The position numbers were made by a program, and so were the translations under genes. A stretch of 64,000 nucleotides of DNA from Chryseobacterium sp. Leaf394 (GTDB lineage: Bacteria > Bacteroidota > Bacteroidia > Flavobacteriales > Weeksellaceae): assembly GCF_001424105.1 (NCBI RefSeq), contig NZ_LMQH01000011.1:275827-339826 (forward strand), written 5' to 3'. Positions within the stretch are counted from its first letter, which is position 1; the number at the start of each line of letters is the position of its first letter. The notes beneath the pieces are model-generated. The model ran no database searches and was not told the DNA's origin. It saw nothing but the letters and a program-made list of their open reading frames with translations. Shown in pieces: positions 1 through 64,000 of this stretch.

Positions 1-383
1 CCTGCAGTTGCAACCTCGTGATCATCATCTACTGTGCTTCCGCTTACACCGATGGCTCCGATGATGTTTCCGGTAGAATCTTTAATTAAAACTCCGCCGG
101 GAAAACTGATCAGTCCGTTATTCGAATGTTCGATGTTGTACAAAGGCTGTCCGGGTTGAGATAATTTTCCGATTTCACCGCTGTTCATATTAAAATATCT
201 TGCGGTTTTGGCTTTCTTTTGCGCAATATCGATGGAGCCCAGCCACGCATCATCCATTTTTGCGAATGCTACAAGATTTACACCGCTGTCTACGACGGCG
301 ATATTCATTTTTACTCCTAATTCTTTCGATTTTTCAAGGGCGGCTTCAATGGCTTTTTGAGCCTGTTCTAATGTAATGTTCAT
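1..383 (-). CDS. GlcG/HbpS-family (DUF336) heme-binding-like protein, 3' end outside window
   Basis: The reverse strand from the ATG at 383 reads without a stop to the window edge, so only the N-terminal ~127 residues are seen. The protein opens [16 protein letters not shown] and continues with [24 protein letters not shown]-type residues, a FPGG motif and an IGAIGVSG motif. These are hallmarks of the GlcG/HbpS (DUF336) family, small cytoplasmic or secreted proteins that bind heme or act as chaperones in redox operons. There is no signal peptide. A full family member is about 135-145 residues, so little is missing. The family is clear but the physiological role is not. Confidence 0.85.
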
Positions 384-464
384 ATAATTTGGATTTGATA
401 GTTTTGTAAATCTACACAAAATCGTGCCGATCAATGAGAATATTATCAATTACTATATTAAATT

Positions 465-1397
465 TCAGATTTTTAGTTTTTCAACCAAATCATCAATCTG
501 CTGATACATTTTATTAAAAAATATTTTACGGTCACGGTTTCCGGAAGTGCTCAGGGATTTTGAGTTTTTGATCTGATGCTCAAAATAATTATAGGTTTCA
601 CTGCAGGTTTTGATGTCATTAATCAGAATATATCCGAAAGTATTCAGAGGCAATGCTAAAAGTGAATTTTTGGGATGATTGAAAAATATGTCGTTGGAAA
701 GCTGCATCAGTTCGTTTTCGTAAATCTGATATTTAGGATTGCTGTCTGTTTTCTGTTCGATGTATTCAATGACTTCTTTTACTTCTTTGAGGATAATTCC
801 GGCTTCATTTTTAAGCAAAAGTCTGGTATCGAAATAAAATGAAATTTGCTGGAGAATGCTGGAGATCGTGGTGTCATTCCAAATCTCAATCACGTTTTGT
901 GCTTCATATTTTCTGCGTAGTTCTTTTGTATTTAAATTAAAATTCGGCGGTGAAAATTCTGAGAATGGAACGAAAAACTGTTTTGCATTCAAGAGATTCA
1001 TCCAGACATAAATTTTAAACCGTGAAAGCAAAGTATCTGAAAGTGTATAGAAAAATGGAATATCTTTCGCCGAATAGTAAATTTTCATCTCATCTGAAAG
1101 CGGAAGTTTATCAAAGACACTCAGATTATTCTGAAAAAACGACTGTAAATCATCTGTTGAAATGACAGGCGGAGTTTTCTGTACCACCAACTGATTTTCA
1201 GAACTTATAAATTCATTCAGTGAAATCTGATAGTATTTTGCCAGTTCCAGAGCCTCTTCAAAACTGAATTTTGCTTTGAGCGAAGTTCTTCTGTGCGCCG
1301 CATCATAGCTGATGTTGAGGATATTGGCGATTTCATCATTCAGAGATTTGTCCCCGATTTTCTTTCTGATCTGTTTCAGCAAAACTTCCTGATGCAT
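465..1397 (-). CDS. helix-turn-helix (XRE/BetR-like) transcriptional regulator
   Basis: A 310-residue protein. Residues ~1-65 form an HTH of the Cro/C1 or BetR type (helices around DEIANILNISYDAAHRR), and there is a long, mainly helical C-terminal region with no recognised enzyme domain. I place the start at the ATG at 1397 rather than the upstream ATG at 1448. A perfect reverse-strand -7 box (TACATTTG, 1414-1421) lies 17 nt before 1397, so the longer form would begin upstream of its own promoter. The C-terminal part may sense a ligand or dimerise. Chryseobacterium genomes carry several regulators of this shape with unknown targets. It is divergent from the small lipoprotein gene at 1503. Confidence 0.75.
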   Translation of the reverse strand: MHQEVLLKQIRKKIGDKSLNDEIANILNISYDAAHRRTSLKAKFSFEEALELAKYYQISLNEFISSENQLVVQKTPPVISTDDLQSFFQNNLSVFDKLPLSDEMKIYYSAKDIPFFYTLSDTLLSRFKIYVWMNLLNAKQFFVPFSEFSPPNFNLNTKELRRKYEAQNVIEIWNDTTISSILQQISFYFDTRLLLKNEAGIILKEVKEVIEYIEQKTDSNPKYQIYENELMQLSNDIFFNHPKNSLLALPLNTFGYILINDIKTCSETYNYFEHQIKNSKSLSTSGNRDRKIFFNKMYQQIDDLVEKLKI

Positions 1398-1413
1398 ATT
1401 TTTGCGATTTTCA

Positions 1414-1421
1414 CAAATGTA
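1414..1421 (-). promoter_or_regulatory. candidate -7 box TACATTTG for the HTH regulator
   Basis: Exact match to the Bacteroidetes TANNTTTG -7 element on the reverse strand, placed so that transcription would start ~10 nt before the ATG at 1397. It decides between the two possible start codons. I see no clear -33 TTG. Confidence 0.55.
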
Positions 1422-1502
1422 GAGATTTATTTTAATTTTTTTTCGCATTCGGGTGAGATTGTTCTGTGGGTAGCTTTGAATTATAATTTTAAAAGAACAG
1501 TC

Positions 1503-2057
1503 ATGAAAAATTTAATTTTTTATTTATGGTTATCGCTTCTGACAGTGAGCTGTGCAGGTTTTAAAAATATTCAGCCTGCGAAAACTAATAACGGAAAAAA
1601 TGTTGTTGATAACATTGATGGGACTTATGGAAATCTGCCTTCTTCAGGAAATGGTTTTTATGTGAGGGCGCTTACGGATGTTTTTGACAGGAATACAAAT
1701 ATGTTTAACTGGAAAGAAAAATATGTAGGAGAACAAATAAAAGTTAAACTGCAAATGATTAATAATAAAAGACTTAATGTTTTTATTTCTCAGGATGAAA
1801 AAATACTGTTCAATAAAAATCTGAGGGTAAAATTGAAAAACGACGGATACCTGTATTTAAAAGGGAAAAGATTAATGATTGACGGAATTCCTCTGGTTTT
1901 AGGAGGTTGGAATATTCAAAAATCCAGGTTAAGAATTGATGAGAATAATAATTTGATTGTGCAAAGTAATTATTTCTTTTGCAACGGTTTTGCGGTTGTA
2001 ATGAGCGATTGGAAAACACTTCATTATACTTTAACTTTTGAAAAGCAGAAACCATGA
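1503..2057 (+). CDS. small hypothetical lipoprotein
   Basis: 184 residues. The N-terminus MKNLIFYLWLSLLTVSC is a lipoprotein signal with the lipidated Cys at residue 17, so the protein should sit in the periplasm or outer membrane. The start at 1503 is chosen because only it places the signal at the N-terminus; an in-frame start at 1293 would overlap the divergent regulator. The rest is a beta-rich sequence of ~165 residues with no family I recognise. Its stop codon overlaps the ATG of the next gene (ATGA at 2054-2057), so the two are translationally coupled and probably act together at the envelope. Confidence 0.8.
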   Translation: MKNLIFYLWLSLLTVSCAGFKNIQPAKTNNGKNVVDNIDGTYGNLPSSGNGFYVRALTDVFDRNTNMFNWKEKYVGEQIKVKLQMINNKRLNVFISQDEKILFNKNLRVKLKNDGYLYLKGKRLMIDGIPLVLGGWNIQKSRLRIDENNNLIVQSNYFFCNGFAVVMSDWKTLHYTLTFEKQKP

Positions 2058-2521
2058 AAAGTCTGATAGTATGCATTGCTGTTTTCTTTTCAATATCACT
2101 CAAATCCCAGTTGGGAAATGAAAAAGACTGGAAGATCATAGGAATAATTATGTGCACAAGGCTGGAGGCTACCTCTATTGATAACAAAACTTTTTTATCG
2201 CTTGGCCCTAAAATCCCGATTAATGAAAATAATTATGTGAGTTTACGGGGTCACTTCAATTGGTGGGATGTTCCCGGAAGGAAATTCATCGTAATTCCCG
2301 AACTGGATTATTTCCGGAAAATAGGTTCGTTTTCGGACGATTCAATCACAAACTTGTACCTGGGTGCAGGGATTACTCCAAATGCAGTGTCTCCAAAAGT
2401 CGGCGTTAATTTCATCCATCTTTTTTCAGCTGAATTCGGTTACAATTTCGAATATAACACATATAAACATTTTGCTACCGAAGGTTTTAGATTTTCAATC
2501 GGAATCAATCTCGTGCTTTAA
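2054..2521 (+). CDS. secreted or outer-membrane hypothetical protein
   Basis: 155 residues with a signal peptide (MKSLIVCIAVFFSISLKSQ) and alternating hydrophobic beta-strand patterns (VSLRGHFNWW, LYLGAGITPNA, FRFSIGINLVL). It ends in a hydrophobic strand terminating in Leu, as is common in small outer-membrane barrels. Overlap of 4 nt with the upstream lipoprotein gene implies one operon. No named family is recognised. A small porin-like or inhibitor-like fold is an inference from the strand pattern only. Confidence 0.75.
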   Translation: MKSLIVCIAVFFSISLKSQLGNEKDWKIIGIIMCTRLEATSIDNKTFLSLGPKIPINENNYVSLRGHFNWWDVPGRKFIVIPELDYFRKIGSFSDDSITNLYLGAGITPNAVSPKVGVNFIHLFSAEFGYNFEYNTYKHFATEGFRFSIGINLVL

Positions 2522-2537
2522 TTTTTGAAATTTTATT

Positions 2538-3137
2538 ATGAAAACAATACCTTATTTACTAATCGCAATACGGTTTCTTTTCGCGCCCATAATCTTTGTT
2601 CTTGCTTATTTCATTGGCGAAGAATCACGTTTTTTAATCTTAACTTTAATGTTTCTGGGATTGCTCACAGACATTTTCGACGGAATCATTGCCAGAAAAG
2701 TTGGTGTTTCATCGGAAAAATTAAGACGGCTCGACAGTCAGGTAGATTTAGTATTCTGGCTTTCCATAGGTTTTGCAGCGTATTATCTAAATTCTGATTT
2801 AATTAAATCTGAATGGAAAAGCGTTTTATTGATTCTGATTATGGAAGCGCTTTGTTACATCGTCAGCTGGATAAAATTTGGAAAAGAAACCTGCACGCAC
2901 GCATGGCTCTCAAAATTGTGGGGACTGAGTTTACTGCTGGCTTTCACTTATCTCATCGGTTTTCAGAAGGCAGGCTGGGCTTTTGATCTGACGGTAATTC
3001 TCGGTTTTATTTCTCATCTGGATGTTATTCTGATTATTTTAATCCTTCCAAAATGGCAGTACGATATTCCGAGTTCATTCCATGCCTGGAGAATCCGTAA
3101 AGGAAAACAACGCAAAAAATCAGTATTTTTAAACTGA
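2538..3137 (+). CDS. CDP-alcohol phosphatidyltransferase family membrane protein
   Basis: 199 residues with several membrane helices. The CDP-alcohol phosphotransferase signature is present in the first third: D-I-F-D-G-I-I-A-R, then after eight residues a position normally Gly, then D-S-Q-V-D. The Asp ligands for the divalent metals and CDP are all kept, but the second conserved Gly of the motif (D..DG..AR........G...D...D) is Leu. Family members move a phosphatidyl group from CDP-diacylglycerol to an alcohol (glycerol phosphate, serine or inositol) in the inner membrane. The substrate cannot be read from sequence. It lies 16 nt after the previous gene, possibly in the same transcript. Confidence 0.8.
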   Translation: MKTIPYLLIAIRFLFAPIIFVLAYFIGEESRFLILTLMFLGLLTDIFDGIIARKVGVSSEKLRRLDSQVDLVFWLSIGFAAYYLNSDLIKSEWKSVLLILIMEALCYIVSWIKFGKETCTHAWLSKLWGLSLLLAFTYLIGFQKAGWAFDLTVILGFISHLDVILIILILPKWQYDIPSSFHAWRIRKGKQRKKSVFLN

Positions 3138-3211
3138 ATCTGATTTAAATTTAAATAATTGATATTCTTTTTAAATAAACGGCGTAAACTTTAATTTGCG
3201 CTGTTTTTTTG

Positions 3212-3219
3212 TAACTTTG
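3212..3219 (+). promoter_or_regulatory. candidate -7 box TAACTTTG for asnS
   Basis: Perfect TANNTTTG element 40 nt before the asnS ATG. It predicts an mRNA start near 3225 and a short leader. A TTTG lies upstream at 3195-3198 but with short spacing. Confidence 0.6.
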
Positions 3220-3259
3220 CAAACATTAAATTTTCAGACAAAAATTTTATCATCAACAA

Positions 3260-4708
3260 ATGAAAAAGCAAACGATTAAAGAAGTCCTACAAGACTACAA
3301 AAAAGTATTACATCATGACATTACAGTTTACGGCTGGGTAAGAGCCTTCCGTTCAAACCGCTTCATTGCACTTAATGATGGTTCTACAATTAATAATTTG
3401 CAAATTGTTGTTGATTTCGAAAATTTTGACGAAGAGATCATCAGTAAAATCAGCACTGCTTCTTCACTTAAAGTAGTTGGCGAGGTGGTTGAAAGCCAGG
3501 GAGCCGGACAGACCGTGGAAATCATTGCTAAAAAGATTATTATTCTTGGAGATAACTTTACTGAGGAGAGAGATAAAACAATCCTGCAGCCGAAGAAACA
3601 TTCACTTGAAGTGTTAAGAGAGCAGGCGCATTTGAGATTCAGAACCAACCTTTTTGGGGCGGTTTTCAGAGTTCGTCACGCCGTGAGTTTTGCAATTCAC
3701 TCCTTCTTCAATAAAAACCAGTTTTTCTACATCAATACGCCGATCGTTACCGGAGCTGATGCAGAGGGAGCTGGCGAAATGTTTGGCGTAACCAACTTTG
3801 ATTTAAATAACATTCCGAGAGACGAGCAGGGTGATATTGACTTTGCACAGGATTTCTTTGGGAAGAAAACCAACTTAACGGTTTCCGGACAACTTGAAGG
3901 CGAAACTGCAGCAATGGGATTGGGAAGAATCTACACTTTCGGACCGACTTTCCGTGCAGAAAATTCAAATACGACCCGTCACTTAGCTGAATTCTGGATG
4001 ATTGAGCCGGAAGTTGCTTTCAATAATCTTGAAGATAACATCGACCTGGCAGAAGATTTCCTGAAATACGTGATTCAATATGTTTTAGATAACTGTAAAG
4101 ACGATCTTGAGTTCTTAGACAAGCGTTTTGAAGAAGAGCAAAAAACAAAACCGGAAAAAGAAAGGGCTAAAGAAGGTCTTATTGAAAAGCTGGAAAATGT
4201 AATCGCAAAACGTTTCAAAAGAGTTTCTTACACCGAAGCGATTGAGATTTTATTAAACTCAAAAGAAAATAAAAAAGGTAAATTTGCATTCCCAATCGAA
4301 GAGTGGGGTGCAGATCTTCAGTCTGAGCACGAAAGATTCTTGGTTGAGAAACATTTTGAATGTCCTGTAGTTTTATTCGATTATCCGAAAGAAATCAAGG
4401 CATTCTACATGAAACTGAATGATGATAATAAAACCGTAGCTGCAATGGATGTACTTTTCCCGGGAATCGGCGAAATCATCGGTGGTTCTGAAAGAGAAGC
4501 GAGATTAGATGTTTTAAAAACCAAAATGGCAGATATGCACGTAGATGAGCATGAGCTTTGGTGGTATTTGGATACGAGAAGATTCGGGTCTGTTCCGCAC
4601 GCAGGTTTCGGTCTTGGATTGGAAAGGCTGGTGCTTTTCGTGACAGGAATGACCAACATCAGAGACGTAATTCCTTTCCCGAGAACTCCGAAGAATGCAG
4701 AGTTTTAA
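3260..4708 (+). CDS. asnS: asparagine--tRNA ligase
   Basis: 482 residues, a normal length. It charges tRNA-Asn with asparagine in the cytoplasm. The N-terminal ~115 residues form the OB-fold anticodon-binding domain ([19 protein letters not shown]). The class II catalytic core follows, with motif 2 around [21 protein letters not shown] and motif 3 [13 protein letters not shown] near the C-terminus. Its own -7 box lies at 3212, and a strong bidirectional hairpin terminator follows at 4729. AsnS and AspRS are related, but the TFRAENS/TSRHLAEF-type motif 2 favours AsnS. Confidence 0.97.
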
Positions 4709-4728
4709 ATTCAAATAAAATTATATAG

Positions 4729-4766
4729 AAAACCGCTGAAGATCATTGATTTTCGGCGGTTTTTAA
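4729..4766. terminator. bidirectional intrinsic terminator, asnS / membrane protein
   Basis: The stem AACCGCTGAA / TTCGGCGGTT (one G-U pair) is followed by T-rich sequence on the forward strand and preceded by A-rich sequence, so it can serve both converging genes. Confidence 0.8.
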
Positions 4767-5113
4767 TTTTCTCCCAAATTTTCAATTTCAGAATTTTTAA
4801 ACTGATGAATATGTTGAAATTTAATTTTCAGATATCTGTAGTAAATAAATGCTGATGAAAACCCTGCAAAAAATGACGCAATATGGATGATGAAAATGTT
4901 TTCTATAATGATTTCTCTTGGATCAAATGAATCGCTGAAATTCATTGTGAGATATGAAATTAAGAAAGTTGCCAAAAATTTCAGACCGAAAAAAAGCAGC
5001 AACGCAATAAAGATAGGAAGTCCTCTTTTTTCCTGATACCGGTCGCAGAGATTTCCGAAAACTACAAAGATTATAATAAAAGGTATGAGATAAAAAATGC
5101 CCAATAGTAACAT
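4763..5113 (-). CDS. small hypothetical integral membrane protein
   Basis: 116 residues with three predicted membrane helices (residues ~2-20, ~32-52, ~72-94) and a charged C-terminal tail. It is convergent with asnS and shares its terminator. The ATG at 5113 begins directly with the first helix. No family is recognised. It is divergent from rpoN across a 236-bp spacer that holds a terminator-like hairpin. Confidence 0.65.
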   Translation of the reverse strand: MLLLGIFYLIPFIIIFVVFGNLCDRYQEKRGLPIFIALLLFFGLKFLATFLISYLTMNFSDSFDPREIIIENIFIIHIASFFAGFSSAFIYYRYLKIKFQHIHQFKNSEIENLGEN

Positions 5114-5199
5114 AATATTTTTTATTAAATATAAATAAATTATTTCCGCAAAATTTATTTTACCGACTTAAACTCAAAAATACAATGAATTTTTTACAG

Positions 5200-5234
5200 A
5201 AAAAAGCCCTAACGACGTATCGTTAAAGCTTTTA
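5200..5234. other. inverted repeat between divergent genes, upstream of rpoN
   Basis: TAACGA-CGTA-TCGTTA (5210-5225), extended by AAAAGC on the left and GCTTTT on the right with a 2-nt mismatch. Read on the reverse strand it ends in a run of six T, like an intrinsic terminator. It lies in front of the reverse gene at 5113 rather than behind a gene, so its role is unclear. Confidence 0.5.
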
Positions 5235-5349
5235 AAGTTCCTAATAGTTTATTATGCTGTCTTTACATCAAAAATCGTGCTAAAATTATTTTTTGTCGAA
5301 TTTTTTTTATAAATTCGTAGAATAACATTTACATACACCAGATAATAAT

Positions 5350-6813
5350 ATGCTAAAACAACATTTACAACTTAGACTTGGTCAGAAACTGGCTCCACAA
5401 CAAATTCAGTTGATGAAGTTGATTCAGCTCCACACTCTGGAATTTGAAGAAGAACTGGAGCGTGAGCTTGAAGAAAATCCTGCTCTCGAAATTGCCAAGG
5501 AAGATAATACAGAAGATGAATATTCGGCTCCTGATGAAACATACGAAAGTGAAGGCAGCGAGAGCATAGAAACCGATTTTGATGTTGATCAGTACTTATA
5601 CGATGATGAGCCGGGATATAAAACTGCCTCAAGCAACTATTCTGCAGACGATGAAGATTTTGACAACGAAAGTCTGCTTACAGAAGGGCAGTCTCTGTAT
5701 GATTATCTTAATGAGCAGGTGCATTTGAGCAATATTGCTGAAGACGATCTTAAAATAGCAGAATACATTATTGGAAATTTAGATACCGACGGTTATCTCA
5801 GAAGAGAAATAAAAGCAATTGTTGACGATCTCGCATTTTCTCAGGGCGTTTACACCACAAAGGAAAAGGTAGAAGACGTGCTTGAAAATTATGTTCAGAA
5901 GCTGGATCCGCCGGGAGTAGGTGCAAGAAGCCTTCAGGAATGTCTTCTTTTACAGATTGAAAAGAAAGTAAGCTCAGACAAAGCCGTTTCTCTGGCAGCG
6001 AATATTCTCAGAAATCAGTTTGATGCGCTTACCAACAAACATTATAATAAGATCATTCAGAAATACGATATTGAAGAATCGGATCTGAAAAAAGCTTTGG
6101 AGGAAATTGCAAAATTATCACCGAAAGTAGGAGGGAATTTTGATACTCAGACCATTACAATCAATCAGGAAATTATTCCGGATTTTGTGATTCAGGTGAA
6201 AGACGGAATGGTAATCCCAATGCTGAACAGCAAAAATGCACCAACCTTGAGGGTAAGCGAAGAGTATAAGGATATTCTTTCTACGTATTCTCACGATAAA
6301 AAATCTTCGGAACATAAGCAGGCAGCTTTATTTATCAAACAGAAACTGGATGCTGCAAAATGGTATATCGACGCGATTAATCAGCGCCAGAATACTTTAT
6401 TACAGACTATTAATGCAATTGTAAAGTTTCAGAAAGCTTATTTTCTAACGGGAGACGAGAAGTCTCTCAGACCAATGATCTTAAAGGATATTGCTGATAT
6501 CACCGGTTTCGATATTTCAACGATTTCGAGAGTCGTAAAAAGCAAATACGCCGATACACCTAACGGAATTCTCTATCTGAAAGATTTATTCTCAGATTCG
6601 TTAACGAATGATGATGGCGAGGAAGTTTCAACAAAAGAAATCAAAAATCATCTTCAGGAAGTCATCAGTAAAGAAAACAAAAGAAAACCTCTTACAGACG
6701 ACGCTTTGGTAGTAATGCTGAAAGAACAGGGTTACAATATTGCCAGAAGAACAATCGCTAAGTACCGTGAACAGCTCAATATTCCGGTTGCCCGATTGAG
6801 GAAAGAATTATAA
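5350..6813 (+). CDS. rpoN: RNA polymerase sigma-54 factor
   Basis: 487 residues, a standard length. It directs RNA polymerase to -24/-12 promoters, with AAA+ activators needed for melting. Region I is the Gln/Leu-rich N-terminus (LRLGQKLAPQQIQLMKLIQL). An acidic, low-complexity region II spans ~50-115, followed by the core-binding domain. The C-terminal HTH is near ISRVVKSKYADTPNG, and the RpoN box reads ARRTIAKYRE at the C-terminus. A clean hairpin terminator follows. There is no adjacent hpf or ptsN gene of the kind found in proteobacteria. No activator is encoded in this window. Confidence 0.97.
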   Translation: MLKQHLQLRLGQKLAPQQIQLMKLIQLHTLEFEEELERELEENPALEIAKEDNTEDEYSAPDETYESEGSESIETDFDVDQYLYDDEPGYKTASSNYSADDEDFDNESLLTEGQSLYDYLNEQVHLSNIAEDDLKIAEYIIGNLDTDGYLRREIKAIVDDLAFSQGVYTTKEKVEDVLENYVQKLDPPGVGARSLQECLLLQIEKKVSSDKAVSLAANILRNQFDALTNKHYNKIIQKYDIEESDLKKALEEIAKLSPKVGGNFDTQTITINQEIIPDFVIQVKDGMVIPMLNSKNAPTLRVSEEYKDILSTYSHDKKSSEHKQAALFIKQKLDAAKWYIDAINQRQNTLLQTINAIVKFQKAYFLTGDEKSLRPMILKDIADITGFDISTISRVVKSKYADTPNGILYLKDLFSDSLTNDDGEEVSTKEIKNHLQEVISKENKRKPLTDDALVVMLKEQGYNIARRTIAKYREQLNIPVARLRKEL

Positions 6814-6820
6814 AAAACGA

Positions 6821-6849
6821 AAAAGCATTTCAGAACGAAATGCTTTTTT
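6821..6849. terminator. intrinsic terminator after rpoN
   Basis: AAAAGCATTT-CAGAACG-AAATGCTTTT, a 10-bp perfect stem with 7-nt loop followed by T residues. It can also serve the converging gene that ends at 6876. Confidence 0.85.
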
Positions 6850-6875
6850 TTATGCTGAAAATTATCCTTAAAAAA

Positions 6876-7550
6876 TTAATTTTCCTGAGAATCAATATCT
6901 TTTAACTGTTTTAAACTTTTATCCAATCTTCCCATAATGATGCCGTAAACCAATCGGTAGTAAAGCCAGATCAGAATGACGCAGAGAACAGTACTGATGA
7001 TAATTCCTGCAATGAAGCCTGTTTTTTCGGAAGATTCCAGATGAACGTTCTGGTGATTGATCACATAAAATACAAAACAGGTAAAAACACTTGTAAATGT
7101 GATGAAAAGAATAATATTAATTAAAATAAAGGCATTAACGGTCTTTTTAAAATTAATAATTCTAGTTATAAAAGCCTTAAGATCTTCCTCGATTCTTATT
7201 TTACGGTAATTCTGATAAAATTTAATCACAAAATAACCTGTGACCAAAAGGGTAATCGTTTTGATCACAAGATAGATATTTTCAAGATTACTTTTGAGCT
7301 CGGCATTTTTTTCCACACCCAATTTCTGAAGGGAAGACATAAAAGAACTCGATTCCTGATCCTGAATAATGTAATAAAATCCGAATAGAGTAAAGAAGAA
7401 AAACTCCGCTGCACTGATCCAGAAAATATATTTCATGTAGTTGCGCGATTTTTTGTTGAGCATCTTCAGGATCTCACTGTCGTTATATTTATCTTCAACG
7501 GGTTGCTTTTGCCAGGTCGTTTTAAAGCTGTCTAAATCAAAATCAGGCAT
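6876..7550 (-). CDS. membrane protein partner of ECF sigma factor (possible anti-sigma)
   Basis: 224 residues. The soluble N-terminal ~38 residues (FDLDSFKTTWQKQPVEDKY, then DSEILKMLNKKSRNYMKY) are followed by four membrane helices, two pairs around residues 40-60/90-115 and 135-160/175-200. The gene overlaps the 3' end of the ECF sigma gene by 8 nt (7543-7550). This sigma-plus-membrane-protein arrangement suggests the N-terminal segment binds or tunes the sigma factor. It does not show the zinc motif HxxxCxxC of ZAS anti-sigmas, so the role is inference from context. Confidence 0.7.
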   Translation of the reverse strand: MPDFDLDSFKTTWQKQPVEDKYNDSEILKMLNKKSRNYMKYIFWISAAEFFFFTLFGFYYIIQDQESSSFMSSLQKLGVEKNAELKSNLENIYLVIKTITLLVTGYFVIKFYQNYRKIRIEEDLKAFITRIINFKKTVNAFILINIILFITFTSVFTCFVFYVINHQNVHLESSEKTGFIAGIIISTVLCVILIWLYYRLVYGIIMGRLDKSLKQLKDIDSQEN

Positions 7551-8034
7551 ATTTTTCCATCTTTTCTTTAAGAATTTTTTTCAGTCTGTTCATTTTTACA
7601 CGGGCATTCACTTCAGTGATACCAAGGTTTTCTGCAATATCTCTGTAAGGAAGATCGTCCAGATACATCATTACAATGGCTCTTTCTACATTGGGCAGCG
7701 TTTTGATCACCTGATAAAGTAGTGAAATCTGTTGCTGCTTGTCGTCGTTATCATCCTCATAATCTCTAAGGTTGATGTCGAGCTCATTGGTCTGTAAAGA
7801 TTTGCTTTTTTTTCTGAATAACGTAATGGCAGTATTTAGCGCCACACGGTACATCCAGGTAGAAATTTTAGAATTTCCTTTAAAGGAATCATAGCTTTTC
7901 CAGAGTTGAAGAACAATTTCCTGAAAGAGATCTTCCTCATCCTCAAGAGAATTGGTGTAAAGACGCGACACTTTGATAATCAATCCCTGATTATTCTTGA
8001 TCAGCTGCGCAAATTCTTTTTCTTTGGTCACCAA
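7543..8034 (-). CDS. RNA polymerase ECF-type sigma-70 factor
   Basis: 163 residues, typical of an ECF sigma factor. Region 2 includes EEDLFQEIVLQLWKSYDSF and STWMYRVALNTAITLFRK. Region 4 is the HTH LPYRDIAENLGITEVNARVKMNR near the C-terminus. It recruits RNA polymerase to a regulon of its own, often an envelope-stress or adaptation set. It is co-transcribed with the overlapping downstream membrane protein gene. The target promoters are not visible here. Confidence 0.92.
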   Translation of the reverse strand: MVTKEKEFAQLIKNNQGLIIKVSRLYTNSLEDEEDLFQEIVLQLWKSYDSFKGNSKISTWMYRVALNTAITLFRKKSKSLQTNELDINLRDYEDDNDDKQQQISLLYQVIKTLPNVERAIVMMYLDDLPYRDIAENLGITEVNARVKMNRLKKILKEKMEKYA

Positions 8035-8235
8035 TTTAGTTTTTCAACTGCACGAAGATATGATATAATTTGAAAGTTTGAAAATTACTAATTTGAAAAT
8101 GATGCTGCTGCTCATTTTTTAAAGGAAAAAAAGTGTCAATTCATTATCGGAAAAACATTCGATCAACATTGCTGTCATTAATGCGAGTAAAAAAATCTTC
8201 ACAAGATTGCAAGGTTGGAGAAAATTTTAGGTTGT

Positions 8236-8287
8236 GGAGAATACGGGGATCTAACCCATAACCTCTAGACTGCCAGTCTAACACTAA
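8236..8287 (-). pseudogene. 3'-half tRNA relic (anticodon arm, T arm, acceptor 3' strand)
   Basis: On the reverse strand, an anticodon stem-loop TTAGA-CTGGCAG-TCTAG (anticodon position GGC) leads into a variable loop. A T-arm ATGGG-TTAGATC-CCCGT follows, then the acceptor 3' strand ATTCTCC-A. No complementary 5' acceptor strand or D-arm exists upstream. The T-loop has A in place of the invariant C of TTC. This is the 3' part of a tRNA, not a functional gene. 3' tRNA fragments are typically left by integration at tRNA genes. Confidence 0.6.
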
Positions 8288-8380
8288 ATGACGTGTAAAC
8301 TGAAAATCTGCAAATAATAAGTGAATTTCCACGTATAATAAAATTTACAAATTATCTCATTACTAAATTTTCAAATTAGC

Positions 8381-8388
8381 TATCTTTG
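8381..8388 (+). promoter_or_regulatory. -7 box TATCTTTG of rnpB
   Basis: Perfect TANNTTTG ending 4 nt before the first paired base of the RNase P RNA P1 helix at 8393. This is the spacing expected for a transcription start, and it gives an internal calibration of the promoter consensus in this genome. Confidence 0.75.
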
Positions 8389-8392
8389 CACC

Positions 8393-8720
8393 CACGAGAA
8401 AACCGGCCTGTTGATTCTCATTTTTTTGAGGGTAGGAAAGTCCGGACACCACAGGGCAGCAAAGCGGATAACATCCGTCATCCGCGAGGATAGGACAAGT
8501 GCAACAGAAAGCAGGTACAGTTCGGCTGTAGTGAAACCAGGTAAACTCTTTGCGGTGCAATGGTAAGTATATCGGTTCTTTTCAGATACGAAAATAGGGG
8601 CGGCCCGTCCTGAAAACCGAGGGGTAATCAGCTCAAGTTGTGCAGCAATGTACAACGCAGATAAATAACAGGCGTCCTGATTTTTTGGGATACAGAATCC
8701 GGCTTACAGGTTTTCTCGTG
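8393..8720 (+). ncRNA. rnpB: RNase P RNA, bacterial type A
   Basis: The catalytic RNA that cleaves 5' leaders from pre-tRNA. The P1 helix pairs CACGAGAAAACC (8393-8404) with GGTTTTCTCGTG (8709-8720). Conserved blocks are present in order: GGTAGGAAAGTCCGGACACC, GTGCAACAGAAAGCAG, GTGAAACCAGGTAAACTC, TGCAATGGTAAG, and the 3' block ACAGAATCCGGCTTACAGG. The length of ~328 nt fits type A. Its promoter box is at 8381. The ends are set from P1 pairing and may be off by a few bases. Confidence 0.95.
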
Positions 8721-8944
8721 ATTTTTGTTGGGTGCTGGATGTATAAACACCGCAAATCTCATTTACTTCTTGCGTTTTTACCTGACTTCTCTTTGAAATT
8801 TTTCAGAAATTTGGACGAGCTTGGTATTCCACTTTGCTCATTATACCTTTACTCTATTTTACAAAAGTTCATAGTGTTATAAATAACATTTCTGAGTTAG
8901 CGATGTTATTATCTGTTTCTTTTTACTTTTGCCCTGGCTCTTCC

Positions 8945-9814
8945 TTACTCACTCTCCAGCTGTTTTTTAGCTTCATCCAAACCTTTTTTATCTTCTTTCG
9001 AAAGTTGTGGGAATTGTAAATCCATTTTCTCTAGAGTTTCAATAATAATCTGAATGGCGGCCAACCTCGCAAACCATTTGTTATCCGCAGGAATTACGTA
9101 CCAGGGTGCATAGTCTTTTGATGTCTCATTGATGGCGGTTTCGTAGCAATCCATGTATTTGTCAAACAACGCTCTTTCCGGAAGGTCTGCAGATGAGAAT
9201 TTCCAGTTTTTTTCCTGTTCGTTGATGCGGTCCAGGAGTCTTTCCTTTTGCTCGTCTTTGGAAACATTCAGAAAAATTTTGATGATAGTTGTACCGTTAT
9301 TAGCAAGATGTTTTTCAAAATTGCTGATGCTTTCGTAACGGTTTTTCCAGAATTTGCCGTCGAAATCTTTTACATCTTTCCAGGTCTTTTCACTTAAATT
9401 ATACTCAGGATGCACTTTGCAGACCAAAACGCTTTCATAGTGTGAACGGTTAAAAATTCCGATCATTCCTTTCTGAGGAACGGCTAAATAATGTCTCCAA
9501 AGGAAGTCGTGTGCATATTCTTTTGAGCTTGGTGTTTTGAAACTCATCACATTGCATCCCTGCGGATTTACACCTCCGAACACATGCTCAATTAAAGAAT
9601 CTTTTCCTGCTGCATCCATTGCCTGAAGTACAACCAGCAAAGATTGACTTCCGTCAGCATACAGTTTTTCCTGCAGGTCACGAAGTTTTTCTTTTTCCTT
9701 CATGATCATTTCTAAACCTTCCTCTTTTGTGAGTTTTCCTTTGTATGAAGTTTCTGTTTTTTTAATTGAAAATTTACCGTTTACTTTAAATTCTTCTGAA
9801 AAATCGCTGTTCAT
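8945..9814 (-). CDS. polyphosphate kinase 2 family phosphotransferase
   Basis: 289 residues. It transfers phosphate between inorganic polyphosphate and nucleotides in the cytoplasm. The Walker A motif is MDAAGKDSLIEHVFGG (near residue 65) with the following VNPQGC. A lid segment includes EYAHDFLWRHY, and Walker B is GIFNRSHYE. This combination (FNRS.YE, VNPQG) resembles the class III / AMP-AND-ADP-phosphorylating branch of PPK2 more than class I, though substrate specificity cannot be settled by eye. It is a monocistronic reverse-strand gene. Confidence 0.9.
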   Translation of the reverse strand: MNSDFSEEFKVNGKFSIKKTETSYKGKLTKEEGLEMIMKEKEKLRDLQEKLYADGSQSLLVVLQAMDAAGKDSLIEHVFGGVNPQGCNVMSFKTPSSKEYAHDFLWRHYLAVPQKGMIGIFNRSHYESVLVCKVHPEYNLSEKTWKDVKDFDGKFWKNRYESISNFEKHLANNGTTIIKIFLNVSKDEQKERLLDRINEQEKNWKFSSADLPERALFDKYMDCYETAINETSKDYAPWYVIPADNKWFARLAAIQIIIETLEKMDLQFPQLSKEDKKGLDEAKKQLESE

Positions 9815-9838
9815 TTTTTAATATTTTATCTAAAATAG

Positions 9839-9870
9839 CAAAAAAAAACCATCTCCGGTGAGAGATGGTT
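9839..9870 (-). terminator. intrinsic terminator of DUF1573 gene
   Basis: Reverse strand: AACCATCTC-loop-GAGATGGTT stem (9847-9855 with 9862-9870), followed by an eight-T run. It lies ~25 nt after the DUF1573 stop. Confidence 0.88.
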
Positions 9871-9893
9871 TATATAATATTTTATTTCTAAAA

Positions 9894-10430
9894 TTAGTTT
9901 GCCGCTTTAGCTTCTTTTGCCGCTTTTCTGGCTGCCTTTTCTGCTTTCTTAGCTTCTTTTGCTGCAATTTTAGCTGCTTTTTTATCAGCTTTTTCTTTAG
10001 CTTTTAATTCTTCTGGAGTTAAAACTATTGGCTCAGGCGCTGGTTCAGGTGCTGCTTCTACAGCGTTAGCATCTACATTTCCTTTGATGTAGATAATACT
10101 TCTGCTGTTAACAGGGTCATTAGAAAATACTTCAATCATTTTAGTGAAAGGTCCTGCCAAAGCAGTGTTGTATCCTACCTTAATTTTTGAAGATTTTCCT
10201 GGTAAAATAGGATCCTGGCTCCATTCAGGGGTTGTACATCCGCAAGATGGTTTCACGTTTGAAAGTACCAAAGGCTTGTCTCCGGTGTTTGTTACAGTAA
10301 AAAATCTTGTGCCGTCTGATCCGGGTTTGATTGTTCCGTATTCAAAAGTTGTATTGTCAAATGTGATGGTCTGCGCAGATGCAAAAGCAACTGTTCCCAA
10401 TAAAGCAATTCCAGCTAGTAAGTTTTTCAT
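9894..10430 (-). CDS. secreted DUF1573 protein with Lys/Ala-rich tail
   Basis: 178 residues. A signal peptide (MKNLLAGIALLGTVAFASAQ) precedes a DUF1573 immunoglobulin-like domain (residues ~22-120) with FEYGTIKPGSDGTRFFTVTNTG and the characteristic SCGCTTPEW motif. The last ~50 residues are a Pro/Glu linker followed by a very basic AKEAKKAEKAARKAAKEAK-type tail. DUF1573 proteins are abundant periplasmic or surface proteins of Bacteroidetes with no established function. The tail could bind acidic polymers or peptidoglycan, which is inference. Its -7 box is at 10471. Confidence 0.9.
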   Translation of the reverse strand: MKNLLAGIALLGTVAFASAQTITFDNTTFEYGTIKPGSDGTRFFTVTNTGDKPLVLSNVKPSCGCTTPEWSQDPILPGKSSKIKVGYNTALAGPFTKMIEVFSNDPVNSRSIIYIKGNVDANAVEAAPEPAPEPIVLTPEELKAKEKADKKAAKIAAKEAKKAEKAARKAAKEAKAAN

Positions 10431-10470
10431 ATACTTAAAGTTAATATGTATGTTAGATAATTTTGAGGAA

Positions 10471-10478
10471 CAAAGTTA
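10471..10478 (-). promoter_or_regulatory. candidate -7 box TAACTTTG for the DUF1573 gene
   Basis: Perfect TANNTTTG on the reverse strand, 41 nt before the ATG at 10430. It is divergent from the valS box at 10520. Confidence 0.6.
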
Positions 10479-10519
10479 AAAATTATTTTAATTAGTGCTT
10501 ACATTTTTTTACTTTAAAC

Positions 10520-10527
10520 TATTTTTG
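10520..10527 (+). promoter_or_regulatory. candidate -7 box TATTTTTG for valS
   Basis: Perfect TANNTTTG on the forward strand, 29 nt before the valS ATG. It predicts a ~23-nt leader with no room for a T-box. Confidence 0.6.
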
Positions 10528-10556
10528 CAGATTGTAAGATATAGAAATTAGAATTT

Positions 10557-13256
10557 ATGCAGATTTCAGAAAAATATAATCCTCAGGAAACAGAACAGAA
10601 ATGGTACAAATACTGGCTGGAAAACAAATATTTCCACTCAGAACCCAACGAAAAGCCGCCTTACACTATTGTAATTCCGCCGCCGAACGTCACAGGAATT
10701 CTACACATGGGTCACATGTTGAATAACACCATTCAGGATATTCTGGTTCGCCGTGCAAGAATGCAGGGATTCAATGCCTGCTGGGTTCCGGGAACAGATC
10801 ACGCTTCAATCGCTACGGAAGCGAAAGTGGTTGCCAAACTGAAATCTGAAGGAATCAATAAATCTGATCTTACCCGTGAAGAATTTTTGAAACACGCATG
10901 GGAATGGACTGACAAATACGGCGGAACTATACTTGAACAGCTGAAAAAACTGGGTTGCTCGTGCGACTGGGACAGAACGAGTTTCACCATGGAACCGAAA
11001 CTTTCGAGTCAGGTGATTAAAGGTTTTGTTGATTTGTATAATAAAGGTTTGATTTACAGAGGTTACCGAATGGTGAACTGGGATCCGGAAGCGAAAACCA
11101 ATATCTCTGATGAAGAAGTAATTTTTAAAGAACAGAACGGGAAATTATATTTTCTTAAATATAAAATTGAAGGAACTGAAGAATTTCTTTCGGTAGCAAC
11201 TACACGTCCGGAGACTATTTTTGGAGACACCGCAGTTTGTATCAATCCAAATGACGAAAGATATGCTCATCTGAAAGGTAAAAACGTTATTGTTCCGATC
11301 GTTAACAGAGTTATTCCGATTATCGAAGACGAATATGTTGATATTGAATTTGGGACTGGAGCACTTAAAATTACTCCGGCTCATGATCTTAATGACTACG
11401 AAATAGGAAAGAAACACAATCTTCCAATGATTGATTCTCTGGATGACGACGCCAATCTTAATGAGCACGGACTGCATTACGCAGGAAAAAACAGATTTGA
11501 TGTAAGGAAACAGATCGCAAAAGAACTTGAAGAAAACAATCTTTTGCTGAAAGCAGAAGATTACGCCAATAAAGTAGGAACTTCCGAAAGAACAGGTGCT
11601 GTGATTGAACCTAAAGTTTCTGTTCAGTGGTTTTTAAAAATGTCTGAAATCGGAAAACCTGCTTTGGATGTTGTGATGGATGATGAAGTGAAATTCTATC
11701 CCGAAAAATTCAAAAACACCTATAAACACTGGATGGAAAACATCCGCGACTGGAATATTTCCCGCCAGCTCTGGTGGGGACAGCAGATTCCTGCGTATTA
11801 TTATGGTGAAGGTGAAAATGATTTTGTTGTTGCTGAAGACGAATATCAAGCTCTTGTAGTATTAGAAGAGCAAAAAGGAATTATTGCTGATTTAAATGAC
11901 TTGAGGCAAGACGAAGACGCACTTGATACTTGGTTTTCATCCTGGTTGTGGCCAATGTCGGTTTTTGACGGACTGAATAATCCTGACAATAAAGACATCA
12001 ATTATTATTATCCAACTGCAGATTTGGTAACTGGTCCGGATATCATCTTCTTCTGGGTAGCCAGAATGATTATGGCAGGGTTGGAATACAGAAAAGAAAT
12101 TCCTTTCAAAAATGTTTATTTTACAGGGATTGTGAGGGACAGACTGGGCAGAAAAATGTCTAAATCTCTCGGAAATTCACCAGATCCTTTGGATTTGATC
12201 GAGCGTTACGGAGCTGATGCAGTAAGAGTAGGAATTATGATGAGTTCTGCAGCCGGAAATGATTTAAAATTTGATTCAGAACAGATTGATGAAGAAGGAA
12301 ATGTTCTGACTGAAAAGCAGATCAAACAGAGAATGGAAGAGGGTAAAGATGCAGTTTACACTTCTCCGTTATGTGATCTTGGAAGAAATTTCGGGACTAA
12401 AATCTGGAATGCTTTCCGTTTGATCAACATGTGGAAGCATGAGGACAAACCGGCAAATTCCACAGAGATTCAGACTATCGAATGGTTTGAAAATCAACTC
12501 AATAAATCTATCACAGAAATCAATGATCAGTTTGATAAATTCAGGATTTCGGATGCTTTAAATTTAATTCAGAAATTAATCAAAGATGACTTCTGTGGCT
12601 GGTATCTTGAAGCTGTAAAACCAAATTTCGGAGAAGGAATTTCAAAAGAAGTTTATACAAAGACCATTGAGTTATTCGAAGAACTGATGAAGCTGCTTCA
12701 TCCGTTTATGCCTTTCCTTACAGAAGAATTGTGGCAGACGATTGCAGAAAGAAAGACGGAAGATGCTCTGATGATTGCTCAGCAGAAGAAATCAGAAACA
12801 TTTGACGAAACAGTCATTAAGAATTTTGAAACAGCATCTGAAGTGATTTCAGGAGTAAGAAACTACCGTCAGACCAAAGGAATTTCTCCGAAAGAGTATG
12901 TGGAAGTTTACACGAATGCCGCAGAATTTGCCAATGAATCTGTCATTAAAAAACTGGCGAATCTTTCAGAAATTCATTTCGGAACAAAAACAGATAAACC
13001 AAGCTTCACATTTCTTGTCGGTTCCACAGAAATTTCAATTCCTTTAAGTGAAAACTTAGATTTAGGAGAAGAAAAAGAGAAAACCGAAGAAGAACTGAAA
13101 TATTTAAAAGGCTTCCTGATTTCTGTAGATAAAAAGCTTTCCAACGAAAAATTTGTTGCCAACGCAAAACCGGAAGTGGTAGAAGTGGAGCGCAAAAAAC
13201 AGAAAGATGCTCAGGATAAAATCGCAATTCTGGAAGAGAAACTGAAGAGTTTATAA
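10557..13256 (+). CDS. valS: valine--tRNA ligase
   Basis: 899 residues, normal for ValRS. A class I synthetase: the HIGH-type motif is HMGH at residues 50-53 (after PPPNVTG), and KMSKS is at 533-537 in GRKMSKSLGN. The CP1 editing domain lies around 190-330, including TTRPETIFGDTAV. A Trp-rich active-site segment (WNISRQLWWGQQIP) is near 400. The C-terminal ~65 residues form the coiled-coil arm that contacts tRNA. It charges tRNA-Val and edits Thr-tRNA. A long inverted repeat follows the stop. Confidence 0.98.
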   Translation: MQISEKYNPQETEQKWYKYWLENKYFHSEPNEKPPYTIVIPPPNVTGILHMGHMLNNTIQDILVRRARMQGFNACWVPGTDHASIATEAKVVAKLKSEGINKSDLTREEFLKHAWEWTDKYGGTILEQLKKLGCSCDWDRTSFTMEPKLSSQVIKGFVDLYNKGLIYRGYRMVNWDPEAKTNISDEEVIFKEQNGKLYFLKYKIEGTEEFLSVATTRPETIFGDTAVCINPNDERYAHLKGKNVIVPIVNRVIPIIEDEYVDIEFGTGALKITPAHDLNDYEIGKKHNLPMIDSLDDDANLNEHGLHYAGKNRFDVRKQIAKELEENNLLLKAEDYANKVGTSERTGAVIEPKVSVQWFLKMSEIGKPALDVVMDDEVKFYPEKFKNTYKHWMENIRDWNISRQLWWGQQIPAYYYGEGENDFVVAEDEYQALVVLEEQKGIIADLNDLRQDEDALDTWFSSWLWPMSVFDGLNNPDNKDINYYYPTADLVTGPDIIFFWVARMIMAGLEYRKEIPFKNVYFTGIVRDRLGRKMSKSLGNSPDPLDLIERYGADAVRVGIMMSSAAGNDLKFDSEQIDEEGNVLTEKQIKQRMEEGKDAVYTSPLCDLGRNFGTKIWNAFRLINMWKHEDKPANSTEIQTIEWFENQLNKSITEINDQFDKFRISDALNLIQKLIKDDFCGWYLEAVKPNFGEGISKEVYTKTIELFEELMKLLHPFMPFLTEELWQTIAERKTEDALMIAQQKKSETFDETVIKNFETASEVISGVRNYRQTKGISPKEYVEVYTNAAEFANESVIKKLANLSEIHFGTKTDKPSFTFLVGSTEISIPLSENLDLGEEKEKTEEELKYLKGFLISVDKKLSNEKFVANAKPEVVEVERKKQKDAQDKIAILEEKLKSL

Positions 13257-13265
13257 ATAAGTTTT

Positions 13266-13306
13266 AGGCTGAGATTAAGTTTCAGATTGATCTTTAATCT
13301 CAGCCT
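13266..13306. other. 13-bp inverted repeat after valS
   Basis: AGGCTGAGATTAA (13266-13278) pairs perfectly with TTAATCTCAGCCT (13294-13306) around a 15-nt loop. There is no T run, so this may be an RNA-stabilising hairpin or a repeat relic rather than a classical terminator. It is followed by CCTTAACCTTAA, related to the hexamer repeats elsewhere in the window. Confidence 0.65.
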
Positions 13307-13328
13307 CTGCCTTAACCTTAAAATTATA

Positions 13329-13964
13329 ATGCAATATATAGAAAATATAAAAAAACTGTTCTCAAAAAACTTCGTGGAAAGTCCACTCATAGAAAGTTTT
13401 GAGGTTGGGAAAATCTATCTTTCAAGCGGAAAACTGGTGGCTTGCGATCCGGTTCTGACCAATGATATGAAACCGTTTACCACAGATTTCCCTAAAGGTG
13501 AATTTCAGGTTTTACTTCATAAAGAGAGGGAAAGCAACTGCGTGGCATACGGCGAAATTGTTTTTGCAAAAAACGAGATTTTGAATTGGGAAATGGCTAC
13601 AACACAAGGTCAGAATATTAAGGATCTCGCTAACGAAGAAGTCTTTGGGTATCCTGTGGAAAGCGGAATGGGATGTTTTATGGACCTCGAAAGTCAGAAC
13701 AGTCTCAATGACCTTGAGCAGAAGCTTTTCCAGAGAAAAGGAGATGATTTCATGGGAATTTATGAAGAATTTTTTCACGAACATTTTTTTGATGAAAACG
13801 GAGCCATCGATCAGTACGCATTTTTGAAACCGGATGAAGAGCAGCCAAGAAATATTTTCGCTTTTGAAACCGGATATGGTGAAGGATTTTATGCAAGTTA
13901 CATCGGATTTGACGTAAATAATAACCCTGTGAAGATAGTTACGGAATTTATTGAAATTCAGTAA
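13329..13964 (+). CDS. DUF4241 family protein
   Basis: 211 residues, no signal peptide. The DUF4241 pattern is seen as ACDPVLTNDMKPF, then FPKGEFQVLLH and later GYPVESGMGCFMD and FAFETGYGEGFYASYIGFD. The start at 13329 is preferred because it begins just after the repeat, and the extra 14 residues of an earlier in-frame start are encoded by repeat sequence. The family is often found beside immunity or toxin genes, but no toxin is visible here, so no function is assigned. Confidence 0.8.
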   Translation: MQYIENIKKLFSKNFVESPLIESFEVGKIYLSSGKLVACDPVLTNDMKPFTTDFPKGEFQVLLHKERESNCVAYGEIVFAKNEILNWEMATTQGQNIKDLANEEVFGYPVESGMGCFMDLESQNSLNDLEQKLFQRKGDDFMGIYEEFFHEHFFDENGAIDQYAFLKPDEEQPRNIFAFETGYGEGFYASYIGFDVNNNPVKIVTEFIEIQ

Positions 13965-14010
13965 AACATATTGTTTTTTGAGTTAAATTAGTCAGCATAT
14001 TCATATGTAA

Positions 14011-14898
14011 ATGAAATTTTCAAAATCTCAACCCAAAGTAATTGTAGTCGGAAGCTGTACTATCGATCAGATGGTCACGGCAGACAGATTGCCGAAGCCT
14101 AACGAGTTTGTTACCGCAAGAAAATCCGAATATTTTTTTGGCGGAAAAGGAGCCAACCAGGCAGTTGGGATGTCGCGTTTGGGAGCTCATGTCTACTTTA
14201 TCGGTTGTGTTGGGATGGATCCTGCAGGTCAGCAGATCATGAGAAATCTGGTGAAGGAGAATGTGAATGTAGGTTTTGTTACCGAAACCGATCAGGAAAC
14301 TACAGGAAGTGCCTTTATCACAAAAACAGATCAAGACTATTCAGTCGTAGTTATTCCGGCAGCAAACCAGTGTTTAACAACCCAAAAGATTGATGCCGCA
14401 GATAAATACATACGCGAAAGCGACATGCTGCTTGTACAGCTCGAAATTTCTGACGAACTTCTGAAACATACCGTTTTAAAAGCCAAACTTCATCATAAAA
14501 CTGTAGGTCTTTACGCTTCGCCTGCCCGTAAAATTGATCAGATTATTTTAGATCAGGCTGATTTTATTATTGTAAGAAGCAACGAACTTCCTTTACTTTT
14601 TGAAGATGAAGATCTTGAAACTATTGTAAAGAAATTTTCCAATAAATTATTTGTGCGTGACGAAACCAATTCCACTGTTTATCATGATGGAAAAGAAATG
14701 AAGTATCAAAGGGAGGAAAATGAGACGATGAAATATCAGATTGGAATGGGAGATGGCTTCACATGCGGATTTGCATACGCTTTGGCCCATGGAAATCAAC
14801 TTGAAGACTGTGTACACCTCGGAAATAGAGTTTCGGCAGAAGTTTCTCTGAAAACAGGCGCTCAGACCGGGCTTCCATATCTGAAGGATCTCCTTTAA
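14011..14898 (+). CDS. rbsK: ribokinase-like PfkB family sugar kinase
   Basis: 295 residues. It phosphorylates ribose, or a related sugar or nucleoside, with ATP. The N-terminal PfkB signature is VVGSCTIDQMV, and the substrate-binding segment FFGGKGANQAVGMSRLGA is near residue 45. The C-terminal PfkB signature is GMGDGFTCGFAYAL with the catalytic Asp in GxGD. Ribokinase is the best fit because of the GGKGANQA motif, but no ribose transporter or regulator is nearby, so another pentose or nucleoside is possible. A hairpin with T-tract follows at 14954. Confidence 0.85.
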   Translation: MKFSKSQPKVIVVGSCTIDQMVTADRLPKPNEFVTARKSEYFFGGKGANQAVGMSRLGAHVYFIGCVGMDPAGQQIMRNLVKENVNVGFVTETDQETTGSAFITKTDQDYSVVVIPAANQCLTTQKIDAADKYIRESDMLLVQLEISDELLKHTVLKAKLHHKTVGLYASPARKIDQIILDQADFIIVRSNELPLLFEDEDLETIVKKFSNKLFVRDETNSTVYHDGKEMKYQREENETMKYQIGMGDGFTCGFAYALAHGNQLEDCVHLGNRVSAEVSLKTGAQTGLPYLKDLL

Positions 14899-14953
14899 AA
14901 GTTATTTACAGCATATTTAAAAAGCGTTTCCAAACTTTTTTAATCACATAATT

Positions 14954-14982
14954 TTTCCACCTTTGAGGTGGAAATTTTCTTT
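14954..14982 (+). terminator. terminator-like hairpin between rbsK and the hydrolase gene
   Basis: TTTCCACC-TTTGA-GGTGGAAA followed by TTTTCTTT. It ends directly before the ATG at 14983, so it either terminates rbsK or attenuates the next gene. Confidence 0.7.
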
Positions 14983-15828
14983 ATGGAAAGAATATATCTT
15001 ACCAATCTGAGTGGTGCTAAAATCTGTCTTCATATCTTCAGTCCTGACATTGAAAGTGACAGCAAAAAAGTTCTGCTCATCAACTCTGCCACCGGCGTTC
15101 GGCAGCAGATTTATTTTTCCTTTGCGGCGTTTGCCAGAAGAAATAATATCACTGTAATTACCTATGATTACGAAGGAATAGGACTTTCAAAGCCTGCAAA
15201 TCTAAAAAAATCAAAAGCTTCCATGCGGTCGTGGGGAAATTCTGATTTTAAAACGGTCACTGATTTTATAGTTAAAACTTTGCCGGATCATACAAAATAT
15301 TGCCTCGGGCATTCAGTTGGAGCATTGATTTTAGGGATGAATAAAGATTCTGCAATATTTGAAAAATTTTTCTTTGTCGCCACCCAAAATGCATTTATCG
15401 GAAACTTAAAATGGAAAACAAAAGTTGAAGCTTTTTTCGGTTTTGGTATTGTACAGCCATTTTTCACAGCGTTATTCGGTTATTTTCCAGCACATTGGTT
15501 TGGGCTTGGAGAAAGTCTTCCAAAAAATTGCGCTTATGACTGGAGAACCTTAATTTTGAACCGGAAATCCACCAATAAATTACTGGGTAAAACGAATGAT
15601 TATTCTAAAAATTTAAATCAGAAAGTTTTGGTTCTGTATGCTGAAGATGATACGTGGCTGACGGAAAAAGGAGTGAAGTCTTTACTGAATGAAACTTATC
15701 CAAATTTAAAACCTCAATTCAGAATTCTAAAAATTTCGGAATCTGAACAGGAAAAAATAGGTCACATTAATTTTTTCAGAAGCTACAATGAAAATCTTTG
15801 GGATATTATTCTGACTGAAATTGTATAG
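14983..15828 (+). CDS. alpha/beta-fold hydrolase
   Basis: 281 residues. The oxyanion/early strand region LLINSATGVRQQIYFSF and DYEGIGLSKPA precede the nucleophile elbow GHSVGA (near residue 112). A late Asp (AEDDTWLTEKG) and a His (GHINFFR) can complete the triad. It is cytosolic, with no signal peptide. I prefer the ATG at 14983 over a GTG at 14968, which lies inside the hairpin. The family is too broad to name a substrate; a serine lipase or esterase is likely. Confidence 0.8.
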   Translation: MERIYLTNLSGAKICLHIFSPDIESDSKKVLLINSATGVRQQIYFSFAAFARRNNITVITYDYEGIGLSKPANLKKSKASMRSWGNSDFKTVTDFIVKTLPDHTKYCLGHSVGALILGMNKDSAIFEKFFFVATQNAFIGNLKWKTKVEAFFGFGIVQPFFTALFGYFPAHWFGLGESLPKNCAYDWRTLILNRKSTNKLLGKTNDYSKNLNQKVLVLYAEDDTWLTEKGVKSLLNETYPNLKPQFRILKISESEQEKIGHINFFRSYNENLWDIILTEIV

Positions 15829-15933
15829 TTGGTTGAGACACGAATACATGAATTTTTTCTTTATTGAAAACTGAAAAATATTCGGCTAAATAATATTCGT
15901 GCGTTGGTGGCAAAAATAATTAAAACTTAAAAA

Positions 15934-16578
15934 ATGAACAGCACAATCCAAAAAACAATAGAATTCGTAAAGCAAAAACTGGAAGGAGCAGAAGCCGGTC
16001 ACGACTGGTTTCACATCGAAAGGGTCTGGAAACTTTCAAAAAAAATTGCTAAGACTGAAAACTGTAATATGGAAGTCGTTGAATTGGCTGCCTTGCTTCA
16101 CGATATCGCGGATCCGAAATTTCATGATGGTGACGAAACTTTAGCTCTAAAAATTTCAAGAGAGTTACTTGAAAAATTAGAGGTCGATGAAAGTGTGATC
16201 ATGGAGGTTTTATTTGTGATTAAGAATATTTCATTTAAAAACAGAGGAGAAGCGCCGAAAGATTTACCAATCGAATTGAAAATCGTTCAGGATGCCGACA
16301 GAATCGATGCTATCGGTGCTATTGGTGTTGCAAGAACATTTAATTTCGGTGGTTTTAAAAATAATCTGATGTATCATCCTGATATTCAACCTAAATTGAA
16401 TATGTCGAAAGATGAATACAAAAAATCAGACGGAACAACAATCAACCATTTTTACGAAAAATTGCTGCTTCTGAAAGATTTGATGAATACTGATGAGGGC
16501 AAAAAAATTGCCGGAGAAAGACATCAGTTCATGATTTCGTTTCTGGATCAGTTTTATAAAGAATGGAATGTTGATTAA
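15934..16578 (+). CDS. HD domain phosphohydrolase
   Basis: 214 residues. The HD metal-binding set is visible: H at GHDWFHIERV, HD at LLHDIADPKFHDGDE, and a late D in QDADRIDAIGAIG. This pattern matches the YedJ/YpgQ type of small HD hydrolases, which act on nucleotides or their cyclic derivatives. It is cytoplasmic and monocistronic. The substrate cannot be assigned. Confidence 0.88.
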   Translation: MNSTIQKTIEFVKQKLEGAEAGHDWFHIERVWKLSKKIAKTENCNMEVVELAALLHDIADPKFHDGDETLALKISRELLEKLEVDESVIMEVLFVIKNISFKNRGEAPKDLPIELKIVQDADRIDAIGAIGVARTFNFGGFKNNLMYHPDIQPKLNMSKDEYKKSDGTTINHFYEKLLLLKDLMNTDEGKKIAGERHQFMISFLDQFYKEWNVD

Positions 16579-16603
16579 TGTTTTAGGCTAAAAAATCAAT
16601 TCA

Positions 16604-16611
16604 TATCTTTG
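16604..16611 (+). promoter_or_regulatory. candidate -7 box TATCTTTG immediately before ATG 16616
   Basis: Perfect TANNTTTG, identical in sequence to the rnpB box, ending 4 nt before the start codon. Transcription would begin at or within the ATG, giving a leaderless mRNA. Confidence 0.6.
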
Positions 16612-16615
16612 TTTC

Positions 16616-17209
16616 ATGGGATTTATTCTTTCTTTGGTTTTTGTAATTCTGGTACTCTCGCTTTTTCTTTCAAAAGTCAGAAAAGGACGGGCAGGTGAAC
16701 TGGCCAGACTGTTCCGGATTTTAAGTCTCGTTTTTGCCATTTCACTTTTTACCTATTGGTTTATCAAAAAAAGTACAATCAGGATTGTTGATCATTCTGT
16801 TTCGCTTCAGCTGATCAATAAACTTCCGCAGGCACTCGATTTTTATCTGATTAAAGTTAACAGAAGTGCGACGGAACAGGCCTTGGAAACCAGTCACATC
16901 GGAAAAATCCGCCCCGAATATTACCGTGTGGAGTATCTTTCCATGAAAAATTCAGATGAGTACTGGATTGCTGGTTATCTTGGCAAAAAAAATCTAGTTT
17001 ATTTCTCACAGCATTCTGTACCCAATAAAAATATGGATCAGATGATTGAAGTTCAGAATTACATCAATCAAAGTGAAAAACTGTCAGCTATTGCAAAAAA
17101 AGAGATTGAGGAAGACAATTACCAGAATATGTTTTCCGGAATTTGGGTTACCCTCAATCTGCTTCTTGTTTTTCTGAATCTTGTTTTGATATTGCGGAAG
17201 AAAAATTAA
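16616..17209 (+). CDS. hypothetical membrane-anchored protein
   Basis: 197 residues with hydrophobic segments at ~2-20, ~36-51 and ~172-192, enclosing a soluble domain of ~115 residues (HSVSLQLINKLPQALDFYLIKVNR, split by charged stretches). No family is recognised. It overlaps the converging DUF72 gene by 4 nt. The -7 box at 16604 predicts a leaderless transcript. Confidence 0.7.
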   Translation: MGFILSLVFVILVLSLFLSKVRKGRAGELARLFRILSLVFAISLFTYWFIKKSTIRIVDHSVSLQLINKLPQALDFYLIKVNRSATEQALETSHIGKIRPEYYRVEYLSMKNSDEYWIAGYLGKKNLVYFSQHSVPNKNMDQMIEVQNYINQSEKLSAIAKKEIEEDNYQNMFSGIWVTLNLLLVFLNLVLILRKKN

Positions 17210-18096
17210 AACAAACTCGGTGGGTTTTCCTGAGCAAGTTTAGGAATGTGCATATCTGTCTTCCATTCTTTATTCATCTCTTCAATGAAGTGAGCAGAAA
17301 GCAGCGGTGAAGCTTTTTCAAGGTTTTGGTGAACGAAAAAATAGAGATTTTGCAAGCCTTCTTTTTTCCATCTCGTCAGATGTTTCAACCAGTCATCCAA
17401 CCGTTCGTAATCGCTTTCATGATTGGCTCCCACGTATCTGATGAACGCGTTTGGAGTCGTAAGTCTCATGTGAAGCATATCTCTTCTTCCGGCTGTGTCA
17501 ACGATGATGTTGGTAATGTCATTATCCTCAAAAAGCTGGCAGGTTTTATCAAAAATCTCTTCATCAGTAAACCATTCAGTATTTCGGAGTTCGATTGCTA
17601 AAGGCACTTCTTTGGGCCACTTCGTCACAAACTGTTCGAGTCTTTCGTAGTCTTTCGGCTTGAAATTATCGTGAAGCTGAAGGAAAACCATTCCCAGTTT
17701 TTCATCAAAATTTAAAACGGCTGTTGCAAACTGAGTCACCACGTCATCAATATTCAAAAGTCTTCTGAAGTGAGAAACGGTATTGGTAAGTTTTGGGAAA
17801 AATTTAAAGTCAGCCGGCGTTTTTTCTTTCCACGTTAAAACCTGTTCTGAGGTTGGCATTCCGTAAAATGTTGCGTTCAGTTCTATTGAATTAAACTGTG
17901 TCGAATAATATCCCAGTTCGTCTTTCGTACCTTTTGGGTAGAAACCTTTTAGATCTGTTTTATTCCATTTTGCACAGCCGATAGAGATATTTTCAAGTCC
18001 TTTTTTATTTTGCTTTAAAATTTCTTTGGTTCTTGAATGGTCTTTTGGTAATGTAAAATCTATTTTTGACGGGTCTTCTACTTGTCCGAATTTCAT
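17206..18096 (-). CDS. DUF72 family protein (YecE-like)
   Basis: 296 residues. DUF72 features are SIGCAKWNKTDLKGFYPKG, YYSTQFNSIELNATFYGMP, DFKFFPKLTNTVSHFRRL, FLQLHDNF, and LAIELRNTEWF. The fold is a TIM barrel related to xylose isomerase-like enzymes. The biochemical role is not established for the family, though structural work hints at a nucleic-acid or sugar-binding enzyme. The N-terminal ~35 residues precede the domain. The -7 box TATATTTG lies at 18141-18148. Confidence 0.88.
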   Translation of the reverse strand: MKFGQVEDPSKIDFTLPKDHSRTKEILKQNKKGLENISIGCAKWNKTDLKGFYPKGTKDELGYYSTQFNSIELNATFYGMPTSEQVLTWKEKTPADFKFFPKLTNTVSHFRRLLNIDDVVTQFATAVLNFDEKLGMVFLQLHDNFKPKDYERLEQFVTKWPKEVPLAIELRNTEWFTDEEIFDKTCQLFEDNDITNIIVDTAGRRDMLHMRLTTPNAFIRYVGANHESDYERLDDWLKHLTRWKKEGLQNLYFFVHQNLEKASPLLSAHFIEEMNKEWKTDMHIPKLAQENPPSLF

Positions 18097-18140
18097 TGTC
18101 TTGGGTTTTAGAAATTGTTGATTTAGTTCTTAGCTAGAAG

Positions 18141-18148
18141 CAAATATA
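18141..18148 (-). promoter_or_regulatory. candidate -7 box TATATTTG for the DUF72 gene
   Basis: Perfect reverse-strand TANNTTTG, 45 nt before the ATG at 18096. Confidence 0.55.
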
Positions 18149-18154
18149 AATAAA

Positions 18155-18577
18155 TTACAGCGATTGATTTGAATTATGAGAATGTAAAATCTCGTCTGTT
18201 TTTATCATTATTTCTGAAATGATTTTTTCTAAATTTTCCATGACATCTTTGTTGGTAAATCTGATTAAATGCAATCCATCAGTTTCTAAATTTTGAGTTC
18301 GTTCTTTATCTTTTTCAATTTGTTCCTGAATATTGTGATAATCACCATCAATTTCTATGACTAACTTTAATTGATGGCAATAAAAATCAACAATATATAA
18401 ACCAATCGGATGTTGTCTTCTGAATTTGTATCCTTTAAGCTGATTATTTCTGAGTTTCGCCCATAAAATCTTCTCTGCCTGGGTTTCATCTTTTCTTAGA
18501 GCTTTGGCTTTTACGAATGAACTTTCTGGCGCTCCCTTCCACATCCCTTCATCGTAATTTGGCTTACATTTTTTCAT
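18155..18577 (-). CDS. DUF559 endonuclease-like protein
   Basis: 140 residues. DUF559 belongs to the PD-(D/E)XK / Vsr-like nuclease fold. Visible are LRKDETQAEKILWAKLRNNQLKGYKFRRQ and the active-site segment VDFYCHQLKLVIEIDGDYH, followed by ERTQNLETDGLHLIRFTN. The E-I-D-G pattern and the Asp in VDFYC fit a metal-dependent nuclease core. Such single-domain proteins are common singletons with unknown target. It borders the repeat array at 18612. Confidence 0.85.
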   Translation of the reverse strand: MKKCKPNYDEGMWKGAPESSFVKAKALRKDETQAEKILWAKLRNNQLKGYKFRRQHPIGLYIVDFYCHQLKLVIEIDGDYHNIQEQIEKDKERTQNLETDGLHLIRFTNKDVMENLEKIISEIMIKTDEILHSHNSNQSL

Positions 18578-18611
18578 CTGTGATTTTTATTAAAGCTAAT
18601 AAATTTTATCG

Positions 18612-19135
18612 AAATCAAAAATCTTTACCCCGACCCTAAAGGGAGGATTTTTGAAAGGGAATTTACGCTTTTTCAGTAATCTTGTATTAAGAAGATGAAC
18701 TTTGTATTGAAATTTGCACCCTTTAGGGTTGGGGAAACAAATTTCAAATGTGATAAATTAGATTTAAGCACATCGAAAATCTTTGCCCCAACCCTAAAGG
18801 GAGGATTTTTAATAACAGAAGTTCCCGGGAATTGAAATTTGCACCCTTTAGGGTCGGAGAAAACAAATTCAAACGCGATAAATTAGATTTAAGCAAATCA
18901 AAAATCTTTGCCCCAACCCTAAAGGGAGGATTTTTGATAACAGAAGTTCCCGTGAATTGAAATTTGCACCCTTTAGGGCCGGGGTAACAAATTTCAAACG
19001 CGATAAATTAGATTTAAGCAAATCAAAAATTTTTTACTCCAACTTTAAAGGGGATTTTTGATAACAGAAGTTCCCATGAATTGAAATTTGCACCCTTTAG
19101 GGCTGGGGAAAACAAATTTCATAGCGAAATCTTGT
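18612..19135. repeat. tandem array of ~125-bp units with CCCTAAAGGG palindromes
   Basis: Four units. The conserved block beginning CTTTGCCCCAACCC starts at ~18623 (divergent, 33 nt longer), 18781, 18906 and 19031, so three intervals are exact or near 125 bp. Each unit holds CCAACCCTAAAGGG and, ~45 nt later, CCCTTTAGGGTCGG, which are reverse complements. Each unit can therefore fold into a hairpin of ~16 bp. Unit 4 is degraded in its left arm. No coding sequence is present. Confidence 0.9.
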
Positions 19136-19152
19136 TTGAAACATATTCAAAC

Positions 19153-19353
19153 TCAATCCCCATCCTCCAGCATAAAAATATCCTCCACCTTCTTCCCGAA
19201 ATATTTCGCAATCTTCAAAGCCAAAACCGTCGACGGAACATATTTTCCGGCTTCCATAGCGTTGATGGTTTGCCTCGAAACGCTGATTATTTTTGCTAAA
19301 TCTTCCTGAGTAATACTTTTTAAAGCTCTCTCAATTTTTATCGTGTTTTTCAT
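19153..19353 (-). CDS. small XRE-family HTH regulator
   Basis: 66 residues, a bare Cro/C1-type HTH: ITQEDLAKIISVSRQTINAMEAGKYVPSTVLALKIAKYFGKKVEDIF. It is of the YozG-like type that usually pairs with a membrane protein. Its ATG overlaps the stop of the membrane protein gene (ATGA at 19350-19353). It probably represses its own operon through the TGTAAA operators at 19824-19862. Confidence 0.92.
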   Translation of the reverse strand: MKNTIKIERALKSITQEDLAKIISVSRQTINAMEAGKYVPSTVLALKIAKYFGKKVEDIFMLEDGD

Positions 19354-19799
19354 TTTTTAAGCAGTAAATAATTAAATCTGAAAACATACAACACCAGCGG
19401 CAGAAACATAATGAGAATCATGACGGTAAGAAACAGGCTTCCAAAAACAGTAACAAATAAAATAAAAACGATAGAGTAGGAGACAATCATACTCCAGAAA
19501 ACGGATTTTAAACGCAGGCTTGAAATGTATTCGTCCTCAATTTTTTCTTTAGAAAACCCCACCAAAATTCCACCGATGATAATTAAAAGACCAAATAAAT
19601 TCGGAAATAAATCAATCTCAGCAGTTTTAAAAAAGCCCTGATTTTCATCGCTAAAAAACCCTGAATTGTAAATCACAGGCAAGGAAACCTCAAAATTCAT
19701 CACTCCCGAAAGAGAAATCAATCCCAAAATTAGTGAGGGAAGAAAAATAAACCATCCAATCATCTTAAAACGGTTTGGTAAAAGTTGTAATCTATTCAT
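19350..19799 (-). CDS. membrane protein paired with XRE regulator
   Basis: 149 residues with four hydrophobic segments (residues ~14-33, ~67-83, ~103-121, ~125-143) and a short extracytoplasmic stretch after the first. The start at 19799 is chosen because it follows the -7 box at 19820, whereas an earlier in-frame start would lie upstream of the promoter. It is translationally coupled to the XRE gene. The pair resembles DUF2975/DUF3169-type membrane-regulator modules, but the sequence does not let me name a family. Confidence 0.8.
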   Translation of the reverse strand: MNRLQLLPNRFKMIGWFIFLPSLILGLISLSGVMNFEVSLPVIYNSGFFSDENQGFFKTAEIDLFPNLFGLLIIIGGILVGFSKEKIEDEYISSLRLKSVFWSMIVSYSIVFILFVTVFGSLFLTVMILIMFLPLVLYVFRFNYLLLKK

Positions 19800-19819
19800 A
19801 TTGTAAAATTTTATTGAAA

Positions 19820-19862
19820 CAAATGTAAAGAATATTTTACAATATGTAAAGTTTATTTTACT
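19820..19862 (-). promoter_or_regulatory. promoter with two tandem TGTAAA-N6-TTTAC operators
   Basis: Operator 1 is TGTAAA-GAATAT-TTTACA (19824-19841), a perfect palindrome. Operator 2 is TGTAAA-GTTTAT-TTTACT (19845-19862), with one mismatch. Their centres are 21 bp apart, two helical turns, so bound dimers would lie on one face. The -7 box TACATTTG (reverse strand, 19820-19827) overlaps operator 1. A further TGTAAA half-site is at 19802. Confidence 0.8.
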
Positions 19863-19875
19863 TTTTTTTAAAAAT

Positions 19876-19903
19876 AAAAACCACGGCAAATTCCCGTGGT
19901 TTT
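19876..19903 (-). terminator. intrinsic terminator of the gene ending at 19913
   Basis: Reverse strand: AACCACGG...CCGTGGTT stem followed by TTTTTATTTTT. It insulates the secreted-protein gene from the XRE operon promoter. Confidence 0.85.
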
Positions 19904-19912
19904 AGTTAATAT

Positions 19913-20521
19913 CTACATAGTATACTTTTCTGTTGCAGTATTAAACACTTTTTCCCAATTATGTTCTCCTCTAAAGATGATATAATTTCCGTCCGGAAAA
20001 ATAACAACCGCAGAATCGCAGGGATATTCCATTTTAAAAAATAGATTTTCTATTGCACCTGAAGTATCATCTATCCAGGTTGTTATATCAAGCCTGTTTT
20101 TTAAACCTTTTGTTTCTTTGTAAACAAAATACAGATTGGAATTTGATTTTTTGAATTTTCTGTTATAGTTCCTGATGTCATCAATTACAAACTGATTTTT
20201 ATCGGCATGCTGATTACACGCATCCAGGCCTTGATAGTAATGAATTACGATATTTTTTGTATCAGCTTCTAAAACATTAAGTGATTTTTTTAATTTACTG
20301 AATTCTGTGGTTGTAAGTTTTCCTTTACCTTCATGCTCCACACGAACTCTATACAGAACAGAATCAGTTTCAATGTTTTGAAGACGGTAATTTACTCCAC
20401 GCTTTTTGTAATCTTCTTTGGAAATGATTTCCAGATGATCATTAATGTAAATCTCTTTTTTCTGTGAAAACAAAATTTGATTTAAAGTAAGCAGAATTAT
20501 GGCTGTTAGTAGTTTTTTCAT
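19913..20521 (-). CDS. secreted hypothetical protein
   Basis: 202 residues with a signal peptide (MKKLLTAIILLTLNQILFSQ) and a mature part of mixed alpha/beta character containing YYQGLDACNQHADKNQF and IIFRGEHNW. No family is recognised. The -7 box TACATTTG at 20529-20536 leaves only a few bases before the ATG, so the transcript may be leaderless. Confidence 0.75.
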   Translation of the reverse strand: MKKLLTAIILLTLNQILFSQKKEIYINDHLEIISKEDYKKRGVNYRLQNIETDSVLYRVRVEHEGKGKLTTTEFSKLKKSLNVLEADTKNIVIHYYQGLDACNQHADKNQFVIDDIRNYNRKFKKSNSNLYFVYKETKGLKNRLDITTWIDDTSGAIENLFFKMEYPCDSAVVIFPDGNYIIFRGEHNWEKVFNTATEKYTM

Positions 20522-20528
20522 CGTACCT

Positions 20529-20536
20529 CAAATGTA
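20529..20536 (-). promoter_or_regulatory. candidate -7 box TACATTTG abutting ATG 20521
   Basis: Perfect reverse-strand TANNTTTG ending 8 nt before the first base of the start codon, which leaves a leader of about 0-2 nt. Confidence 0.6.
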
Positions 20537-20610
20537 TAAAAAATACTTAAATTTTATTGTTTCTGAAAACAAAAAAACCGCAGAAAAAATTCCACGGTTA
20601 ATATTCACAG

Positions 20611-20650
20611 CCAACTTGGCTCTTCTTACTTTTTACTTGGCTCTTCTATT
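20611..20650. repeat. AAGAGCCAAGTAAAAAG interspersed repeat, copy 1
   Basis: Reverse strand AAGAGCCAAGTAAAAAGTAAGAAGAGCCAAG, beginning exactly at the nrdA stop codon. Related copies are at 28798, 48210 and 48578. Confidence 0.75.
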
Positions 20651-22307
20651 AAGCTTCACAAGCCGAACAGCTCACAAAATTCACCATCATTTCCTTAGAA
20701 ACAGACGAACTTCTTTGGTAATACAAAGTTTTCACACCTTTCTTCCATGCCTCAATGTAAAGATAATTCACATCTTTCACAGGCATCGTAGACGGAATCT
20801 GTAAATTCAGAGACTGCGCCTGATCAATGTACTGCTGTCTTTGTGCAGCCTGAGAAATAATCTCCATCGGAGAAATTTCTTTGAAGGTTTTGAATACTGC
20901 TTTTTCTTCGTCAGTCAGTTCAGTTAAGTGCTGTACAGAACCGTGGTTCAACATAATTGTTCTCCATGTTTCTTCGTTGTCAAGACCTTTATCTTCAAGC
21001 AATTTAGCCAAATATTTATTCTTACGCATAAAGTTTCCTTTCGCCAGACCCGCTTTGTAGTAATTTGACGCAAAAGGCTCGATTCCCGGAGAAGTCTGAC
21101 CTAAAATCGCAGAACTTGAAGTGGTAGGAGCGATCGCCATTACCGTTGTATTTCTCATTCCGTAACCTTTCAGAAGTTCAGGCTCACCGTAGATGTTTGC
21201 CAGTTCTTTCGATGCAATATCTGCCTGAGCTCTGATGTGTTTGAAAGCTCTTGCATTAAACTGCGTTGCCTCAAAACTCTCAAAAGGAATCATGTTTTTC
21301 TGAAGGTAAGAGTGGTATCCCAAAACTCCCAAACCAAGCGCTCTGTGACGCATCGCGAAGTCTCTCGCTCCTTTCAGGTAATAATTTCCTTCCGTTTTTT
21401 CGATAAACTCAGACAAAACAGCGTCAAGAAAATAAATCGCCAACTGTACTGCGTTCGTATCTTTCCACTCGTCGTACAATTCTAAGTTCATAGAAGACAG
21501 ACAGCAGATAAAAGACTCCTCTCTGGTTGAAGGAAGCATAATTTCCGAACAAAGATTACTCGCATTTACGGTCAATCCAAGATCTTTGTACACCTGAGGT
21601 TTGTTTCTGTTCACGTTATCCGTAAAGAAAATGTAAGGAAGACCTTTTTGCTGACGGCTTTCCAAAACTCTCGCCCAGATTTTACGTTTGTCGGCATCAC
21701 CGTCAATCATATCCTGCATCCAGTAATCAGGTACACAAATCCCTGTAAACAGGTTCTGAATCGGACTACCAATGTCTTTAATTGATAAAAATTCTTCAAT
21801 ATCACCGTGGTCAACATCAAGATAAGCCGCAAAAGCACCTCTTCTTACACCACCCTGAGAAACGACATCCATAGACGTGTCAAACAGTTTCATAAACGAA
21901 ACCGCACCCGAAGATTTTCCGTTATCGGTCACCGCAGTTCCTCTGTTACGAAGTTCCCCGAAATATCCCGAAGTTCCGCCCCCGATTTTCGTCTGCATAA
22001 TCACTTCACCCATTTTGTGGGTAATTCCTTCAATGCTGTCCGGAATATGCACGTTGAAACAAGAGATTGGAAGACCTCTCTGCGTTCCCATATTCGCCCA
22101 CACCGGAGAAGAAAAACTGATCCATCCTTTCATGATCATCTCCTTGAAAGCCGGCTGCAGTTCAGGTTTGTATAATTTTTTTGCTGCGGCAGTCGTGATT
22201 CTGTCGATTGCACCGTCTACGGTTTCCCCTTTCAGAAGGTAACCTCTGTTCAGCATTTGCTCAGATTCTTCGTTGAGCCACCAGATATTGTTGTTTTGTT
22301 CTTCCAT
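20649..22307 (-). CDS. nrdA: ribonucleoside-diphosphate reductase, alpha subunit (class I)
   Basis: 552 residues. It reduces ribonucleotides to deoxyribonucleotides with the NrdB subunit. Catalytic residues by position: C83 (ISCFNVH), N251/C253/E255 (NLCSE), C268 or C269 (ICCLSS), the radical-transfer pair Y529-Y530 (TLYYQRSS) and the C-terminal C547/C550 (SCSACEA) that re-reduces the active site. It begins directly with the catalytic core region. There is no N-terminal ATP-cone, which explains the length compared with ~760 in E. coli. nrdB lies 1.1 kb upstream on the same strand. Confidence 0.97.
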   Translation of the reverse strand: MEEQNNNIWWLNEESEQMLNRGYLLKGETVDGAIDRITTAAAKKLYKPELQPAFKEMIMKGWISFSSPVWANMGTQRGLPISCFNVHIPDSIEGITHKMGEVIMQTKIGGGTSGYFGELRNRGTAVTDNGKSSGAVSFMKLFDTSMDVVSQGGVRRGAFAAYLDVDHGDIEEFLSIKDIGSPIQNLFTGICVPDYWMQDMIDGDADKRKIWARVLESRQQKGLPYIFFTDNVNRNKPQVYKDLGLTVNASNLCSEIMLPSTREESFICCLSSMNLELYDEWKDTNAVQLAIYFLDAVLSEFIEKTEGNYYLKGARDFAMRHRALGLGVLGYHSYLQKNMIPFESFEATQFNARAFKHIRAQADIASKELANIYGEPELLKGYGMRNTTVMAIAPTTSSSAILGQTSPGIEPFASNYYKAGLAKGNFMRKNKYLAKLLEDKGLDNEETWRTIMLNHGSVQHLTELTDEEKAVFKTFKEISPMEIISQAAQRQQYIDQAQSLNLQIPSTMPVKDVNYLYIEAWKKGVKTLYYQRSSSVSKEMMVNFVSCSACEA

Positions 22308-22633
22308 CTTTTATATTGTAAAATGTACGAGGTACACTATTATGTTATTATTCTTTGGGAGCAGAAAATTTTGTCTGTCTCCTCACTGTTCTACCTGCTT
22401 TCCGCTATATCTTTTTTGTGATTGCGGACAACATTATTTTATCATTTCACTTTTCTGCCACCGCAATCACAAAAAAGGATGCCGCTGCAATCAGGGCTAA
22501 GACGACGTTTTGTTTTCCCTTACCACTGAATCCCGTTTTTGCGAGGAACGAGGCAATCCATTAATAAGTTTTGGCTAAAGCCAAATGAACTTCCTCTTTT
22601 TGCAAACGGGCTAAAGCCCGTTCCTAGTGATAT
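22308..22633. other. repeat-filled spacer between nrdA and the ABM gene
   Basis: A 326-bp region made up largely of an imperfect inverted repeat (22391-22499) and one copy of a GGCTAAAGCC-type repeat (22541-22636). No gene is seen. I find no clear -7 box for nrdA here. Confidence 0.7.
22391..22499. repeat. imperfect long inverted repeat, MITE-like, copy 1
   Basis: The left arm CCGCTATATCTTTTTTGTGATTGCGG and the reverse complement of the right arm (CCGCAATCACAAAAAAGGATGCCGC) match over ~25-30 bp around a ~33-bp centre. A second copy of the same layout (CCGCT.TATCTTTTTTG ... CAAAAAAGGATGCCGC) is at 48431-48522. Confidence 0.75.
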
Positions 22634-22636
22634 TTA
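22541..22636. repeat. GCGAGGAACGA / GGCTAAAGCC interspersed repeat, copy A
   Basis: GCGAGGAACGAGGCAATC, then TTTTGGCTAAAGCCAAAT and AAACGGGCTAAAGCCCGTT, two nested palindromes with a common GGCTAAAGCC core. It is matched by copy B at 22941-23102 in the same orientation. Confidence 0.8.
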
Positions 22637-22921
22637 AACAGGCTGTAAAAACTCTACTTTATGAGAATCATTCAGTCCGCTTTCGTCTCTTAACCTCTGA
22701 AATTCTTTGAAGGACGGAATGTTTAAAACCTCATTCTGCACTTCTTCGTTTTCATAATTTGAAAAATGAACAAACGTAACACCGTCTTCTTTCACAAAAA
22801 CTTTATACTCAAATTTTGTCTGGTTTAAAGTTTTAAAATCATTCAAAAACTTCTGAATATTGCTTTTGTTTTCAGAAACAAACTCAGGTTTTACGGTATA
22901 ACTTACGATTACGTTAATCAT
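22634..22921 (-). CDS. antibiotic biosynthesis monooxygenase-like (ABM) domain protein
   Basis: 95 residues. A dimeric ferredoxin-like ABM fold is suggested by INVIVSYTVKPEFVSENKSNIQKFL at the N-terminus and VTFVHFSNYENEEVQNEVLNIPSFKEFQ later. Such small cytoplasmic proteins include quinol monooxygenases and heme or polyketide enzymes, plus many of unknown role. The start at 22921 gives the usual short N-terminus. The gene is flanked by direct copies of one repeat, and its stop codon lies inside copy A. Confidence 0.7.
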   Translation of the reverse strand: MINVIVSYTVKPEFVSENKSNIQKFLNDFKTLNQTKFEYKVFVKEDGVTFVHFSNYENEEVQNEVLNIPSFKEFQRLRDESGLNDSHKVEFLQPV

Positions 22922-22940
22922 CTTTTCTATTTTTGTCATT

Positions 22941-23102
22941 GCGAGGAACGAAGCAATCTCATCTTTTATACAAATGCTTCGAAAAGCTCAGCATGACATG
23001 TCTAATACTAACTGTTTCGGCGCTAGCTTTGTAAGTTTTGGCTAAAGCCAAATGAATTTCTTCTTTTTTAAACGGGATAAAGCTCGTTCCTATTGATATT
23101 TA
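22941..23102. repeat. GCGAGGAACGA / GGCTAAAGCC interspersed repeat, copy B
   Basis: The same ends as copy A (GCGAGGAACGAAGCAATC and TTTTGGCTAAAGCCAAAT ... CGTTCCTATTGATATT). It holds an extra internal segment with GCTTCGAAAAGCTCAGCATGACA, another element typical of dispersed bacterial repeats. Confidence 0.8.
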
Positions 23103-23180
23103 GTCAAACCGTTAGGTTTTTCTAATTATTTTTTGAGTTGACTAGTCATAACTCTCTTTTTAGAATATGCAATAAATTTA

Positions 23181-23450
23181 TTAGCAGTAAGAGTTAAGAA
23201 AATCAATTGTATTGTTGTTAATACCAATACACGAAACATCACCTGTGGTTTCTGTTATTAATAATTGCTCGTCATCTGTGATAAACGTTGAAAAAATCTT
23301 TTGCAAATCGTGTCCTATTGATGTAGAAACAATAAACCATGTATTAGGGAAAACTTCAATAAAATTAGAAGAAACAAGTTTTATTTTATTCTCTAATTCT
23401 ATATTTTTCTTGAAAATATTAGAATGATATGATATGAAAAATATACCCAT
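23181..23450 (-). CDS. small hypothetical protein, SinR/Cas2-like fold possible
   Basis: 89 residues. The pattern NTWFIVSTSIGHDLQKIFSTFITDDEQLLITETTGDVSCIG resembles small ferredoxin-like proteins annotated as SinR family, which share a fold with Cas2 (a W-[FL]-[IV]-x-T strand, then an amphipathic helix, then D-x-LLI). No catalytic residue set is evident. It begins 11 nt after the nrdB stop, so it is probably co-transcribed with nrdB. Function is not assigned. Confidence 0.55.
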   Translation of the reverse strand: MGIFFISYHSNIFKKNIELENKIKLVSSNFIEVFPNTWFIVSTSIGHDLQKIFSTFITDDEQLLITETTGDVSCIGINNNTIDFLNSYC

Positions 23451-23461
23451 TTTATTTCAAT

Positions 23462-24436
23462 TTAAAACAAGTCATTCGCCGTAATACTCTTATCATGCTT
23501 TGTATAATCCACCGGTCTTTTTGCGAAGAAATCATCCATAGAATTAGCAAAAACTTCTTCTTCAAACCATTTCATCGGGCTGTACTGTTCTGCAGTAGTA
23601 TTATAACGTTTTTCCATGTTGATTTTGGTTAAACTTTCGTCAACACGGTATTTCATAAAGTTAATCAAATCCTGTTTAGAGAATTTATCCAGTTCGCCCA
23701 TTTCAAAAATCCAGTCAAGAATTTCTCCTTCAAGTTCGATAGACTGATCTACCAAAGTGTAAATATCTTCAATATCAGAATCAGTCAAAAGATCCGGCTG
23801 CTCTTCACGGATTTTATTTATCAGGTAAATTCCGCCGTTCGCGTGAATCTGCTCATCGATAGACGTCCAGGCAATAATATTGGAAACGTTTTTCATGAAG
23901 CCTTTAAATCTAGTGAATGATAAAATAATCGCAAACTGCGAGAATAAAGACACATTCTCAATCAGAATACTGAACAGAAGCAAAGACGAAACATACTCTT
24001 TAGGCGTTGCAGAGTTGGCATGTTTCAGCACATTAGATAAAAACTGAATTCTCTTTTTCAGGGCAGGAACTTCCACCACATGAAGAAACTCTTCATTATA
24101 GCCCAACACCTCAAGCAAACGCGAATACGCTTCCGAATGACGGAATTCACATTCTGCAAACGTCGCTCCCAAACCGTTCAGTTCAGGCTTCGGAAGGTGG
24201 TTGTAAAGATTACCCCAAAACGACTTTACCGAAACTTCGATCTGAGCAATCGCCAAAAGTGCATTTTTTACCGCATTTTTCTCGTGCGGCTCCAGCTGCG
24301 ACTGAAAATCCTGAACATCTGCCGTGAAATCTACTTCCGAGTGTACCCAGAAAGATTTGTTGATCGCTTCTGTAAACTGAAGAACTTCAGGATACTCAAA
24401 TGGCTTGTAGCTTACTCTTTTATCAAAAATTCCCAT
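23462..24436 (-). CDS. nrdB: ribonucleoside-diphosphate reductase, beta subunit (class Id pattern)
   Basis: 324 residues. It houses the dinuclear metal cofactor that starts the radical reaction. Metal ligands by position are E67, E97, H100 (CEFRHSEAY), E160 (LIENVS), E195 and H198 (DEQIH). Tyr104 is present, and the residue four after the first ligand is Lys71 (IEVSVKSFW). This E67/K71/Y104 set is that of the Flavobacterium johnsoniae class Id (dimanganese, superoxide-activated) subunit. Classical class Ia proteins have Asp and no Lys. There is no NrdI gene nearby and no ATP-cone at the N-terminus. Confidence 0.95.
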   Translation of the reverse strand: MGIFDKRVSYKPFEYPEVLQFTEAINKSFWVHSEVDFTADVQDFQSQLEPHEKNAVKNALLAIAQIEVSVKSFWGNLYNHLPKPELNGLGATFAECEFRHSEAYSRLLEVLGYNEEFLHVVEVPALKKRIQFLSNVLKHANSATPKEYVSSLLLFSILIENVSLFSQFAIILSFTRFKGFMKNVSNIIAWTSIDEQIHANGGIYLINKIREEQPDLLTDSDIEDIYTLVDQSIELEGEILDWIFEMGELDKFSKQDLINFMKYRVDESLTKINMEKRYNTTAEQYSPMKWFEEEVFANSMDDFFAKRPVDYTKHDKSITANDLF

Positions 24437-24867
24437 ATCGAATTGTAATGTCTTTAAAATTTAAAAAAATGATCACTGTGTATAAAACTCAGGCGATGTA
24501 TAACTTTCTGATTCGTTGATGTTTAAATCTTGAACTTATCAACCGTCATGCTCATTCATCTCCTGTACCGTGCGAAGCACAAAGTTCGAAAAAAAGAACT
24601 GATTTAAAAAGGGGTAAAGACTAATTGGCTGTCTTTTAACCTTAAAAGTTTTCCACAATTACCCAAAACTCGCTCTGCTATTGGTTTAGAGTGCATTATG
24701 GCAATTAAAAACCGTCTCTGTGAAATCTGGAGTTAAACAGTTTTTTGTATTGGTCTGATTATTAAGTTATTTAATGTTAAACATGTCTTTTTTTCTAATT
24801 AATTGCGGTATTTGTAACAAATCTTTTCTGCCTACTACTTATAGAGTACAAAAACAAGGACCACTTC
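24437..24867. other. divergent intergenic region, nrdB / ABC exporter
   Basis: 431 bp. It must hold the promoters of nrdB (reverse) and of the exporter operon (forward). I find no perfect TANNTTTG on either strand, no cobalamin riboswitch and no clear NrdR-box pair. Only short palindromes are seen (GTGCGAAGCAC near 24573). Confidence 0.6.
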
Positions 24868-25557
24868 ATGCTAGTAATTCAGGATTTACACAAATCATAC
24901 GATACAGGAAAAAGCAAACTTCACGTACTGAAGGGCATTGATCTTACCATTTCGGCAGGAGAATTTGTCTCCATTATGGGAAGTTCCGGCTCCGGAAAAT
25001 CTACGTTACTGAACATCATCGGAATTCTCGACGAGAAAGACAGCGGCGTTTACGACCTCGACGGAATTCCTATCGAGCACCTCAATGAAGTGAAAGCTGC
25101 GGAATACCGCTCAAAATTTTTAGGTTTCGTGTTCCAGTCTTTCAATCTGATTGGTTACAAAACCGCTTTAGACAACGTCGCTCTTCCTTTATATTACCAA
25201 AACGTGCCGAGAAAAGAGCGCAACCTCAAGGCAATGGAATATCTTGAAAAAGTAGGTCTTGCACAATGGGCAACGCATCTTCCCAACGAACTTTCGGGTG
25301 GACAGAAACAAAGAGTGGCAATCGCAAGAGCTTTGATCACTGATCCAAAAGTCGTTTTGGCAGATGAGCCAACCGGAGCATTAGACTCAAAAACAACGCA
25401 CGACATTATGAAACTCCTTCAGGACATCAATAACGAAGGAAAAACCATCATCGTAGTAACCCACGAACCCGACGTAGCCGCCCAAACCAAAAGAAACGTC
25501 ATCCTGAAAGACGGAATTATTGAGAGTGATGAGTTTATTAAGCAGATTGTGTTGTAA
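24868..25557 (+). CDS. MacB/LolD-type ABC transporter ATP-binding protein
   Basis: 229 residues. Walker A is GSSGSGKST (near residue 40), the signature motif is LSGGQKQRVAIARAL, Walker B is VVLADEPTGALD, the Q-loop is FVFQSFNL, and the H-loop is VVTHEP. It energises an exporter built from the permeases at 26143 and 27523 and the adaptor at 29039, a split MacAB-like pump acting across the envelope. It is the first gene of the operon. Substrates of this family include peptides, lipoproteins and macrolides, and the one here is unknown. Confidence 0.93.
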   Translation: MLVIQDLHKSYDTGKSKLHVLKGIDLTISAGEFVSIMGSSGSGKSTLLNIIGILDEKDSGVYDLDGIPIEHLNEVKAAEYRSKFLGFVFQSFNLIGYKTALDNVALPLYYQNVPRKERNLKAMEYLEKVGLAQWATHLPNELSGGQKQRVAIARALITDPKVVLADEPTGALDSKTTHDIMKLLQDINNEGKTIIVVTHEPDVAAQTKRNVILKDGIIESDEFIKQIVL

Positions 25558-25600
25558 AGTGAATTGTGAATGGTCAATTTTGCTTTGCAAGTGAATTTAT
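25557..25600. repeat. operon-spacer repeat, copy 1
   Basis: GTGAATTGTGAATGGTCAATTTTGCTTTGCAAGTGAATTT, directly after the ATPase stop. Related copies are at 25988 and 27376 in the same operon. Confidence 0.75.
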
Positions 25601-25636
25601 ATAAAGAGAACACAAATAATTTAAATAAGAAAAAAA

Positions 25637-25987
25637 ATGTTTTTAAATCTAAATCATTATAAACTTGATGTGTACAAATCTGCCAAAGAACTAAGATTTG
25701 AATGTTATAAAATATTAAAAGTACTTCCAATAGAGGAGAAGTATAACTTAACAGACCAAATGCGAAGAGCTTCTACGTCAGTCGTTTTGAATATTACAGA
25801 GGGTTGTTCAAGAAGATCTGAGAATGAAAGAAAGAGATATTTTGAAGTGGCAAGAGGTTCCGTAATAGAATTAGATTCTTGTTTTGATATTGTTGTAGAG
25901 TCTGAGTATTTAGCTTTGCATGATTTAGAAAAAGTAGGAAATAAATTAAAAACAACATTCATTCTTTTGAGTGGAATGTTGAAGTAA
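25637..25987 (+). CDS. four-helix bundle protein (S23 / intervening-sequence protein family)
   Basis: 116 residues, all helical: LDVYKSAKELRFECYKI, then LTDQMRRASTSVVLNITEG, CSRRSENERKRYFEVARGSVIELDSC and a final amphipathic helix. This is the S23/IVP four-helix bundle first seen in 23S rRNA intervening sequences and related to the Avd subunit of diversity-generating retroelements. It is likely a basic nucleic-acid-binding oligomer. It sits between the ATPase and permease genes of an exporter operon, with related repeats on both sides, so it looks like an insertion. No reverse transcriptase is in the window. Confidence 0.88.
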   Translation: MFLNLNHYKLDVYKSAKELRFECYKILKVLPIEEKYNLTDQMRRASTSVVLNITEGCSRRSENERKRYFEVARGSVIELDSCFDIVVESEYLALHDLEKVGNKLKTTFILLSGMLK

Positions 25988-26140
25988 TCAATTGTGAATA
26001 GTCAATTTTGCGTTGAAAGAATTTGATAGAATTTAATTAAAAATTGATTGCATGAGCTTAAAATTGACATTGAAAATAATTGACTTGCTTGCAAAATTCA
26101 CTGCGAAGCAAATTGACTTTTTACAAAGTAAAAAACAAAA
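25988..26140. repeat. operon-spacer repeat, copy 2
   Basis: Begins CAATTGTGAATAGTCAATTTTGC and ends AAGCAAATTGACTTTTTAC, partly self-complementary (CAATTTTGC / GCAAATTG). It separates the four-helix-bundle gene from the first permease. Confidence 0.75.
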
Positions 26141-26142
26141 TT

Positions 26143-27372
26143 ATGTTTGACTTAGACCGTTGGCAGGAAATATTCAGTTCAATCCGGAGCAATGTTTTGC
26201 GTACGGTGCTTTCGGGCTTTACCGTGGCGCTGGGGCTTTTCATTTTTATTGTTCTTTTCGGAATTGGTAAAGGCCTGCAGAATGCTTTTACAGAAGGTTT
26301 TGCGAGAGATGCACAGAACCTGATTACAATTGCAACAGGAAAAACTACCATTGCCTACAAAGGTTTGCAAGCTGACCGTGAAGTGATAATGAATAATGAT
26401 GATTACGATTTTCTGGTCAATGCAGATAAAGAAAAAGTAGGTTACGCAAGTCCGAGATACACAGCCAGTCTCTTGGTAAAATACGGAAAAGAAAGTGGGA
26501 ATTATCAGATAAACGGCTCGGTTACCGATGAGAAATTTATTGAAAACAGAAAGCTTTTGGATGGCAGATATCTTTCTCCGAATGATTTGAAAAACAAGCA
26601 GAATGTAGCGGTAATCGGCAGAATGGTGCAGCGGGATTTAATTAAAAACGGAAATCCTGTAGGAAAAGATATCGACATCAACGGAACGATGTTCAAAGTG
26701 GTCGGCGTCTTCTCAGATGACGGTGGTGACTGGGATGAAAGACATATTTCTGTACCGATTTCAACGCTTCAGCAGATGAAAAAAGGTTCTGATACGGTGA
26801 CTACCACTTTTATTGCGTACGACGAAAAACTGACACCCGATCAGGCAATCAAGTACGGAGATGAACTGAAGGAGAAACTCAAATCGAGAAAAAACGTGTC
26901 ACCTGATGACGAAAACGGTGTCCGCGTATGGAACAATGCACAGAATATGAGTGATACCTTCGTGTTTATGGCTGTTCTTACTGCAATTGTCGGTTTCATT
27001 GGGTTAGGAACTCTCCTTGCCGGAATTATCGGCATCAGCAACATCATGGTCTATATCGTAAAAGAGCGTACAAAGGAAATCGGTGTCAGAAAAGCCATTG
27101 GAGCAAAACCTTCAAGTATTGTCGGACTGATTGTGCAGGAAAGTGTTGTCATCACAGTGGTATCAGGTCTTGTAGGTGTTGGGATTGGAATTTTAACCCT
27201 ACATCTCATTGGTGACAGTCTGGAAGAATACTTCATCAAAAACCCGAGCGTCGGGACTACAGAAATTGTAATGGCTTTCGTAGCACTGGTGCTTTCAGGT
27301 TTGATTGCGGGATTTGTTCCGGCTTACAGAGCTTCGAAAATAAAACCGATTGAGGCATTGAGAACGGAATAG
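26143..27372 (+). CDS. MacB-like ABC transporter permease 1
   Basis: 409 residues: an N-terminal helix (residues ~20-42), a large periplasmic MacB core domain (~45-280) and three C-terminal helices with the FtsX-like region GIIGISNIMVYIVKERTKEIGVRKAIGAKPSSI, ending PAYRASKIKPIEALRTE. The start at 26143 is chosen because the upstream in-frame codons lie in the repeat. It pairs with the second permease as a heterodimer driven by the ATPase at 24868. Confidence 0.92.
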   Translation: MFDLDRWQEIFSSIRSNVLRTVLSGFTVALGLFIFIVLFGIGKGLQNAFTEGFARDAQNLITIATGKTTIAYKGLQADREVIMNNDDYDFLVNADKEKVGYASPRYTASLLVKYGKESGNYQINGSVTDEKFIENRKLLDGRYLSPNDLKNKQNVAVIGRMVQRDLIKNGNPVGKDIDINGTMFKVVGVFSDDGGDWDERHISVPISTLQQMKKGSDTVTTTFIAYDEKLTPDQAIKYGDELKEKLKSRKNVSPDDENGVRVWNNAQNMSDTFVFMAVLTAIVGFIGLGTLLAGIIGISNIMVYIVKERTKEIGVRKAIGAKPSSIVGLIVQESVVITVVSGLVGVGIGILTLHLIGDSLEEYFIKNPSVGTTEIVMAFVALVLSGLIAGFVPAYRASKIKPIEALRTE

Positions 27373-27375
27373 TTT

Positions 27376-27512
27376 GAAGTGAATGGTGAATGGTCAATTT
27401 TACTTCGTAAGTGAATTTTTAATGAATAAAATTCACGATTGATTTAAAGAAATTGACTTGCGAAGCAAACTTCACTGCAAAGCAAATTCACTTTTACAAA
27501 GTAAAAAATTGA
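27376..27512. repeat. operon-spacer repeat, copy 3
   Basis: GTGAATGGTGAATGGTCAATTTTACTTCGTAAGTGAATTTTT and its reverse-complement partner AAATTGACTTGCGAAGCAAACTTCACTGC. It can form a long hairpin and occupies nearly the whole spacer between the two permeases. Confidence 0.75.
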
Positions 27513-27522
27513 TATTAAAAAA

Positions 27523-28791
27523 ATGAATATTCTATTTAGCAAAGATACATGGCAGGAAATTTATTATTCTTTGAGGAATAATCAGCTCCGTACCTTTCTT
27601 ACCATGATTGGTGTGGGCTGGGGAATGTTTCTCTACGTGAGTCTTCTCGGTGCTGCAAAGGGTATGGAAAATGGTTTTGATAAACTTTTCTCAGGATTTG
27701 CGACCAATACCATTTTTCTGTGGGCACAGAATACTTCTATACCTTACGAAGGTTTTCCAAAGGGCAGAGAGATGGATCTTCACCTTTCAGATATTGACCT
27801 TCTGGAACGGAAAGTGCCGCAGGTAGACTATATCTCTCCTCAAAATTCGCGGGGTAATTTTGGAAGTGCCGGCGAGCAGATGTCAAGAAACGGAAAATAC
27901 GCTACCTACACGCTGACGGGAGATTCACCGATAGGAAATAAAATTTCAGAGAAAAAACTGATTTTCGGAAGATATCTGAATGATGCCGATTTATCACAAA
28001 ATAAAAATGTAGCCGTCATCGGAGAAGAAATTTATAAAAACTTTTTTGATGCAAAGAAAAATGAAAATCCTCTTGGGAGATCTATTAATGTAAAAGGGGT
28101 CTTCTTTAATGTTATCGGAGTTTTCAGAGTAAAAAGAGGTGGCCCGATGGAAAATGACAGGACTGTCTATATTCCGCTTTCATCTTTCACAAGATTATTC
28201 AATAACGGAGATAAAATCGATGTGTTTTCAGTGGTAAGCAAGCCCGATGCTGAGGTGAGTGAAGTGGAAGTACAGATTAAAAACGTTTTAAAGAATAAAA
28301 ACAAAGTTTCGCCTGAAGACACCAACGCGTTTGGAAGTTTCAATCTCGGAAAGGAATTTAAAAAACTGACAGGATTTTTGGATGGAATGCAGCTTTTAAC
28401 CATCATCGTAGGAACTTTAACGATTCTTGCCGGAGTTATCGCCATATCAAATATTCTTCTGATTACTGTAAAAGAAAGAACCAAAGAAATCGGAATCCGG
28501 AGAGCTTTAGGGGCAAAACCGTCAGAAGTCCGCAATCAGATTCTGCTTGAAAGTGTTGTAATTACACTGTCCTCGGGGCTTTTAGGATTTATTTTCGGAA
28601 TTCTTTTACTGATGGGATTGGATTTGGCAACACAGGGACAGGAAGAATTTCCGTTCTATAATCCAACCGTGAACTACGGAAACGTTTTTTCAGCAATGTC
28701 TGTGATGGTCTTTTTAGGTCTTATCATCGGAATGATTCCCGCGCAGAGAGCTGTGAAAATACGGCCGATAGAGGCGTTGAGATCGGAGTAG
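27523..28791 (+). CDS. MacB-like ABC transporter permease 2
   Basis: 422 residues, paralogous to the preceding gene: an N-terminal helix, a periplasmic domain, and the FtsX-type C-terminus GVIAISNILLITVKERTKEIGIRRALGAKPSEV, ending RAVKIRPIEALRSE. Two different permeases suggest a heteromeric exporter. It is followed by a 247-bp spacer containing an AAGAGCC repeat before the adaptor gene. Confidence 0.92.
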   Translation: MNILFSKDTWQEIYYSLRNNQLRTFLTMIGVGWGMFLYVSLLGAAKGMENGFDKLFSGFATNTIFLWAQNTSIPYEGFPKGREMDLHLSDIDLLERKVPQVDYISPQNSRGNFGSAGEQMSRNGKYATYTLTGDSPIGNKISEKKLIFGRYLNDADLSQNKNVAVIGEEIYKNFFDAKKNENPLGRSINVKGVFFNVIGVFRVKRGGPMENDRTVYIPLSSFTRLFNNGDKIDVFSVVSKPDAEVSEVEVQIKNVLKNKNKVSPEDTNAFGSFNLGKEFKKLTGFLDGMQLLTIIVGTLTILAGVIAISNILLITVKERTKEIGIRRALGAKPSEVRNQILLESVVITLSSGLLGFIFGILLLMGLDLATQGQEEFPFYNPTVNYGNVFSAMSVMVFLGLIIGMIPAQRAVKIRPIEALRSE

Positions 28792-28797
28792 GTTTTT

Positions 28798-28860
28798 GAA
28801 GAGCCAGATAAAAAGAGCCAAGTAAAAAGTAAAAAGAACCAAGTTTAAAAACAAAAGTTT
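28798..28860. repeat. AAGAGCCAAGTAAAAAG interspersed repeat, copy 2
   Basis: GAAGAGCCAGATAAAAAGAGCCAAGTAAAAAGTAAAAAGAACCAAGTTTAAAA, starting 7 nt after the permease 2 stop. Confidence 0.75.
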
Positions 28861-29038
28861 AAAAGCCTTTATCGTGCGGAAGTCAATATCTTGTAAAATA
28901 ATAGATTTTGAAAAAATTCCTGAAATCGAAGATTATACATAGTAAAGGGCGGGATCATTTTAGAAAATAAATGAAATAAATAAAAATTGTATTCACTCAA
29001 AATTCAATTTAAATAAAAATAAAAAAAATAAACTATAT

Positions 29039-30235
29039 ATGAAAAAGAAGTTCAGCTGGAAAAAAGCGATCTACATTGTCCTCGGAATTATTTTCGCAGG
29101 CATCCTCATCCTGGGAATCAGATATCTGGTGAAATCAAATTCCAAGGAAAGCGTAACCTTTTTAACGAGAAAACCTACCGTTCAGACTATGGATGACAAG
29201 GTGATGGCTACGGGAAAAATTATTCCAAAGGAAGAGATTGAAATTAAACCCAACATTGCCGGAATTATTGATAAAATCCTGGTAGATGAGGGCGACAGAG
29301 TAGAGGCAGGACAGTTGATTGCTACCGTGAGAATTATTCCAAACATTGCGGAGGTTAATAATGCAACGCAAAATGTTCAGAATTCACAGCTTCAGATCAG
29401 CAATGCTAAAATGAATCTTTCCAACGCGCAGACTCAGTTTGGAATGTCTGAAAAACTTTATAAACAAGGCGTAATTTCCAAACAGGAATATCTTACGGCC
29501 CAACAGCAACTGTATACACAGCAACAGGCTCTCAGAAATGCAAATCAGCAACTGGTAACGGCTCAGAAATCTTTACAGATCGTAAAAACGGGTGCTATTC
29601 CTGAATTGCAGGGCTTGGCAACTACACAAATCCGTTCAAAAGCTGCGGGAACTGTACTTGAAGTTCCTGTGAAAGTGGGAAGTCAGGTAATTGAAGCGAA
29701 CTCCTTCAATGCGGGGACAACGATCTGTTCGATTGCAGATTTGAATTCACTGATTTTCCAGGGTGAAATTGATGAAGCTCAGGCAGGAAAACTGAAGCAG
29801 GGAATGGGAATGAACATCGTTATTGGTGCACTTCAAAACAAAACTTTTCCGGGAACACTTACGATGATTGCTCCGAAAGGGAAAGACGAAAACGGAACCA
29901 TTAAATTTCCTGTAGAAGGTGATGTGAAAAATCCAAATAATGAATACATCAGAGCCGGTTTTTCTGCCAATGGCGAAATCGTTTTAAAATCAGAGAAAAA
30001 TGCTCTGCTTTTGGATGAATCTTTAATTCAGTACGATAAAAAGAACGGAAAAGATATTCCTTTCGTTGAAGTGAAACAGGCAGACGGAAAATTTAAAAAA
30101 GTAAATGTAAAACTGGGTGCCAGCGACGGTATCAATGTTCAGATTCTTTCCGGTATCGGTAAAAATGCTGAGGTGAAAGTCTGGAATCCGTCAGATAAAG
30201 ACAAAGAAGAACTGAAGGAAAAATCGAAGAAGTAA
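29039..30235 (+). CDS. periplasmic adaptor (HlyD/MacA-type membrane fusion protein)
   Basis: 398 residues with one N-terminal membrane helix (residues ~10-30). A biotinyl-lipoyl-like half follows (KPNIAGIIDKILVDEGDRVEAGQLIA), then a long Gln/Asn-rich coiled coil (~100-185, LYTQQQALRNANQQLVTAQK), the second lipoyl half (STAAGTVLEVPVKVGSQV-like) and a beta-barrel. It links the exporter to an outer-membrane channel not present here. MacA-like by operon context. A good terminator follows. Confidence 0.92.
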   Translation: MKKKFSWKKAIYIVLGIIFAGILILGIRYLVKSNSKESVTFLTRKPTVQTMDDKVMATGKIIPKEEIEIKPNIAGIIDKILVDEGDRVEAGQLIATVRIIPNIAEVNNATQNVQNSQLQISNAKMNLSNAQTQFGMSEKLYKQGVISKQEYLTAQQQLYTQQQALRNANQQLVTAQKSLQIVKTGAIPELQGLATTQIRSKAAGTVLEVPVKVGSQVIEANSFNAGTTICSIADLNSLIFQGEIDEAQAGKLKQGMGMNIVIGALQNKTFPGTLTMIAPKGKDENGTIKFPVEGDVKNPNNEYIRAGFSANGEIVLKSEKNALLLDESLIQYDKKNGKDIPFVEVKQADGKFKKVNVKLGASDGINVQILSGIGKNAEVKVWNPSDKDKEELKEKSKK

Positions 30236-30256
30236 TTTCTATAAATCATTATATAC

Positions 30257-30285
30257 AAAAAGTCCCGGTAATTCGGGACTTTTTT
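30257..30285 (+). terminator. intrinsic terminator of the exporter operon
   Basis: AAAAAGTCCCG-GTAATT-CGGGACTTTTT, a perfect 11-bp stem with T run. Confidence 0.9.
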
Positions 30286-30327
30286 GCATTTGTACTTGAC
30301 AGTTGATGAAATTTGATCTGTCAGGAT

Positions 30328-30621
30328 TTAGCTTAAAAACTTGATTTCCTTATCTTTAAATTTGTTTTTAACGACAATTTTGTTCATCGTTTTCATCATT
30401 TTTCTTCTGAGCTCTGCCAGTTTTCTGACGTTTTTATCTTCACTGTAATCAAAAATATTATCTTTAAAACTGAAAGTGTCACCGTCTTTAAATTCAATTT
30501 TGTTTTTCTTGAATTCTCCCAGAAGCATCAGATTGGTCATGCTTTCCAGAATGTAATGTTCCGTTGTACTCAGCGATTTCAGAGAATTCAGCAGTTGTTT
30601 TTTATATTTTTTCTTTCCCAT
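30328..30621 (-). CDS. small basic hypothetical protein
   Basis: 97 residues, Lys-rich and without a signal peptide, with helical segments (LKSLSTTEHYILESMTNLMLLGEF, VRKLAELRRKMMKTMNKIV). No family is recognised. The -7 box TATATTTG at 30652-30659 supports a start at 30621. Monocistronic. Confidence 0.65.
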   Translation of the reverse strand: MGKKKYKKQLLNSLKSLSTTEHYILESMTNLMLLGEFKKNKIEFKDGDTFSFKDNIFDYSEDKNVRKLAELRRKMMKTMNKIVVKNKFKDKEIKFLS

Positions 30622-31013
30622 AGTTCAGGCTTTTCAATTTTTAAGATTATGCAAATATATCATTTTCATTAAAACCAATTGTCGTGCCTTACAATTCATT
30701 ATTTGTGAGTTTCGGTGAAGTATTTCAGAAAACCTATAATTAATGTTCACATTCTTCAGTTTTAAAATTTTATTCAATTTTGACCTAACCTTTACCAAAA
30801 TTTCTTATCTAAATTAAGGCTTGATTTCAATGATAAGTATCTGATTTTAAATTAACATTTTATTAACTCAACAATACTTAGCTTTTGAAATCCACTGATG
30901 AAAAAATCTCGTAAATCATTATAAACCGGATAGAGATTATCTTTTGAGTTTACAGTTTATTTGCCTGAAATTTGATCACATTTGATGGTTTTAAAAATGA
31001 TAAATATTAAACA
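30622..31013. other. AT-rich intergenic region upstream of msrAB
   Basis: 392 bp containing the reverse box at 30652 and no gene. No perfect forward -7 box is visible for msrAB. Confidence 0.5.
30652..30659 (-). promoter_or_regulatory. candidate -7 box TATATTTG for the 97-residue protein
   Basis: Perfect reverse-strand TANNTTTG, 31 nt before the ATG. Confidence 0.55.
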
Positions 31014-31031
31014 ATGTTCAATAAAGATAAA

Positions 31032-32129
31032 ATGAAAAATATACTGGTTTTGATAGCTTTCGTTTTCGGGATTACAGCTTTTGCAAATTCATGTGAAAAG
31101 GCTGTAAAATCTAAAGAAAGTTCATCTGAACGTGAAAAAAAAGAAGAGATGGATAACAAAAATCTGAAGGAGGTTTATTTTGCGGGAGGATGTTTCTGGG
31201 GAACTGAGCATTTCTTTCAGCAAATCAGGGGAGTGGTCGCAACAGAAGTTGGTTACGCCAACGGAAATAAGAAAAATCCAACCTACGAAGAAGTAATCAG
31301 TCACACAACAGGCTTCGCAGAGACGGTAAAAGTAAAATACGATCCGGAACAGGTAGATTTAAAATTACTTATTGATCTGTATTTTAAAACGATCGATCCT
31401 ACCAGCAAAGACCAGCAGGGAAATGACAGAGGAAATCAATACAGAACAGGGATCTATTCTACAGATAAAGAAACAGAAGCAATCATAAAATCGGAGGTTG
31501 AAAAACTAGCTAAAAACTATAAAAAACCGGTGTTGGTCGAAACCATTCCGTTGAAGAATTTTTATAGTGCAGAAGCTTATCATCAGGATTATCTCGTAAA
31601 AAATCCGGGAGGTTACTGTCACATTGAACCGGGATTGTTTGAGATGGCAAAAAATGCAAATCCACTTCCTGCCAAATCTACAAAATATGAGAAGCAGGAT
31701 AAAAATACCTTAAAAAAGAACCTGACTTCCGAGCAATACAGAGTAACTCAGGAAAATGGAACTGAAATGCCGTTTGAAAATGAATACTGGGACGAAACAC
31801 GTGAAGGAATTTATGTGGATATCACAACAGGCGAGCCGCTTTTCATCTCAACAGACAAATTTGAATCAGGTTGTGGATGGCCAAGTTTTTCTAAGCCGAT
31901 TACGCAGAAACTGATCGACGAGAAAGTAGACCGCTCAGCCGGAATGGAAAGAACAGAAGTAAGAAGTAAAACTGGGAACGCCCATTTAGGTCACGTTTTC
32001 GACGACGGACCTAAAGATAAAGGAGGATTAAGATACTGCATCAATTCAGCATCGCTGAAGTTTGTTCCGAAAGCGGAAATGAAAGGCAAAGGCTACGGAG
32101 ATTATATTTCTCTTTTAGATAAAAAATAA
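31032..32129 (+). CDS. msrAB: fused methionine sulfoxide reductase MsrA-MsrB lipoprotein
   Basis: 365 residues from the ATG at 31032 (an ATG at 31014 is also possible). The lipoprotein signal ends AFANSC, so repair takes place outside the cytoplasm. MsrA (about residues 45-200) has the catalytic [10 protein letters not shown] and the YHQDYL motif. MsrB (about 230-350) has CGWPSF and the catalytic RYCINSASL. Both CxxC pairs that bind structural zinc in many MsrB proteins are absent: IYVDITTG and VRSKTG stand in their places. The fusion repairs both epimers of methionine sulfoxide. A terminator follows. Confidence 0.95.
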
Positions 32130-32162
32130 TACGTTTTCATAGTTTATTAGTGTTTGGTTAGA

Positions 32163-32187
32163 GATCGCCGCGAGGCGGTCTTTTTTT
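32163..32187 (+). terminator. intrinsic terminator of msrAB
   Basis: GATCGCC-GCGA-GGCGGTC followed by seven T. Confidence 0.85.
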
Positions 32188-32848
32188 ATTCATAAATCCA
32201 CATTAAAACCGGTTTTGAAGAACTTTTCAAAATTGGGTCGACCTGTAAAAATGCATTGTTGGACAGCGTGGGGCAACCCCAGCCTTCCGGTGATCCTTTT
32301 GGGAAGATTTCCTCATCATTCATTCTTTCCCACGAATGAAAAACGATAACTCTTTTTAAGGCATTGCTGTTGGTATTTTCGAGGCCGTGCATCAGATATT
32401 TTGTTTTCACGCCCCATTCGCTCACACCTCTCGCCCCGATTTTATATTTACCCAAAGATGAAAGGTGGCTTCCATCTACATTACTGAATTCCGGACTGTC
32501 TTTTGAATCATCCGAGCTCCAGCTGTTATTTCCGCAGCCATGACCGACAAGATGTTGCTGGGTTATTTTTTTAGTTTTAAAATCATATACAAAAAATCTT
32601 TTTAGACCTGAGTGCAGACTCATATCAATTAAAATTGCAAAATCTGTATTGAATTTATTTTTCTTACAGAAATCCAAAGCTTCACTAGCTTTATTATGTG
32701 TTTTTACTGAATCTAAAACTGGTTTTTCGTCGGTCTTATTATTTTCGAAGGCGACAGACAACGTAGTCTTATCCTGAGATTGTGAGCAGGAAGTTACGCT
32801 CATCAAAATTAAAATCAGGATTAGATTGTTGATGAATTTTGTTTTCAT
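32186..32848 (-). CDS. lipoprotein with murein L,D-transpeptidase catalytic domain
   Basis: 220 residues. The lipoprotein signal (…SVTSC at residue 21) is followed by a YkuD-like domain of the second type: GHGCGNN, LGKYKIGARG, FHSWERMNDE and the catalytic segment PEGWGCPTLSN with the nucleophile Cys. These enzymes cross-link or modify peptidoglycan in the periplasm. The Ser-rich SSDDSKDSPEFSNVDGSH region is typical of this branch. It is convergent with msrAB. Confidence 0.85.
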   Translation of the reverse strand: MKTKFINNLILILILMSVTSCSQSQDKTTLSVAFENNKTDEKPVLDSVKTHNKASEALDFCKKNKFNTDFAILIDMSLHSGLKRFFVYDFKTKKITQQHLVGHGCGNNSWSSDDSKDSPEFSNVDGSHLSSLGKYKIGARGVSEWGVKTKYLMHGLENTNSNALKRVIVFHSWERMNDEEIFPKGSPEGWGCPTLSNNAFLQVDPILKSSSKPVLMWIYE

Positions 32849-32873
32849 CCAAATTTAATTTTATTTAAAAGTA

Positions 32874-32910
32874 TAAAAAAAACAAAAGTGATCCATAAAG
32901 AATCACTTTC
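32874..32910 (-). terminator. intrinsic terminator of the ABC-2 exporter operon
   Basis: Reverse strand AAAGTGAT-loop-ATCACTTT then TTGTTTTTTTTA, ~75 nt after the permease stop. Confidence 0.75.
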
Positions 32911-32936
32911 TTGTAATAGTAATATTTCAATTTTAT

Positions 32937-32979
32937 TCAAATTTCAAATTTCAAATTTCAAACGTCAAATTTCAAATCA
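32937..32979. repeat. heptamer tandem repeat TCAAATT, site 1
   Basis: About six tandem heptamers TCAAATT/TCAAACG/TCAAATC. Related heptamer arrays are at 35628 and 48355. Confidence 0.8.
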
Positions 32980-32981
32980 AC

Positions 32982-33827
32982 TTACCAATCTCTCTTCTTC
33001 AAAATCAAATAAGATCCTCCGATAAATATTGCACACCAAACGATGCAGGCAATTAGACTTTCTGTAGGATAGGTAAATTCGTATTTTAAATTCATCATTT
33101 TTGCCATATTTGTCCTTACCATCGGATTGGGAATTAAACTGGACATACTTTCCAAAGGAAAAAGTTTACTGATGAAAAAGTCGTTCTGTAAAATTTTCGT
33201 GCGTTCTGCGGCTTGCGTTCCGGCAACTTTAGTGTAGGTTTCAATTCCGGCAAGAATAGATTCTCCCACCCAGATCCCAAAAAAAGCTAAGAAAACGAAG
33301 ATGGATTTTCTAAGTAATATAGATAAAAACATCAGAAAGCAGAAGAATGTAAACAGTTTAAGGAAATAATTTCCAATGAAAAATATTTCCTGATAAACAA
33401 GAGCTGAATCTGTTGTGTTTGAATACTGATATCCCAAAAACAGCGTGATCGCAAACACAAGAATTGTAGAAATCAATGTGAAAATACCGATAGTCAAAAG
33501 TTTTGAGCCAATAAATTCTTCTCTGCTTAAACCGTCAATTGTATTTTGTTTAAACATTCTGTTGCTGAATTCCTGGCAGATTGAAAAAACAATGATCAGC
33601 CCCAAAAATATTTTCAGCAATGCAACTGTCCAGGTTGTAAAATTCCACACGCCCGGGAAGTTGTACATTCCCTGTTCTTTCAGATTGATGGTGCTTCCAA
33701 AAACTTTCACGTCAATCAAACCGATACACAGAAAAATAACCAGTATCGCAAAATACATGATTGTAAAAATCTTAAATGGTGTATAATTCAGATTTTTATA
33801 GTATTCTAATTTTAATAGTTTAATCAT
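32982..33827 (-). CDS. ABC-2 type transporter permease
   Basis: 281 residues with six hydrophobic segments, typical of ABC-2 permeases that work with a separate ATPase: IMYFAILVIFLCIGL, VALLKIFLGLIIVFSIC, LTIGIFTLISTILVFAITLF, FLKLFTFFCFLMFLSILL and a final helix CIVWCAIFIGGSYLIL. It begins 2 nt after the ATPase stop. Bacitracin- or antibiotic-type exporters (BcrB-like) have this shape. The substrate is unknown. Confidence 0.88.
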   Translation of the reverse strand: MIKLLKLEYYKNLNYTPFKIFTIMYFAILVIFLCIGLIDVKVFGSTINLKEQGMYNFPGVWNFTTWTVALLKIFLGLIIVFSICQEFSNRMFKQNTIDGLSREEFIGSKLLTIGIFTLISTILVFAITLFLGYQYSNTTDSALVYQEIFFIGNYFLKLFTFFCFLMFLSILLRKSIFVFLAFFGIWVGESILAGIETYTKVAGTQAAERTKILQNDFFISKLFPLESMSSLIPNPMVRTNMAKMMNLKYEFTYPTESLIACIVWCAIFIGGSYLILKKRDW

Positions 33828-33829
33828 GA

Positions 33830-34732
33830 TTATTTAGTGTTTTTTACAAGTTCAAGGAATTGAGTTTCAAGAGAAAGTTTTTTCTTATTCAGATGAGAAA
33901 GATAAATGCCTTTTTCTGCCAGATTTTGATTCAGCATAGATGCTGAAATTGAAGCATCATCACGGATATGAGCTTTTACAAACTCACCTTCAGAAGTTAC
34001 AGAACTGAACCAGTTCAGACTCTCCAAAGTTTGCAGAAGTACAGCATTATTATCAGCTTTCAGTTCAAAAAATCCTTTATTGCTGGTCATTTCATCCACT
34101 CTTCCGCCGTAAATGGCCGTTCCCTGTTTTAAAACGATCACGTGGCTGCAGATTTTTTCGATTTCATCCAGAAGGTGACTGGCGATAATGATGGTAATTC
34201 CCTGTTTTGCGATCGTTGAAATGATTTCTCTGATCTGAATTATTCCTTCAGGATCGAGTCCGTTGGTAGGCTCATCCAAAATTAAAACTTCAGGATTGTT
34301 GAGCAGGGAAGAGGCAATCGAAAGACGCTGTTTCATCCCGAGTGAAAATGTTTTGAAGGCATCTTTTTTTCTTTCCAGAAGCCCTACCGTTGCCAAAACT
34401 TCGTCGATTCTGCTGTGAGGCGTTCCCTTAATTTCAGCTACGATTTTCAGATTTTTCTCTGCACTCAGATAAGGATAGAAATTGGGTTGCTCGATGATAG
34501 CACCGATTCTTTTCAGGGTTTCCGGATCTGTACCTTTTTTCCCAAACCAGTACCACTCGCCTGAAGTGGGATTGATAGTAGAAAGAAGCATTCCGAAAGT
34601 GGTAGATTTTCCGCTTCCGTTCGGACCGAGAAGTCCGTAGACGTTGCCTCTTTCAACATCAAAAGAAATTCCGTTCACCACGACTCTTTTGAATTTTTTT
34701 GTCAGATTTTTTACTGATAAAACTTTTTCCAT
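33830..34732 (-). CDS. ABC-2 type transporter ATP-binding protein
   Basis: 300 residues. Walker A is GPNGSGKST, the signature motif is FSLGMKQRLSIASSL, Walker B is VLILDEPTNGLDPEG, and the H-loop is IIASHLLDE. A ~90-residue C-terminal extension after the nucleotide-binding domain is typical of BcrA-like exporters. It is operonic with the downstream permease (spacing 2 nt). Confidence 0.93.
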   Translation of the reverse strand: MEKVLSVKNLTKKFKRVVVNGISFDVERGNVYGLLGPNGSGKSTTFGMLLSTINPTSGEWYWFGKKGTDPETLKRIGAIIEQPNFYPYLSAEKNLKIVAEIKGTPHSRIDEVLATVGLLERKKDAFKTFSLGMKQRLSIASSLLNNPEVLILDEPTNGLDPEGIIQIREIISTIAKQGITIIIASHLLDEIEKICSHVIVLKQGTAIYGGRVDEMTSNKGFFELKADNNAVLLQTLESLNWFSSVTSEGEFVKAHIRDDASISASMLNQNLAEKGIYLSHLNKKKLSLETQFLELVKNTK

Positions 34733-34807
34733 GTTTATTTTGCTTTACGATTAAATAGTAGGAAAACTCACAGGTTTGTTACAAAGTCGATGGAATGTTT
34801 TAAATAA

Positions 34808-35545
34808 TTAAATTTCTAATCTATAAGAAAAACATTCAATACGGTAAGTTTTAACGTTAAATTTAAAATCATCTTTTTTTCTGCTATCATTTATAAATTC
34901 GTAAACTCTACCATTTTTACTGTCCAAATAGAATTGATTATTTCTTAAAGCTTCTTTTCGATTAAAGTCTTTCAAAATTTTATTATAAATCTCATTTGTT
35001 TTCCGTAAACAAGAATCATTTTCTTCAATTTTATATTTATCGACTCTATTAATACTATAAATATAATTTTGAAATATTTTTGGTTTTAAATGTAAATTTG
35101 TTTCAGTATTTAAAATATTTTCCATTAATTCTTCGAAGATCAATCCAAATTCTTCCTGAGTAAGATTTAGCTCAGTAACAATCTTTTTTAGTTCAATAGA
35201 GAAATTGGTATTAGTTTTCTCATATAATTGTTTTTGTTTTTCACCCTCAAAATTCCAATAATCAAAATACATGTTTGAAAAGAAAGGAATTGCATAGAAT
35301 TTATTTTTTTTACGAAAAACTAAAATTTCATCATAGTCAATTTTTTCTGGATTTCTATATATAGAAATAGATAAAGAGTCTAAATCTAATTCCTTTGATT
35401 TCTCTAATTTTCTATCTATCATCGGAAAATCTTTTAAAATAGAATTAATACTTTTTTCAGCACTGTCAAAGCCTGAATTTTGTTTTTCACAAGAGGTGAT
35501 AAAAATAGATAATAAAAGAAGTAGAAAATTTGTAAGTAATCTCAT
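34808..35545 (-). CDS. hypothetical lipoprotein
   Basis: 245 residues from the ATG at 35545 (an ATG at 35557 is also in frame). A lipoprotein signal (LLLLLSIFITSC) is followed by a Lys/Glu/Asn-rich soluble domain with strong A/T codon bias. No family is recognised. Local AT content is above that of its neighbours, which may mean relaxed selection or recent acquisition. Confidence 0.7.
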   Translation of the reverse strand: MRLLTNFLLLLLSIFITSCEKQNSGFDSAEKSINSILKDFPMIDRKLEKSKELDLDSLSISIYRNPEKIDYDEILVFRKKNKFYAIPFFSNMYFDYWNFEGEKQKQLYEKTNTNFSIELKKIVTELNLTQEEFGLIFEELMENILNTETNLHLKPKIFQNYIYSINRVDKYKIEENDSCLRKTNEIYNKILKDFNRKEALRNNQFYLDSKNGRVYEFINDSRKKDDFKFNVKTYRIECFSYRLEI

Positions 35546-35627
35546 GATTTCTCCCAATAATTTTAGTTTGTTATAGAACCTAAATATAAGGATAATTTGT
35601 TGCTGAAGTTTTCGGAATCAATATTCG

Positions 35628-35658
35628 AATCTCAAATCTCAAATCTCAAATCTCAATT
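35628..35658. repeat. heptamer tandem repeat TCAAATC, site 2
   Basis: Four heptamers AATCTCA in tandem, just upstream of the AAA+ protein promoter. Confidence 0.8.
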
Positions 35659-35677
35659 TTGCAAAAGCAAAATTTAG

Positions 35678-35685
35678 TATATTTG
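35678..35685 (+). promoter_or_regulatory. candidate -7 box TATATTTG abutting ATG 35689
   Basis: Perfect TANNTTTG ending 3 nt before the start codon, so the mRNA should begin at or just inside the ATG. Confidence 0.6.
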
Positions 35686-35688
35686 AAT

Positions 35689-37044
35689 ATGAAGCTTACA
35701 GAACTCGCACACGAACTCAGCATAACTCCCGAAGCCATTAAAAGATTTATTCAGGATTTTGATCTTGATCTCGGAGAGTGTATTTCCACCAATTTTGAGG
35801 TAAAAGATGATTTTGAAAAATTTGCCCGCGAAAATTCAGATTTTCTGCGTCAGTACGAGAAAGATCTGGATGAAAATAAATCGGCCAAAGAAATAGCTGA
35901 AACCATAAAACAACCTCAGGGAAAGGTTGAGGAAGTTATTAAGGAAAATCAGAATAATATTTTCGACAACGGTTTTTTCAGATCATCGGTTTCCAGTTTT
36001 GGAGTTGATCAGAAACTGGGCGGAAACTATCAGTTCGTTTACAATTATTTCGGAAATAAAACCAGCCTGCAAAAAAGAGATTTCATCGGTTACCGTGATC
36101 TGTTCTTTTACATTTCGGGAGTTTTGGAACCGTTTTTAAATCCTCAGCAGATCAAAGACTGGGGAATTCATAAGCCTGCAGGAATTATTTTATATGGGCC
36201 TCCCGGAAGCGGAAAAATTTTCTGGGCTCACAAAATTGCTGAAATCATCAGCTATGAATTTAAGGAAATCAAAAAACATTACCTTTCAACTTCTTTCGTA
36301 GATGGTACCCAGACAAGTTTCAACGATTTTCTGCTTACAATACTCAAAAATGGAAAGACGGCTCTTTTTCTGGAAGATTTTGACGAAATAATGATGGACA
36401 GAAATCCCGAAAACAGTATTGCCGCATGCAATCTGGAAACGCAGGAAGTTATTCTTCACAACATCAGCAGATTCACTTCAGAAAATATTCTGATGCTGGG
36501 TTCTGCCAATTCTGTCTCGGAAATTGATGAAGAAATCCTCGCTCCCGGCAGATTTGATGTTCTGGTTCCTGTTTTTCCTCCCAACGCCGCTGAGAGAGCG
36601 GAGATTATTCTGTATTCAATGCTGAAAGGTCTTGAAGAAGATTCTTTACTCTACAAAATTCTGAAACACAACAAAGCAGATAAAATTCCGTTCTGGCATA
36701 CGGTTTCGGGGAGAATGAAAACGTTCAGCAACACGATGATTATCGATTTCAGCCAAAGTTTAAAGAAGAGAATTAAAAATCTCTATCAGAAAACCAGAAA
36801 CGAAAAATTAATCATTGATCAGAATCTGATCAATTCTGCGCTTCGGGAAGCTGCCGCAAAACTCACTCCCGAATACCTCGATCAGGTTGCCCAGTTCCTT
36901 AACGATGCAGTGATTAATAATCTTGAAGATTTTCAGTCGAGAATAAAAGCATTAAAATCAGAACTGGAATCTTACAAAGCTGTGGAGCCGCCGCGGCGTG
37001 CGATAGGTTTTCAGCACAATGAAGGAGAAGATAAAAAAGGTTGA
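35689..37044 (+). CDS. AAA+ domain protein with altered Walker motifs
   Basis: 451 residues. The N-terminus (MKLTELAHELSITPEAIKRF) resembles the helix-turn-helix-like N-domain of IF-2, followed by an acidic coiled region. The AAA+ module starts near residue 130. Walker A reads GPPGSGKI (170-177), with Ile where Thr/Ser is expected. Walker B reads ALFLEDFDEI, with Glu-Asp where Asp-Glu is expected. Sensor 1 (SANSVSEID) and the arginine-finger PGRFD are kept. The C-terminus is a long helical region. It may be a non-hydrolysing or slow AAA+ scaffold. The start at 35689 is chosen from the promoter. Confidence 0.8.
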   Translation: MKLTELAHELSITPEAIKRFIQDFDLDLGECISTNFEVKDDFEKFARENSDFLRQYEKDLDENKSAKEIAETIKQPQGKVEEVIKENQNNIFDNGFFRSSVSSFGVDQKLGGNYQFVYNYFGNKTSLQKRDFIGYRDLFFYISGVLEPFLNPQQIKDWGIHKPAGIILYGPPGSGKIFWAHKIAEIISYEFKEIKKHYLSTSFVDGTQTSFNDFLLTILKNGKTALFLEDFDEIMMDRNPENSIAACNLETQEVILHNISRFTSENILMLGSANSVSEIDEEILAPGRFDVLVPVFPPNAAERAEIILYSMLKGLEEDSLLYKILKHNKADKIPFWHTVSGRMKTFSNTMIIDFSQSLKKRIKNLYQKTRNEKLIIDQNLINSALREAAAKLTPEYLDQVAQFLNDAVINNLEDFQSRIKALKSELESYKAVEPPRRAIGFQHNEGEDKKG

Positions 37045-37210
37045 TTGCGTATTGCTGACAGATTTTAAAAAGACGCTGGTTCCTTGGATCAGTTAAAATC
37101 TAAATTTTCAATTCAGATAATTTTTACAGTCGCATTTTTTAAACCTGAACAGACTGAAAATAATTGTGATTTGTAATCAGTTAAACTTAAAATATTTTAG
37201 TTCTACACGT

Positions 37211-37240
37211 AAATGATGGTCAGTTGGCCATCATTTATTT
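37211..37240 (+). terminator. intrinsic terminator downstream of the AAA+ gene
   Basis: AAATGATGGT-CAGTTG-GCCATCATTT followed by ATTTTGTTT, 167 nt after the stop. Confidence 0.7.
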
Positions 37241-37424
37241 TGTTTAAGGATTTTTAAATTTTATTAAGAATCAAAAATACCAAAATTTCCCATTCGGTTA
37301 CGATTTTAGTTTTTGAACATGAATTATACAGTGAAAGCCATTTTTTATTGTTAAAAAATCAGTTTAAAAAACTTCAGAGTATGAAATGAGTATCCTGAGT
37401 ACCACGTTTATATACGTTTTCCAC

Positions 37425-37432
37425 TACATTTG
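37425..37432 (+). promoter_or_regulatory. candidate -7 box TACATTTG for the T9SS cargo gene
   Basis: Perfect TANNTTTG in the long leader region of the gene at 37614. Confidence 0.5.
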
Positions 37433-37613
37433 TTCGTCTTCTATTTCTTTTAAAAGTGAATACTTAATTTTCAGTAAAATGATTATTTCGGTATTTAGTT
37501 GATTTCATTATTAATCTTTTCAGTATTTAAATTAACGTAAAATTTTAAATCACTAAAGTATTCGTAATTGGAAATAGTTAGACTTAAAAAAATTAAACCT
37601 AAAACAGTTAACT

Positions 37614-38573
37614 ATGAAAAAACAACTCCTCTCTCTTGGATTGGTTTTGGCTTTTGCCGTTGCAAACGCTCAAACTTACCAGACCATTTCACTTTCAGGA
37701 TTCAATGCTGATGTTATCGCAAACGGAATTGGTGCAGCATCGTCATCTACCAACGCAAGTCTGGATAAGCCGACAGATAACTTTGCTTATATGTCTAAAG
37801 ACTACAAACTCACTTCCACATCTGCAACACTGACGTACGGTCTCCCAGAAAACGGATTGATAGCTTCTGCAGCAGCGGGAACCAGTGGTTTAACTTTTCA
37901 GCTGGCACCTTACAGTGCGAATAATTCCTTAAGGCTTCCCAATGCCAACGACACCGGAACACTTACATTTGCCATTCCCGGATCTGCAACCACACTTTAC
38001 GTTTTGGCGGTAAGTGGCAGTGGTCCGTCTACCGGAGAAATTACAGTAAATTTTCAAGATGGGACGACGCAGGTTTTTGCCAACACCAGTTTTCAGGATT
38101 GGTATGACGGAACCAGTTTTGCGATTCAGGGAATTGGAAGAATCAACAGAAATTCAAATGGTTTGGAAAACGGTGGCGGCACAAATCCGAGAATTTACCA
38201 GATCCCTTTGACTCTTTCCACAGCGAATCAGTCTAAAATGATAACGTCTGTTACCGTAAAGAAAACATCGACAGATGTTACGGTTGTGAATGTTTTTGCA
38301 ATCTCTGCCCAGGGACTTGTTTTGTCGGTTTCAGATGCCAAGGCAGAAAAGAAATCAGCAGTTTATCCAAATCCGTTTACAGATTCGATTAATTTTGATA
38401 ACATTAAAGATTTGGCTTCAGTAAGCATTGTTGATTTTACGGGGCGCACTTTAATGAAAGACATTCAGCCTCAGTCTCAATTAGATCTTTCTTCTCTGGA
38501 AAGCGGTAACTACACTGTTGTTCTTAAATTTAAAAACGGTACACAGACTTCAAAGAAAGTCATTAAAAAGTAA
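37614..38573 (+). CDS. secreted protein with type IX secretion C-terminal sorting domain
   Basis: 319 residues. A Sec signal peptide (ending AVANAQ) is followed by a beta-rich, Ser/Thr/Gly-rich body of ~215 residues that includes INRNSNGLENGGGTNPRIYQ. The C-terminal ~75-residue type A sorting domain has YPNPFTDSINF, VSIVDFTGRTLM, LDLSSLESGNYTVVLKFKNG and the final KKVIKK. It should cross the outer membrane by the PorSS/T9SS machinery and be anchored or released. The body has no recognised enzyme signature. It has its own terminator. Confidence 0.9.
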   Translation: MKKQLLSLGLVLAFAVANAQTYQTISLSGFNADVIANGIGAASSSTNASLDKPTDNFAYMSKDYKLTSTSATLTYGLPENGLIASAAAGTSGLTFQLAPYSANNSLRLPNANDTGTLTFAIPGSATTLYVLAVSGSGPSTGEITVNFQDGTTQVFANTSFQDWYDGTSFAIQGIGRINRNSNGLENGGGTNPRIYQIPLTLSTANQSKMITSVTVKKTSTDVTVVNVFAISAQGLVLSVSDAKAEKKSAVYPNPFTDSINFDNIKDLASVSIVDFTGRTLMKDIQPQSQLDLSSLESGNYTVVLKFKNGTQTSKKVIKK

Positions 38574-38626
38574 ATTTTTTCATAGAATTATTTTTTGTTA
38601 GAAACAGTAAAATGTTTGTTTGGAAT

Positions 38627-38659
38627 CAGACCTCATCATCTTTTTGAGGTCTGTTTTTT
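38627..38659 (+). terminator. intrinsic terminator of T9SS cargo gene
   Basis: CAGACCTCA-loop-TGAGGTCTG followed by six T. Confidence 0.88.
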
Positions 38660-38684
38660 ATGCTGAATCTTCGTGATTTATCCG

Positions 38685-38692
38685 TAAATTTG
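38685..38692 (+). promoter_or_regulatory. candidate -7 box TAAATTTG for prfB
   Basis: Perfect TANNTTTG 14 nt before the AUG-UUU-UGA mini-ORF and 19 nt before the UUG start. Confidence 0.6.
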
Positions 38693-38711
38693 CAGTTCAA
38701 ATTTTTATGTT

Positions 38712-39824
38712 TTGATCAACAACGACCAGATAAAAGAAACACAGTCCCGAATAGAAGATCTTCAGAAATATCTTCAGATTGATAAAAAGAAAATCGAAAT
38801 CGCCAACGACGACGAGAAAACCGCTTCTCCGGAATTTTGGGATAATCCTAAAACCGCTGAAGTGTTCCTGAAACAGCTTCGCTCCAAGAAAAAATGGGTG
38901 GAAGATTATGAAGATATCCATACTCAGTTTGAAGACCTTCAGGTGTTACTGGAATTTGCCAGAGAAGATCCCGATTCTGAAAAAGAACTCGACGAAACTT
39001 TTCCTCTTTTACTGGAAAAAATAGAAAACATAGAGTTTAAAAATATGTTGTCTAATGAAGGCGACGAGCTTTCTGCTGTGCTTCAGATCACTGCCGGAGC
39101 GGGTGGAACAGAAAGTTGCGACTGGGCTGCGATGCTGATGAGAATGTACAATATGTGGGCAGAGAAACAGGGCTACAAAATCCGTGAACTCAATTATCAG
39201 GAAGGGGAAGTTGCCGGTGTAAAAACCGTTACCATGGAAATTGACGGTGAGTTTGCTTTCGGATATCTCCGCGGTGAAAACGGCGTGCACCGACTGGTAA
39301 GAATTTCACCTTTTGATTCCAATGCAAAAAGACATACAAGTTTTGTTTCGGTTTATGTTTATCCTTTAGTGGATGATACGATTGAAATTAACATTAATCC
39401 TGCCGATATTTCATTTGAAACCATGCGAAGTTCAGGTGCTGGTGGACAGAACGTAAACAAGGTTGAGACCGCTGTCCGCCTTCGCCACGCCCCGACAGGA
39501 ATTATCATCGAAAACTCAGAGTCGCGTTCCCAGCTTCAGAATAAGGAAAAAGCAATGCAGCTTTTGAAGTCCAGACTTTATGAAATGGAACTGGAAGAAA
39601 GATTAAAGGCAAGAAACGAAATTGAAGCCGGCAAAATGAAAATCGAGTGGGGAAGTCAGATCAGAAATTATGTAATGCATCCATACAAACTCGTCAAAGA
39701 TGTACGTTCAGGACATGAAACTTCGGACGTTGACGGTGTGATGAACGGTAATCTTACGCCCTTCCTCAAAGCCTTTTTAATGGCTGACGGAACGGCAGTT
39801 TCAGACGACGATCTTGACCTATAA
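38712..39824 (+). CDS. prfB: peptide chain release factor 2, UUG start
   Basis: 370 residues. It recognises UGA/UAA through the RF2-type SPF tripeptide ([11 protein letters not shown]), and GGQ is at residues 244-246 ([11 protein letters not shown]). The start is UUG at 38712. It is the only in-frame initiator that gives the conserved MI.NDQIK N-terminus, and no AUG occurs until about residue 115. An out-of-frame AUG-UUU-UGA (38707-38715) overlaps it. The usual RF2 frameshift site (CUU UGA C) is absent: the equivalent codons in KYLQIDKK are CUU CAG, so the whole protein is read in one frame. Confidence 0.95.
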
Positions 39825-39887
39825 AATATCATCTTTATATTTAAGTTAAAATATGCTAATATATTTTCAGCATAATTTTATTAAGCT

Positions 39888-39895
39888 TATTTTTG
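39888..39895 (+). promoter_or_regulatory. candidate -7 box TATTTTTG for the DedA gene
   Basis: Perfect TANNTTTG ending 16 nt before the ATG at 39912. Confidence 0.6.
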
Positions 39896-39911
39896 TTCAT
39901 CATCATTATAT

Positions 39912-40643
39912 ATGGAATACAATAGCTGGAGAGATTTATTAAATCCCGAATTTTACATCAACATGGGTGGATTTTGGGTAATCTTGTTCATTATTTTTGC
40001 CGAAACAGGCTTGTTTGTAGGTTTTTTCCTTCCCGGAGATTCACTGCTTTTCGTTTCCGGAATTTATGCCGTAGACATTATCTCAAAAACATTCGGTTCT
40101 ACAGGAAGTGATTTTCTGGATACTACTTTACTTGCCACTGCTGTTGCATTTGCTGCAGTCGTTGGAAATCAGGTAGGATATTGGTTCGGAAGCAAAACAG
40201 GACCGGCTTTGTATAAAAAACAGGATACTTTTCTTTTCAAAAAGAAATACCTGTATCAGGCACATGATTTCTTTGAAAAAAACGGAGCTTTAGCTGTAAT
40301 TATGGCGAGATTTTTACCTGTGGTAAGAACATTTATGCCGATCGTTGCAGGTATTGTAAACATGGATAAAAAAGCTTTCCTTCGGGACAATATCATCGGT
40401 GGTGTATTGTGGTCATTCAGTTTGATTTTTGCAGGGCACTATCTGGATAAACTGTTCATGGATCAGTTTGGAATCAATCTGAAAGAAAAACTGGAGTTCA
40501 TCATCATTATTATCGTTTTGGTAACAACTGTTCCTGTAATTCTGAAATTCGCTTTCGGAGCACCAAAAGAAAATCCAATTGTGGAAGATGAGGTTCTGGA
40601 AGAATTAATTGATAAAGAAGAAGAGAACGACAAAGAAAAATAA
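39912..40643 (+). CDS. DedA family membrane protein
   Basis: 243 residues. DedA/SNARE-associated features are FFLPGDSLLFVSGIYA, VGNQVGYWFGSKTGPALYKK, FEKNGALAVIMARFLPVVRTFMPIVAGI and WSFSLIFAGHYLD. These inner-membrane proteins recycle lipid carriers such as undecaprenyl phosphate or phosphatidylethanolamine across the membrane. The acidic C-terminal tail (EDEVLEELIDKEEENDKEK) is typical of the Bacteroidetes branch. It has its own promoter and terminator. Confidence 0.93.
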   Translation: MEYNSWRDLLNPEFYINMGGFWVILFIIFAETGLFVGFFLPGDSLLFVSGIYAVDIISKTFGSTGSDFLDTTLLATAVAFAAVVGNQVGYWFGSKTGPALYKKQDTFLFKKKYLYQAHDFFEKNGALAVIMARFLPVVRTFMPIVAGIVNMDKKAFLRDNIIGGVLWSFSLIFAGHYLDKLFMDQFGINLKEKLEFIIIIIVLVTTVPVILKFAFGAPKENPIVEDEVLEELIDKEEENDKEK

Positions 40644-40649
40644 AATACC

Positions 40650-40672
40650 AACCTGCTCCGGCAGGTTTTTTT
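40650..40672 (+). terminator. intrinsic terminator of the DedA gene
   Basis: AACCTGC-TCCG-GCAGGTT followed by a T run. Confidence 0.88.
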
Positions 40673-40682
40673 GTTTTGAACT

Positions 40683-40742
40683 GAGGTTAAGGATGAGGTT
40701 AAGGTTAAGGTTAAGGTTAAGGTTAAGGTTAAGGTTAAGGTT
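40683..40742. repeat. GTTAAG hexamer tandem repeat
   Basis: About eight tandem GGTTAA hexamers after two divergent units. Similar hexamers in the opposite strand sense are at 48638-48690 and in short form at 13308-13323. Confidence 0.9.
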
Positions 40743-40828
40743 GCGAACTTGCAATTTTTTTCGAAAGGATTTAATATTTCTAAATATCACCCATCATCCA
40801 TCATTCATCACTAATTACTCATTACCCA

Positions 40829-41692
40829 TTACTCATTCCTAATCCACTCCAAAATATTAGGATAAATAATACTGTCTCTTTTTGTCTTATTAAAAAACCG
40901 TGGCGCATGACCCGTATTTTCCATAAAAACCAATTTATGGGGAATATTCATCTTAGTTAAAACAGAATCCAACGCCAGTCCCTGTTTCTGATTTACAAGA
41001 AAGTCTGTATTTCCCTGAAACAAAAGCGTCGGTACGGAAGAAACATTTGCTACCGGACTTGCTGTTTTAAATTCTTCGGAAAGATTTTTTCTTTTAAATT
41101 TTGTCCCCACCATTTTCTGGATTGTTCCGGAAGTATATTTTGAGTAAAAAGATTTCAGATATTCTTCAGAATAAAAGTCGGTTGGTCCGCTCAGTGAAAT
41201 TATTTTTTTGATTCTGTCAGGATTTTTGTAGCCGTAGAGCAGAGCCAGATGTCCACCGGCACTTTCGCCCAGAAGAATATAATTATCAGGTGACAATTCT
41301 GATTTTTCGGTAAGAGAATTGAACTTTTCAATAGCCAGATCGATGTCCTCAAGCTGTTCGCGGTAGGTAATTCCTTTTTTTACCAAACGGTAATTCATAT
41401 TGACACTCGGAATATTATTGTCGAAAAGCATTTTCTGAATCTTAATCATGTGCTCCTTTCTGCCATATTTCCATGCGCCACCGTGGATGATTAAAACGAC
41501 AGGAGATTCTCTGGGGTAATCGGCGGGAAGAAAAACATCCATCTTTTGGCGTTTGTCATCACCATATTTCAGGTTGTAAACTTTTTGAGCATCATTTCCT
41601 ACCCAAACTCTGAATTTTGAATTGCAGGAATTTAAAGCAAAACCCGCTAATCCTAAAACGAAGTAATGGTAATTGAGAATCAGCTTTTTCAT
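40829..41692 (-). CDS. alpha/beta hydrolase lipoprotein (BD-FAE/carboxylesterase-like)
   Basis: 287 residues. A lipoprotein signal (GLAGFALNSC) is followed by a hormone-sensitive-lipase-type fold: oxyanion VLIIHGGAWKYG, nucleophile GESAGGHLALLYG, and a late Asp/His pair (QGNTDFLVN and NTGHAPRFF). It likely hydrolyses ester bonds, for example acetyl groups on polysaccharides, at the envelope. The last codons overlap a TTACCCATTACTCAT-type repeat. Confidence 0.85.
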   Translation of the reverse strand: MKKLILNYHYFVLGLAGFALNSCNSKFRVWVGNDAQKVYNLKYGDDKRQKMDVFLPADYPRESPVVLIIHGGAWKYGRKEHMIKIQKMLFDNNIPSVNMNYRLVKKGITYREQLEDIDLAIEKFNSLTEKSELSPDNYILLGESAGGHLALLYGYKNPDRIKKIISLSGPTDFYSEEYLKSFYSKYTSGTIQKMVGTKFKRKNLSEEFKTASPVANVSSVPTLLFQGNTDFLVNQKQGLALDSVLTKMNIPHKLVFMENTGHAPRFFNKTKRDSIIYPNILEWIRNE

Positions 41693-41740
41693 AGAGTAAA
41701 AGTAGGGAAAATTTGATTTTATATATGTCTATTTTGAATA

Positions 41741-42244
41741 TTAAGAACTAAAAAAATGGAATGTATCACCATGAACTTCGGTACACTTTCTAAAAAACTC
41801 CTTTGGAATTCCATTCGAGAAATTGATTTTTGAAATAACTCTTGCGTCACAATCATTATTTTTATTTTCAAATATGAGCTTATTTTTTTCTAATCTTGCT
41901 GGTAGATCCGACATCATTATTAAATTATATTCGCCCACATATTCATTTAAATCATTGTAAACTAGTATTTTATTGGTTGCTCTTTTAGACAGACCCCAAA
42001 TCCAGACATAGTTCATTAAATGATATACCTTATCCTTCTTAGTCTTTACTTTTCCCAGATAAGTTAAATGTGTTTCCATACCACCACTTATGTTCCACTT
42101 GCCATAAATAATTTTTTTGCCGATGATAGCCTGCTTTAAAGTTTTAGTGCGGATATTTTCATCAAAGTTTTGACACAGTAAGAATTGTGGATAAATCAAG
42201 AGTAATAAAGTGATTATAAGTAAATTGTTTTTGAATATTTTCAT
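41741..42244 (-). CDS. secreted hypothetical protein
   Basis: 167 residues from the ATG at 42244, chosen so that the signal peptide (MKIFKNNLLIITLLLLIYPQFLLCQ) is N-terminal. The mature domain is small and mixed (KIIYGKWNISGGMETHLTYLGK, YVWIWGLSKRATNKILVYNDLNEYVGEY). No family is recognised. Codon use is AT-rich relative to neighbours. Confidence 0.7.
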   Translation of the reverse strand: MKIFKNNLLIITLLLLIYPQFLLCQNFDENIRTKTLKQAIIGKKIIYGKWNISGGMETHLTYLGKVKTKKDKVYHLMNYVWIWGLSKRATNKILVYNDLNEYVGEYNLIMMSDLPARLEKNKLIFENKNNDCDARVISKINFSNGIPKEFFRKCTEVHGDTFHFFSS

Positions 42245-42340
42245 ACTTACTATTTGATTTTTTTTATTTACTATTATTTTATACAAGAAATAATTCAGTA
42301 TAACTTAAAATTAAAAATTTTCAAAACCAAATTAAAACAT

Positions 42341-42348
42341 TATTTTTG
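42341..42348 (+). promoter_or_regulatory. candidate -7 box TATTTTTG for the DUF808 gene
   Basis: Perfect TANNTTTG, 45 nt before the ATG at 42393. Confidence 0.55.
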
Positions 42349-42392
42349 CTCTTGGTTTAATTTTAACAAACCTTAAAAATAAATTAAATTTT

Positions 42393-43277
42393 ATGGCTTC
42401 AGGCTTTTTTGCGCTTCTTGATGATGTTGCAGCTTTAATGGACGATGTGGCGGTAACCACTAAAATAGCTACAAAAAAAACAGCAGGAATTTTAGGTGAT
42501 GATCTTGCCGTGAATGCCGAGAAAGCTACGGGGTTTATGTCTTCAAGAGAAATTCCTGTGCTTTGGGCAATTACCAAAGGGTCGTTTTTAAACAAACTGA
42601 TTATTCTACCTATTGTATTTTTACTGAACTGGCTGTATCAGCCTGCAATCAACTATATTTTAATTGTCGGAGCAATGTATCTGGCTTTTGAAGGCGTTGA
42701 AAAAATTATTGAGTTTCTTTTTCACCGGAAAAAGGAAGGGCACGAGGTCATAGAAGAGCGGGAAGCTGATACACAAACCGCCGAGGAAATCGAAAAAGCA
42801 AAAGTGAAATCTGCAGTGACCACAGATTTTATTCTTTCACTGGAAATTGTAATTATCGCACTGGGAACTGTGCTGGAAGAAAGCCATCCTTTCATTACCC
42901 AAATTCTTGTAACAAGCCTTGTTGCCATAGTAGCAACAGTTGGTGTATATGGAATTGTAGCATTAATTGTGAGAATGGATGATGCCGGTTTCAAATTAAT
43001 CAAAAAAAGTAACGGTAAAGGTTTTGCATCAAAATTAGGTCAGTTCTTGGTAGATGCGTTGCCGTGGGTAATCAAATCTTTAGGTGTGATTGGAACGATT
43101 GCTTTGATCATGGTTGCTGGAGAGATTTTTGCCCATAGAATCGAATATCTTCATCACATTTTACCTGACTGGAACGCCACCTTAAAGCAGGTTGTTTTCG
43201 GTTTGGTCGGCGGTTTAATCGGTGTGGCTTTATTCACTGCGGGTAAAAAAGTGTACAGTCTTGTTTCAGGTAAGTAG
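42393..43277 (+). CDS. DUF808 family membrane protein (YedI-like)
   Basis: 294 residues. It is recognised from MASGFFALLDDVAALMDDVAVTTKIATKKTAGILGDDLAVNAEKATG at the N-terminus and several membrane helices (for example LIILPIVFLLNWL, ILIVGAMYLAFEGVEKI, LEIVIIALGTVLE and the final FGLVGGLIGVALF). The family is widespread, with no agreed function. A terminator follows. Confidence 0.9.
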   Translation: MASGFFALLDDVAALMDDVAVTTKIATKKTAGILGDDLAVNAEKATGFMSSREIPVLWAITKGSFLNKLIILPIVFLLNWLYQPAINYILIVGAMYLAFEGVEKIIEFLFHRKKEGHEVIEEREADTQTAEEIEKAKVKSAVTTDFILSLEIVIIALGTVLEESHPFITQILVTSLVAIVATVGVYGIVALIVRMDDAGFKLIKKSNGKGFASKLGQFLVDALPWVIKSLGVIGTIALIMVAGEIFAHRIEYLHHILPDWNATLKQVVFGLVGGLIGVALFTAGKKVYSLVSGK

Positions 43278-43300
43278 AAACTGTTATTAATTAAAATATA

Positions 43301-43346
43301 AAGGTTTACGAAGATGTTTCCGGACGGTTTTCGTAAACTTTTTCGT
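43301..43346 (+). terminator. intrinsic terminator of the DUF808 gene
   Basis: GTTTACGAA / TTCGTAAAC stem around a 17-nt loop, followed by T residues. It ends just before the acyltransferase ATG at 43352. Confidence 0.7.
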
Positions 43347-43351
43347 TTAAA

Positions 43352-44278
43352 ATGAGAAGCTTAGCGATAGATCTTTTGAAAATTGTTCTCGCCATATTTG
43401 TGGTCGGGCTGCATATTCATTTTCTCAGAGATTCTTATCCAATACTCAGCTATCTGCTTGTGAATGGGCTTTTCCGTCTGGGAGTTCCCGTTTTTCTGAT
43501 TATTACCGGCTATTATTTTTCCTTTGTTAATGATTTTTCTAAACTTAAAAAGTGGCTTTTCAGAATCTTTATTTTATACGCAATCTGGACGGTCATCTAT
43601 ATTCCGCTTTGGAAAGAAGGTGAAGCAGTTACGAATATCGTTTTCGGCTACCATCATTTATGGTATCTCAACGGAACTTTATTTGCCGGAATTCTTCTGT
43701 TTTTTCTCAGAAATAAAAGCCCGAAACTCCTGATTTCATTGGGTTTTCTTTCTTTTCTTTGTGGTTATGCAATTCAATATTTAGGGAACTCTCATTTTTT
43801 TGAAGGCGAAACGAATGAGCTCTTCAACCGCTACCCGATGTACCGAAACTTTCTTTTCGACTGCTTCCCGTTTTTAACCATTGGTTTTCTGATTAAAAAA
43901 TACGAATGGGATGTGAAAAGAAATCCGTCGCTCTGGCTGGTTTTATTATCAGTTACAGCTGTCATCGCGGAAGCCTTTGTCAATATTCAGATTCTTAAAC
44001 TTTCGAAAAAGGAAAGTGTCGATCTCTTATTTTCCCTGTTGATAGCTTGTCCGCTCCTGTTTATTTACTTTAAAAATTTAAAATATAAAACGGATTCGAA
44101 GATTCTCGCAAGCATTTCAACTGCAATCTATTTCATTCATCCGCTGCTGATGTTTTATGTTTATAAATCTGAAAATCTTTTTGTACTGCAGCATGCAGAT
44201 TTATTTTTTGTAAGTTCTCTTATTTTGTCAAGTTTAGTTTTGGTATTTTTAAACCGAAGGCTAAAGTATCTTCTTTAA
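43352..44278 (+). CDS. acyltransferase 3 family membrane protein
   Basis: 308 residues with ~10 membrane helices. The acyltransferase 3 start is IDLLKIVLAIFVVGLHIHFLRD, with the membrane His. FRLGVPVFLIITGYYFSF and YHHLWYLNGTLFAGILL follow, and IYFIHPLLMFYV lies near the end. Members acylate extracellular polysaccharides, LPS or small molecules using acyl-CoA. The target is unknown, and no polysaccharide cluster is adjacent. Confidence 0.88.
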   Translation: MRSLAIDLLKIVLAIFVVGLHIHFLRDSYPILSYLLVNGLFRLGVPVFLIITGYYFSFVNDFSKLKKWLFRIFILYAIWTVIYIPLWKEGEAVTNIVFGYHHLWYLNGTLFAGILLFFLRNKSPKLLISLGFLSFLCGYAIQYLGNSHFFEGETNELFNRYPMYRNFLFDCFPFLTIGFLIKKYEWDVKRNPSLWLVLLSVTAVIAEAFVNIQILKLSKKESVDLLFSLLIACPLLFIYFKNLKYKTDSKILASISTAIYFIHPLLMFYVYKSENLFVLQHADLFFVSSLILSSLVLVFLNRRLKYLL

Positions 44279-44600
44279 AAAAAAATGCTTACTTACCACA
44301 GTGGGCACCCAGGATTCCACTACGAGCATAAAATGTAGTGAACTTTGTGTAAAAACCTTTGTGAACCTCGTGGTAAAATATAGATGCAGAAAATCAAAAG
44401 TTATTATGCAAAGTGAAAATCTGCAACATCAAAATCTTTAAAATCATACGTCTCAATTGAAAAACTCAGACGTCTAACTTCTCTGATTTAGACGTGTAAC
44501 TTTTTTAAATCAGACGTCTCATTTTTAAGGCTTATGCGAAAGCCCGTCATCACGGCATCTGCAAAAATAAAATTTCGATTTAAAATGCCCCTGAAAAACA
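44279..44600. other. convergent intergenic region with repeats
   Basis: 322 bp between two converging genes. It holds an imperfect TTACCAC...GTGGTAA repeat (44294-44377) and the 22-bp direct repeats at 44426. No gene is seen. Confidence 0.6.
44426..44535. repeat. 22-bp direct repeats (AGACGTCTAACTT)
   Basis: The word ACGT recurs at 44448, 44470, 44492 and 44514, exactly 22 bp apart, with surrounding ACGTCTAACTT...TGATTTAG. A degenerate fifth unit starts at 44426. The period is two helical turns, like an iteron or operator array. Confidence 0.8.
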
Positions 44601-45614
44601 CTAATCCTGCCCGTTCATGGGAATGATTTTTCCGTTTTCATCGTATTTCAATTCCCTCACTTTTAAACTTCTTAGGTAACTTTTTCCTCCAGATAATTTA
44701 CTGTCGTGGTAAAATAGATATGATTTTCTGTCGATTTCAACAATGCTGTGGTGCGTCGTCCAACCCACAACCGGACTTAGAATTTCTCCCTGAAAAGTAA
44801 ATGGACCGTAAGGATTGTCGCCGGTGGCATACACGAGTTTATGCGTTTCTCCTGTGGAATAGGAGAGGTAGTATTTGTTTAGATATTTGTGAACCCAGAC
44901 TCCTTCAAAGAACCTCCGGTGCTGGTCGCCGGCCTTCAGAAGATTGCCGTTCTCATCCAGAATCTGAATGTCTTTTGGTGCTTCTGCCAGTTCTATCATA
45001 TTGTTTTTCAGCAAAGCCATTTTGGGAAGAAGAGCGTTTTCGTCTTTGCCCAGTTCAGGATACTTTTCAGAATGTACATTATTTCTGTACTGATGAAGTT
45101 GTCCGCCTTTCAAACCTCCAAAATAGATATAATATTTGCCGTTGTCTTCCAAAACCTTAGGATCAATACTGTAAGTTCCTTTGACAGGTTCTTTTTCTGC
45201 TTTAAAGGGTCCCTCAGGATTTTTAGAACTTGCCACACCGATTCTGAAAATTCCGCTTTTATCTTTTGCCGGGAAATAGAAATAATAGTTTTTGCCTTTC
45301 TTTGCAATGTCAGGCGCCCAAAGCTGTTTCTCCGCCCACGGAATATCTTCAAGTTTTAAAATCATACCTTCATCTTTTGCTTTGTGAGAAGGAGATTCCA
45401 GACTCAAAACATGGTAGTCTTTCATGTTAAAATGCCCTCCGTTGTTGGCATCCGTCACTTCAGTCTGAATATCATGAGAAGGGTAAATGTAGATTTTATT
45501 ATTAAAGACATGCACCGAAGGATCGGCAAAATATAAATCATTAAAAAGATAATTTGGGGCCTCCTGAGCATAAAAAATTTGTGAAAATATGATGAATGCA
45601 AAAATCTTCTTCAT
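44601..45614 (-). CDS. secreted glycoside hydrolase family 43 protein
   Basis: 337 residues with a signal peptide (MKKIFAFIIFSQIFYAQ). The five-bladed propeller catalytic set is present: general base D31 (FADPSVHV), pKa-modulating D151 (SIDPKV) and general acid E237 (FEGVWVHKY). GH43 enzymes are mainly arabinofuranosidases and xylosidases acting on plant polysaccharide fragments. No SusC/D pair or other CAZyme is adjacent, so this is not a polysaccharide utilisation locus. Confidence 0.9.
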   Translation of the reverse strand: MKKIFAFIIFSQIFYAQEAPNYLFNDLYFADPSVHVFNNKIYIYPSHDIQTEVTDANNGGHFNMKDYHVLSLESPSHKAKDEGMILKLEDIPWAEKQLWAPDIAKKGKNYYFYFPAKDKSGIFRIGVASSKNPEGPFKAEKEPVKGTYSIDPKVLEDNGKYYIYFGGLKGGQLHQYRNNVHSEKYPELGKDENALLPKMALLKNNMIELAEAPKDIQILDENGNLLKAGDQHRRFFEGVWVHKYLNKYYLSYSTGETHKLVYATGDNPYGPFTFQGEILSPVVGWTTHHSIVEIDRKSYLFYHDSKLSGGKSYLRSLKVRELKYDENGKIIPMNGQD

Positions 45615-45630
45615 GGTTGGAAAGTTTTAA

Positions 45631-46311
45631 TTATTTTAAAGAAAGGTTATTGATGAAAGCCAGTTTAATATGAGCAGCATCAACGAATTCAGAATGATTA
45701 AGGTCGATTTCTCTGTCGGTTTTTAATTTTTCAAAAAAGCTGATGATTTTTTCTTTGTTAATACTGTTTTCAATATAATGATTAAAAAACAGCTCAGAAG
45801 TTTCGTGATCGGCATGGCAAAGTAGAAAAGCAAGCGGAACTAAAGAATCTTCGCAGTAAGGGTTGAATTTTGTTCCTTTATTTTTTAGAAATTCAACAGC
45901 AGTTTCTTTAGCATCAAAGATTTTAAAAATTGGGAATACAAACTTTTGAATATTCTTCACAATTTCACTGATTGATTTTTCATGAGACAATCCTGCTAAA
46001 TTCCATTTTTTCCAGGTTTGGAGTGGTGTAATATATCCGATGTGGTTGGCATAAATTAATCCGGTGCAAAATTCACTTTTGATATTTTCAATCTGCCATT
46101 TCTTTAGACTTTTAGAATAAATAGCCATACTGGGATTGATCATAATATGAGAAGAATGATTGTTGAAACCAGTCTGAAAGGTGAGTTCAAAGAAAATATC
46201 TTGATCCGATGCAACTTTTTTCAGCCGTCGCCCTTTTTCATAGATTTTAAAATCTCCAAGCTGATTGGCTATTTCATTACAGGAGTTTAAAAAAACAATT
46301 TTGGAATCCAT
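45631..46311 (-). CDS. hypothetical protein, weakly DUF4304-like
   Basis: 226 residues, no signal peptide. The N-terminal part (FKIYEKGRRLKKVASDQDIFFELTFQTG) is only loosely similar to DUF4304 proteins, and I do not rely on it. The C-terminal half is helical (SLVPLAFLLCHADHETSELFF). The -7 box TATATTTG at 46341 supports the start. It is 16 nt upstream of the GH43 gene on the same strand, so the two may share a transcript. Confidence 0.65.
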   Translation of the reverse strand: MDSKIVFLNSCNEIANQLGDFKIYEKGRRLKKVASDQDIFFELTFQTGFNNHSSHIMINPSMAIYSKSLKKWQIENIKSEFCTGLIYANHIGYITPLQTWKKWNLAGLSHEKSISEIVKNIQKFVFPIFKIFDAKETAVEFLKNKGTKFNPYCEDSLVPLAFLLCHADHETSELFFNHYIENSINKEKIISFFEKLKTDREIDLNHSEFVDAAHIKLAFINNLSLK

Positions 46312-46340
46312 TAATTTTTGTAAATGTCGGGGTGTTCAAA

Positions 46341-46348
46341 CAAATATA
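46341..46348 (-). promoter_or_regulatory. candidate -7 box TATATTTG for the gene at 46311
   Basis: Perfect reverse-strand TANNTTTG, 30 nt before the ATG. It may drive the following GH43 gene as well. Confidence 0.55.
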
Positions 46349-46363
46349 GATTAAAATTTGATG

Positions 46364-46394
46364 AATAAAAAAAGGAGGCTTAAAAAAGCCTCCC
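46364..46394 (-). terminator. intrinsic terminator of the grpE-dnaJ operon
   Basis: Reverse strand GGAGGCTT-TTTT-AAGCCTCC followed by a T run. Confidence 0.88.
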
Positions 46395-46400
46395 GTATAT

Positions 46401-47522
46401 TTAATTGAATAGATCCTTCACTTTATCAAAGAAAGTTTTTTCTTTTCCTGACGGTTCGGCTTCCATTTCACCACTGCTCATCATCTTTTCAAAGAAATCT
46501 TTTTGCTCTTTATTCAGTTTCTGAGGTGTCCACACATTAATGTGAATAAACATATCGCCTTTTCCGTAGCTGTCGATGCTTGGCAGACCTTTTCCGGCAA
46601 GTCTGAGGATTTTCCCCGACTGAGTTCCTGCATCAACGGTTATTTTAACTTTTCCCCCAACTGTAGGTATTTCCTTTTTTGTTCCCAATGCAGCTTCAGC
46701 AAAAGAAACATAAAGCTCCTGATGAAGATTGTCGCCTTCTCTTTTGATCGTCTGATCAACCTCTTCTTCTACAATCACCAAAAGATCACCGGGAACTCCG
46801 CCAAATGGTGCGTCATTACCTTTTCCTCTTACATTCAGCTGGATTCCGTCTCTGGCTCCCGCAGGAATGTTGATTGAAATTTCTTCTTCATCTTTTATCA
46901 AACCCTGTGCATTGGCTCCCGCAGGAATTTTATCGGCAACTTTCCCGATTCCCTGGCAGGTTCCACAAGTGGTTTGCGTCTGCATCTGTCCGAACATCGT
47001 GTTCATTACTTTCATCTGAACTCCGGCCCCGCCACAGGTAGGGCAGGTTTTAGACGTAGCACCTTCCGCCATCTTCATCTTTTTGACTTTGATGGTTTTC
47101 TGTGTTCCGTTCACCATTTCTTCAAGATTAAGCTTGATACGGATTCTGAGATTCGAACCTTTTACCTGCTGACGGCCACCGCCGCCACCGCCAAATCCGC
47201 CGAAACCACCACCGAAAATATCGCCAAACTGGCTGAAGATATCTTCCATATTCATTCCGCCGCCGCCGAAGCCGCCGCCTCCAAAACCGCCGGCACCGCT
47301 CATTCCTGCATGACCATATTGGTCGTAGCGCGCTTTCTTGTTGTCGTCGCTCAATACTTCATAGGCCTCTGCAGCTTCTTTGAATTTTTCTTCAGCTTCC
47401 TTGTCACCCGGATTTTTATCAGGGTGATATTTGATCGCCATTTTGCGGTACGCTTTCTTAATTTCGTCGGCTGATGCAGATTTGCTGATCTCAAGAACCT
47501 CGTAATAATCTCTTTTTGACAT
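46401..47522 (-). CDS. dnaJ: chaperone protein DnaJ, reduced zinc domain
   Basis: 373 residues. The J domain has YHPDKNPGD, and a Gly-rich linker ([22 protein letters not shown]) follows. Only two of the usual four CxxCxGxG motifs are present: CPTCGGAG and CGTCQGIG, corresponding to motifs 2 and 3, which form zinc site 2. Zinc site 1 (motifs 1 and 4) is gone. The C-terminal substrate-binding beta domains are complete. It stimulates DnaK ATPase activity. The start at 47522 is chosen since [10 protein letters not shown] is the conserved N-terminus. It lies 76 nt after grpE. Confidence 0.97.
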
Positions 47523-47598
47523 CTTTTCTATGGGTAATTGGCAATGGGTAATCAGCAATCAATATTGCTCATTACCCATTACTCATTTGCTTTTATTA

Positions 47599-48135
47599 TT
47601 AATTTCCTGTTACTACTTTCGCGAATCTGATTACTTTTTCTCCCAAAGTATATCCTGTTTCGATTACGTCTACGATTTTTCCTTTCAGATCTTCAGACGG
47701 TGCAGGAATTTGTGTAATTGCCTCGTGATAATCTACATTGAAACTGTCTCCCGCTCTTACTTCCATGGCTTTAAGACCTTTCTCAGTAAGTTTGTTTTTA
47801 AATTTCTGATAGATCAGTTCAACACCCTGAAGTTCAGCTGCATTTTCATTTTTCGCAATTTCCTTGATCGCTCTTTCAAAATCATCCAAAACGCCAAGCA
47901 TAGAAACCATCATTTCCTGATTGGCATACTGGAAGTACTCCATCTTTTCTTTTGATGTTCTCTTTTTATAATTTTCAAACTCAGCATAGAGACGAATGTA
48001 ACGATCTTTTTCCTGTGCCAAAACTTCCTCTGCCGTCGGTTCTGCTGTCACATTTTCCTCAGAAACTTTTTCTTCCTGAACCTTTACTTCTTCCTGTTGA
48101 TTGATGTTTTCTTCGTTGATATCCTGATTTTCCAT
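47599..48135 (-). CDS. grpE: nucleotide exchange factor GrpE
   Basis: 178 residues. An acidic, disordered N-terminus (residues ~1-40) is followed by a long coiled coil (EEVLAQEKDRYIRLYAEFENYKKRT). The GrpE head domain contains VLDDFERAIKEIA, the VELIYQKFKNKL helix and the AMEVRAGDSFNVDYHEAI segment. It releases ADP from DnaK. It starts at 48135 with MENQDINEEN; the upstream in-frame codons would be an atypical N-terminus. It forms an operon with dnaJ, and dnaK is elsewhere. Confidence 0.96.
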   Translation of the reverse strand: MENQDINEENINQQEEVKVQEEKVSEENVTAEPTAEEVLAQEKDRYIRLYAEFENYKKRTSKEKMEYFQYANQEMMVSMLGVLDDFERAIKEIAKNENAAELQGVELIYQKFKNKLTEKGLKAMEVRAGDSFNVDYHEAITQIPAPSEDLKGKIVDVIETGYTLGEKVIRFAKVVTGN

Positions 48136-48209
48136 ATTTAAATAACTTTTACAAGGTGTTTTGACAAAGATTCTGCCAAAGAAAAAAAAGTGACAATTAG
48201 GCAGATGAG

Positions 48210-48285
48210 GAAGAGGCAAGGCAAAAGTAAAAAGAGCCGTAAAGAAAGAGCCAGATCAAAAGTATAAAGAATCAAGTTTAAAAAT
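48210..48285. repeat. AAGAGCCAAGTAAAAAG interspersed repeat, copy 3
   Basis: AAAAGTAAAAAGAGCCGTAAAGAAAGAGCCAGATCAAAAGTATAAAGAATCAAGTTTAAAA. Confidence 0.7.
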
Positions 48286-48354
48286 GCTGTTAAATCATAA
48301 TTTTTTTTTTCTTATCTCAACCTCAACCCAAATCTCGCCGCGGGATCCCGAACT

Positions 48355-48420
48355 AAAATCTCAAACCTCAAATCTCAAATCTCATATCTCAAATCTCATA
48401 TCTCAAACCTAAAATTTCAA
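48355..48420. repeat. heptamer tandem repeat TCAAATC, site 3
   Basis: About nine heptamers TCAAATC / TCATATC / TCAAACC in tandem. Confidence 0.8.
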
Positions 48421-48430
48421 ATCATTTAGG

Positions 48431-48522
48431 AGCTAATCCGGCTATCCGCTGTATCTTTTTTGCAGCGGTCTCCTCTCCGTTCCGTCCGCCACAAAAAAGG
48501 ATGCCGCTTCTATCCGGGCTAG
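48431..48522. repeat. imperfect long inverted repeat, MITE-like, copy 2
   Basis: CCGCTGTATCTTTTTTGCAGCGG faces the reverse complement of CCGCCACAAAAAAGGATGCCGC, the same layout as 22391-22499. Confidence 0.75.
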
Positions 48523-48577
48523 TTTTGAAAGAAACAAGATTGTAAGAGCTATGTAAAAAGTATAAATAACCTTATTG

Positions 48578-48605
48578 GAAGAACCAAGTAAAAAGAGCCA
48601 AATTT
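48578..48605. repeat. AAGAGCCAAGTAAAAAG interspersed repeat, copy 4
   Basis: GAAGAACCAAGTAAAAAGAGCCAAATTTT. Confidence 0.7.
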
Positions 48606-48637
48606 TGAAATAAGCTATTAAATAATGATATTTTTTA

Positions 48638-48690
48638 TCTCAACCTCAACCTTAACCTTAACCTCAGCCTCAACCTCAACCTTAACCTAA
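48638..48690. repeat. AACCTC/AACCTT hexamer repeat overlapping the mntH stop
   Basis: Eight hexamers of AACCTT or AACCTC, the complement of the 40683 array. Its last bases contain the mntH stop codon (48687-48689). Confidence 0.85.
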
Positions 48691-50018
48691 TCCGTAAAAG
48701 TCTGGTACAAAAGATAAATATTGAGCACAATAATAATCACCGCAATAATCCAGACACAGGTTTTCAGAAATGGTTTATTAGCAAATTCTCCCATTTTTCC
48801 CTTGTCATTGGTAAACATAACCAAAGGAACAACAGCAAAACTCAACTGCATCGACAGAATTACCTGACTTAAAACCAGAAGATCAGTAGTTCCCTGTTCG
48901 CCATAAATTATTGCTACAATCAATGCCGGAATTACTGCGATCAATCTTGTGATCAGTCTTCTCAACCAGGGTTTTAACCTGATATTCAGAAAACCTTCCA
49001 TTACGATTTGTCCTGCCAGAGTTCCCGTTAACGTTGAATTCTGTCCCGATGCCAAAAGCGCAATGGCAAAAACAATACTCGCCATCGAAGCTCCAAGGAT
49101 TGGGGTGAGCATTTTGTAGGCGTCATGAATGTCTGCGACGTCTTTATTTCCGCTGGTGTGAAAGGTTGCAGCCGCCAGAATTAGAATTGCAGCATTAATG
49201 AAAAACGCCAAAATCAATGAAACTGAAGAGTCTAAAGTGGCAAATTTTATAGCTTCCTTCTTTCCTTCTTTAGTTCTGTCGTAATCGCGGGTCTGAACAA
49301 TACTGCTGTGAAGATAAAGATTGTGAGGCATCACCGTTGCACCAAGAATTCCAATTGCAATGTACAGCATTGCCGGATTGCTGATGATCTCTTTTTTTGG
49401 AACGAGTCCTCCGAAAATTTCATTTAACGCAGGTTCTGAAATCACGAGTTCATAGACAAAACATCCGAGAATAATAAAAATGAGTCCGCCAACTATACTT
49501 TCAATCCAGCGGAAACCTTTTGCCTGAAGCAAAAGAATAATCAAAACATCAACAGTAGTAATCACAATTCCCCAGGTAAGCGGAATTCCAAAAAGTAAAT
49601 TTAATGCAATTGCAGATCCGATGACCTCTGCCAGATCACATGCAGCAATGGCAATTTCACATAAAATCCAGAGCATAAAATTGGTCTTGGGACCATAATG
49701 ATCGCGGCATGCCTGTGCCAAATCTCTTTCTGCAACAACACCCAGTTTTACTGAAAGATGCTGCAAAACCATCGCAAATATATTTGAAATCAGAATTACT
49801 GAGAGAAGGGTATAGCCAAACTGCGCACCACCGGCAATGTCTGTAGCCCAGTTTCCTGGATCCATATATCCCACAGCTACCATCAGACCAGGTCCGGCAA
49901 AGGCAAGGTATTTTCGCCAAAAACTTCCATTTTTGGGGATCTTAACGGAAGAGTAAACTTCGGGAAGAGAATGCATGGTTTTTTCTTTACGCCAAGCACT
50001 TTTTAATTTCAGATTCAT
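48687..50018 (-). CDS. mntH: Nramp family divalent metal transporter (MntH-like)
   Basis: 443 residues with 11-12 membrane helices. The metal-binding DPGN is in helix 1 (VGYMDPGNWATD), and the helix 6 motif is LGATVMPHNLYLHSS with the Met-Pro-His pair. It takes up Mn(II) or Fe(II) with protons. This matters here because the RNR subunit is of the dimanganese type. A perfect 9-bp palindrome between the -7 box and the ATG indicates repression by a metal-sensing regulator of the MntR/DtxR kind, not encoded in this window. Confidence 0.93.
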   Translation of the reverse strand: MNLKLKSAWRKEKTMHSLPEVYSSVKIPKNGSFWRKYLAFAGPGLMVAVGYMDPGNWATDIAGGAQFGYTLLSVILISNIFAMVLQHLSVKLGVVAERDLAQACRDHYGPKTNFMLWILCEIAIAACDLAEVIGSAIALNLLFGIPLTWGIVITTVDVLIILLLQAKGFRWIESIVGGLIFIILGCFVYELVISEPALNEIFGGLVPKKEIISNPAMLYIAIGILGATVMPHNLYLHSSIVQTRDYDRTKEGKKEAIKFATLDSSVSLILAFFINAAILILAAATFHTSGNKDVADIHDAYKMLTPILGASMASIVFAIALLASGQNSTLTGTLAGQIVMEGFLNIRLKPWLRRLITRLIAVIPALIVAIIYGEQGTTDLLVLSQVILSMQLSFAVVPLVMFTNDKGKMGEFANKPFLKTCVWIIAVIIIVLNIYLLYQTFTD

Positions 50019-50045
50019 ATTTGTTAGAAATGACTAACAAATGTA
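50019..50045 (-). promoter_or_regulatory. mntH promoter with 9-bp operator palindrome
   Basis: ATTTGTTAG-AAATGA-CTAACAAAT (50019-50042) abuts the ATG and overlaps the -7 box TACATTTG (reverse strand, 50038-50045). A bound dimer would block initiation. Confidence 0.8.
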
Positions 50046-50080
50046 ATTAAATCTATACCAACTTAATCATATTTAAACAA

Positions 50081-50109
50081 AAAAATCCCAAAGATTTACT
50101 TCGGGATTT
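50081..50109 (-). terminator. intrinsic terminator of the OmpA-like gene
   Basis: Reverse strand AAATCCCGAAG ... CTTTGGGATTT followed by T residues, 24 nt after the stop. Confidence 0.75.
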
Positions 50110-50132
50110 AATTTTTATTGATTCTAAAGAAT

Positions 50133-51431
50133 TTATTTGGCGAATCTTACAGACATTTTTCTGTCAGTTGCTCTTTCAGAATCTGAAGCAGATGCATCTA
50201 CTGTTGCAAATTTACTTCCATATCCTTCGGCTCCTAAAACCTGCGCACCAACGCCGTTTTTACCAAGCCAGTCTTTGATGAAGTTAGCTCTGGCTGTAGA
50301 AATTCTCACGTTAGTAGCTTCGTCACCGGTTTTGTCGGTATAACCTCCGATTTTAATTTTTGCATCAGGATAAGCTTTCAGGATAGCTACAAGATTATTC
50401 AGCTGACCTTCTGAGCCGGTCTCTAATTCAGATGAACTGTTCATTTTGAAATTCACATGGTCAAAATCATACCACTGATCTTTCAAAACAGCATCATCTG
50501 AGGCATTTTTATAGCCATCAGTTTTAAGAAAAGCAATCATCTGATCTTCCATTCCACCTTTGTAACCCATCAGCGCAACTCCGTTCAAATCGATGTTTTC
50601 GTCTGTGCGTGCTTCAGCTGGGGAGTTTGCAGAATCTCCGGTATAGGCATCAACGGTATCAGACCTGTTAACTGCGGTAGAATCATTTGCTGTTGTTGTA
50701 ACTGTTGTTTCTTTTTTCTCACATTGTTTCCAGACAAAATATCCTGCAGCCAATAAAAGCAAAAGAGGAAGCAACCATTTCCAGATTGAGCCGCCTTCGC
50801 TGGTATTTCTGTCGGGAAAAGTGCCTCCGTCAGCTACACTTCTTGTTACTTCAACCTGAGGCTCAGCTTTGGGAGTGGTTGTTGCGGGATTTTCATTTCC
50901 GTCAAAACCATAACCTTTTGCCCAGTTTCCAAGATTTAATGAAGCTAAAGATAATCCTGCAGGCAATAAACCTGAAACAAGACCTTTCTGTTCATTCAAA
51001 AGATGTGAAATTCCTGATCTGTCGAGATTCTGATCCTGAGCATACTTTGCCACGGATCCTGCTGTAGCTCCGGTTACAAGATTTAAGAGTGATCCTGCGG
51101 AGTTGGAACTGATTCCTGCGTAGGTTGCTACAGAATTAATCAAAGTAGAAAGCTGTTCACCAAAAATACTTCTTAAAAGCGTGTTGATCCAGCTGTTTCC
51201 CTGTACGTTTGCACTGAGATTCGAAACAGAATCTCCGGAACCAGCTCCTGTAATGGAATCCAGTACTTCCGGTTTATCAGAATTGTTGGCCAGTCCACCT
51301 AAAACTGCCGGGAGAAGTCCGCCGACAGCTTTAGAAATTCCGGATTCACTTTCTCCCAGCTGTTGGGCTGTCTGCGATGTAAAAGCCGGTCCGAGCTGGC
51401 CTTTAATAAGATCAATTAGATTCAATGACAT
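50133..51431 (-). CDS. DUF937-OmpA fusion protein with central membrane helix
   Basis: 432 residues. The N-terminal ~200 residues are DUF937-like (LIDLIKGQLGPAFTSQTAQQLGESESGISKAVGGLLPAVLGGL), rich in small residues. A single membrane helix (WLLPLLLLLAAGYFVW) lies near residue 220, followed by a linker and a C-terminal OmpA-type peptidoglycan-binding domain (KIKIGGYTDKTGDEATNVRISTARA). There is no signal peptide, so DUF937 would be cytoplasmic and OmpA periplasmic. It may tether the wall to an inner-membrane assembly; this is inference. Confidence 0.82.
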   Translation of the reverse strand: MSLNLIDLIKGQLGPAFTSQTAQQLGESESGISKAVGGLLPAVLGGLANNSDKPEVLDSITGAGSGDSVSNLSANVQGNSWINTLLRSIFGEQLSTLINSVATYAGISSNSAGSLLNLVTGATAGSVAKYAQDQNLDRSGISHLLNEQKGLVSGLLPAGLSLASLNLGNWAKGYGFDGNENPATTTPKAEPQVEVTRSVADGGTFPDRNTSEGGSIWKWLLPLLLLLAAGYFVWKQCEKKETTVTTTANDSTAVNRSDTVDAYTGDSANSPAEARTDENIDLNGVALMGYKGGMEDQMIAFLKTDGYKNASDDAVLKDQWYDFDHVNFKMNSSSELETGSEGQLNNLVAILKAYPDAKIKIGGYTDKTGDEATNVRISTARANFIKDWLGKNGVGAQVLGAEGYGSKFATVDASASDSERATDRKMSVRFAK

Positions 51432-51696
51432 AATAATTTATTTTGTAGTTAATGTATTTTAAAATTAATAAAAAACTTTTCAATATTTTAATTTTAATTG
51501 AAAAATTTTGATTTAAAATAGGTTTTTAATATGATTTAAAGCTTTTTGTTGTGAAATATTCATTTTAAAATTCATCAGAATTCCCTTTACCTGAAAGCAT
51601 TATCTATAAAGTTAGATATAAGATTTTTGAAGATTATTTTTTCTGTAGCATTTAAAAATTTCCGCACATCTACAATCCAACCTTTTTTGTCTGGAA

Positions 51697-52074
51697 TTAT
51701 TTTTTACCTGAAAATAATGCCCATGCAATCAGAACAGGCTGCATAAAAAGTCGTGCAAAACGTCTGGAATCTGTATCTAAAACGAAAGCATCTTTTCTGT
51801 TGAGGTATTGAGAAATATTTCCTGGAAATACAGCGGCGAAAAATGTTCCTGCAATGATTCCAGCGGGTTTCTGATATTTTTTCGGTGCTAAGATTAAGCC
51901 GGTTCCCAAAGCTATTTCTGCAATTCCGGAGTAAACAACGGTATCATCTTTTTTGAGCGGAACCCAATCGGGAACCTGCGCCTGAAATTCTTTGCGGGCA
52001 AACGTTAAATGTGCAATGCCTGCTGCAACGAGCATTCCGCCTAGAGCGATCTGTGCTATTTTTTGATTTTCCAT
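51697..52074 (-). CDS. DoxX-like small membrane protein
   Basis: 125 residues with four hydrophobic segments: ALGGMLVAAGIAHLTF, GIAEIALGTGLIL, GIIAGTFFAAVFPG and FMQPVLIAWALF, including AHLTFARKEF typical of DoxX family members. Probably a membrane oxidoreductase-associated protein. It lies downstream of proS on the same strand, after a terminator, so it is likely transcribed independently. Confidence 0.8.
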   Translation of the reverse strand: MENQKIAQIALGGMLVAAGIAHLTFARKEFQAQVPDWVPLKKDDTVVYSGIAEIALGTGLILAPKKYQKPAGIIAGTFFAAVFPGNISQYLNRKDAFVLDTDSRRFARLFMQPVLIAWALFSGKK

Positions 52075-52143
52075 AATATATTTTTGTGGGTTGTATGTAA
52101 AAAATCAACTTCAGTACCAAAAAGCAGATTGCTGTAAACAAAA

Positions 52144-52165
52144 AAAGACCGCCGTAGCGATCTTC
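52144..52165 (-). terminator. intrinsic terminator of proS
   Basis: Reverse strand GATCGC-TACG-GCGGTC followed by TTTTTTT. Confidence 0.8.
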
Positions 52166-52187
52166 TTTATATTTTGAAAGAATTTTT

Positions 52188-53663
52188 TTAATAAGCTTTT
52201 GCAAATAAAACTCTTCTAGCTGAAGGTTTTCCTGTAACCAAAGAAACACCTTCTTCCACATCATCATCTGAAGGAATACATCGGATCGTAGCCTTGGTTT
52301 CATTTTTAATCTGCTCTTCCTCTTCTGCTGTTCCGTCCCAGTGAGCGTAGATAAATCCGCCCTTTTCGTCTAAAACTTTTTTGAACTCTTCATAAGAATC
52401 TACCTTTGTAATATTATCTTTTCTGAAGTTTAAAGCCTTTTGGTATAGATCAGTCTGGATGGTTTTTAAAAGATTTTCAATGTGAGAATCCAAACCTTCG
52501 ATAGAAACAGTTTCCTTTGTCAGATTATCGCGTCTTGCAATCTCTACAGATTTATTCTCAAGGTCTCTTGGTCCCATTGCAATTCTTACCGGAACTCCTT
52601 TCAGTTCGTATTCTGCAAATTTCCAGCCCGGTTTATTCTGAGTATCATTATCAAATTTTACCGAAATTCCTTTTGCCTTGAGTTTTGCCTGAATGTCTAA
52701 AGCGACCTCACTGATTTGAGCCAGTTGTTCTTCACCTTTAAAAATAGGAACAATCACCACCTGAATCGGTGCCAGAGTAGGAGGTAAAACCAAACCTAAG
52801 TCGTCAGAATGCGTCATGATCAAAGCACCCATCAAACGTGTGGATGTTCCCCATGAAGTTGCCCATGCGTGCTCTATTTTTCCTTCCTTGTTGGTGAATT
52901 TTACGTCAAATGCTTTCGCGAAATTCTGTCCTAAAAAGTGAGATGTTCCAGCCTGAAGAGCCTTTCCATCCTGCATTAATGCCTCGATGCAGTAAGTATC
53001 ATCTGCACCTGCAAATCTTTCAGAAGGCGTTTTTACACCTTGAATAACCGGCATTGCCATAAAGTTTTCGGCAAAATCGGCATATACTTTATTCATTTTT
53101 TGAGCTTCTTCTACAGCTTCATCTTTCGTTGAGTGAGCGGTATGGCCTTCCTGCCACAGGAATTCTGCTGTTCTCAGAAACAGTCTCGTTCTCATTTCCC
53201 AACGTACTACGTTTGCCCATTGGTTGATCAGAATCGGAAGATCTCTGTAAGACTGAATCCAGTTTTTATAGGTGCTCCAGATGATGGCTTCAGAAGTTGG
53301 TCTTACGATAAGCTCTTCTTCAAGCTTAGCATCAGGATCAACAATCAGTTTCCCCGGATTGTCTGGATCATTTTTAAGTCTGTAATGGGTAACTACTGCG
53401 CATTCTTTTGCAAATCCTTCAGCATTTTTTTCTTCAGCCTCAAATAAACTTTTGGGCACAAAAAGAGGGAAGTAAGCATTCACGTGACCGGTCTCTTTAA
53501 ATTTTTTGTCCATTTCGTCACGCATCTTCTCCCAGATGGCGTATCCGTACGGTTTTATCACCATACATCCACGAACTCCTGAGTTTTCTGCCAGATCAGC
53601 TTTTACAACAAGCTCATTATACCATTTGCTGTAATCATCGCTTCTTGAGGTAAGTTTTGCCAT
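52188..53663 (-). CDS. proS: proline--tRNA ligase, eukaryotic/archaeal-type
   Basis: 491 residues. It lacks the ~180-residue INS editing domain found between motifs 2 and 3 in E. coli-type ProRS, so it is the short prokaryote-like form (ProS type 3). Motif 1 includes [18 protein letters not shown], motif 2 [15 protein letters not shown] and [27 protein letters not shown], and motif 3 [27 protein letters not shown]. The C-terminal anticodon-binding domain and the final LFAKAY are intact. Its own promoter box is at 53773. Confidence 0.97.
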
Positions 53664-53772
53664 TATTTTATAGAATTTTTTTAACTTTTATTAATAATTG
53701 TAATCTAAAATAAAAAGTCTATTTTTGATTGAATTTTATACCGTTTATTTGGTATGTTTTTGGTACAGAATG

Positions 53773-53780
53773 CAAATATA
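53773..53780 (-). promoter_or_regulatory. candidate -7 box TATATTTG for proS
   Basis: Perfect reverse-strand TANNTTTG, 110 nt before the ATG, which predicts a leader of ~105 nt. Confidence 0.5.
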
Positions 53781-53807
53781 ATTTAAATAAAAAATTTTTA
53801 CGTCATC

Positions 53808-54932
53808 ATGAAAAGAAATATACATAAAAATTTGCTTGGGATTTTAAGGTCAAAGGGTATCCTGGCCATTTCCAGCGGATTACTTTTAGTTTCTTGCGGG
53901 GCTCAGATGGGTGGCTACAGCGAGACAGACGGGGTATACTACGATCCCAGCAAAGATACTTTACCTGAAGGGGTTATCGTAAATGAAGGTGGAAACAGAG
54001 TAGGAGAATATTACGATTATTATCAGCAGGATAATACTACAATCCAGAATGCTCAGGCAAACAATTATGAGCAAAGCAATCTTTACAATACCTGGAATAC
54101 CAACTATGATCAGGGCGCAACAGATTCAGACTTTGGGAACTATGCAGGAAGCGAAACCAATTACTATGATAACTCATGGGGTTGGGGCGGCTGGGGCGGT
54201 CCCTGGGGAATGTACGGCGGCTACGGCGGTTGGGGCTGGGGCGGCGGCTGGGGCATGGGAATGTCTTTCGGCTGGGGCAACAGCTGGGGCTGGGGATACA
54301 GCCCGTGGGGTTGGAACAACGGCTGGGGCTGGGGTTCTGGCTGGGGAATGGGAATGTATAACCCTTACTGGGGCTGGGGTGGCTATCCTTATGGAGGATG
54401 GGGCGCCGGTTACTGGGGCGGAAACTACTACCAACCATATAACAGAAGAAGTGCGGCAAATGGTTATGGATTTACCAACAGGAATTCTAATATCGTAAGC
54501 AGAAATACTGCTCCGGGATATGGATTCAGAAATTCAAACAGTTCAGGCTTCAGAAATTCCAACAGTTCAGGTTTTAGAAACTCTAATAATTCCGGTTTCA
54601 GAAACCAGGGGAATTCAGGTTTCAGAAATCAGGGACAGGGTGGATTTAGAAATAATAATGGTGTAAGACCGCAATCCGGTTACAACAGACCTCAGGGTCA
54701 GGGTGGTTTCAGAAACAACAGTGGTACAAGACCTAATTATAATCAATCTCAACCCCGTTATAATAACCAGAATAACAATGGAGGCTTCAGAAATGAGTCA
54801 ACACCGAGATCCAACGGCGGATGGACATCACCAAGTAACGGTGGCGGCTTCAGAGGAGGCGGCGGTTCTACCGGAGGCGGCGGTGGCTTCAGAGGCGGCG
54901 GCGGTGGCGGCGGTTTCCGTGGAGGCAGATAG
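53808..54932 (+). CDS. Gly/Trp/Asn-rich low-complexity lipoprotein
   Basis: 374 residues. A long lipoprotein signal (LAISSGLLLVSC, Cys near residue 30) leads to a Tyr/Asn/Asp-rich part. Residues ~120-205 are a Gly-Trp-rich block (WGWGGWGGPWG, WGWGSGWGMGMYNPYWG). About eight GFRN(S/Q/N) repeats follow, and the C-terminus is GFRGGGG/RGG-like. The GC content of 54170-54430 is much higher than the genome background. A sticky surface or adhesive protein is plausible; function is unknown. It lies 32 nt upstream of an outer-membrane porin gene and is probably co-transcribed with it. Confidence 0.85.
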   Translation: MKRNIHKNLLGILRSKGILAISSGLLLVSCGAQMGGYSETDGVYYDPSKDTLPEGVIVNEGGNRVGEYYDYYQQDNTTIQNAQANNYEQSNLYNTWNTNYDQGATDSDFGNYAGSETNYYDNSWGWGGWGGPWGMYGGYGGWGWGGGWGMGMSFGWGNSWGWGYSPWGWNNGWGWGSGWGMGMYNPYWGWGGYPYGGWGAGYWGGNYYQPYNRRSAANGYGFTNRNSNIVSRNTAPGYGFRNSNSSGFRNSNSSGFRNSNNSGFRNQGNSGFRNQGQGGFRNNNGVRPQSGYNRPQGQGGFRNNSGTRPNYNQSQPRYNNQNNNGGFRNESTPRSNGGWTSPSNGGGFRGGGGSTGGGGGFRGGGGGGGFRGGR

Positions 54933-54964
54933 AAATTAAGTTTCAACATATTCTAAAAATAATA

Positions 54965-56365
54965 ATGTTAAAAAAATCTTTAGTTATAATGAGCATTTCT
55001 GCGGCCTTCTTCGTACAGGCGCAGGATGTTTCATTGATCAGAAACACGTTGGACGTGTATTCGAATTCTCAGATTGGAGGTTCGGCAAGGTTTAATGCGA
55101 TGGGAGGATCGAACGGTGCTTTAGGAGGTGATGCCAACGCATTGCTTACCAACCCGGCAGGTTTAGGTGTTGCCATTTCCGGAGAAGTATCAGGAACGCT
55201 TTCTGTGATGTCTAATAAGAATACATCAAATTATGCAGGTTCTTCTTTTGGATACAAAGTGAATAATGCAGATTTAGGGAATGTAGGTGGTGTGATGACT
55301 TTCCAGCTGATGACAGAAAGCGCGTGGAAGTTTGTTAATATTGGTGTGAATTTTTCAAACCAATCCCTTGACAATTACATTGAAACTCCCGGGAACACTA
55401 ATGTAGTTTATGACTTTGATGCAACCAACAGTTCAGCGTTGGCAAGACATGCATACGACAGATACGGAACTTTGTCTAAAACAAGTTTCGGTGTCGGTGC
55501 CAACTATAATCACAGCCTTTACATAGGTATGGGTCTGAATTTCTCTAATGTTTCTCTTGATCAGTCTGATACAGCAGCCTTTCAATCTTTGGAGAATGGT
55601 AGCGTAGATTATTTCAGCAAACAGAATACACCTTATTTTGAAAGATCTTCAGGTTTTTCTGCCTCTTTAGGGGTTATTGGAAAATTGGGACGTAATTTCA
55701 GATTGGGGGCGTCACTTGAAACTCCTACGTTTTGGGATATAGACAGAAGTTATAATTTCTATAATGATCCTCAGCTTGGCGATGATTATGCGGTTGAAAA
55801 CAGAAGGCTGACTTCTCCTATGAAGGCTACTGTGAGTGCAGCATTTGTGGCCAATAAAAATTTCTCGATAAATCTTGACGGTACTTTGGGGTTGACGAAG
55901 CCAACTTATAAAGAATACGGCGGAGCAGAAGTACAGCTAAATGATTTCTTTGATGAAAATCAAAAAACCATGGCTGAAGTTAAATTAGGAGCTGAATACA
56001 GGGTTAAGCAATTCAGACTGAGAGGTGGTTATGCGTATACTTCAAGTCCATTTGACGCGCTTACCGTAAGTAGATTTGCAAACAATGGAGATGTAGCAGA
56101 TCAGTCTTACAACAATATGATTTTAAGTGACAGAAACGCTTTGTCATTTGGTTTAGGATATGATTTCAAATCTTTCTATATTGATGCAACGTACCAGAAT
56201 ATCAGTTCGAAATTCAACAATCCTTTCCTTTACGGTGAAGTAGGTGGCGGATTGGAAGATGGTTATTATTCGCCTTCCCGATTGATCAGCAGCTCGACTT
56301 TTGTGGTGTCTGATGTGAAAAATGTGATCAATAACTTTTACTTAACATTCGGCTGGAAGTTTTAA
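54965..56365 (+). CDS. OmpP1/FadL-type outer membrane transport protein
   Basis: 466 residues with a signal peptide (MLKKSLVIMSISAAFFVQAQ). The FadL/OmpP1 N-terminal hatch pattern is GSARFNAMGGSNGALGGDANALLTNPAGLG, followed by a 14-strand-like beta barrel ending NNFYLTFGWKF with a terminal Phe. It would pass hydrophobic molecules, such as fatty acids or aromatics, through the outer membrane. The neighbouring low-complexity lipoprotein may share its site. Confidence 0.9.
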   Translation: MLKKSLVIMSISAAFFVQAQDVSLIRNTLDVYSNSQIGGSARFNAMGGSNGALGGDANALLTNPAGLGVAISGEVSGTLSVMSNKNTSNYAGSSFGYKVNNADLGNVGGVMTFQLMTESAWKFVNIGVNFSNQSLDNYIETPGNTNVVYDFDATNSSALARHAYDRYGTLSKTSFGVGANYNHSLYIGMGLNFSNVSLDQSDTAAFQSLENGSVDYFSKQNTPYFERSSGFSASLGVIGKLGRNFRLGASLETPTFWDIDRSYNFYNDPQLGDDYAVENRRLTSPMKATVSAAFVANKNFSINLDGTLGLTKPTYKEYGGAEVQLNDFFDENQKTMAEVKLGAEYRVKQFRLRGGYAYTSSPFDALTVSRFANNGDVADQSYNNMILSDRNALSFGLGYDFKSFYIDATYQNISSKFNNPFLYGEVGGGLEDGYYSPSRLISSSTFVVSDVKNVINNFYLTFGWKF

Positions 56366-56388
56366 AATCCAATCAGTTGATGATATAA

Positions 56389-56426
56389 AAAGAGCTCTGC
56401 AGTATTACTGCAGAGCTCTTTGTTTT
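56389..56426. terminator. bidirectional intrinsic terminator
   Basis: AGAGCTCTGCAGT-ATT-ACTGCAGAGCTCT, a 13-bp perfect stem with a 3-nt loop and T run. It serves the porin operon and the converging ZIP gene. Confidence 0.92.
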
Positions 56427-56445
56427 ATTAATTTTAATCAAAATA

Positions 56446-57162
56446 TTAATGGTGGTGATCATGACTGTGAAATAAATGCATGATCAAAGCTAAAGAAACT
56501 CCCACAATCACAAGCCCGATTTTAGACCAGTCAATATTGTGGTTTTTATTGCTTTCAAATATAATGACTGATGAAATGTGAAGGAAAATACCGCCAACTA
56601 TTGCTAAAAAGTAAGGTTGCCAGTTTGGATTAAAATAATTTCCTAAAAACATTCCGAATGGCGATGCTAAAGCAAATAAAGCCACAATCAGCATCGAAGG
56701 GTAAGACATTTTTGATCCTTTTCTGTTGAATAAAAATGCCCCCAGAATAAATGAAATCGGAAGATTGTGAAAAACAATTCCCATCAGATAAGGAGAAAAC
56801 GGATTCGTTTCATTGGCCAAAGGAATTCCTTCAATAAAAGCGTGGATGAAAAGTCCGACCATCAAAGCCATCGGAAGAACTGTGCTGTCGTTATGATGAT
56901 GAAAGTGACCGTGCTCAAAACCTTTAGTTAAAGCCTCTAAAATCATTTGTAACAGAACACCGCCGATTATAAAAATCCCGAGATTAATTCCGGATTCATT
57001 GTGATGATGATAGACTTCAGGAAAGACTTCATTGAGACAGATTGTTATCAGAAATCCTGCACTTAAAATAAGCAGATTTTTAGAGAACTTCTCTGTCTGT
57101 CCGAAATATTTACCCAGAAACACACCGGCAAGAACACTTAAAATAAGTAAAATGACAATCAT
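56446..57162 (-). CDS. ZIP family metal transporter
   Basis: 238 residues with eight membrane helices. The ZIP helix 4 motif is HAFIEGIPLANE, and helix 5 carries VFHNLPISFILGAF. His-rich clusters occur in the loop (YHHHNESG, HGHFHHHNDS) and at the C-terminus (HSHDHHH). It imports Zn(II) or related metals into the cytoplasm. It begins 1 nt after the preceding small membrane protein gene. Confidence 0.92.
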   Translation of the reverse strand: MIVILLILSVLAGVFLGKYFGQTEKFSKNLLILSAGFLITICLNEVFPEVYHHHNESGINLGIFIIGGVLLQMILEALTKGFEHGHFHHHNDSTVLPMALMVGLFIHAFIEGIPLANETNPFSPYLMGIVFHNLPISFILGAFLFNRKGSKMSYPSMLIVALFALASPFGMFLGNYFNPNWQPYFLAIVGGIFLHISSVIIFESNKNHNIDWSKIGLVIVGVSLALIMHLFHSHDHHH

Positions 57163-57163
57163 A

Positions 57164-57415
57164 TTAAATAAATAGGGGTGATAAACAATATAAAACTATG
57201 AGTAGATTTATACTTATTAAAATAAGATGTATTCTAAAAATTATTTTATTTTCAAACAATATTTTCCTGATAATAATTAAAAGTATTCCGGTTATTAACA
57301 GCAAACCAGAAATGACAAACGGCAACGGAGGAGTGTGACTGTGAAAATATCCTGATTCAATTCCAGCGTAGATTGAAAGTAAGGTTGCTATCGTAAATAT
57401 AACAATGGTCTTCAT
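57164..57415 (-). CDS. small hypothetical membrane protein
   Basis: 83 residues with three hydrophobic segments and a HSHTPP motif. It is directly upstream of, and nearly contiguous with, the ZIP transporter gene, so it may be an accessory subunit. No family is recognised. Confidence 0.65.
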   Translation of the reverse strand: MKTIVIFTIATLLSIYAGIESGYFHSHTPPLPFVISGLLLITGILLIIIRKILFENKIIFRIHLILISINLLIVLYCLSPLFI

Positions 57416-57436
57416 TCCCGAACTTTTTACTTCTAA

Positions 57437-58162
57437 TTACTTCTTTCGAAATAAATTAATACATCTCGGTGAAACTTCTGCGTCAAAATCATTCAGCTGA
57501 TAATCGCCCCAGATTTTCACCCGCTCAAAACTATTGTCCTCAGCGTATTTTTGTATTGAATCTGGTGTATGCAGTTTTACTTTTTCGAAGAAATTAAAAT
57601 CCTGTCCGTCAGCAGTAAATTTAATTTCTTTTACAATATGTTGATTTTCAATTTTCTTAAGAATTTTAAAATCAATTCCGCCACGGTGAATTTCAGCTTC
57701 AGATACCATTTTATTTCTGACGTAATTTTCATTTAAATAATCTAAAACGAAATATCCGTCAGTTTTCAAAACATCAGAAACAGATTTAAATACTTTTCGG
57801 TCATCGTCTTCAGAATCAAAATATCCAAAACTTGTAAACAGATTAAAAACAGCATCTACAGGCTGATGGTTTACTTTGTCACGCATATCGTGAACAGCGA
57901 ACTGGAGGTTTTCATTTTCAAACTGTCTGTTGTGTGCAATACTTTTTTTAGAAAGATCAAGACCCAAAACTCTGTAACCCAATTTGTTTAAGAAAACAGA
58001 ATGTCTTCCCTTTCCACAGGCGAGATCAATAATTTCTGAATTTTTTGGGAGTTGCAGCTCGGCAGTCAGCTGAGTGATAAAATTTTCTGCTTCAGTATAA
58101 TCTCTGTTGCTGTAGAGAATATGATAATAAGGTGTGTCAAACCAAGATTCAAACCATTCCAT
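57437..58162 (-). CDS. class I SAM-dependent methyltransferase
   Basis: 241 residues. SAM-binding motif I is IIDLACGKGRHSVFLNKLGYRVLGLDLSKKS, motif II is AVFNLFTSFGYFDSEDDDRKVF, and the methylated substrate is unknown. The N-terminus (WFESWFDTPYYHILYSNRDY) is typical of the Methyltransf_25 branch found in Bacteroidetes. The -7 box at 58167 predicts a leaderless mRNA. Confidence 0.85.
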   Translation of the reverse strand: MEWFESWFDTPYYHILYSNRDYTEAENFITQLTAELQLPKNSEIIDLACGKGRHSVFLNKLGYRVLGLDLSKKSIAHNRQFENENLQFAVHDMRDKVNHQPVDAVFNLFTSFGYFDSEDDDRKVFKSVSDVLKTDGYFVLDYLNENYVRNKMVSEAEIHRGGIDFKILKKIENQHIVKEIKFTADGQDFNFFEKVKLHTPDSIQKYAEDNSFERVKIWGDYQLNDFDAEVSPRCINLFRKK

Positions 58163-58166
58163 CGTG

Positions 58167-58174
58167 CAAAAATA
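58167..58174 (-). promoter_or_regulatory. candidate -7 box TATTTTTG abutting ATG 58162
   Basis: Perfect reverse-strand TANNTTTG ending 4 nt before the ATG, which predicts a leaderless transcript. Confidence 0.6.
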
Positions 58175-58327
58175 AGGATTTTTGTTGGATGCGGGATGTA
58201 AGATGCCAGATGTTTATTTACCAGTATTAAAATTATAAATAATCTGTTGGTGATGAAATATGTTCTGAGATTACACATTTTTTATTTTCATCCCGCATCA
58301 AACATCCAACACCCAGCAAAAATTACC

Positions 58328-58335
58328 TATTTTTG
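58328..58335 (+). promoter_or_regulatory. candidate -7 box TATTTTTG abutting ATG 58340
   Basis: Perfect TANNTTTG ending 4 nt before the ATG. It mirrors the divergent box at 58167. Confidence 0.6.
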
Positions 58336-58339
58336 CAAA

Positions 58340-59509
58340 ATGAATACAGAAAATTTAAAAATACAGATAAAAACTTTTTTCGGACTTGAGCAGGTGCTTT
58401 TTGAGGAGATCAAAAAACTTGGCGGTGCCAATGTTGAGCTTAAAAACCGGGCTGTAAACTGCGAAGGAGATCTTGGATTTTTATATAAAATAAATTATTC
58501 TGCCCGTACAGCCCTGAAAATTCTGGTGCCGATTTATGAATTTAAAGCCTTTAATCAACATCAGTTTTATAACAAACTTTCGCAGTTTCCATGGGAAGAT
58601 TTCCTGGATGTAGACCAGACTTTTGCGATCGATTCTACTGTGAATTCTGAAACATTCAAACATTCTCAGTTCGTTACTCTGAAGATGAAGGATGCGATTG
58701 TAGATTATTTTCAGGAAAAATTTAAGAAAAGACCCAATATCGAAACCAGAAGTCCGGAAATCAAATTTCACCTGCACATCGACAGAGAACTGGTGACGAT
58801 ATCAATGGATTCATCGGGTGATGCTCTGTTTAAAAGAGGTTACAGAAGAGAGCAGGGCGAAGCGCCCATCAATGAAGTTTTGGCAAGTGGAATGTTACAG
58901 TTGGCTGGCTGGGACGGAAAAGGAAATTTTCTTGATCCGATGTGTGGTTCGGGAACTATTCTTATTGAGGCGGCAATGATTGCACTCGATCTTCCGGCTC
59001 AGATTTTCAGAAAGAGATTTGCTTTCCAGAACTGGAATAATTATGATGCCGATTTGTTCGCAAAAATAAAAGAGGTCAGAATCAACCGTGTGAGAGAATT
59101 TACCGGAAAGATTGTTGGTTACGATTTAGACGGACGAATGCTGAATGCCGCAAGAACAAACATAGAATCTGCCGAAATGGAAGACATCATCGATGTGAGA
59201 AGACAGGATTTCTTTGAGTCCAAGAAAGATTTATTCCCATTGCTGATGGTTTTCAATCCGCCTTATGATGAGAGAATTTCGATTAATGATGATGATTTCT
59301 ATAAAAAAATTGGTGATACATTTAAAAGCAGCTATCCTAATACGTTAGCATGGCTGATCTCTTCAGATTTGGATGCTCCAAAGAAAATCGGATTAAGACC
59401 TTCAAGAAAAATCAAATTGTTCAACGGTAAACTGGAAACGAGATTTTTGCAGTACGAAATGTATGAAGGGACGAAGAAGGTGCATAAACTGGAAAATAGA
59501 GAAGAATAA
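58340..59509 (+). CDS. THUMP-domain RNA methyltransferase (RlmL N-terminal/YpsC type)
   Basis: 389 residues from the ATG at 58340. The N-terminal THUMP domain (residues ~1-150) is followed by the catalytic domain with RGYRREQGEAPINEVLASGML, motif I FLDPMCGSGTILIEAAMIA and the catalytic VFNPPYDER (NPPY). It likely makes N2-methylguanine in 23S rRNA. The C-terminal RlmK half of the E. coli fusion is absent. The upstream in-frame codons are repeat-derived. It ends 2 nt before the next gene. Confidence 0.9.
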   Translation: MNTENLKIQIKTFFGLEQVLFEEIKKLGGANVELKNRAVNCEGDLGFLYKINYSARTALKILVPIYEFKAFNQHQFYNKLSQFPWEDFLDVDQTFAIDSTVNSETFKHSQFVTLKMKDAIVDYFQEKFKKRPNIETRSPEIKFHLHIDRELVTISMDSSGDALFKRGYRREQGEAPINEVLASGMLQLAGWDGKGNFLDPMCGSGTILIEAAMIALDLPAQIFRKRFAFQNWNNYDADLFAKIKEVRINRVREFTGKIVGYDLDGRMLNAARTNIESAEMEDIIDVRRQDFFESKKDLFPLLMVFNPPYDERISINDDDFYKKIGDTFKSSYPNTLAWLISSDLDAPKKIGLRPSRKIKLFNGKLETRFLQYEMYEGTKKVHKLENREE

Positions 59510-59511
59510 AT

Positions 59512-59910
59512 ATGCCTTTTGATTTCTTTGATGGTTTAGGTTTTCTTGCAGATTTATTGAGTGTAGATTTGTCTTTTAAATCTTCTTTAAATACTGAAAA
59601 GAACAGTAAATATTCAGAAAAATCAAAATATACTACAGAAATATGGAGTGGAAGCTTTCTTGTGATGGCTTCCGTTTTCTATTTTATTGTTTTTAAAAAT
59701 CCTATGCCTGAAGAAAATACACAGACTTTGCTAATCTGTATTCTCGCTAGCTTTTTGCTTTCTTTTATTGTGTTTTTCTGCCTTTATCATCTTGGGCTTT
59801 TTTATTTTAAGAATTTGTCTAAACTTTTATTATTCAGCATCTCTTTAATTTTACTTAATATCTCAATCGTTTTAATTGTTTATTTTAAACTTATTCTATC
59901 TGACAATTAA
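59512..59910 (+). CDS. small hypothetical membrane protein
   Basis: 132 residues. A soluble N-terminal ~45 residues precede three membrane helices (residues ~47-62, ~75-97, ~107-127). Co-transcribed with the RNA methyltransferase (spacing 2 nt). No family is recognised. Confidence 0.7.
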   Translation: MPFDFFDGLGFLADLLSVDLSFKSSLNTEKNSKYSEKSKYTTEIWSGSFLVMASVFYFIVFKNPMPEENTQTLLICILASFLLSFIVFFCLYHLGLFYFKNLSKLLLFSISLILLNISIVLIVYFKLILSDN

Positions 59911-59956
59911 AAGCACAAATTATTCAAAAATACATTGAGATTTCTTTTCAAATCTT

Positions 59957-59964
59957 TAATTTTG
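59957..59964 (+). promoter_or_regulatory. candidate -7 box TAATTTTG abutting ATG 59969
   Basis: Perfect TANNTTTG ending 4 nt before the ATG, which predicts a leaderless transcript. Confidence 0.6.
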
Positions 59965-59968
59965 AAAA

Positions 59969-60982
59969 ATGTTCAGTCAAAAACCCACACTTTCCATTAT
60001 TGTCGCCATTTTTAACCGAAAAGACGAGCTTTTCGAGCTTCTCAATTCTTTAAATGCACAGACTGATAAAGATTTTGAAGTCATTATCGTAGACGACGGT
60101 TCTTTGATTGATCTGAAACCGACAGTTCATCAGTTTGAAGATATTTTAACGGTGAAATATTTTAGAAAGGACAATTCGGGACCTGGGCTGTCGAGAAATT
60201 ACGGCTCAAAAAGAGCTTCTAACGAATGGTTGGTTTTTGTAGACAGTGATGTGATTGTAGAATCAGATTACATTGAAAGTATTAAAAAAAGTATTGCAGA
60301 AATTCCGTGTGATGCTTTTGGTGGTGCAGACAAAGCGCATAAAGGTTTCAACCTTATGCAGAAGGCCATTTCTTATTCTATGACTTCCATTTTTACGACT
60401 GGCGGAATCAGAGGGAATAAAAAAGCGGTTTCAAAGTTTCAACCCAGAAGCTTTAATATGGGTGTGAAGAAAGAAGTTTTCGTAAAAGTGGGCGGTTTTT
60501 CTGAAATGAGAATCGGTGAAGATCCGGACTTGTCGATGACACTTTGGGAAAACGGTTTTACCACTGCTTTTTTTGATAATATTGCTGTTTATCATAAAAG
60601 GAGAGTTGACTTTGGTAAATTCTCAAAACAGGTGTATCAGTTTGGTTGTGCGAGACCAATTCTGAATCAGAGACATCCAAAATATGTGAAAATATCGTTT
60701 GCATTTCCGACGCTGTTCTTTTTGGGATATATTTTAGGTGTTGTAGAAAATTTTGTTTTGGGCAGAGGGATTATTCTTGCTTTCTATGGCATCTATACTT
60801 TTATGGTTTTAATTCATGCACTGATTGTCACAAAAAATATTGCTATCGCCGGAATGGCGGTTATTTCTACCTACATACAGATGTTCTCGTACGGTTACGG
60901 ATTTTTAAAATCATGGATTTTACTTAATATTTTAAAGAAGAAACCTGAAGACGCTTTCCCGAAGCATTTCCATAAAAATTAA
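59969..60982 (+). CDS. family 2 glycosyltransferase, membrane-anchored
   Basis: 337 residues. The GT2 fold is seen in SIIVAIFNRKDELFELLNSLNAQTDKDFEVIIVDDGS, the DxD-type VFVDSDVIVESDYI and the acceptor-site IGEDPDLSM. Two or three membrane helices at the C-terminus (~245-310) anchor it in the inner membrane. It adds a sugar to a lipid or polysaccharide acceptor that cannot be named. It overlaps the converging bestrophin gene by 4 nt. Confidence 0.9.
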   Translation: MFSQKPTLSIIVAIFNRKDELFELLNSLNAQTDKDFEVIIVDDGSLIDLKPTVHQFEDILTVKYFRKDNSGPGLSRNYGSKRASNEWLVFVDSDVIVESDYIESIKKSIAEIPCDAFGGADKAHKGFNLMQKAISYSMTSIFTTGGIRGNKKAVSKFQPRSFNMGVKKEVFVKVGGFSEMRIGEDPDLSMTLWENGFTTAFFDNIAVYHKRRVDFGKFSKQVYQFGCARPILNQRHPKYVKISFAFPTLFFLGYILGVVENFVLGRGIILAFYGIYTFMVLIHALIVTKNIAIAGMAVISTYIQMFSYGYGFLKSWILLNILKKKPEDAFPKHFHKN

Positions 60983-62010
60983 ACGAGAATTCCATTTTTA
61001 GATGTAATCGGATCCGGAAGTTCAGTTTCGCCTGTCATTTGAAGAAGGTCAATCTCAATAGTTCTGCAAATAGAAAGCATCGGAATATCAAACATCAGTC
61101 CTTCAAACGGGTTTTCAGAATAGTCTCCTACGAGCTCCATAATAATATAAATCCATCCGATTGTGATACAAAATGGGATGGAAGCCCAGATTCCCCAGTC
61201 TCCCAATTTTGAAAATTCACTTACCAATCCCAAAGGAAGAAGCATGATAAAAATGATGTTGAAGATAAATGCGGTGCTGGCAAACTGCCTTGGAAGCGGG
61301 AATTTTTTGATTCTTTCCGCCTGTCCCTGCAACGTGTAAAACTCAGTGAGACAATCCTGCAACTGCATCTGATTGAAGTCTGAAATTGCATTCATGTTTT
61401 TAAGTTCATTAATATCTTTTCCCTGTTGAGAGACAAGATAAGTAGCAAAATTTTTGTAGTGAGACTGCAGTTCACATTCTTCTTCAGACAAATATTTGTT
61501 TAGAAAAATCGGTGTTCTGCCATAATCTGAAAATCCTGCCCTGATCAATCTGTTTCTCTTCAGATCCGTATTTTTGATCTTGTCTTCTTCGTCTTTGATG
61601 TGTTCCCATTCTGCAGGGATAAGACTTTGTTCACGGAAAGCATACAGCCAAGCAATATGACGGTACACAATTTTTTTTCTGCGTTCTTCCAGATCAAATT
61701 TTCCTACCTCTTCATTATTGGTATCAAAAGCGTAGACCATCGCGGCAAAAGATCTGCTTGTATTGACGATACCTCCCCATATTTTTCTCGCTTCCCAAAG
61801 TCTGTCGTAAGCCTGATTGTTTTTAAAACCAACCAGAAAAGCCTCTGCTGTACCAATTAATGCCACAGGAACCCATGGAATAATCATCCAGTCCCAATGA
61901 TACACGTGAAAAAGTATAGCGATTAATGTACACCAGCAGGAAATGATGATTAAATGAAATCCTGATAGGTTGAGAACCTTTTTGTAGTTGACGTATTTTG
62001 TCGTGATCAT
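60979..62010 (-). CDS. bestrophin family membrane protein (UPF0187)
   Basis: 343 residues. Bestrophin-type features are LLSGFHLIIISCWCTLIAILFHV-like first helix residues, LIGTAEAFLVGFKNNQAYDRLWEARKIWGGIVNTSRSF, and the late FCITIGWIYIIMELVGDYSENPFEG. Bacterial members are pentameric anion- or cation-permeable channels in the inner membrane. The gene converges on the glycosyltransferase with a 4-nt overlap. Confidence 0.92.
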   Translation of the reverse strand: MITTKYVNYKKVLNLSGFHLIIISCWCTLIAILFHVYHWDWMIIPWVPVALIGTAEAFLVGFKNNQAYDRLWEARKIWGGIVNTSRSFAAMVYAFDTNNEEVGKFDLEERRKKIVYRHIAWLYAFREQSLIPAEWEHIKDEEDKIKNTDLKRNRLIRAGFSDYGRTPIFLNKYLSEEECELQSHYKNFATYLVSQQGKDINELKNMNAISDFNQMQLQDCLTEFYTLQGQAERIKKFPLPRQFASTAFIFNIIFIMLLPLGLVSEFSKLGDWGIWASIPFCITIGWIYIIMELVGDYSENPFEGLMFDIPMLSICRTIEIDLLQMTGETELPDPITSKNGILV

Positions 62011-62056
62011 TTGTATATCGTAGTTTGTACAGCCAAGTTAACAAAAACCGTACAAA

Positions 62057-62090
62057 AAAACCTCTAAAAATAATTCAGAGGTTTTAATTT
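62057..62090 (-). terminator. intrinsic terminator of the E1 dehydrogenase gene
   Basis: Reverse strand AAAACCTCT-loop-AGAGGTTTT followed by T residues, directly after the stop. Confidence 0.85.
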
Positions 62091-64000
62091 TTAATATTTC
62101 AACATTTCGTCGATTTTCTTGGTAAGCTTTTCAGCATTGGGAAGCATTTCTTTTTCTAAAATTAAATTAATCGGAACTGCCGGAGTATCCAGCGATCCCA
62201 TCGTTTCAACCGGAGCGTCAAGATATTTGAAACAGTTCTTAGAAATACGGTGTGCGAAGGCTTCAGCAAATGAATTATTGAGTTGTTCTTCAGTTAAAAC
62301 AATACATTTTCCATGTGCTTTTACTCTTTCAAAAATCAGTTCTTCATCCAGAGGAATGATGGTTCTCAAATCGATTACTTCCACTTTTCCACCGAAGTTT
62401 TTCACGGCTTCTTTTGCCCAGTAAACTCCCATTCCGTAAGTGATTACGACAACCGTGTTTCCTTTTTTTATTTCATTTTCGTCAGCTTCAATTACGATTT
62501 TTCCTTTTCCGAAAGGTAAAATATAATCTTCAGCCGGCTCGATGGTTTTTGCATCTTCAGTTCCGGGAACTTTGCTCCAGTAAAGACCTTTATGCTCCAG
62601 CATCACAACTGGATTTGGATCGTAATAAGCTGCTTTCAGTAAACCTTTAAAATCGGCTGCGTTGCTTGGATAAGCGATTTTTATTCCTTTAATATTGGCT
62701 AAAATACTTTCAACACTTCCGCTGTGGTAAGGTCCGCCACCGCCATAAGCTCCAATCGGAACTCTGATAATATTGCTGACAGGAAATTTCCCGTTGCTTA
62801 AATAATTTGATTTTGAAATCTCAGTAATCAACTGATTGATCCCCGGATAAATATAATCGGCAAACTGAACTTCAACAATTGGCTTTAAACCAACTGCACT
62901 CATTCCCGTCGTAGAACCGATGATATATGCTTCCTGAATTGCTGTATTGAAAACTCTTTTGCTTCCAAATTTCTTCCCTAAAGTCACTGTCTCACGGAAA
63001 ACACCGCCAATTCTTTCGCCAACATCCTGTCCGTACAGTAGTGCTTCGGGATGTTTCCACATAATCTCCTGAATGGCATGAATGGCTGCGTCCACCATTA
63101 CGATTTTCTCGCCTCCTTCCGGTTCGCGGGTTCCCACTTCTTCCATAATCGGAGTCGGTGCGAAAATATGCTGCATTACGGTTTCAGGCTTTGGATCTTC
63201 GGCTTTTTGAGCTCTTTCGAAGGCTTCCTCAGCTTCCAGTCTTGCTTTTTTGGTAATCTGCTTTAATAATTCTTCGTCTGTACCAGATTCCAGTAACTGA
63301 TTTCTCAGAATTTCTCCCGGATCTTTTGCTCTGTGTTTGGTCAAATCTTCCTCGTCTCTGTAGAATTCTCTTCGAACTCCGGAAGTATGGTGACCAATTA
63401 AAACGGTTTTTGCACAAACTACCAAAGGCTTTCTCTCAGTTCTTACAAAGTCGACCGCTTTTTTCATTACTTCAAAACTTTGAGTAAAATCGGTTCCGTC
63501 AACTCTCATTCTTCCCAAACCTTCAAAACCTGCCACAAAATCATAGGCATCTACAGTTCTCGCTTCTTCTTTGGTCACAGAAATTCCCCATTCATTATCC
63601 TGAACCAGGAAAATAATTGGCAATTGGTGTAACGCTGCAAACTGAAGTGCTTCACTCACTTCTCCTTCCGTCACAGAATTGTCTCCCAAACTGCAGACAA
63701 CGACAGGATTATTTTCAAATTCCTCCAGTTTAAAATCCTCAATATATTTGATTCCCTGCGCAACTCCTGTTGTAGGAATGGTCTGCATTCCGGTTGCTGA
63801 ACTCTGGTGAATCATCTTCGGCATATTTTCGTTTCTGCTCGAAGGATGGGAATAATACGATCTTCCACCCGAAAAAGGGTCTTCGGCTTTTGCCAACAAT
63901 TGAAGCATCAACTGATAAGGCTCAAAACCAATTCCCAACAAAATACTTTCGTCTCTGTAGTATGGAGAAACCCAGTCTTCTTTTTTCAACTGATAAGCCG
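62091..64000 (-). CDS. 2-oxoacid dehydrogenase E1, fused alpha and beta subunits, 5' end outside window
   Basis: The frame is open to the window edge, so the N-terminus is missing; ~636 residues are visible. It decarboxylates a branched-chain or related 2-oxoacid with thiamine diphosphate and hands the acyl group to an E2 lipoyl protein. The alpha part has SRNENMPKMIHQSSATGMQTIP and the TPP-binding CSLGDNSVTEGEVSEALQF...QDNEWG; the usual GDG reads GDN. The beta part has ALLYGQDVGERIGGVFRET, VEVQFADYIYPGINQL and PIGAYGGGGPYHS. The alpha-beta fusion is typical of Bacteroidetes BCKDH-like E1. E2 and E3 are not in this window. Confidence 0.93.
   Translation of the reverse strand, partial: AYQLKKEDWVSPYYRDESILLGIGFEPYQLMLQLLAKAEDPFSGGRSYYSHPSSRNENMPKMIHQSSATGMQTIPTTGVAQGIKYIEDFKLEEFENNPVVVCSLGDNSVTEGEVSEALQFAALHQLPIIFLVQDNEWGISVTKEEARTVDAYDFVAGFEGLGRMRVDGTDFTQSFEVMKKAVDFVRTERKPLVVCAKTVLIGHHTSGVRREFYRDEEDLTKHRAKDPGEILRNQLLESGTDEELLKQITKKARLEAEEAFERAQKAEDPKPETVMQHIFAPTPIMEEVGTREPEGGEKIVMVDAAIHAIQEIMWKHPEALLYGQDVGERIGGVFRETVTLGKKFGSKRVFNTAIQEAYIIGSTTGMSAVGLKPIVEVQFADYIYPGINQLITEISKSNYLSNGKFPVSNIIRVPIGAYGGGGPYHSGSVESILANIKGIKIAYPSNAADFKGLLKAAYYDPNPVVMLEHKGLYWSKVPGTEDAKTIEPAEDYILPFGKGKIVIEADENEIKKGNTVVVITYGMGVYWAKEAVKNFGGKVEVIDLRTIIPLDEELIFERVKAHGKCIVLTEEQLNNSFAEAFAHRISKNCFKYLDAPVETMGSLDTPAVPINLILEKEMLPNAEKLTKKIDEMLKY

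Follow-up and report, generated by a model that had tools for sequence, protein, structure and literature searches.

We found that the nrdB gene of Chryseobacterium sp. Leaf394 very likely specifies a class Id ribonucleotide reductase beta subunit, belonging to the lysine subgroup of the NrdBi type, with a Mn(III)/Mn(IV) starter that would be made by superoxide and without NrdI. The gene lies on the minus strand of the 64,000-nucleotide stretch of DNA that was analyzed as a whole, hereafter the window; on the plus strand, the stated frame of 23462..24436 is interrupted by stops. The gene and the codons of its diagnostic residues are located as follows.

23462..24436, minus strand: nrdB, radical-generating (beta) subunit, very likely of class Id, 324 aa, ATG start, ATP cone absent
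24236..24238, minus strand: Glu67 codon, first metal ligand (Asp in E. coli NrdB and NrdF), placed by alignment
24224..24226, minus strand: Lys71 codon, class Id lysine near the metal site (role described in excerpts of PMC8463856 and PMC6754362)
24215..24217, minus strand: Trp74 codon, NrdBi tryptophan three residues past the lysine (signature described in an excerpt of PMC6754362)
24125..24127, minus strand: Tyr104 codon, placed by alignment
23864..23866, minus strand: Thr191 codon, class Id hydrogen-bond partner of Tyr104 (role described in an excerpt of PMC8463856)

The initial annotation had proposed class Id from residues counted by hand, and our direct reading agrees with its count of Glu67, a lysine four residues on, Glu97 and Tyr104 seven residues after that. 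It had also suggested an alignment against characterized proteins, which bears out the class. NrdB aligns without gaps over 324 residues with chain A of 6CWO, the class Id protein of Flavobacterium johnsoniae (PMC6754362; this paper and PMC8463856 are cited throughout from excerpts). The two proteins share 229 of 324 residues and all 13 checked positions (W30, E67, K71, W74, E97, H100, Y104, E160, T191, D194, E195, H198 and Y311), so that NrdB has Glu67, Lys71, Trp74, Tyr104 and Thr191 as well as the other ligands and two residues of the radical path, and the differences amount to species-level sequence divergence. A phmmer search of the PDB with NrdB as the query returned 6CWO over its full length (E = 2e-154) and 6SF4 (3e-94). 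Next came 9DWS (4e-33), followed by 2ANI, 1SYY and 4D8F/4M1I (1e-17 to 4e-17), and the E. coli NrdB entries began at about 2e-8. We take 6SF4, together with 6SF5 and 5OLK, to be entries of Leeuwenhoekiella blandensis NrdB, and 2ANI and 1SYY are presumably class Ic structures. A further entry of this group, 4M1I, is assigned to class Ic in PMC8463856. The class Id structures match NrdB far better than those of class Ic or of E. coli NrdB, and judged from these alignments the likeness to class Id is not due to chance.

According to the excerpt of PMC8463856, class Id proteins pair a glutamate with a tyrosine, place Lys71 in a helix that is unwound after Glu67 and let Thr191 partner Tyr104. NrdB has the glutamate as first ligand and the second-sphere tyrosine (E67 and Y104), and it has T191, whose hydrogen bond to Tyr104 is predicted at the level of sequence. 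The lysine, which marks a subgroup of class Id, follows four residues after the glutamate as K71, and W74 stands where the NrdBi tryptophan is described, three residues past the lysine (PMC6754362). Every class Id feature that a sequence can display is thus found in NrdB, and nothing in its sequence speaks against this class.

In alignment with E. coli NrdB and NrdF, Tyr104 falls at their radical tyrosine, which is the position expected if NrdB were a class Ia-like Fe/tyrosyl-radical or a class Ib Mn/tyrosyl-radical enzyme carrying a stable radical on Y104. In the same alignment, however, Glu67 lies opposite the Asp of both E. coli proteins, K71, W74 and T191 are present, and the class Id structures match much more strongly, which makes such an enzyme highly improbable (the E. 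coli residue facing K71 varies with the alignment and was given no weight). Class Ib would moreover combine an Asp first ligand with NrdI in the genome; the ligand is Glu and NrdI, which class Ib uses, has no match there. A class Ic-like Mn/Fe enzyme would account for Glu67 as the first ligand, but class Ic pairs this glutamate with Phe (PMC8463856) where NrdB has Tyr104, and with class Ic structures at about 1e-17 against 2e-154 for class Id we give this reading the least credence of all.

With class Id as the preferred assignment, the metal, the oxidant and the mechanism of NrdB are probably those of its characterized relatives. By homology, two Mn(II) ions would bind at E67, E97, H100, E160, E195 and H198, with helix 1 unwound past E67 and K71 close to the metals and next to an open cavity. 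Superoxide would convert the two Mn(II) into a stable Mn(III)/Mn(IV) cluster with no need for NrdI, Y104 would be held away by T191 and bear no stable radical, and the manganese cluster itself would initiate transfer of the radical to the NrdA active-site cysteine. In the type enzymes, too, superoxide is the presumed oxidant in the cell, because H2O2 also forms the class Id cofactor in vitro and superoxide is preferred for a difference in efficiency (PMC6754362).

The protein itself is ordinary, since structures of close relatives and their mechanism are already in print. Like the F. johnsoniae protein, for which the excerpt of PMC6754362 describes no added domains, NrdB is free of an ATP cone. 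The L. blandensis protein carries Glu170 and Lys174 at the spacing of E67 and K71, and Facklamia ignava NrdB shows the Glu, Lys and Trp signature at equal spacing, but it bears added glutaredoxin and ATP-cone domains (PMC6754362) that the window NrdB does not have.

The partner gene of nrdB is found on the same strand.

20649..22307, minus strand: nrdA, catalytic (alpha) subunit, 552 aa, TIGR02510 at 719 bits (cut-off 602)

NrdA contains the motifs NLCSE, ISC, CCLS and YYQ and a C-terminal CSAC. No ATP cone was detected in it, as Pfam at E ≤ 0.1 gives PF02867 and PF00317 alone, and this is the architecture described for class Id alpha subunits (PMC8463856).

The Leaf394 genome (4.32 Mb in 17 contigs, 100% complete, 0.29% contamination) contains a single match to PF00268, the family of class I small subunits. 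Its three segments matching PF02867, a family that also covers class II enzymes, all fall inside the window nrdA and represent one large subunit, and NrdD (PF13597) has no match in the whole genome. The initial annotation had seen no NrdI gene near nrdB; this holds and extends to the whole genome, where PF07972 gave no match at E ≤ 0.001, while among 14 control genomes the same search found NrdI in three, those of E. coli, B. subtilis and L. lactis. It also fits the report that none of more than 260 class Id sequences has NrdI in its vicinity, as given in the excerpt of PMC8463856. The sequence, its residues, the gene pair and the lack of detectable NrdI and other reductases in the genome are direct observations. 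From these profile searches the class Id enzyme looks like the only ribonucleotide reductase of the genome, and because no other was detected we can fairly infer, as the initial annotation had, that DNA precursor synthesis in this organism depends on manganese.

Leaf394 thereby adds an organism in which class Id seems to be the sole source of deoxyribonucleotides. If it is the sole reductase, manganese would be directly essential, as would the activating oxidant, and Chryseobacterium would offer a clean place to ask where cellular superoxide comes from; in vivo cofactor assembly and the superoxide source are left open in the excerpt of PMC6754362. Searches of the open-licence literature for Chryseobacterium with manganese and for class Id with Bacteroidetes returned nothing specific.

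The window also encodes a putative manganese importer, in which the initial annotation had seen a tightly regulated counterpart to the reductase.

48687-50018, minus strand: mntH, Nramp at E = 2e-139
50020-50041: perfect palindrome TTTGTTAG-N6-CTAACAAA, one base from the mntH ATG

This palindrome is the sole exact copy in the genome. Allowing up to two mismatches gives 5 genome sites versus 7 for a reversed-pattern control, and only the exact site is regarded as meaningful because the inexact ones are no commoner than this control. Together with the one DtxR-family match in the genome, the palindrome is a candidate metal-regulator site, and regulation of mntH by manganese is plausible. Whether provision of manganese for the class Id reductase is the main reason for keeping and regulating mntH is a different matter. 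The palindrome just before the mntH start codon and the DtxR-family match are consistent with it, but nrdB lacks an equivalent of the palindrome; the window's single further match differs at 3 positions and lies inside nrdB, and chance alone would be expected to give about one match of this quality. A comparison of 398 genomes of one Flavobacterium-like genus with patchy class Id also lends no support to a general link. Class Id is matched at E ≤ 1e-100 in 91 of these genomes and Nramp, the one manganese importer covered, lies over its cut-off in 270, with 61 of the 91 class Id genomes and 209 of the 307 others containing it (Fisher p = 0.90; odds ratio 0.95, for related genomes uncorrected for kinship and with incomplete ones kept). 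Nramp over its cut-off is missing from 30 of the 91 class Id genomes, 27 of which are at least 90% complete. We therefore rejected the idea that class Id and mntH are inherited together within this genus, and consider it possible but doubtful that mntH serves chiefly this enzyme; mntH may still supply manganese in Leaf394 itself.

The class Id residues are kept widely among relatives. A family sample of 40 regions comprised 36 with a class-Id-type NrdB and four picked for weak matches, and E67, K71, E97, H100, Y104, E160, T191 and D194 are kept in all 36 class-Id-type proteins. The four weakly matching regions (L045 to L048) come from relatives that also have class Id, and hold a different class I reductase whose first ligand is Asp and whose own nrdA lies close by. 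A scan of named genomes gave 503 confirmed relatives, and in the best 80 of these all 13 checked residues are the same (80/80). These 80 are nearly all Chryseobacterium, with a few Elizabethkingia and Kaistella and one Weeksellaceae record, and as the closest relatives they form no independent sample; the NrdB proteins of C. caseinilyticum, C. luquanense and C. kimseyorum are identical to the window NrdB over 324 residues. A set of 22 further NrdB proteins, 20 from more distant genomes and two shared with the 36 family proteins, has E67, K71, W74, Y104 and T191 throughout (22/22) and Glu at position 194 in seven. An NrdB homolog was found in 141 of 148 family genomes and in 137 of the 140 more complete ones, and a strong match (at least 330 bits) in 30 of 395 genomes of the phylum. 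A scan of viral contigs yielded 510 stretches related to either class Id subunit. In the best 80 of these 510 (L216 to L295), nrdB and nrdA are both present as separate ORFs (80/80), and E67, K71, W74, Y104 and T191 are kept in all 80, with Glu at position 194.

The distance between nrdB and nrdA varies considerably among these genomes. In 11 of 12 Flavobacterium-like loci, 4 to 98 nt separate the two genes, the twelfth (L204) being a second nrdB copy without adjoining nrdA, whereas the window gap measures 1154 nt and contains inserts; among the named loci (best 80 of 503) the distance ranges from 65 to 2133 nt. The window gap holds an 89-aa ORF, two copies of a repeat, a Flavo-1 RNA and a 95-aa protein, which are listed here with the second Flavo-1 copy of the window.

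23181-23450, minus strand: 89-aa ORF directly after nrdB
22565-22636 and 23032-23102: repeat, two copies flanking the ABM-fold gene
22634..22921, minus strand: 95-aa protein of predicted ABM fold between nrdB and nrdA (longer ORF call to 22939)
22387-22502, minus strand: Flavo-1 RNA (RF01705), 79 nt before nrdA
48431-48524, minus strand: Flavo-1 RNA (RF01705), second window copy, after mntH

The 89-aa ORF has a homolog in one of the 80 named loci (L130, 47% identical; best 80 of 503), and among the 148 family genomes its own copy and one weak match elsewhere were found. As homologs are nearly absent, it was rejected as a part of the reductase system and is treated, on this distribution, as a lineage-specific insert. 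The repeat copies are 83% and 95% alike in two parts and contain palindromic cores such as CGGGCTAAAGCCCG.

Of eight close relatives scanned, six have Flavo-1 RNA ahead of nrdA, at a distance of 76 to 79 nt. The genome holds at least 31 copies over the cut-off, with 150 of 1095 first-look candidates scored, and this dispersed occurrence led us to reject it as an nrdA-specific regulator. A role at nrdA is possible, membership in the reductase system putative, and the phrase "Flavo-1 RNA" retrieved no paper from the open-licence literature. In more distant genera the nrdB-nrdA gap is filled by ORFs of a different kind, 81 to 94 aa long and often containing LGEYIYMGMG. Grouped by eye, this type occurs at seven loci (L037, L038, L039, L040, L051, L063 and L066), and the one full-length member scanned gave no Pfam match.

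The 95-aa protein occurs at the nrdB-nrdA gap in 49 named loci out of 80 (best 80 of 503), each time in the orientation of nrdB; 48 copies lie wholly within the gap, and that of L164 overlaps the gap ends through a longer ORF call. It is missing from this place in the other 31, and in one near relative (L118) the copy is cut to 74 aa. Pfam ABM is matched weakly by 12 of 13 aligned members (best 1.6e-4), the window copy reaching 0.002, below the curated cut-off, and having no match in NCBIfam. AlphaFold2 on 13 sequences gave a model with a mean pLDDT of 89.6 and a pTM of 0.79. For this predicted fold Foldseek ranks ABM-family and related proteins highest, starting at E = 1.7e-7; E. coli YgiN, a quinol monooxygenase, comes at rank 26 (E = 2.8e-5). 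A sequence-profile search of the PDB contained no ABM entry, and the two pyrin entries (0.0004 and 0.007) and HoxX (>2) that it returned were set aside as spurious beside the fold result. Against the window copy, dN/dS was 0.035, 0.044, 0.044 and 0.090 in four of eight pairs, two of which have dS near 3, the other four pairs being saturated.

We regard the ABM-fold protein as a putative member of the reductase system. It would be tempting to see in it a dedicated class Id helper of the Chryseobacterium group that controls quinol oxidation or superoxide near NrdB and in this way takes the part played by NrdI in class Ib. The predicted fold with its match to the ABM family including YgiN, the low dN/dS and the place and strand kept in 49 of 80 loci (best 80 of 503) point in this direction, as does the activation of F. 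johnsoniae NrdB in vitro with superoxide-generating quinols (PMC8463856). The 31 loci that have no such protein there and the shortened L118 copy argue against it, however, as do the 12 Flavobacterium-like loci in which it was not found, the unrelated small ORFs that fill the same gap elsewhere and the statement in the excerpt of PMC8463856 that class Id requires no activase in vitro, and we think a helper of this kind very unlikely. A literature search combining the ABM family, ribonucleotide reductase and superoxide returned nothing relevant.

Unusual arrangements of the reductase genes were seen at a few other loci. On an 8-kb contig (L212, 2219-4972, minus strand), a single frame of 918 aa carries NrdB at residues 1-324 and NrdA at residues 368-918. 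A fused reductase is not mentioned in the excerpt of PMC12918982, and with this one case and separate ORFs in the best 80 of the 510 viral stretches, the fusion was rejected as a wider class. Second class Id nrdB copies with the key residues kept occur in L052 (3001-3972, plus strand), L068 (5001-5972, minus strand) and L204, with no nrdA within 3-5 kb around them. In one genus, likely Elizabethkingia, 4 of 6 genomes contain two full-length nrdB copies, two of these genomes having been inspected.
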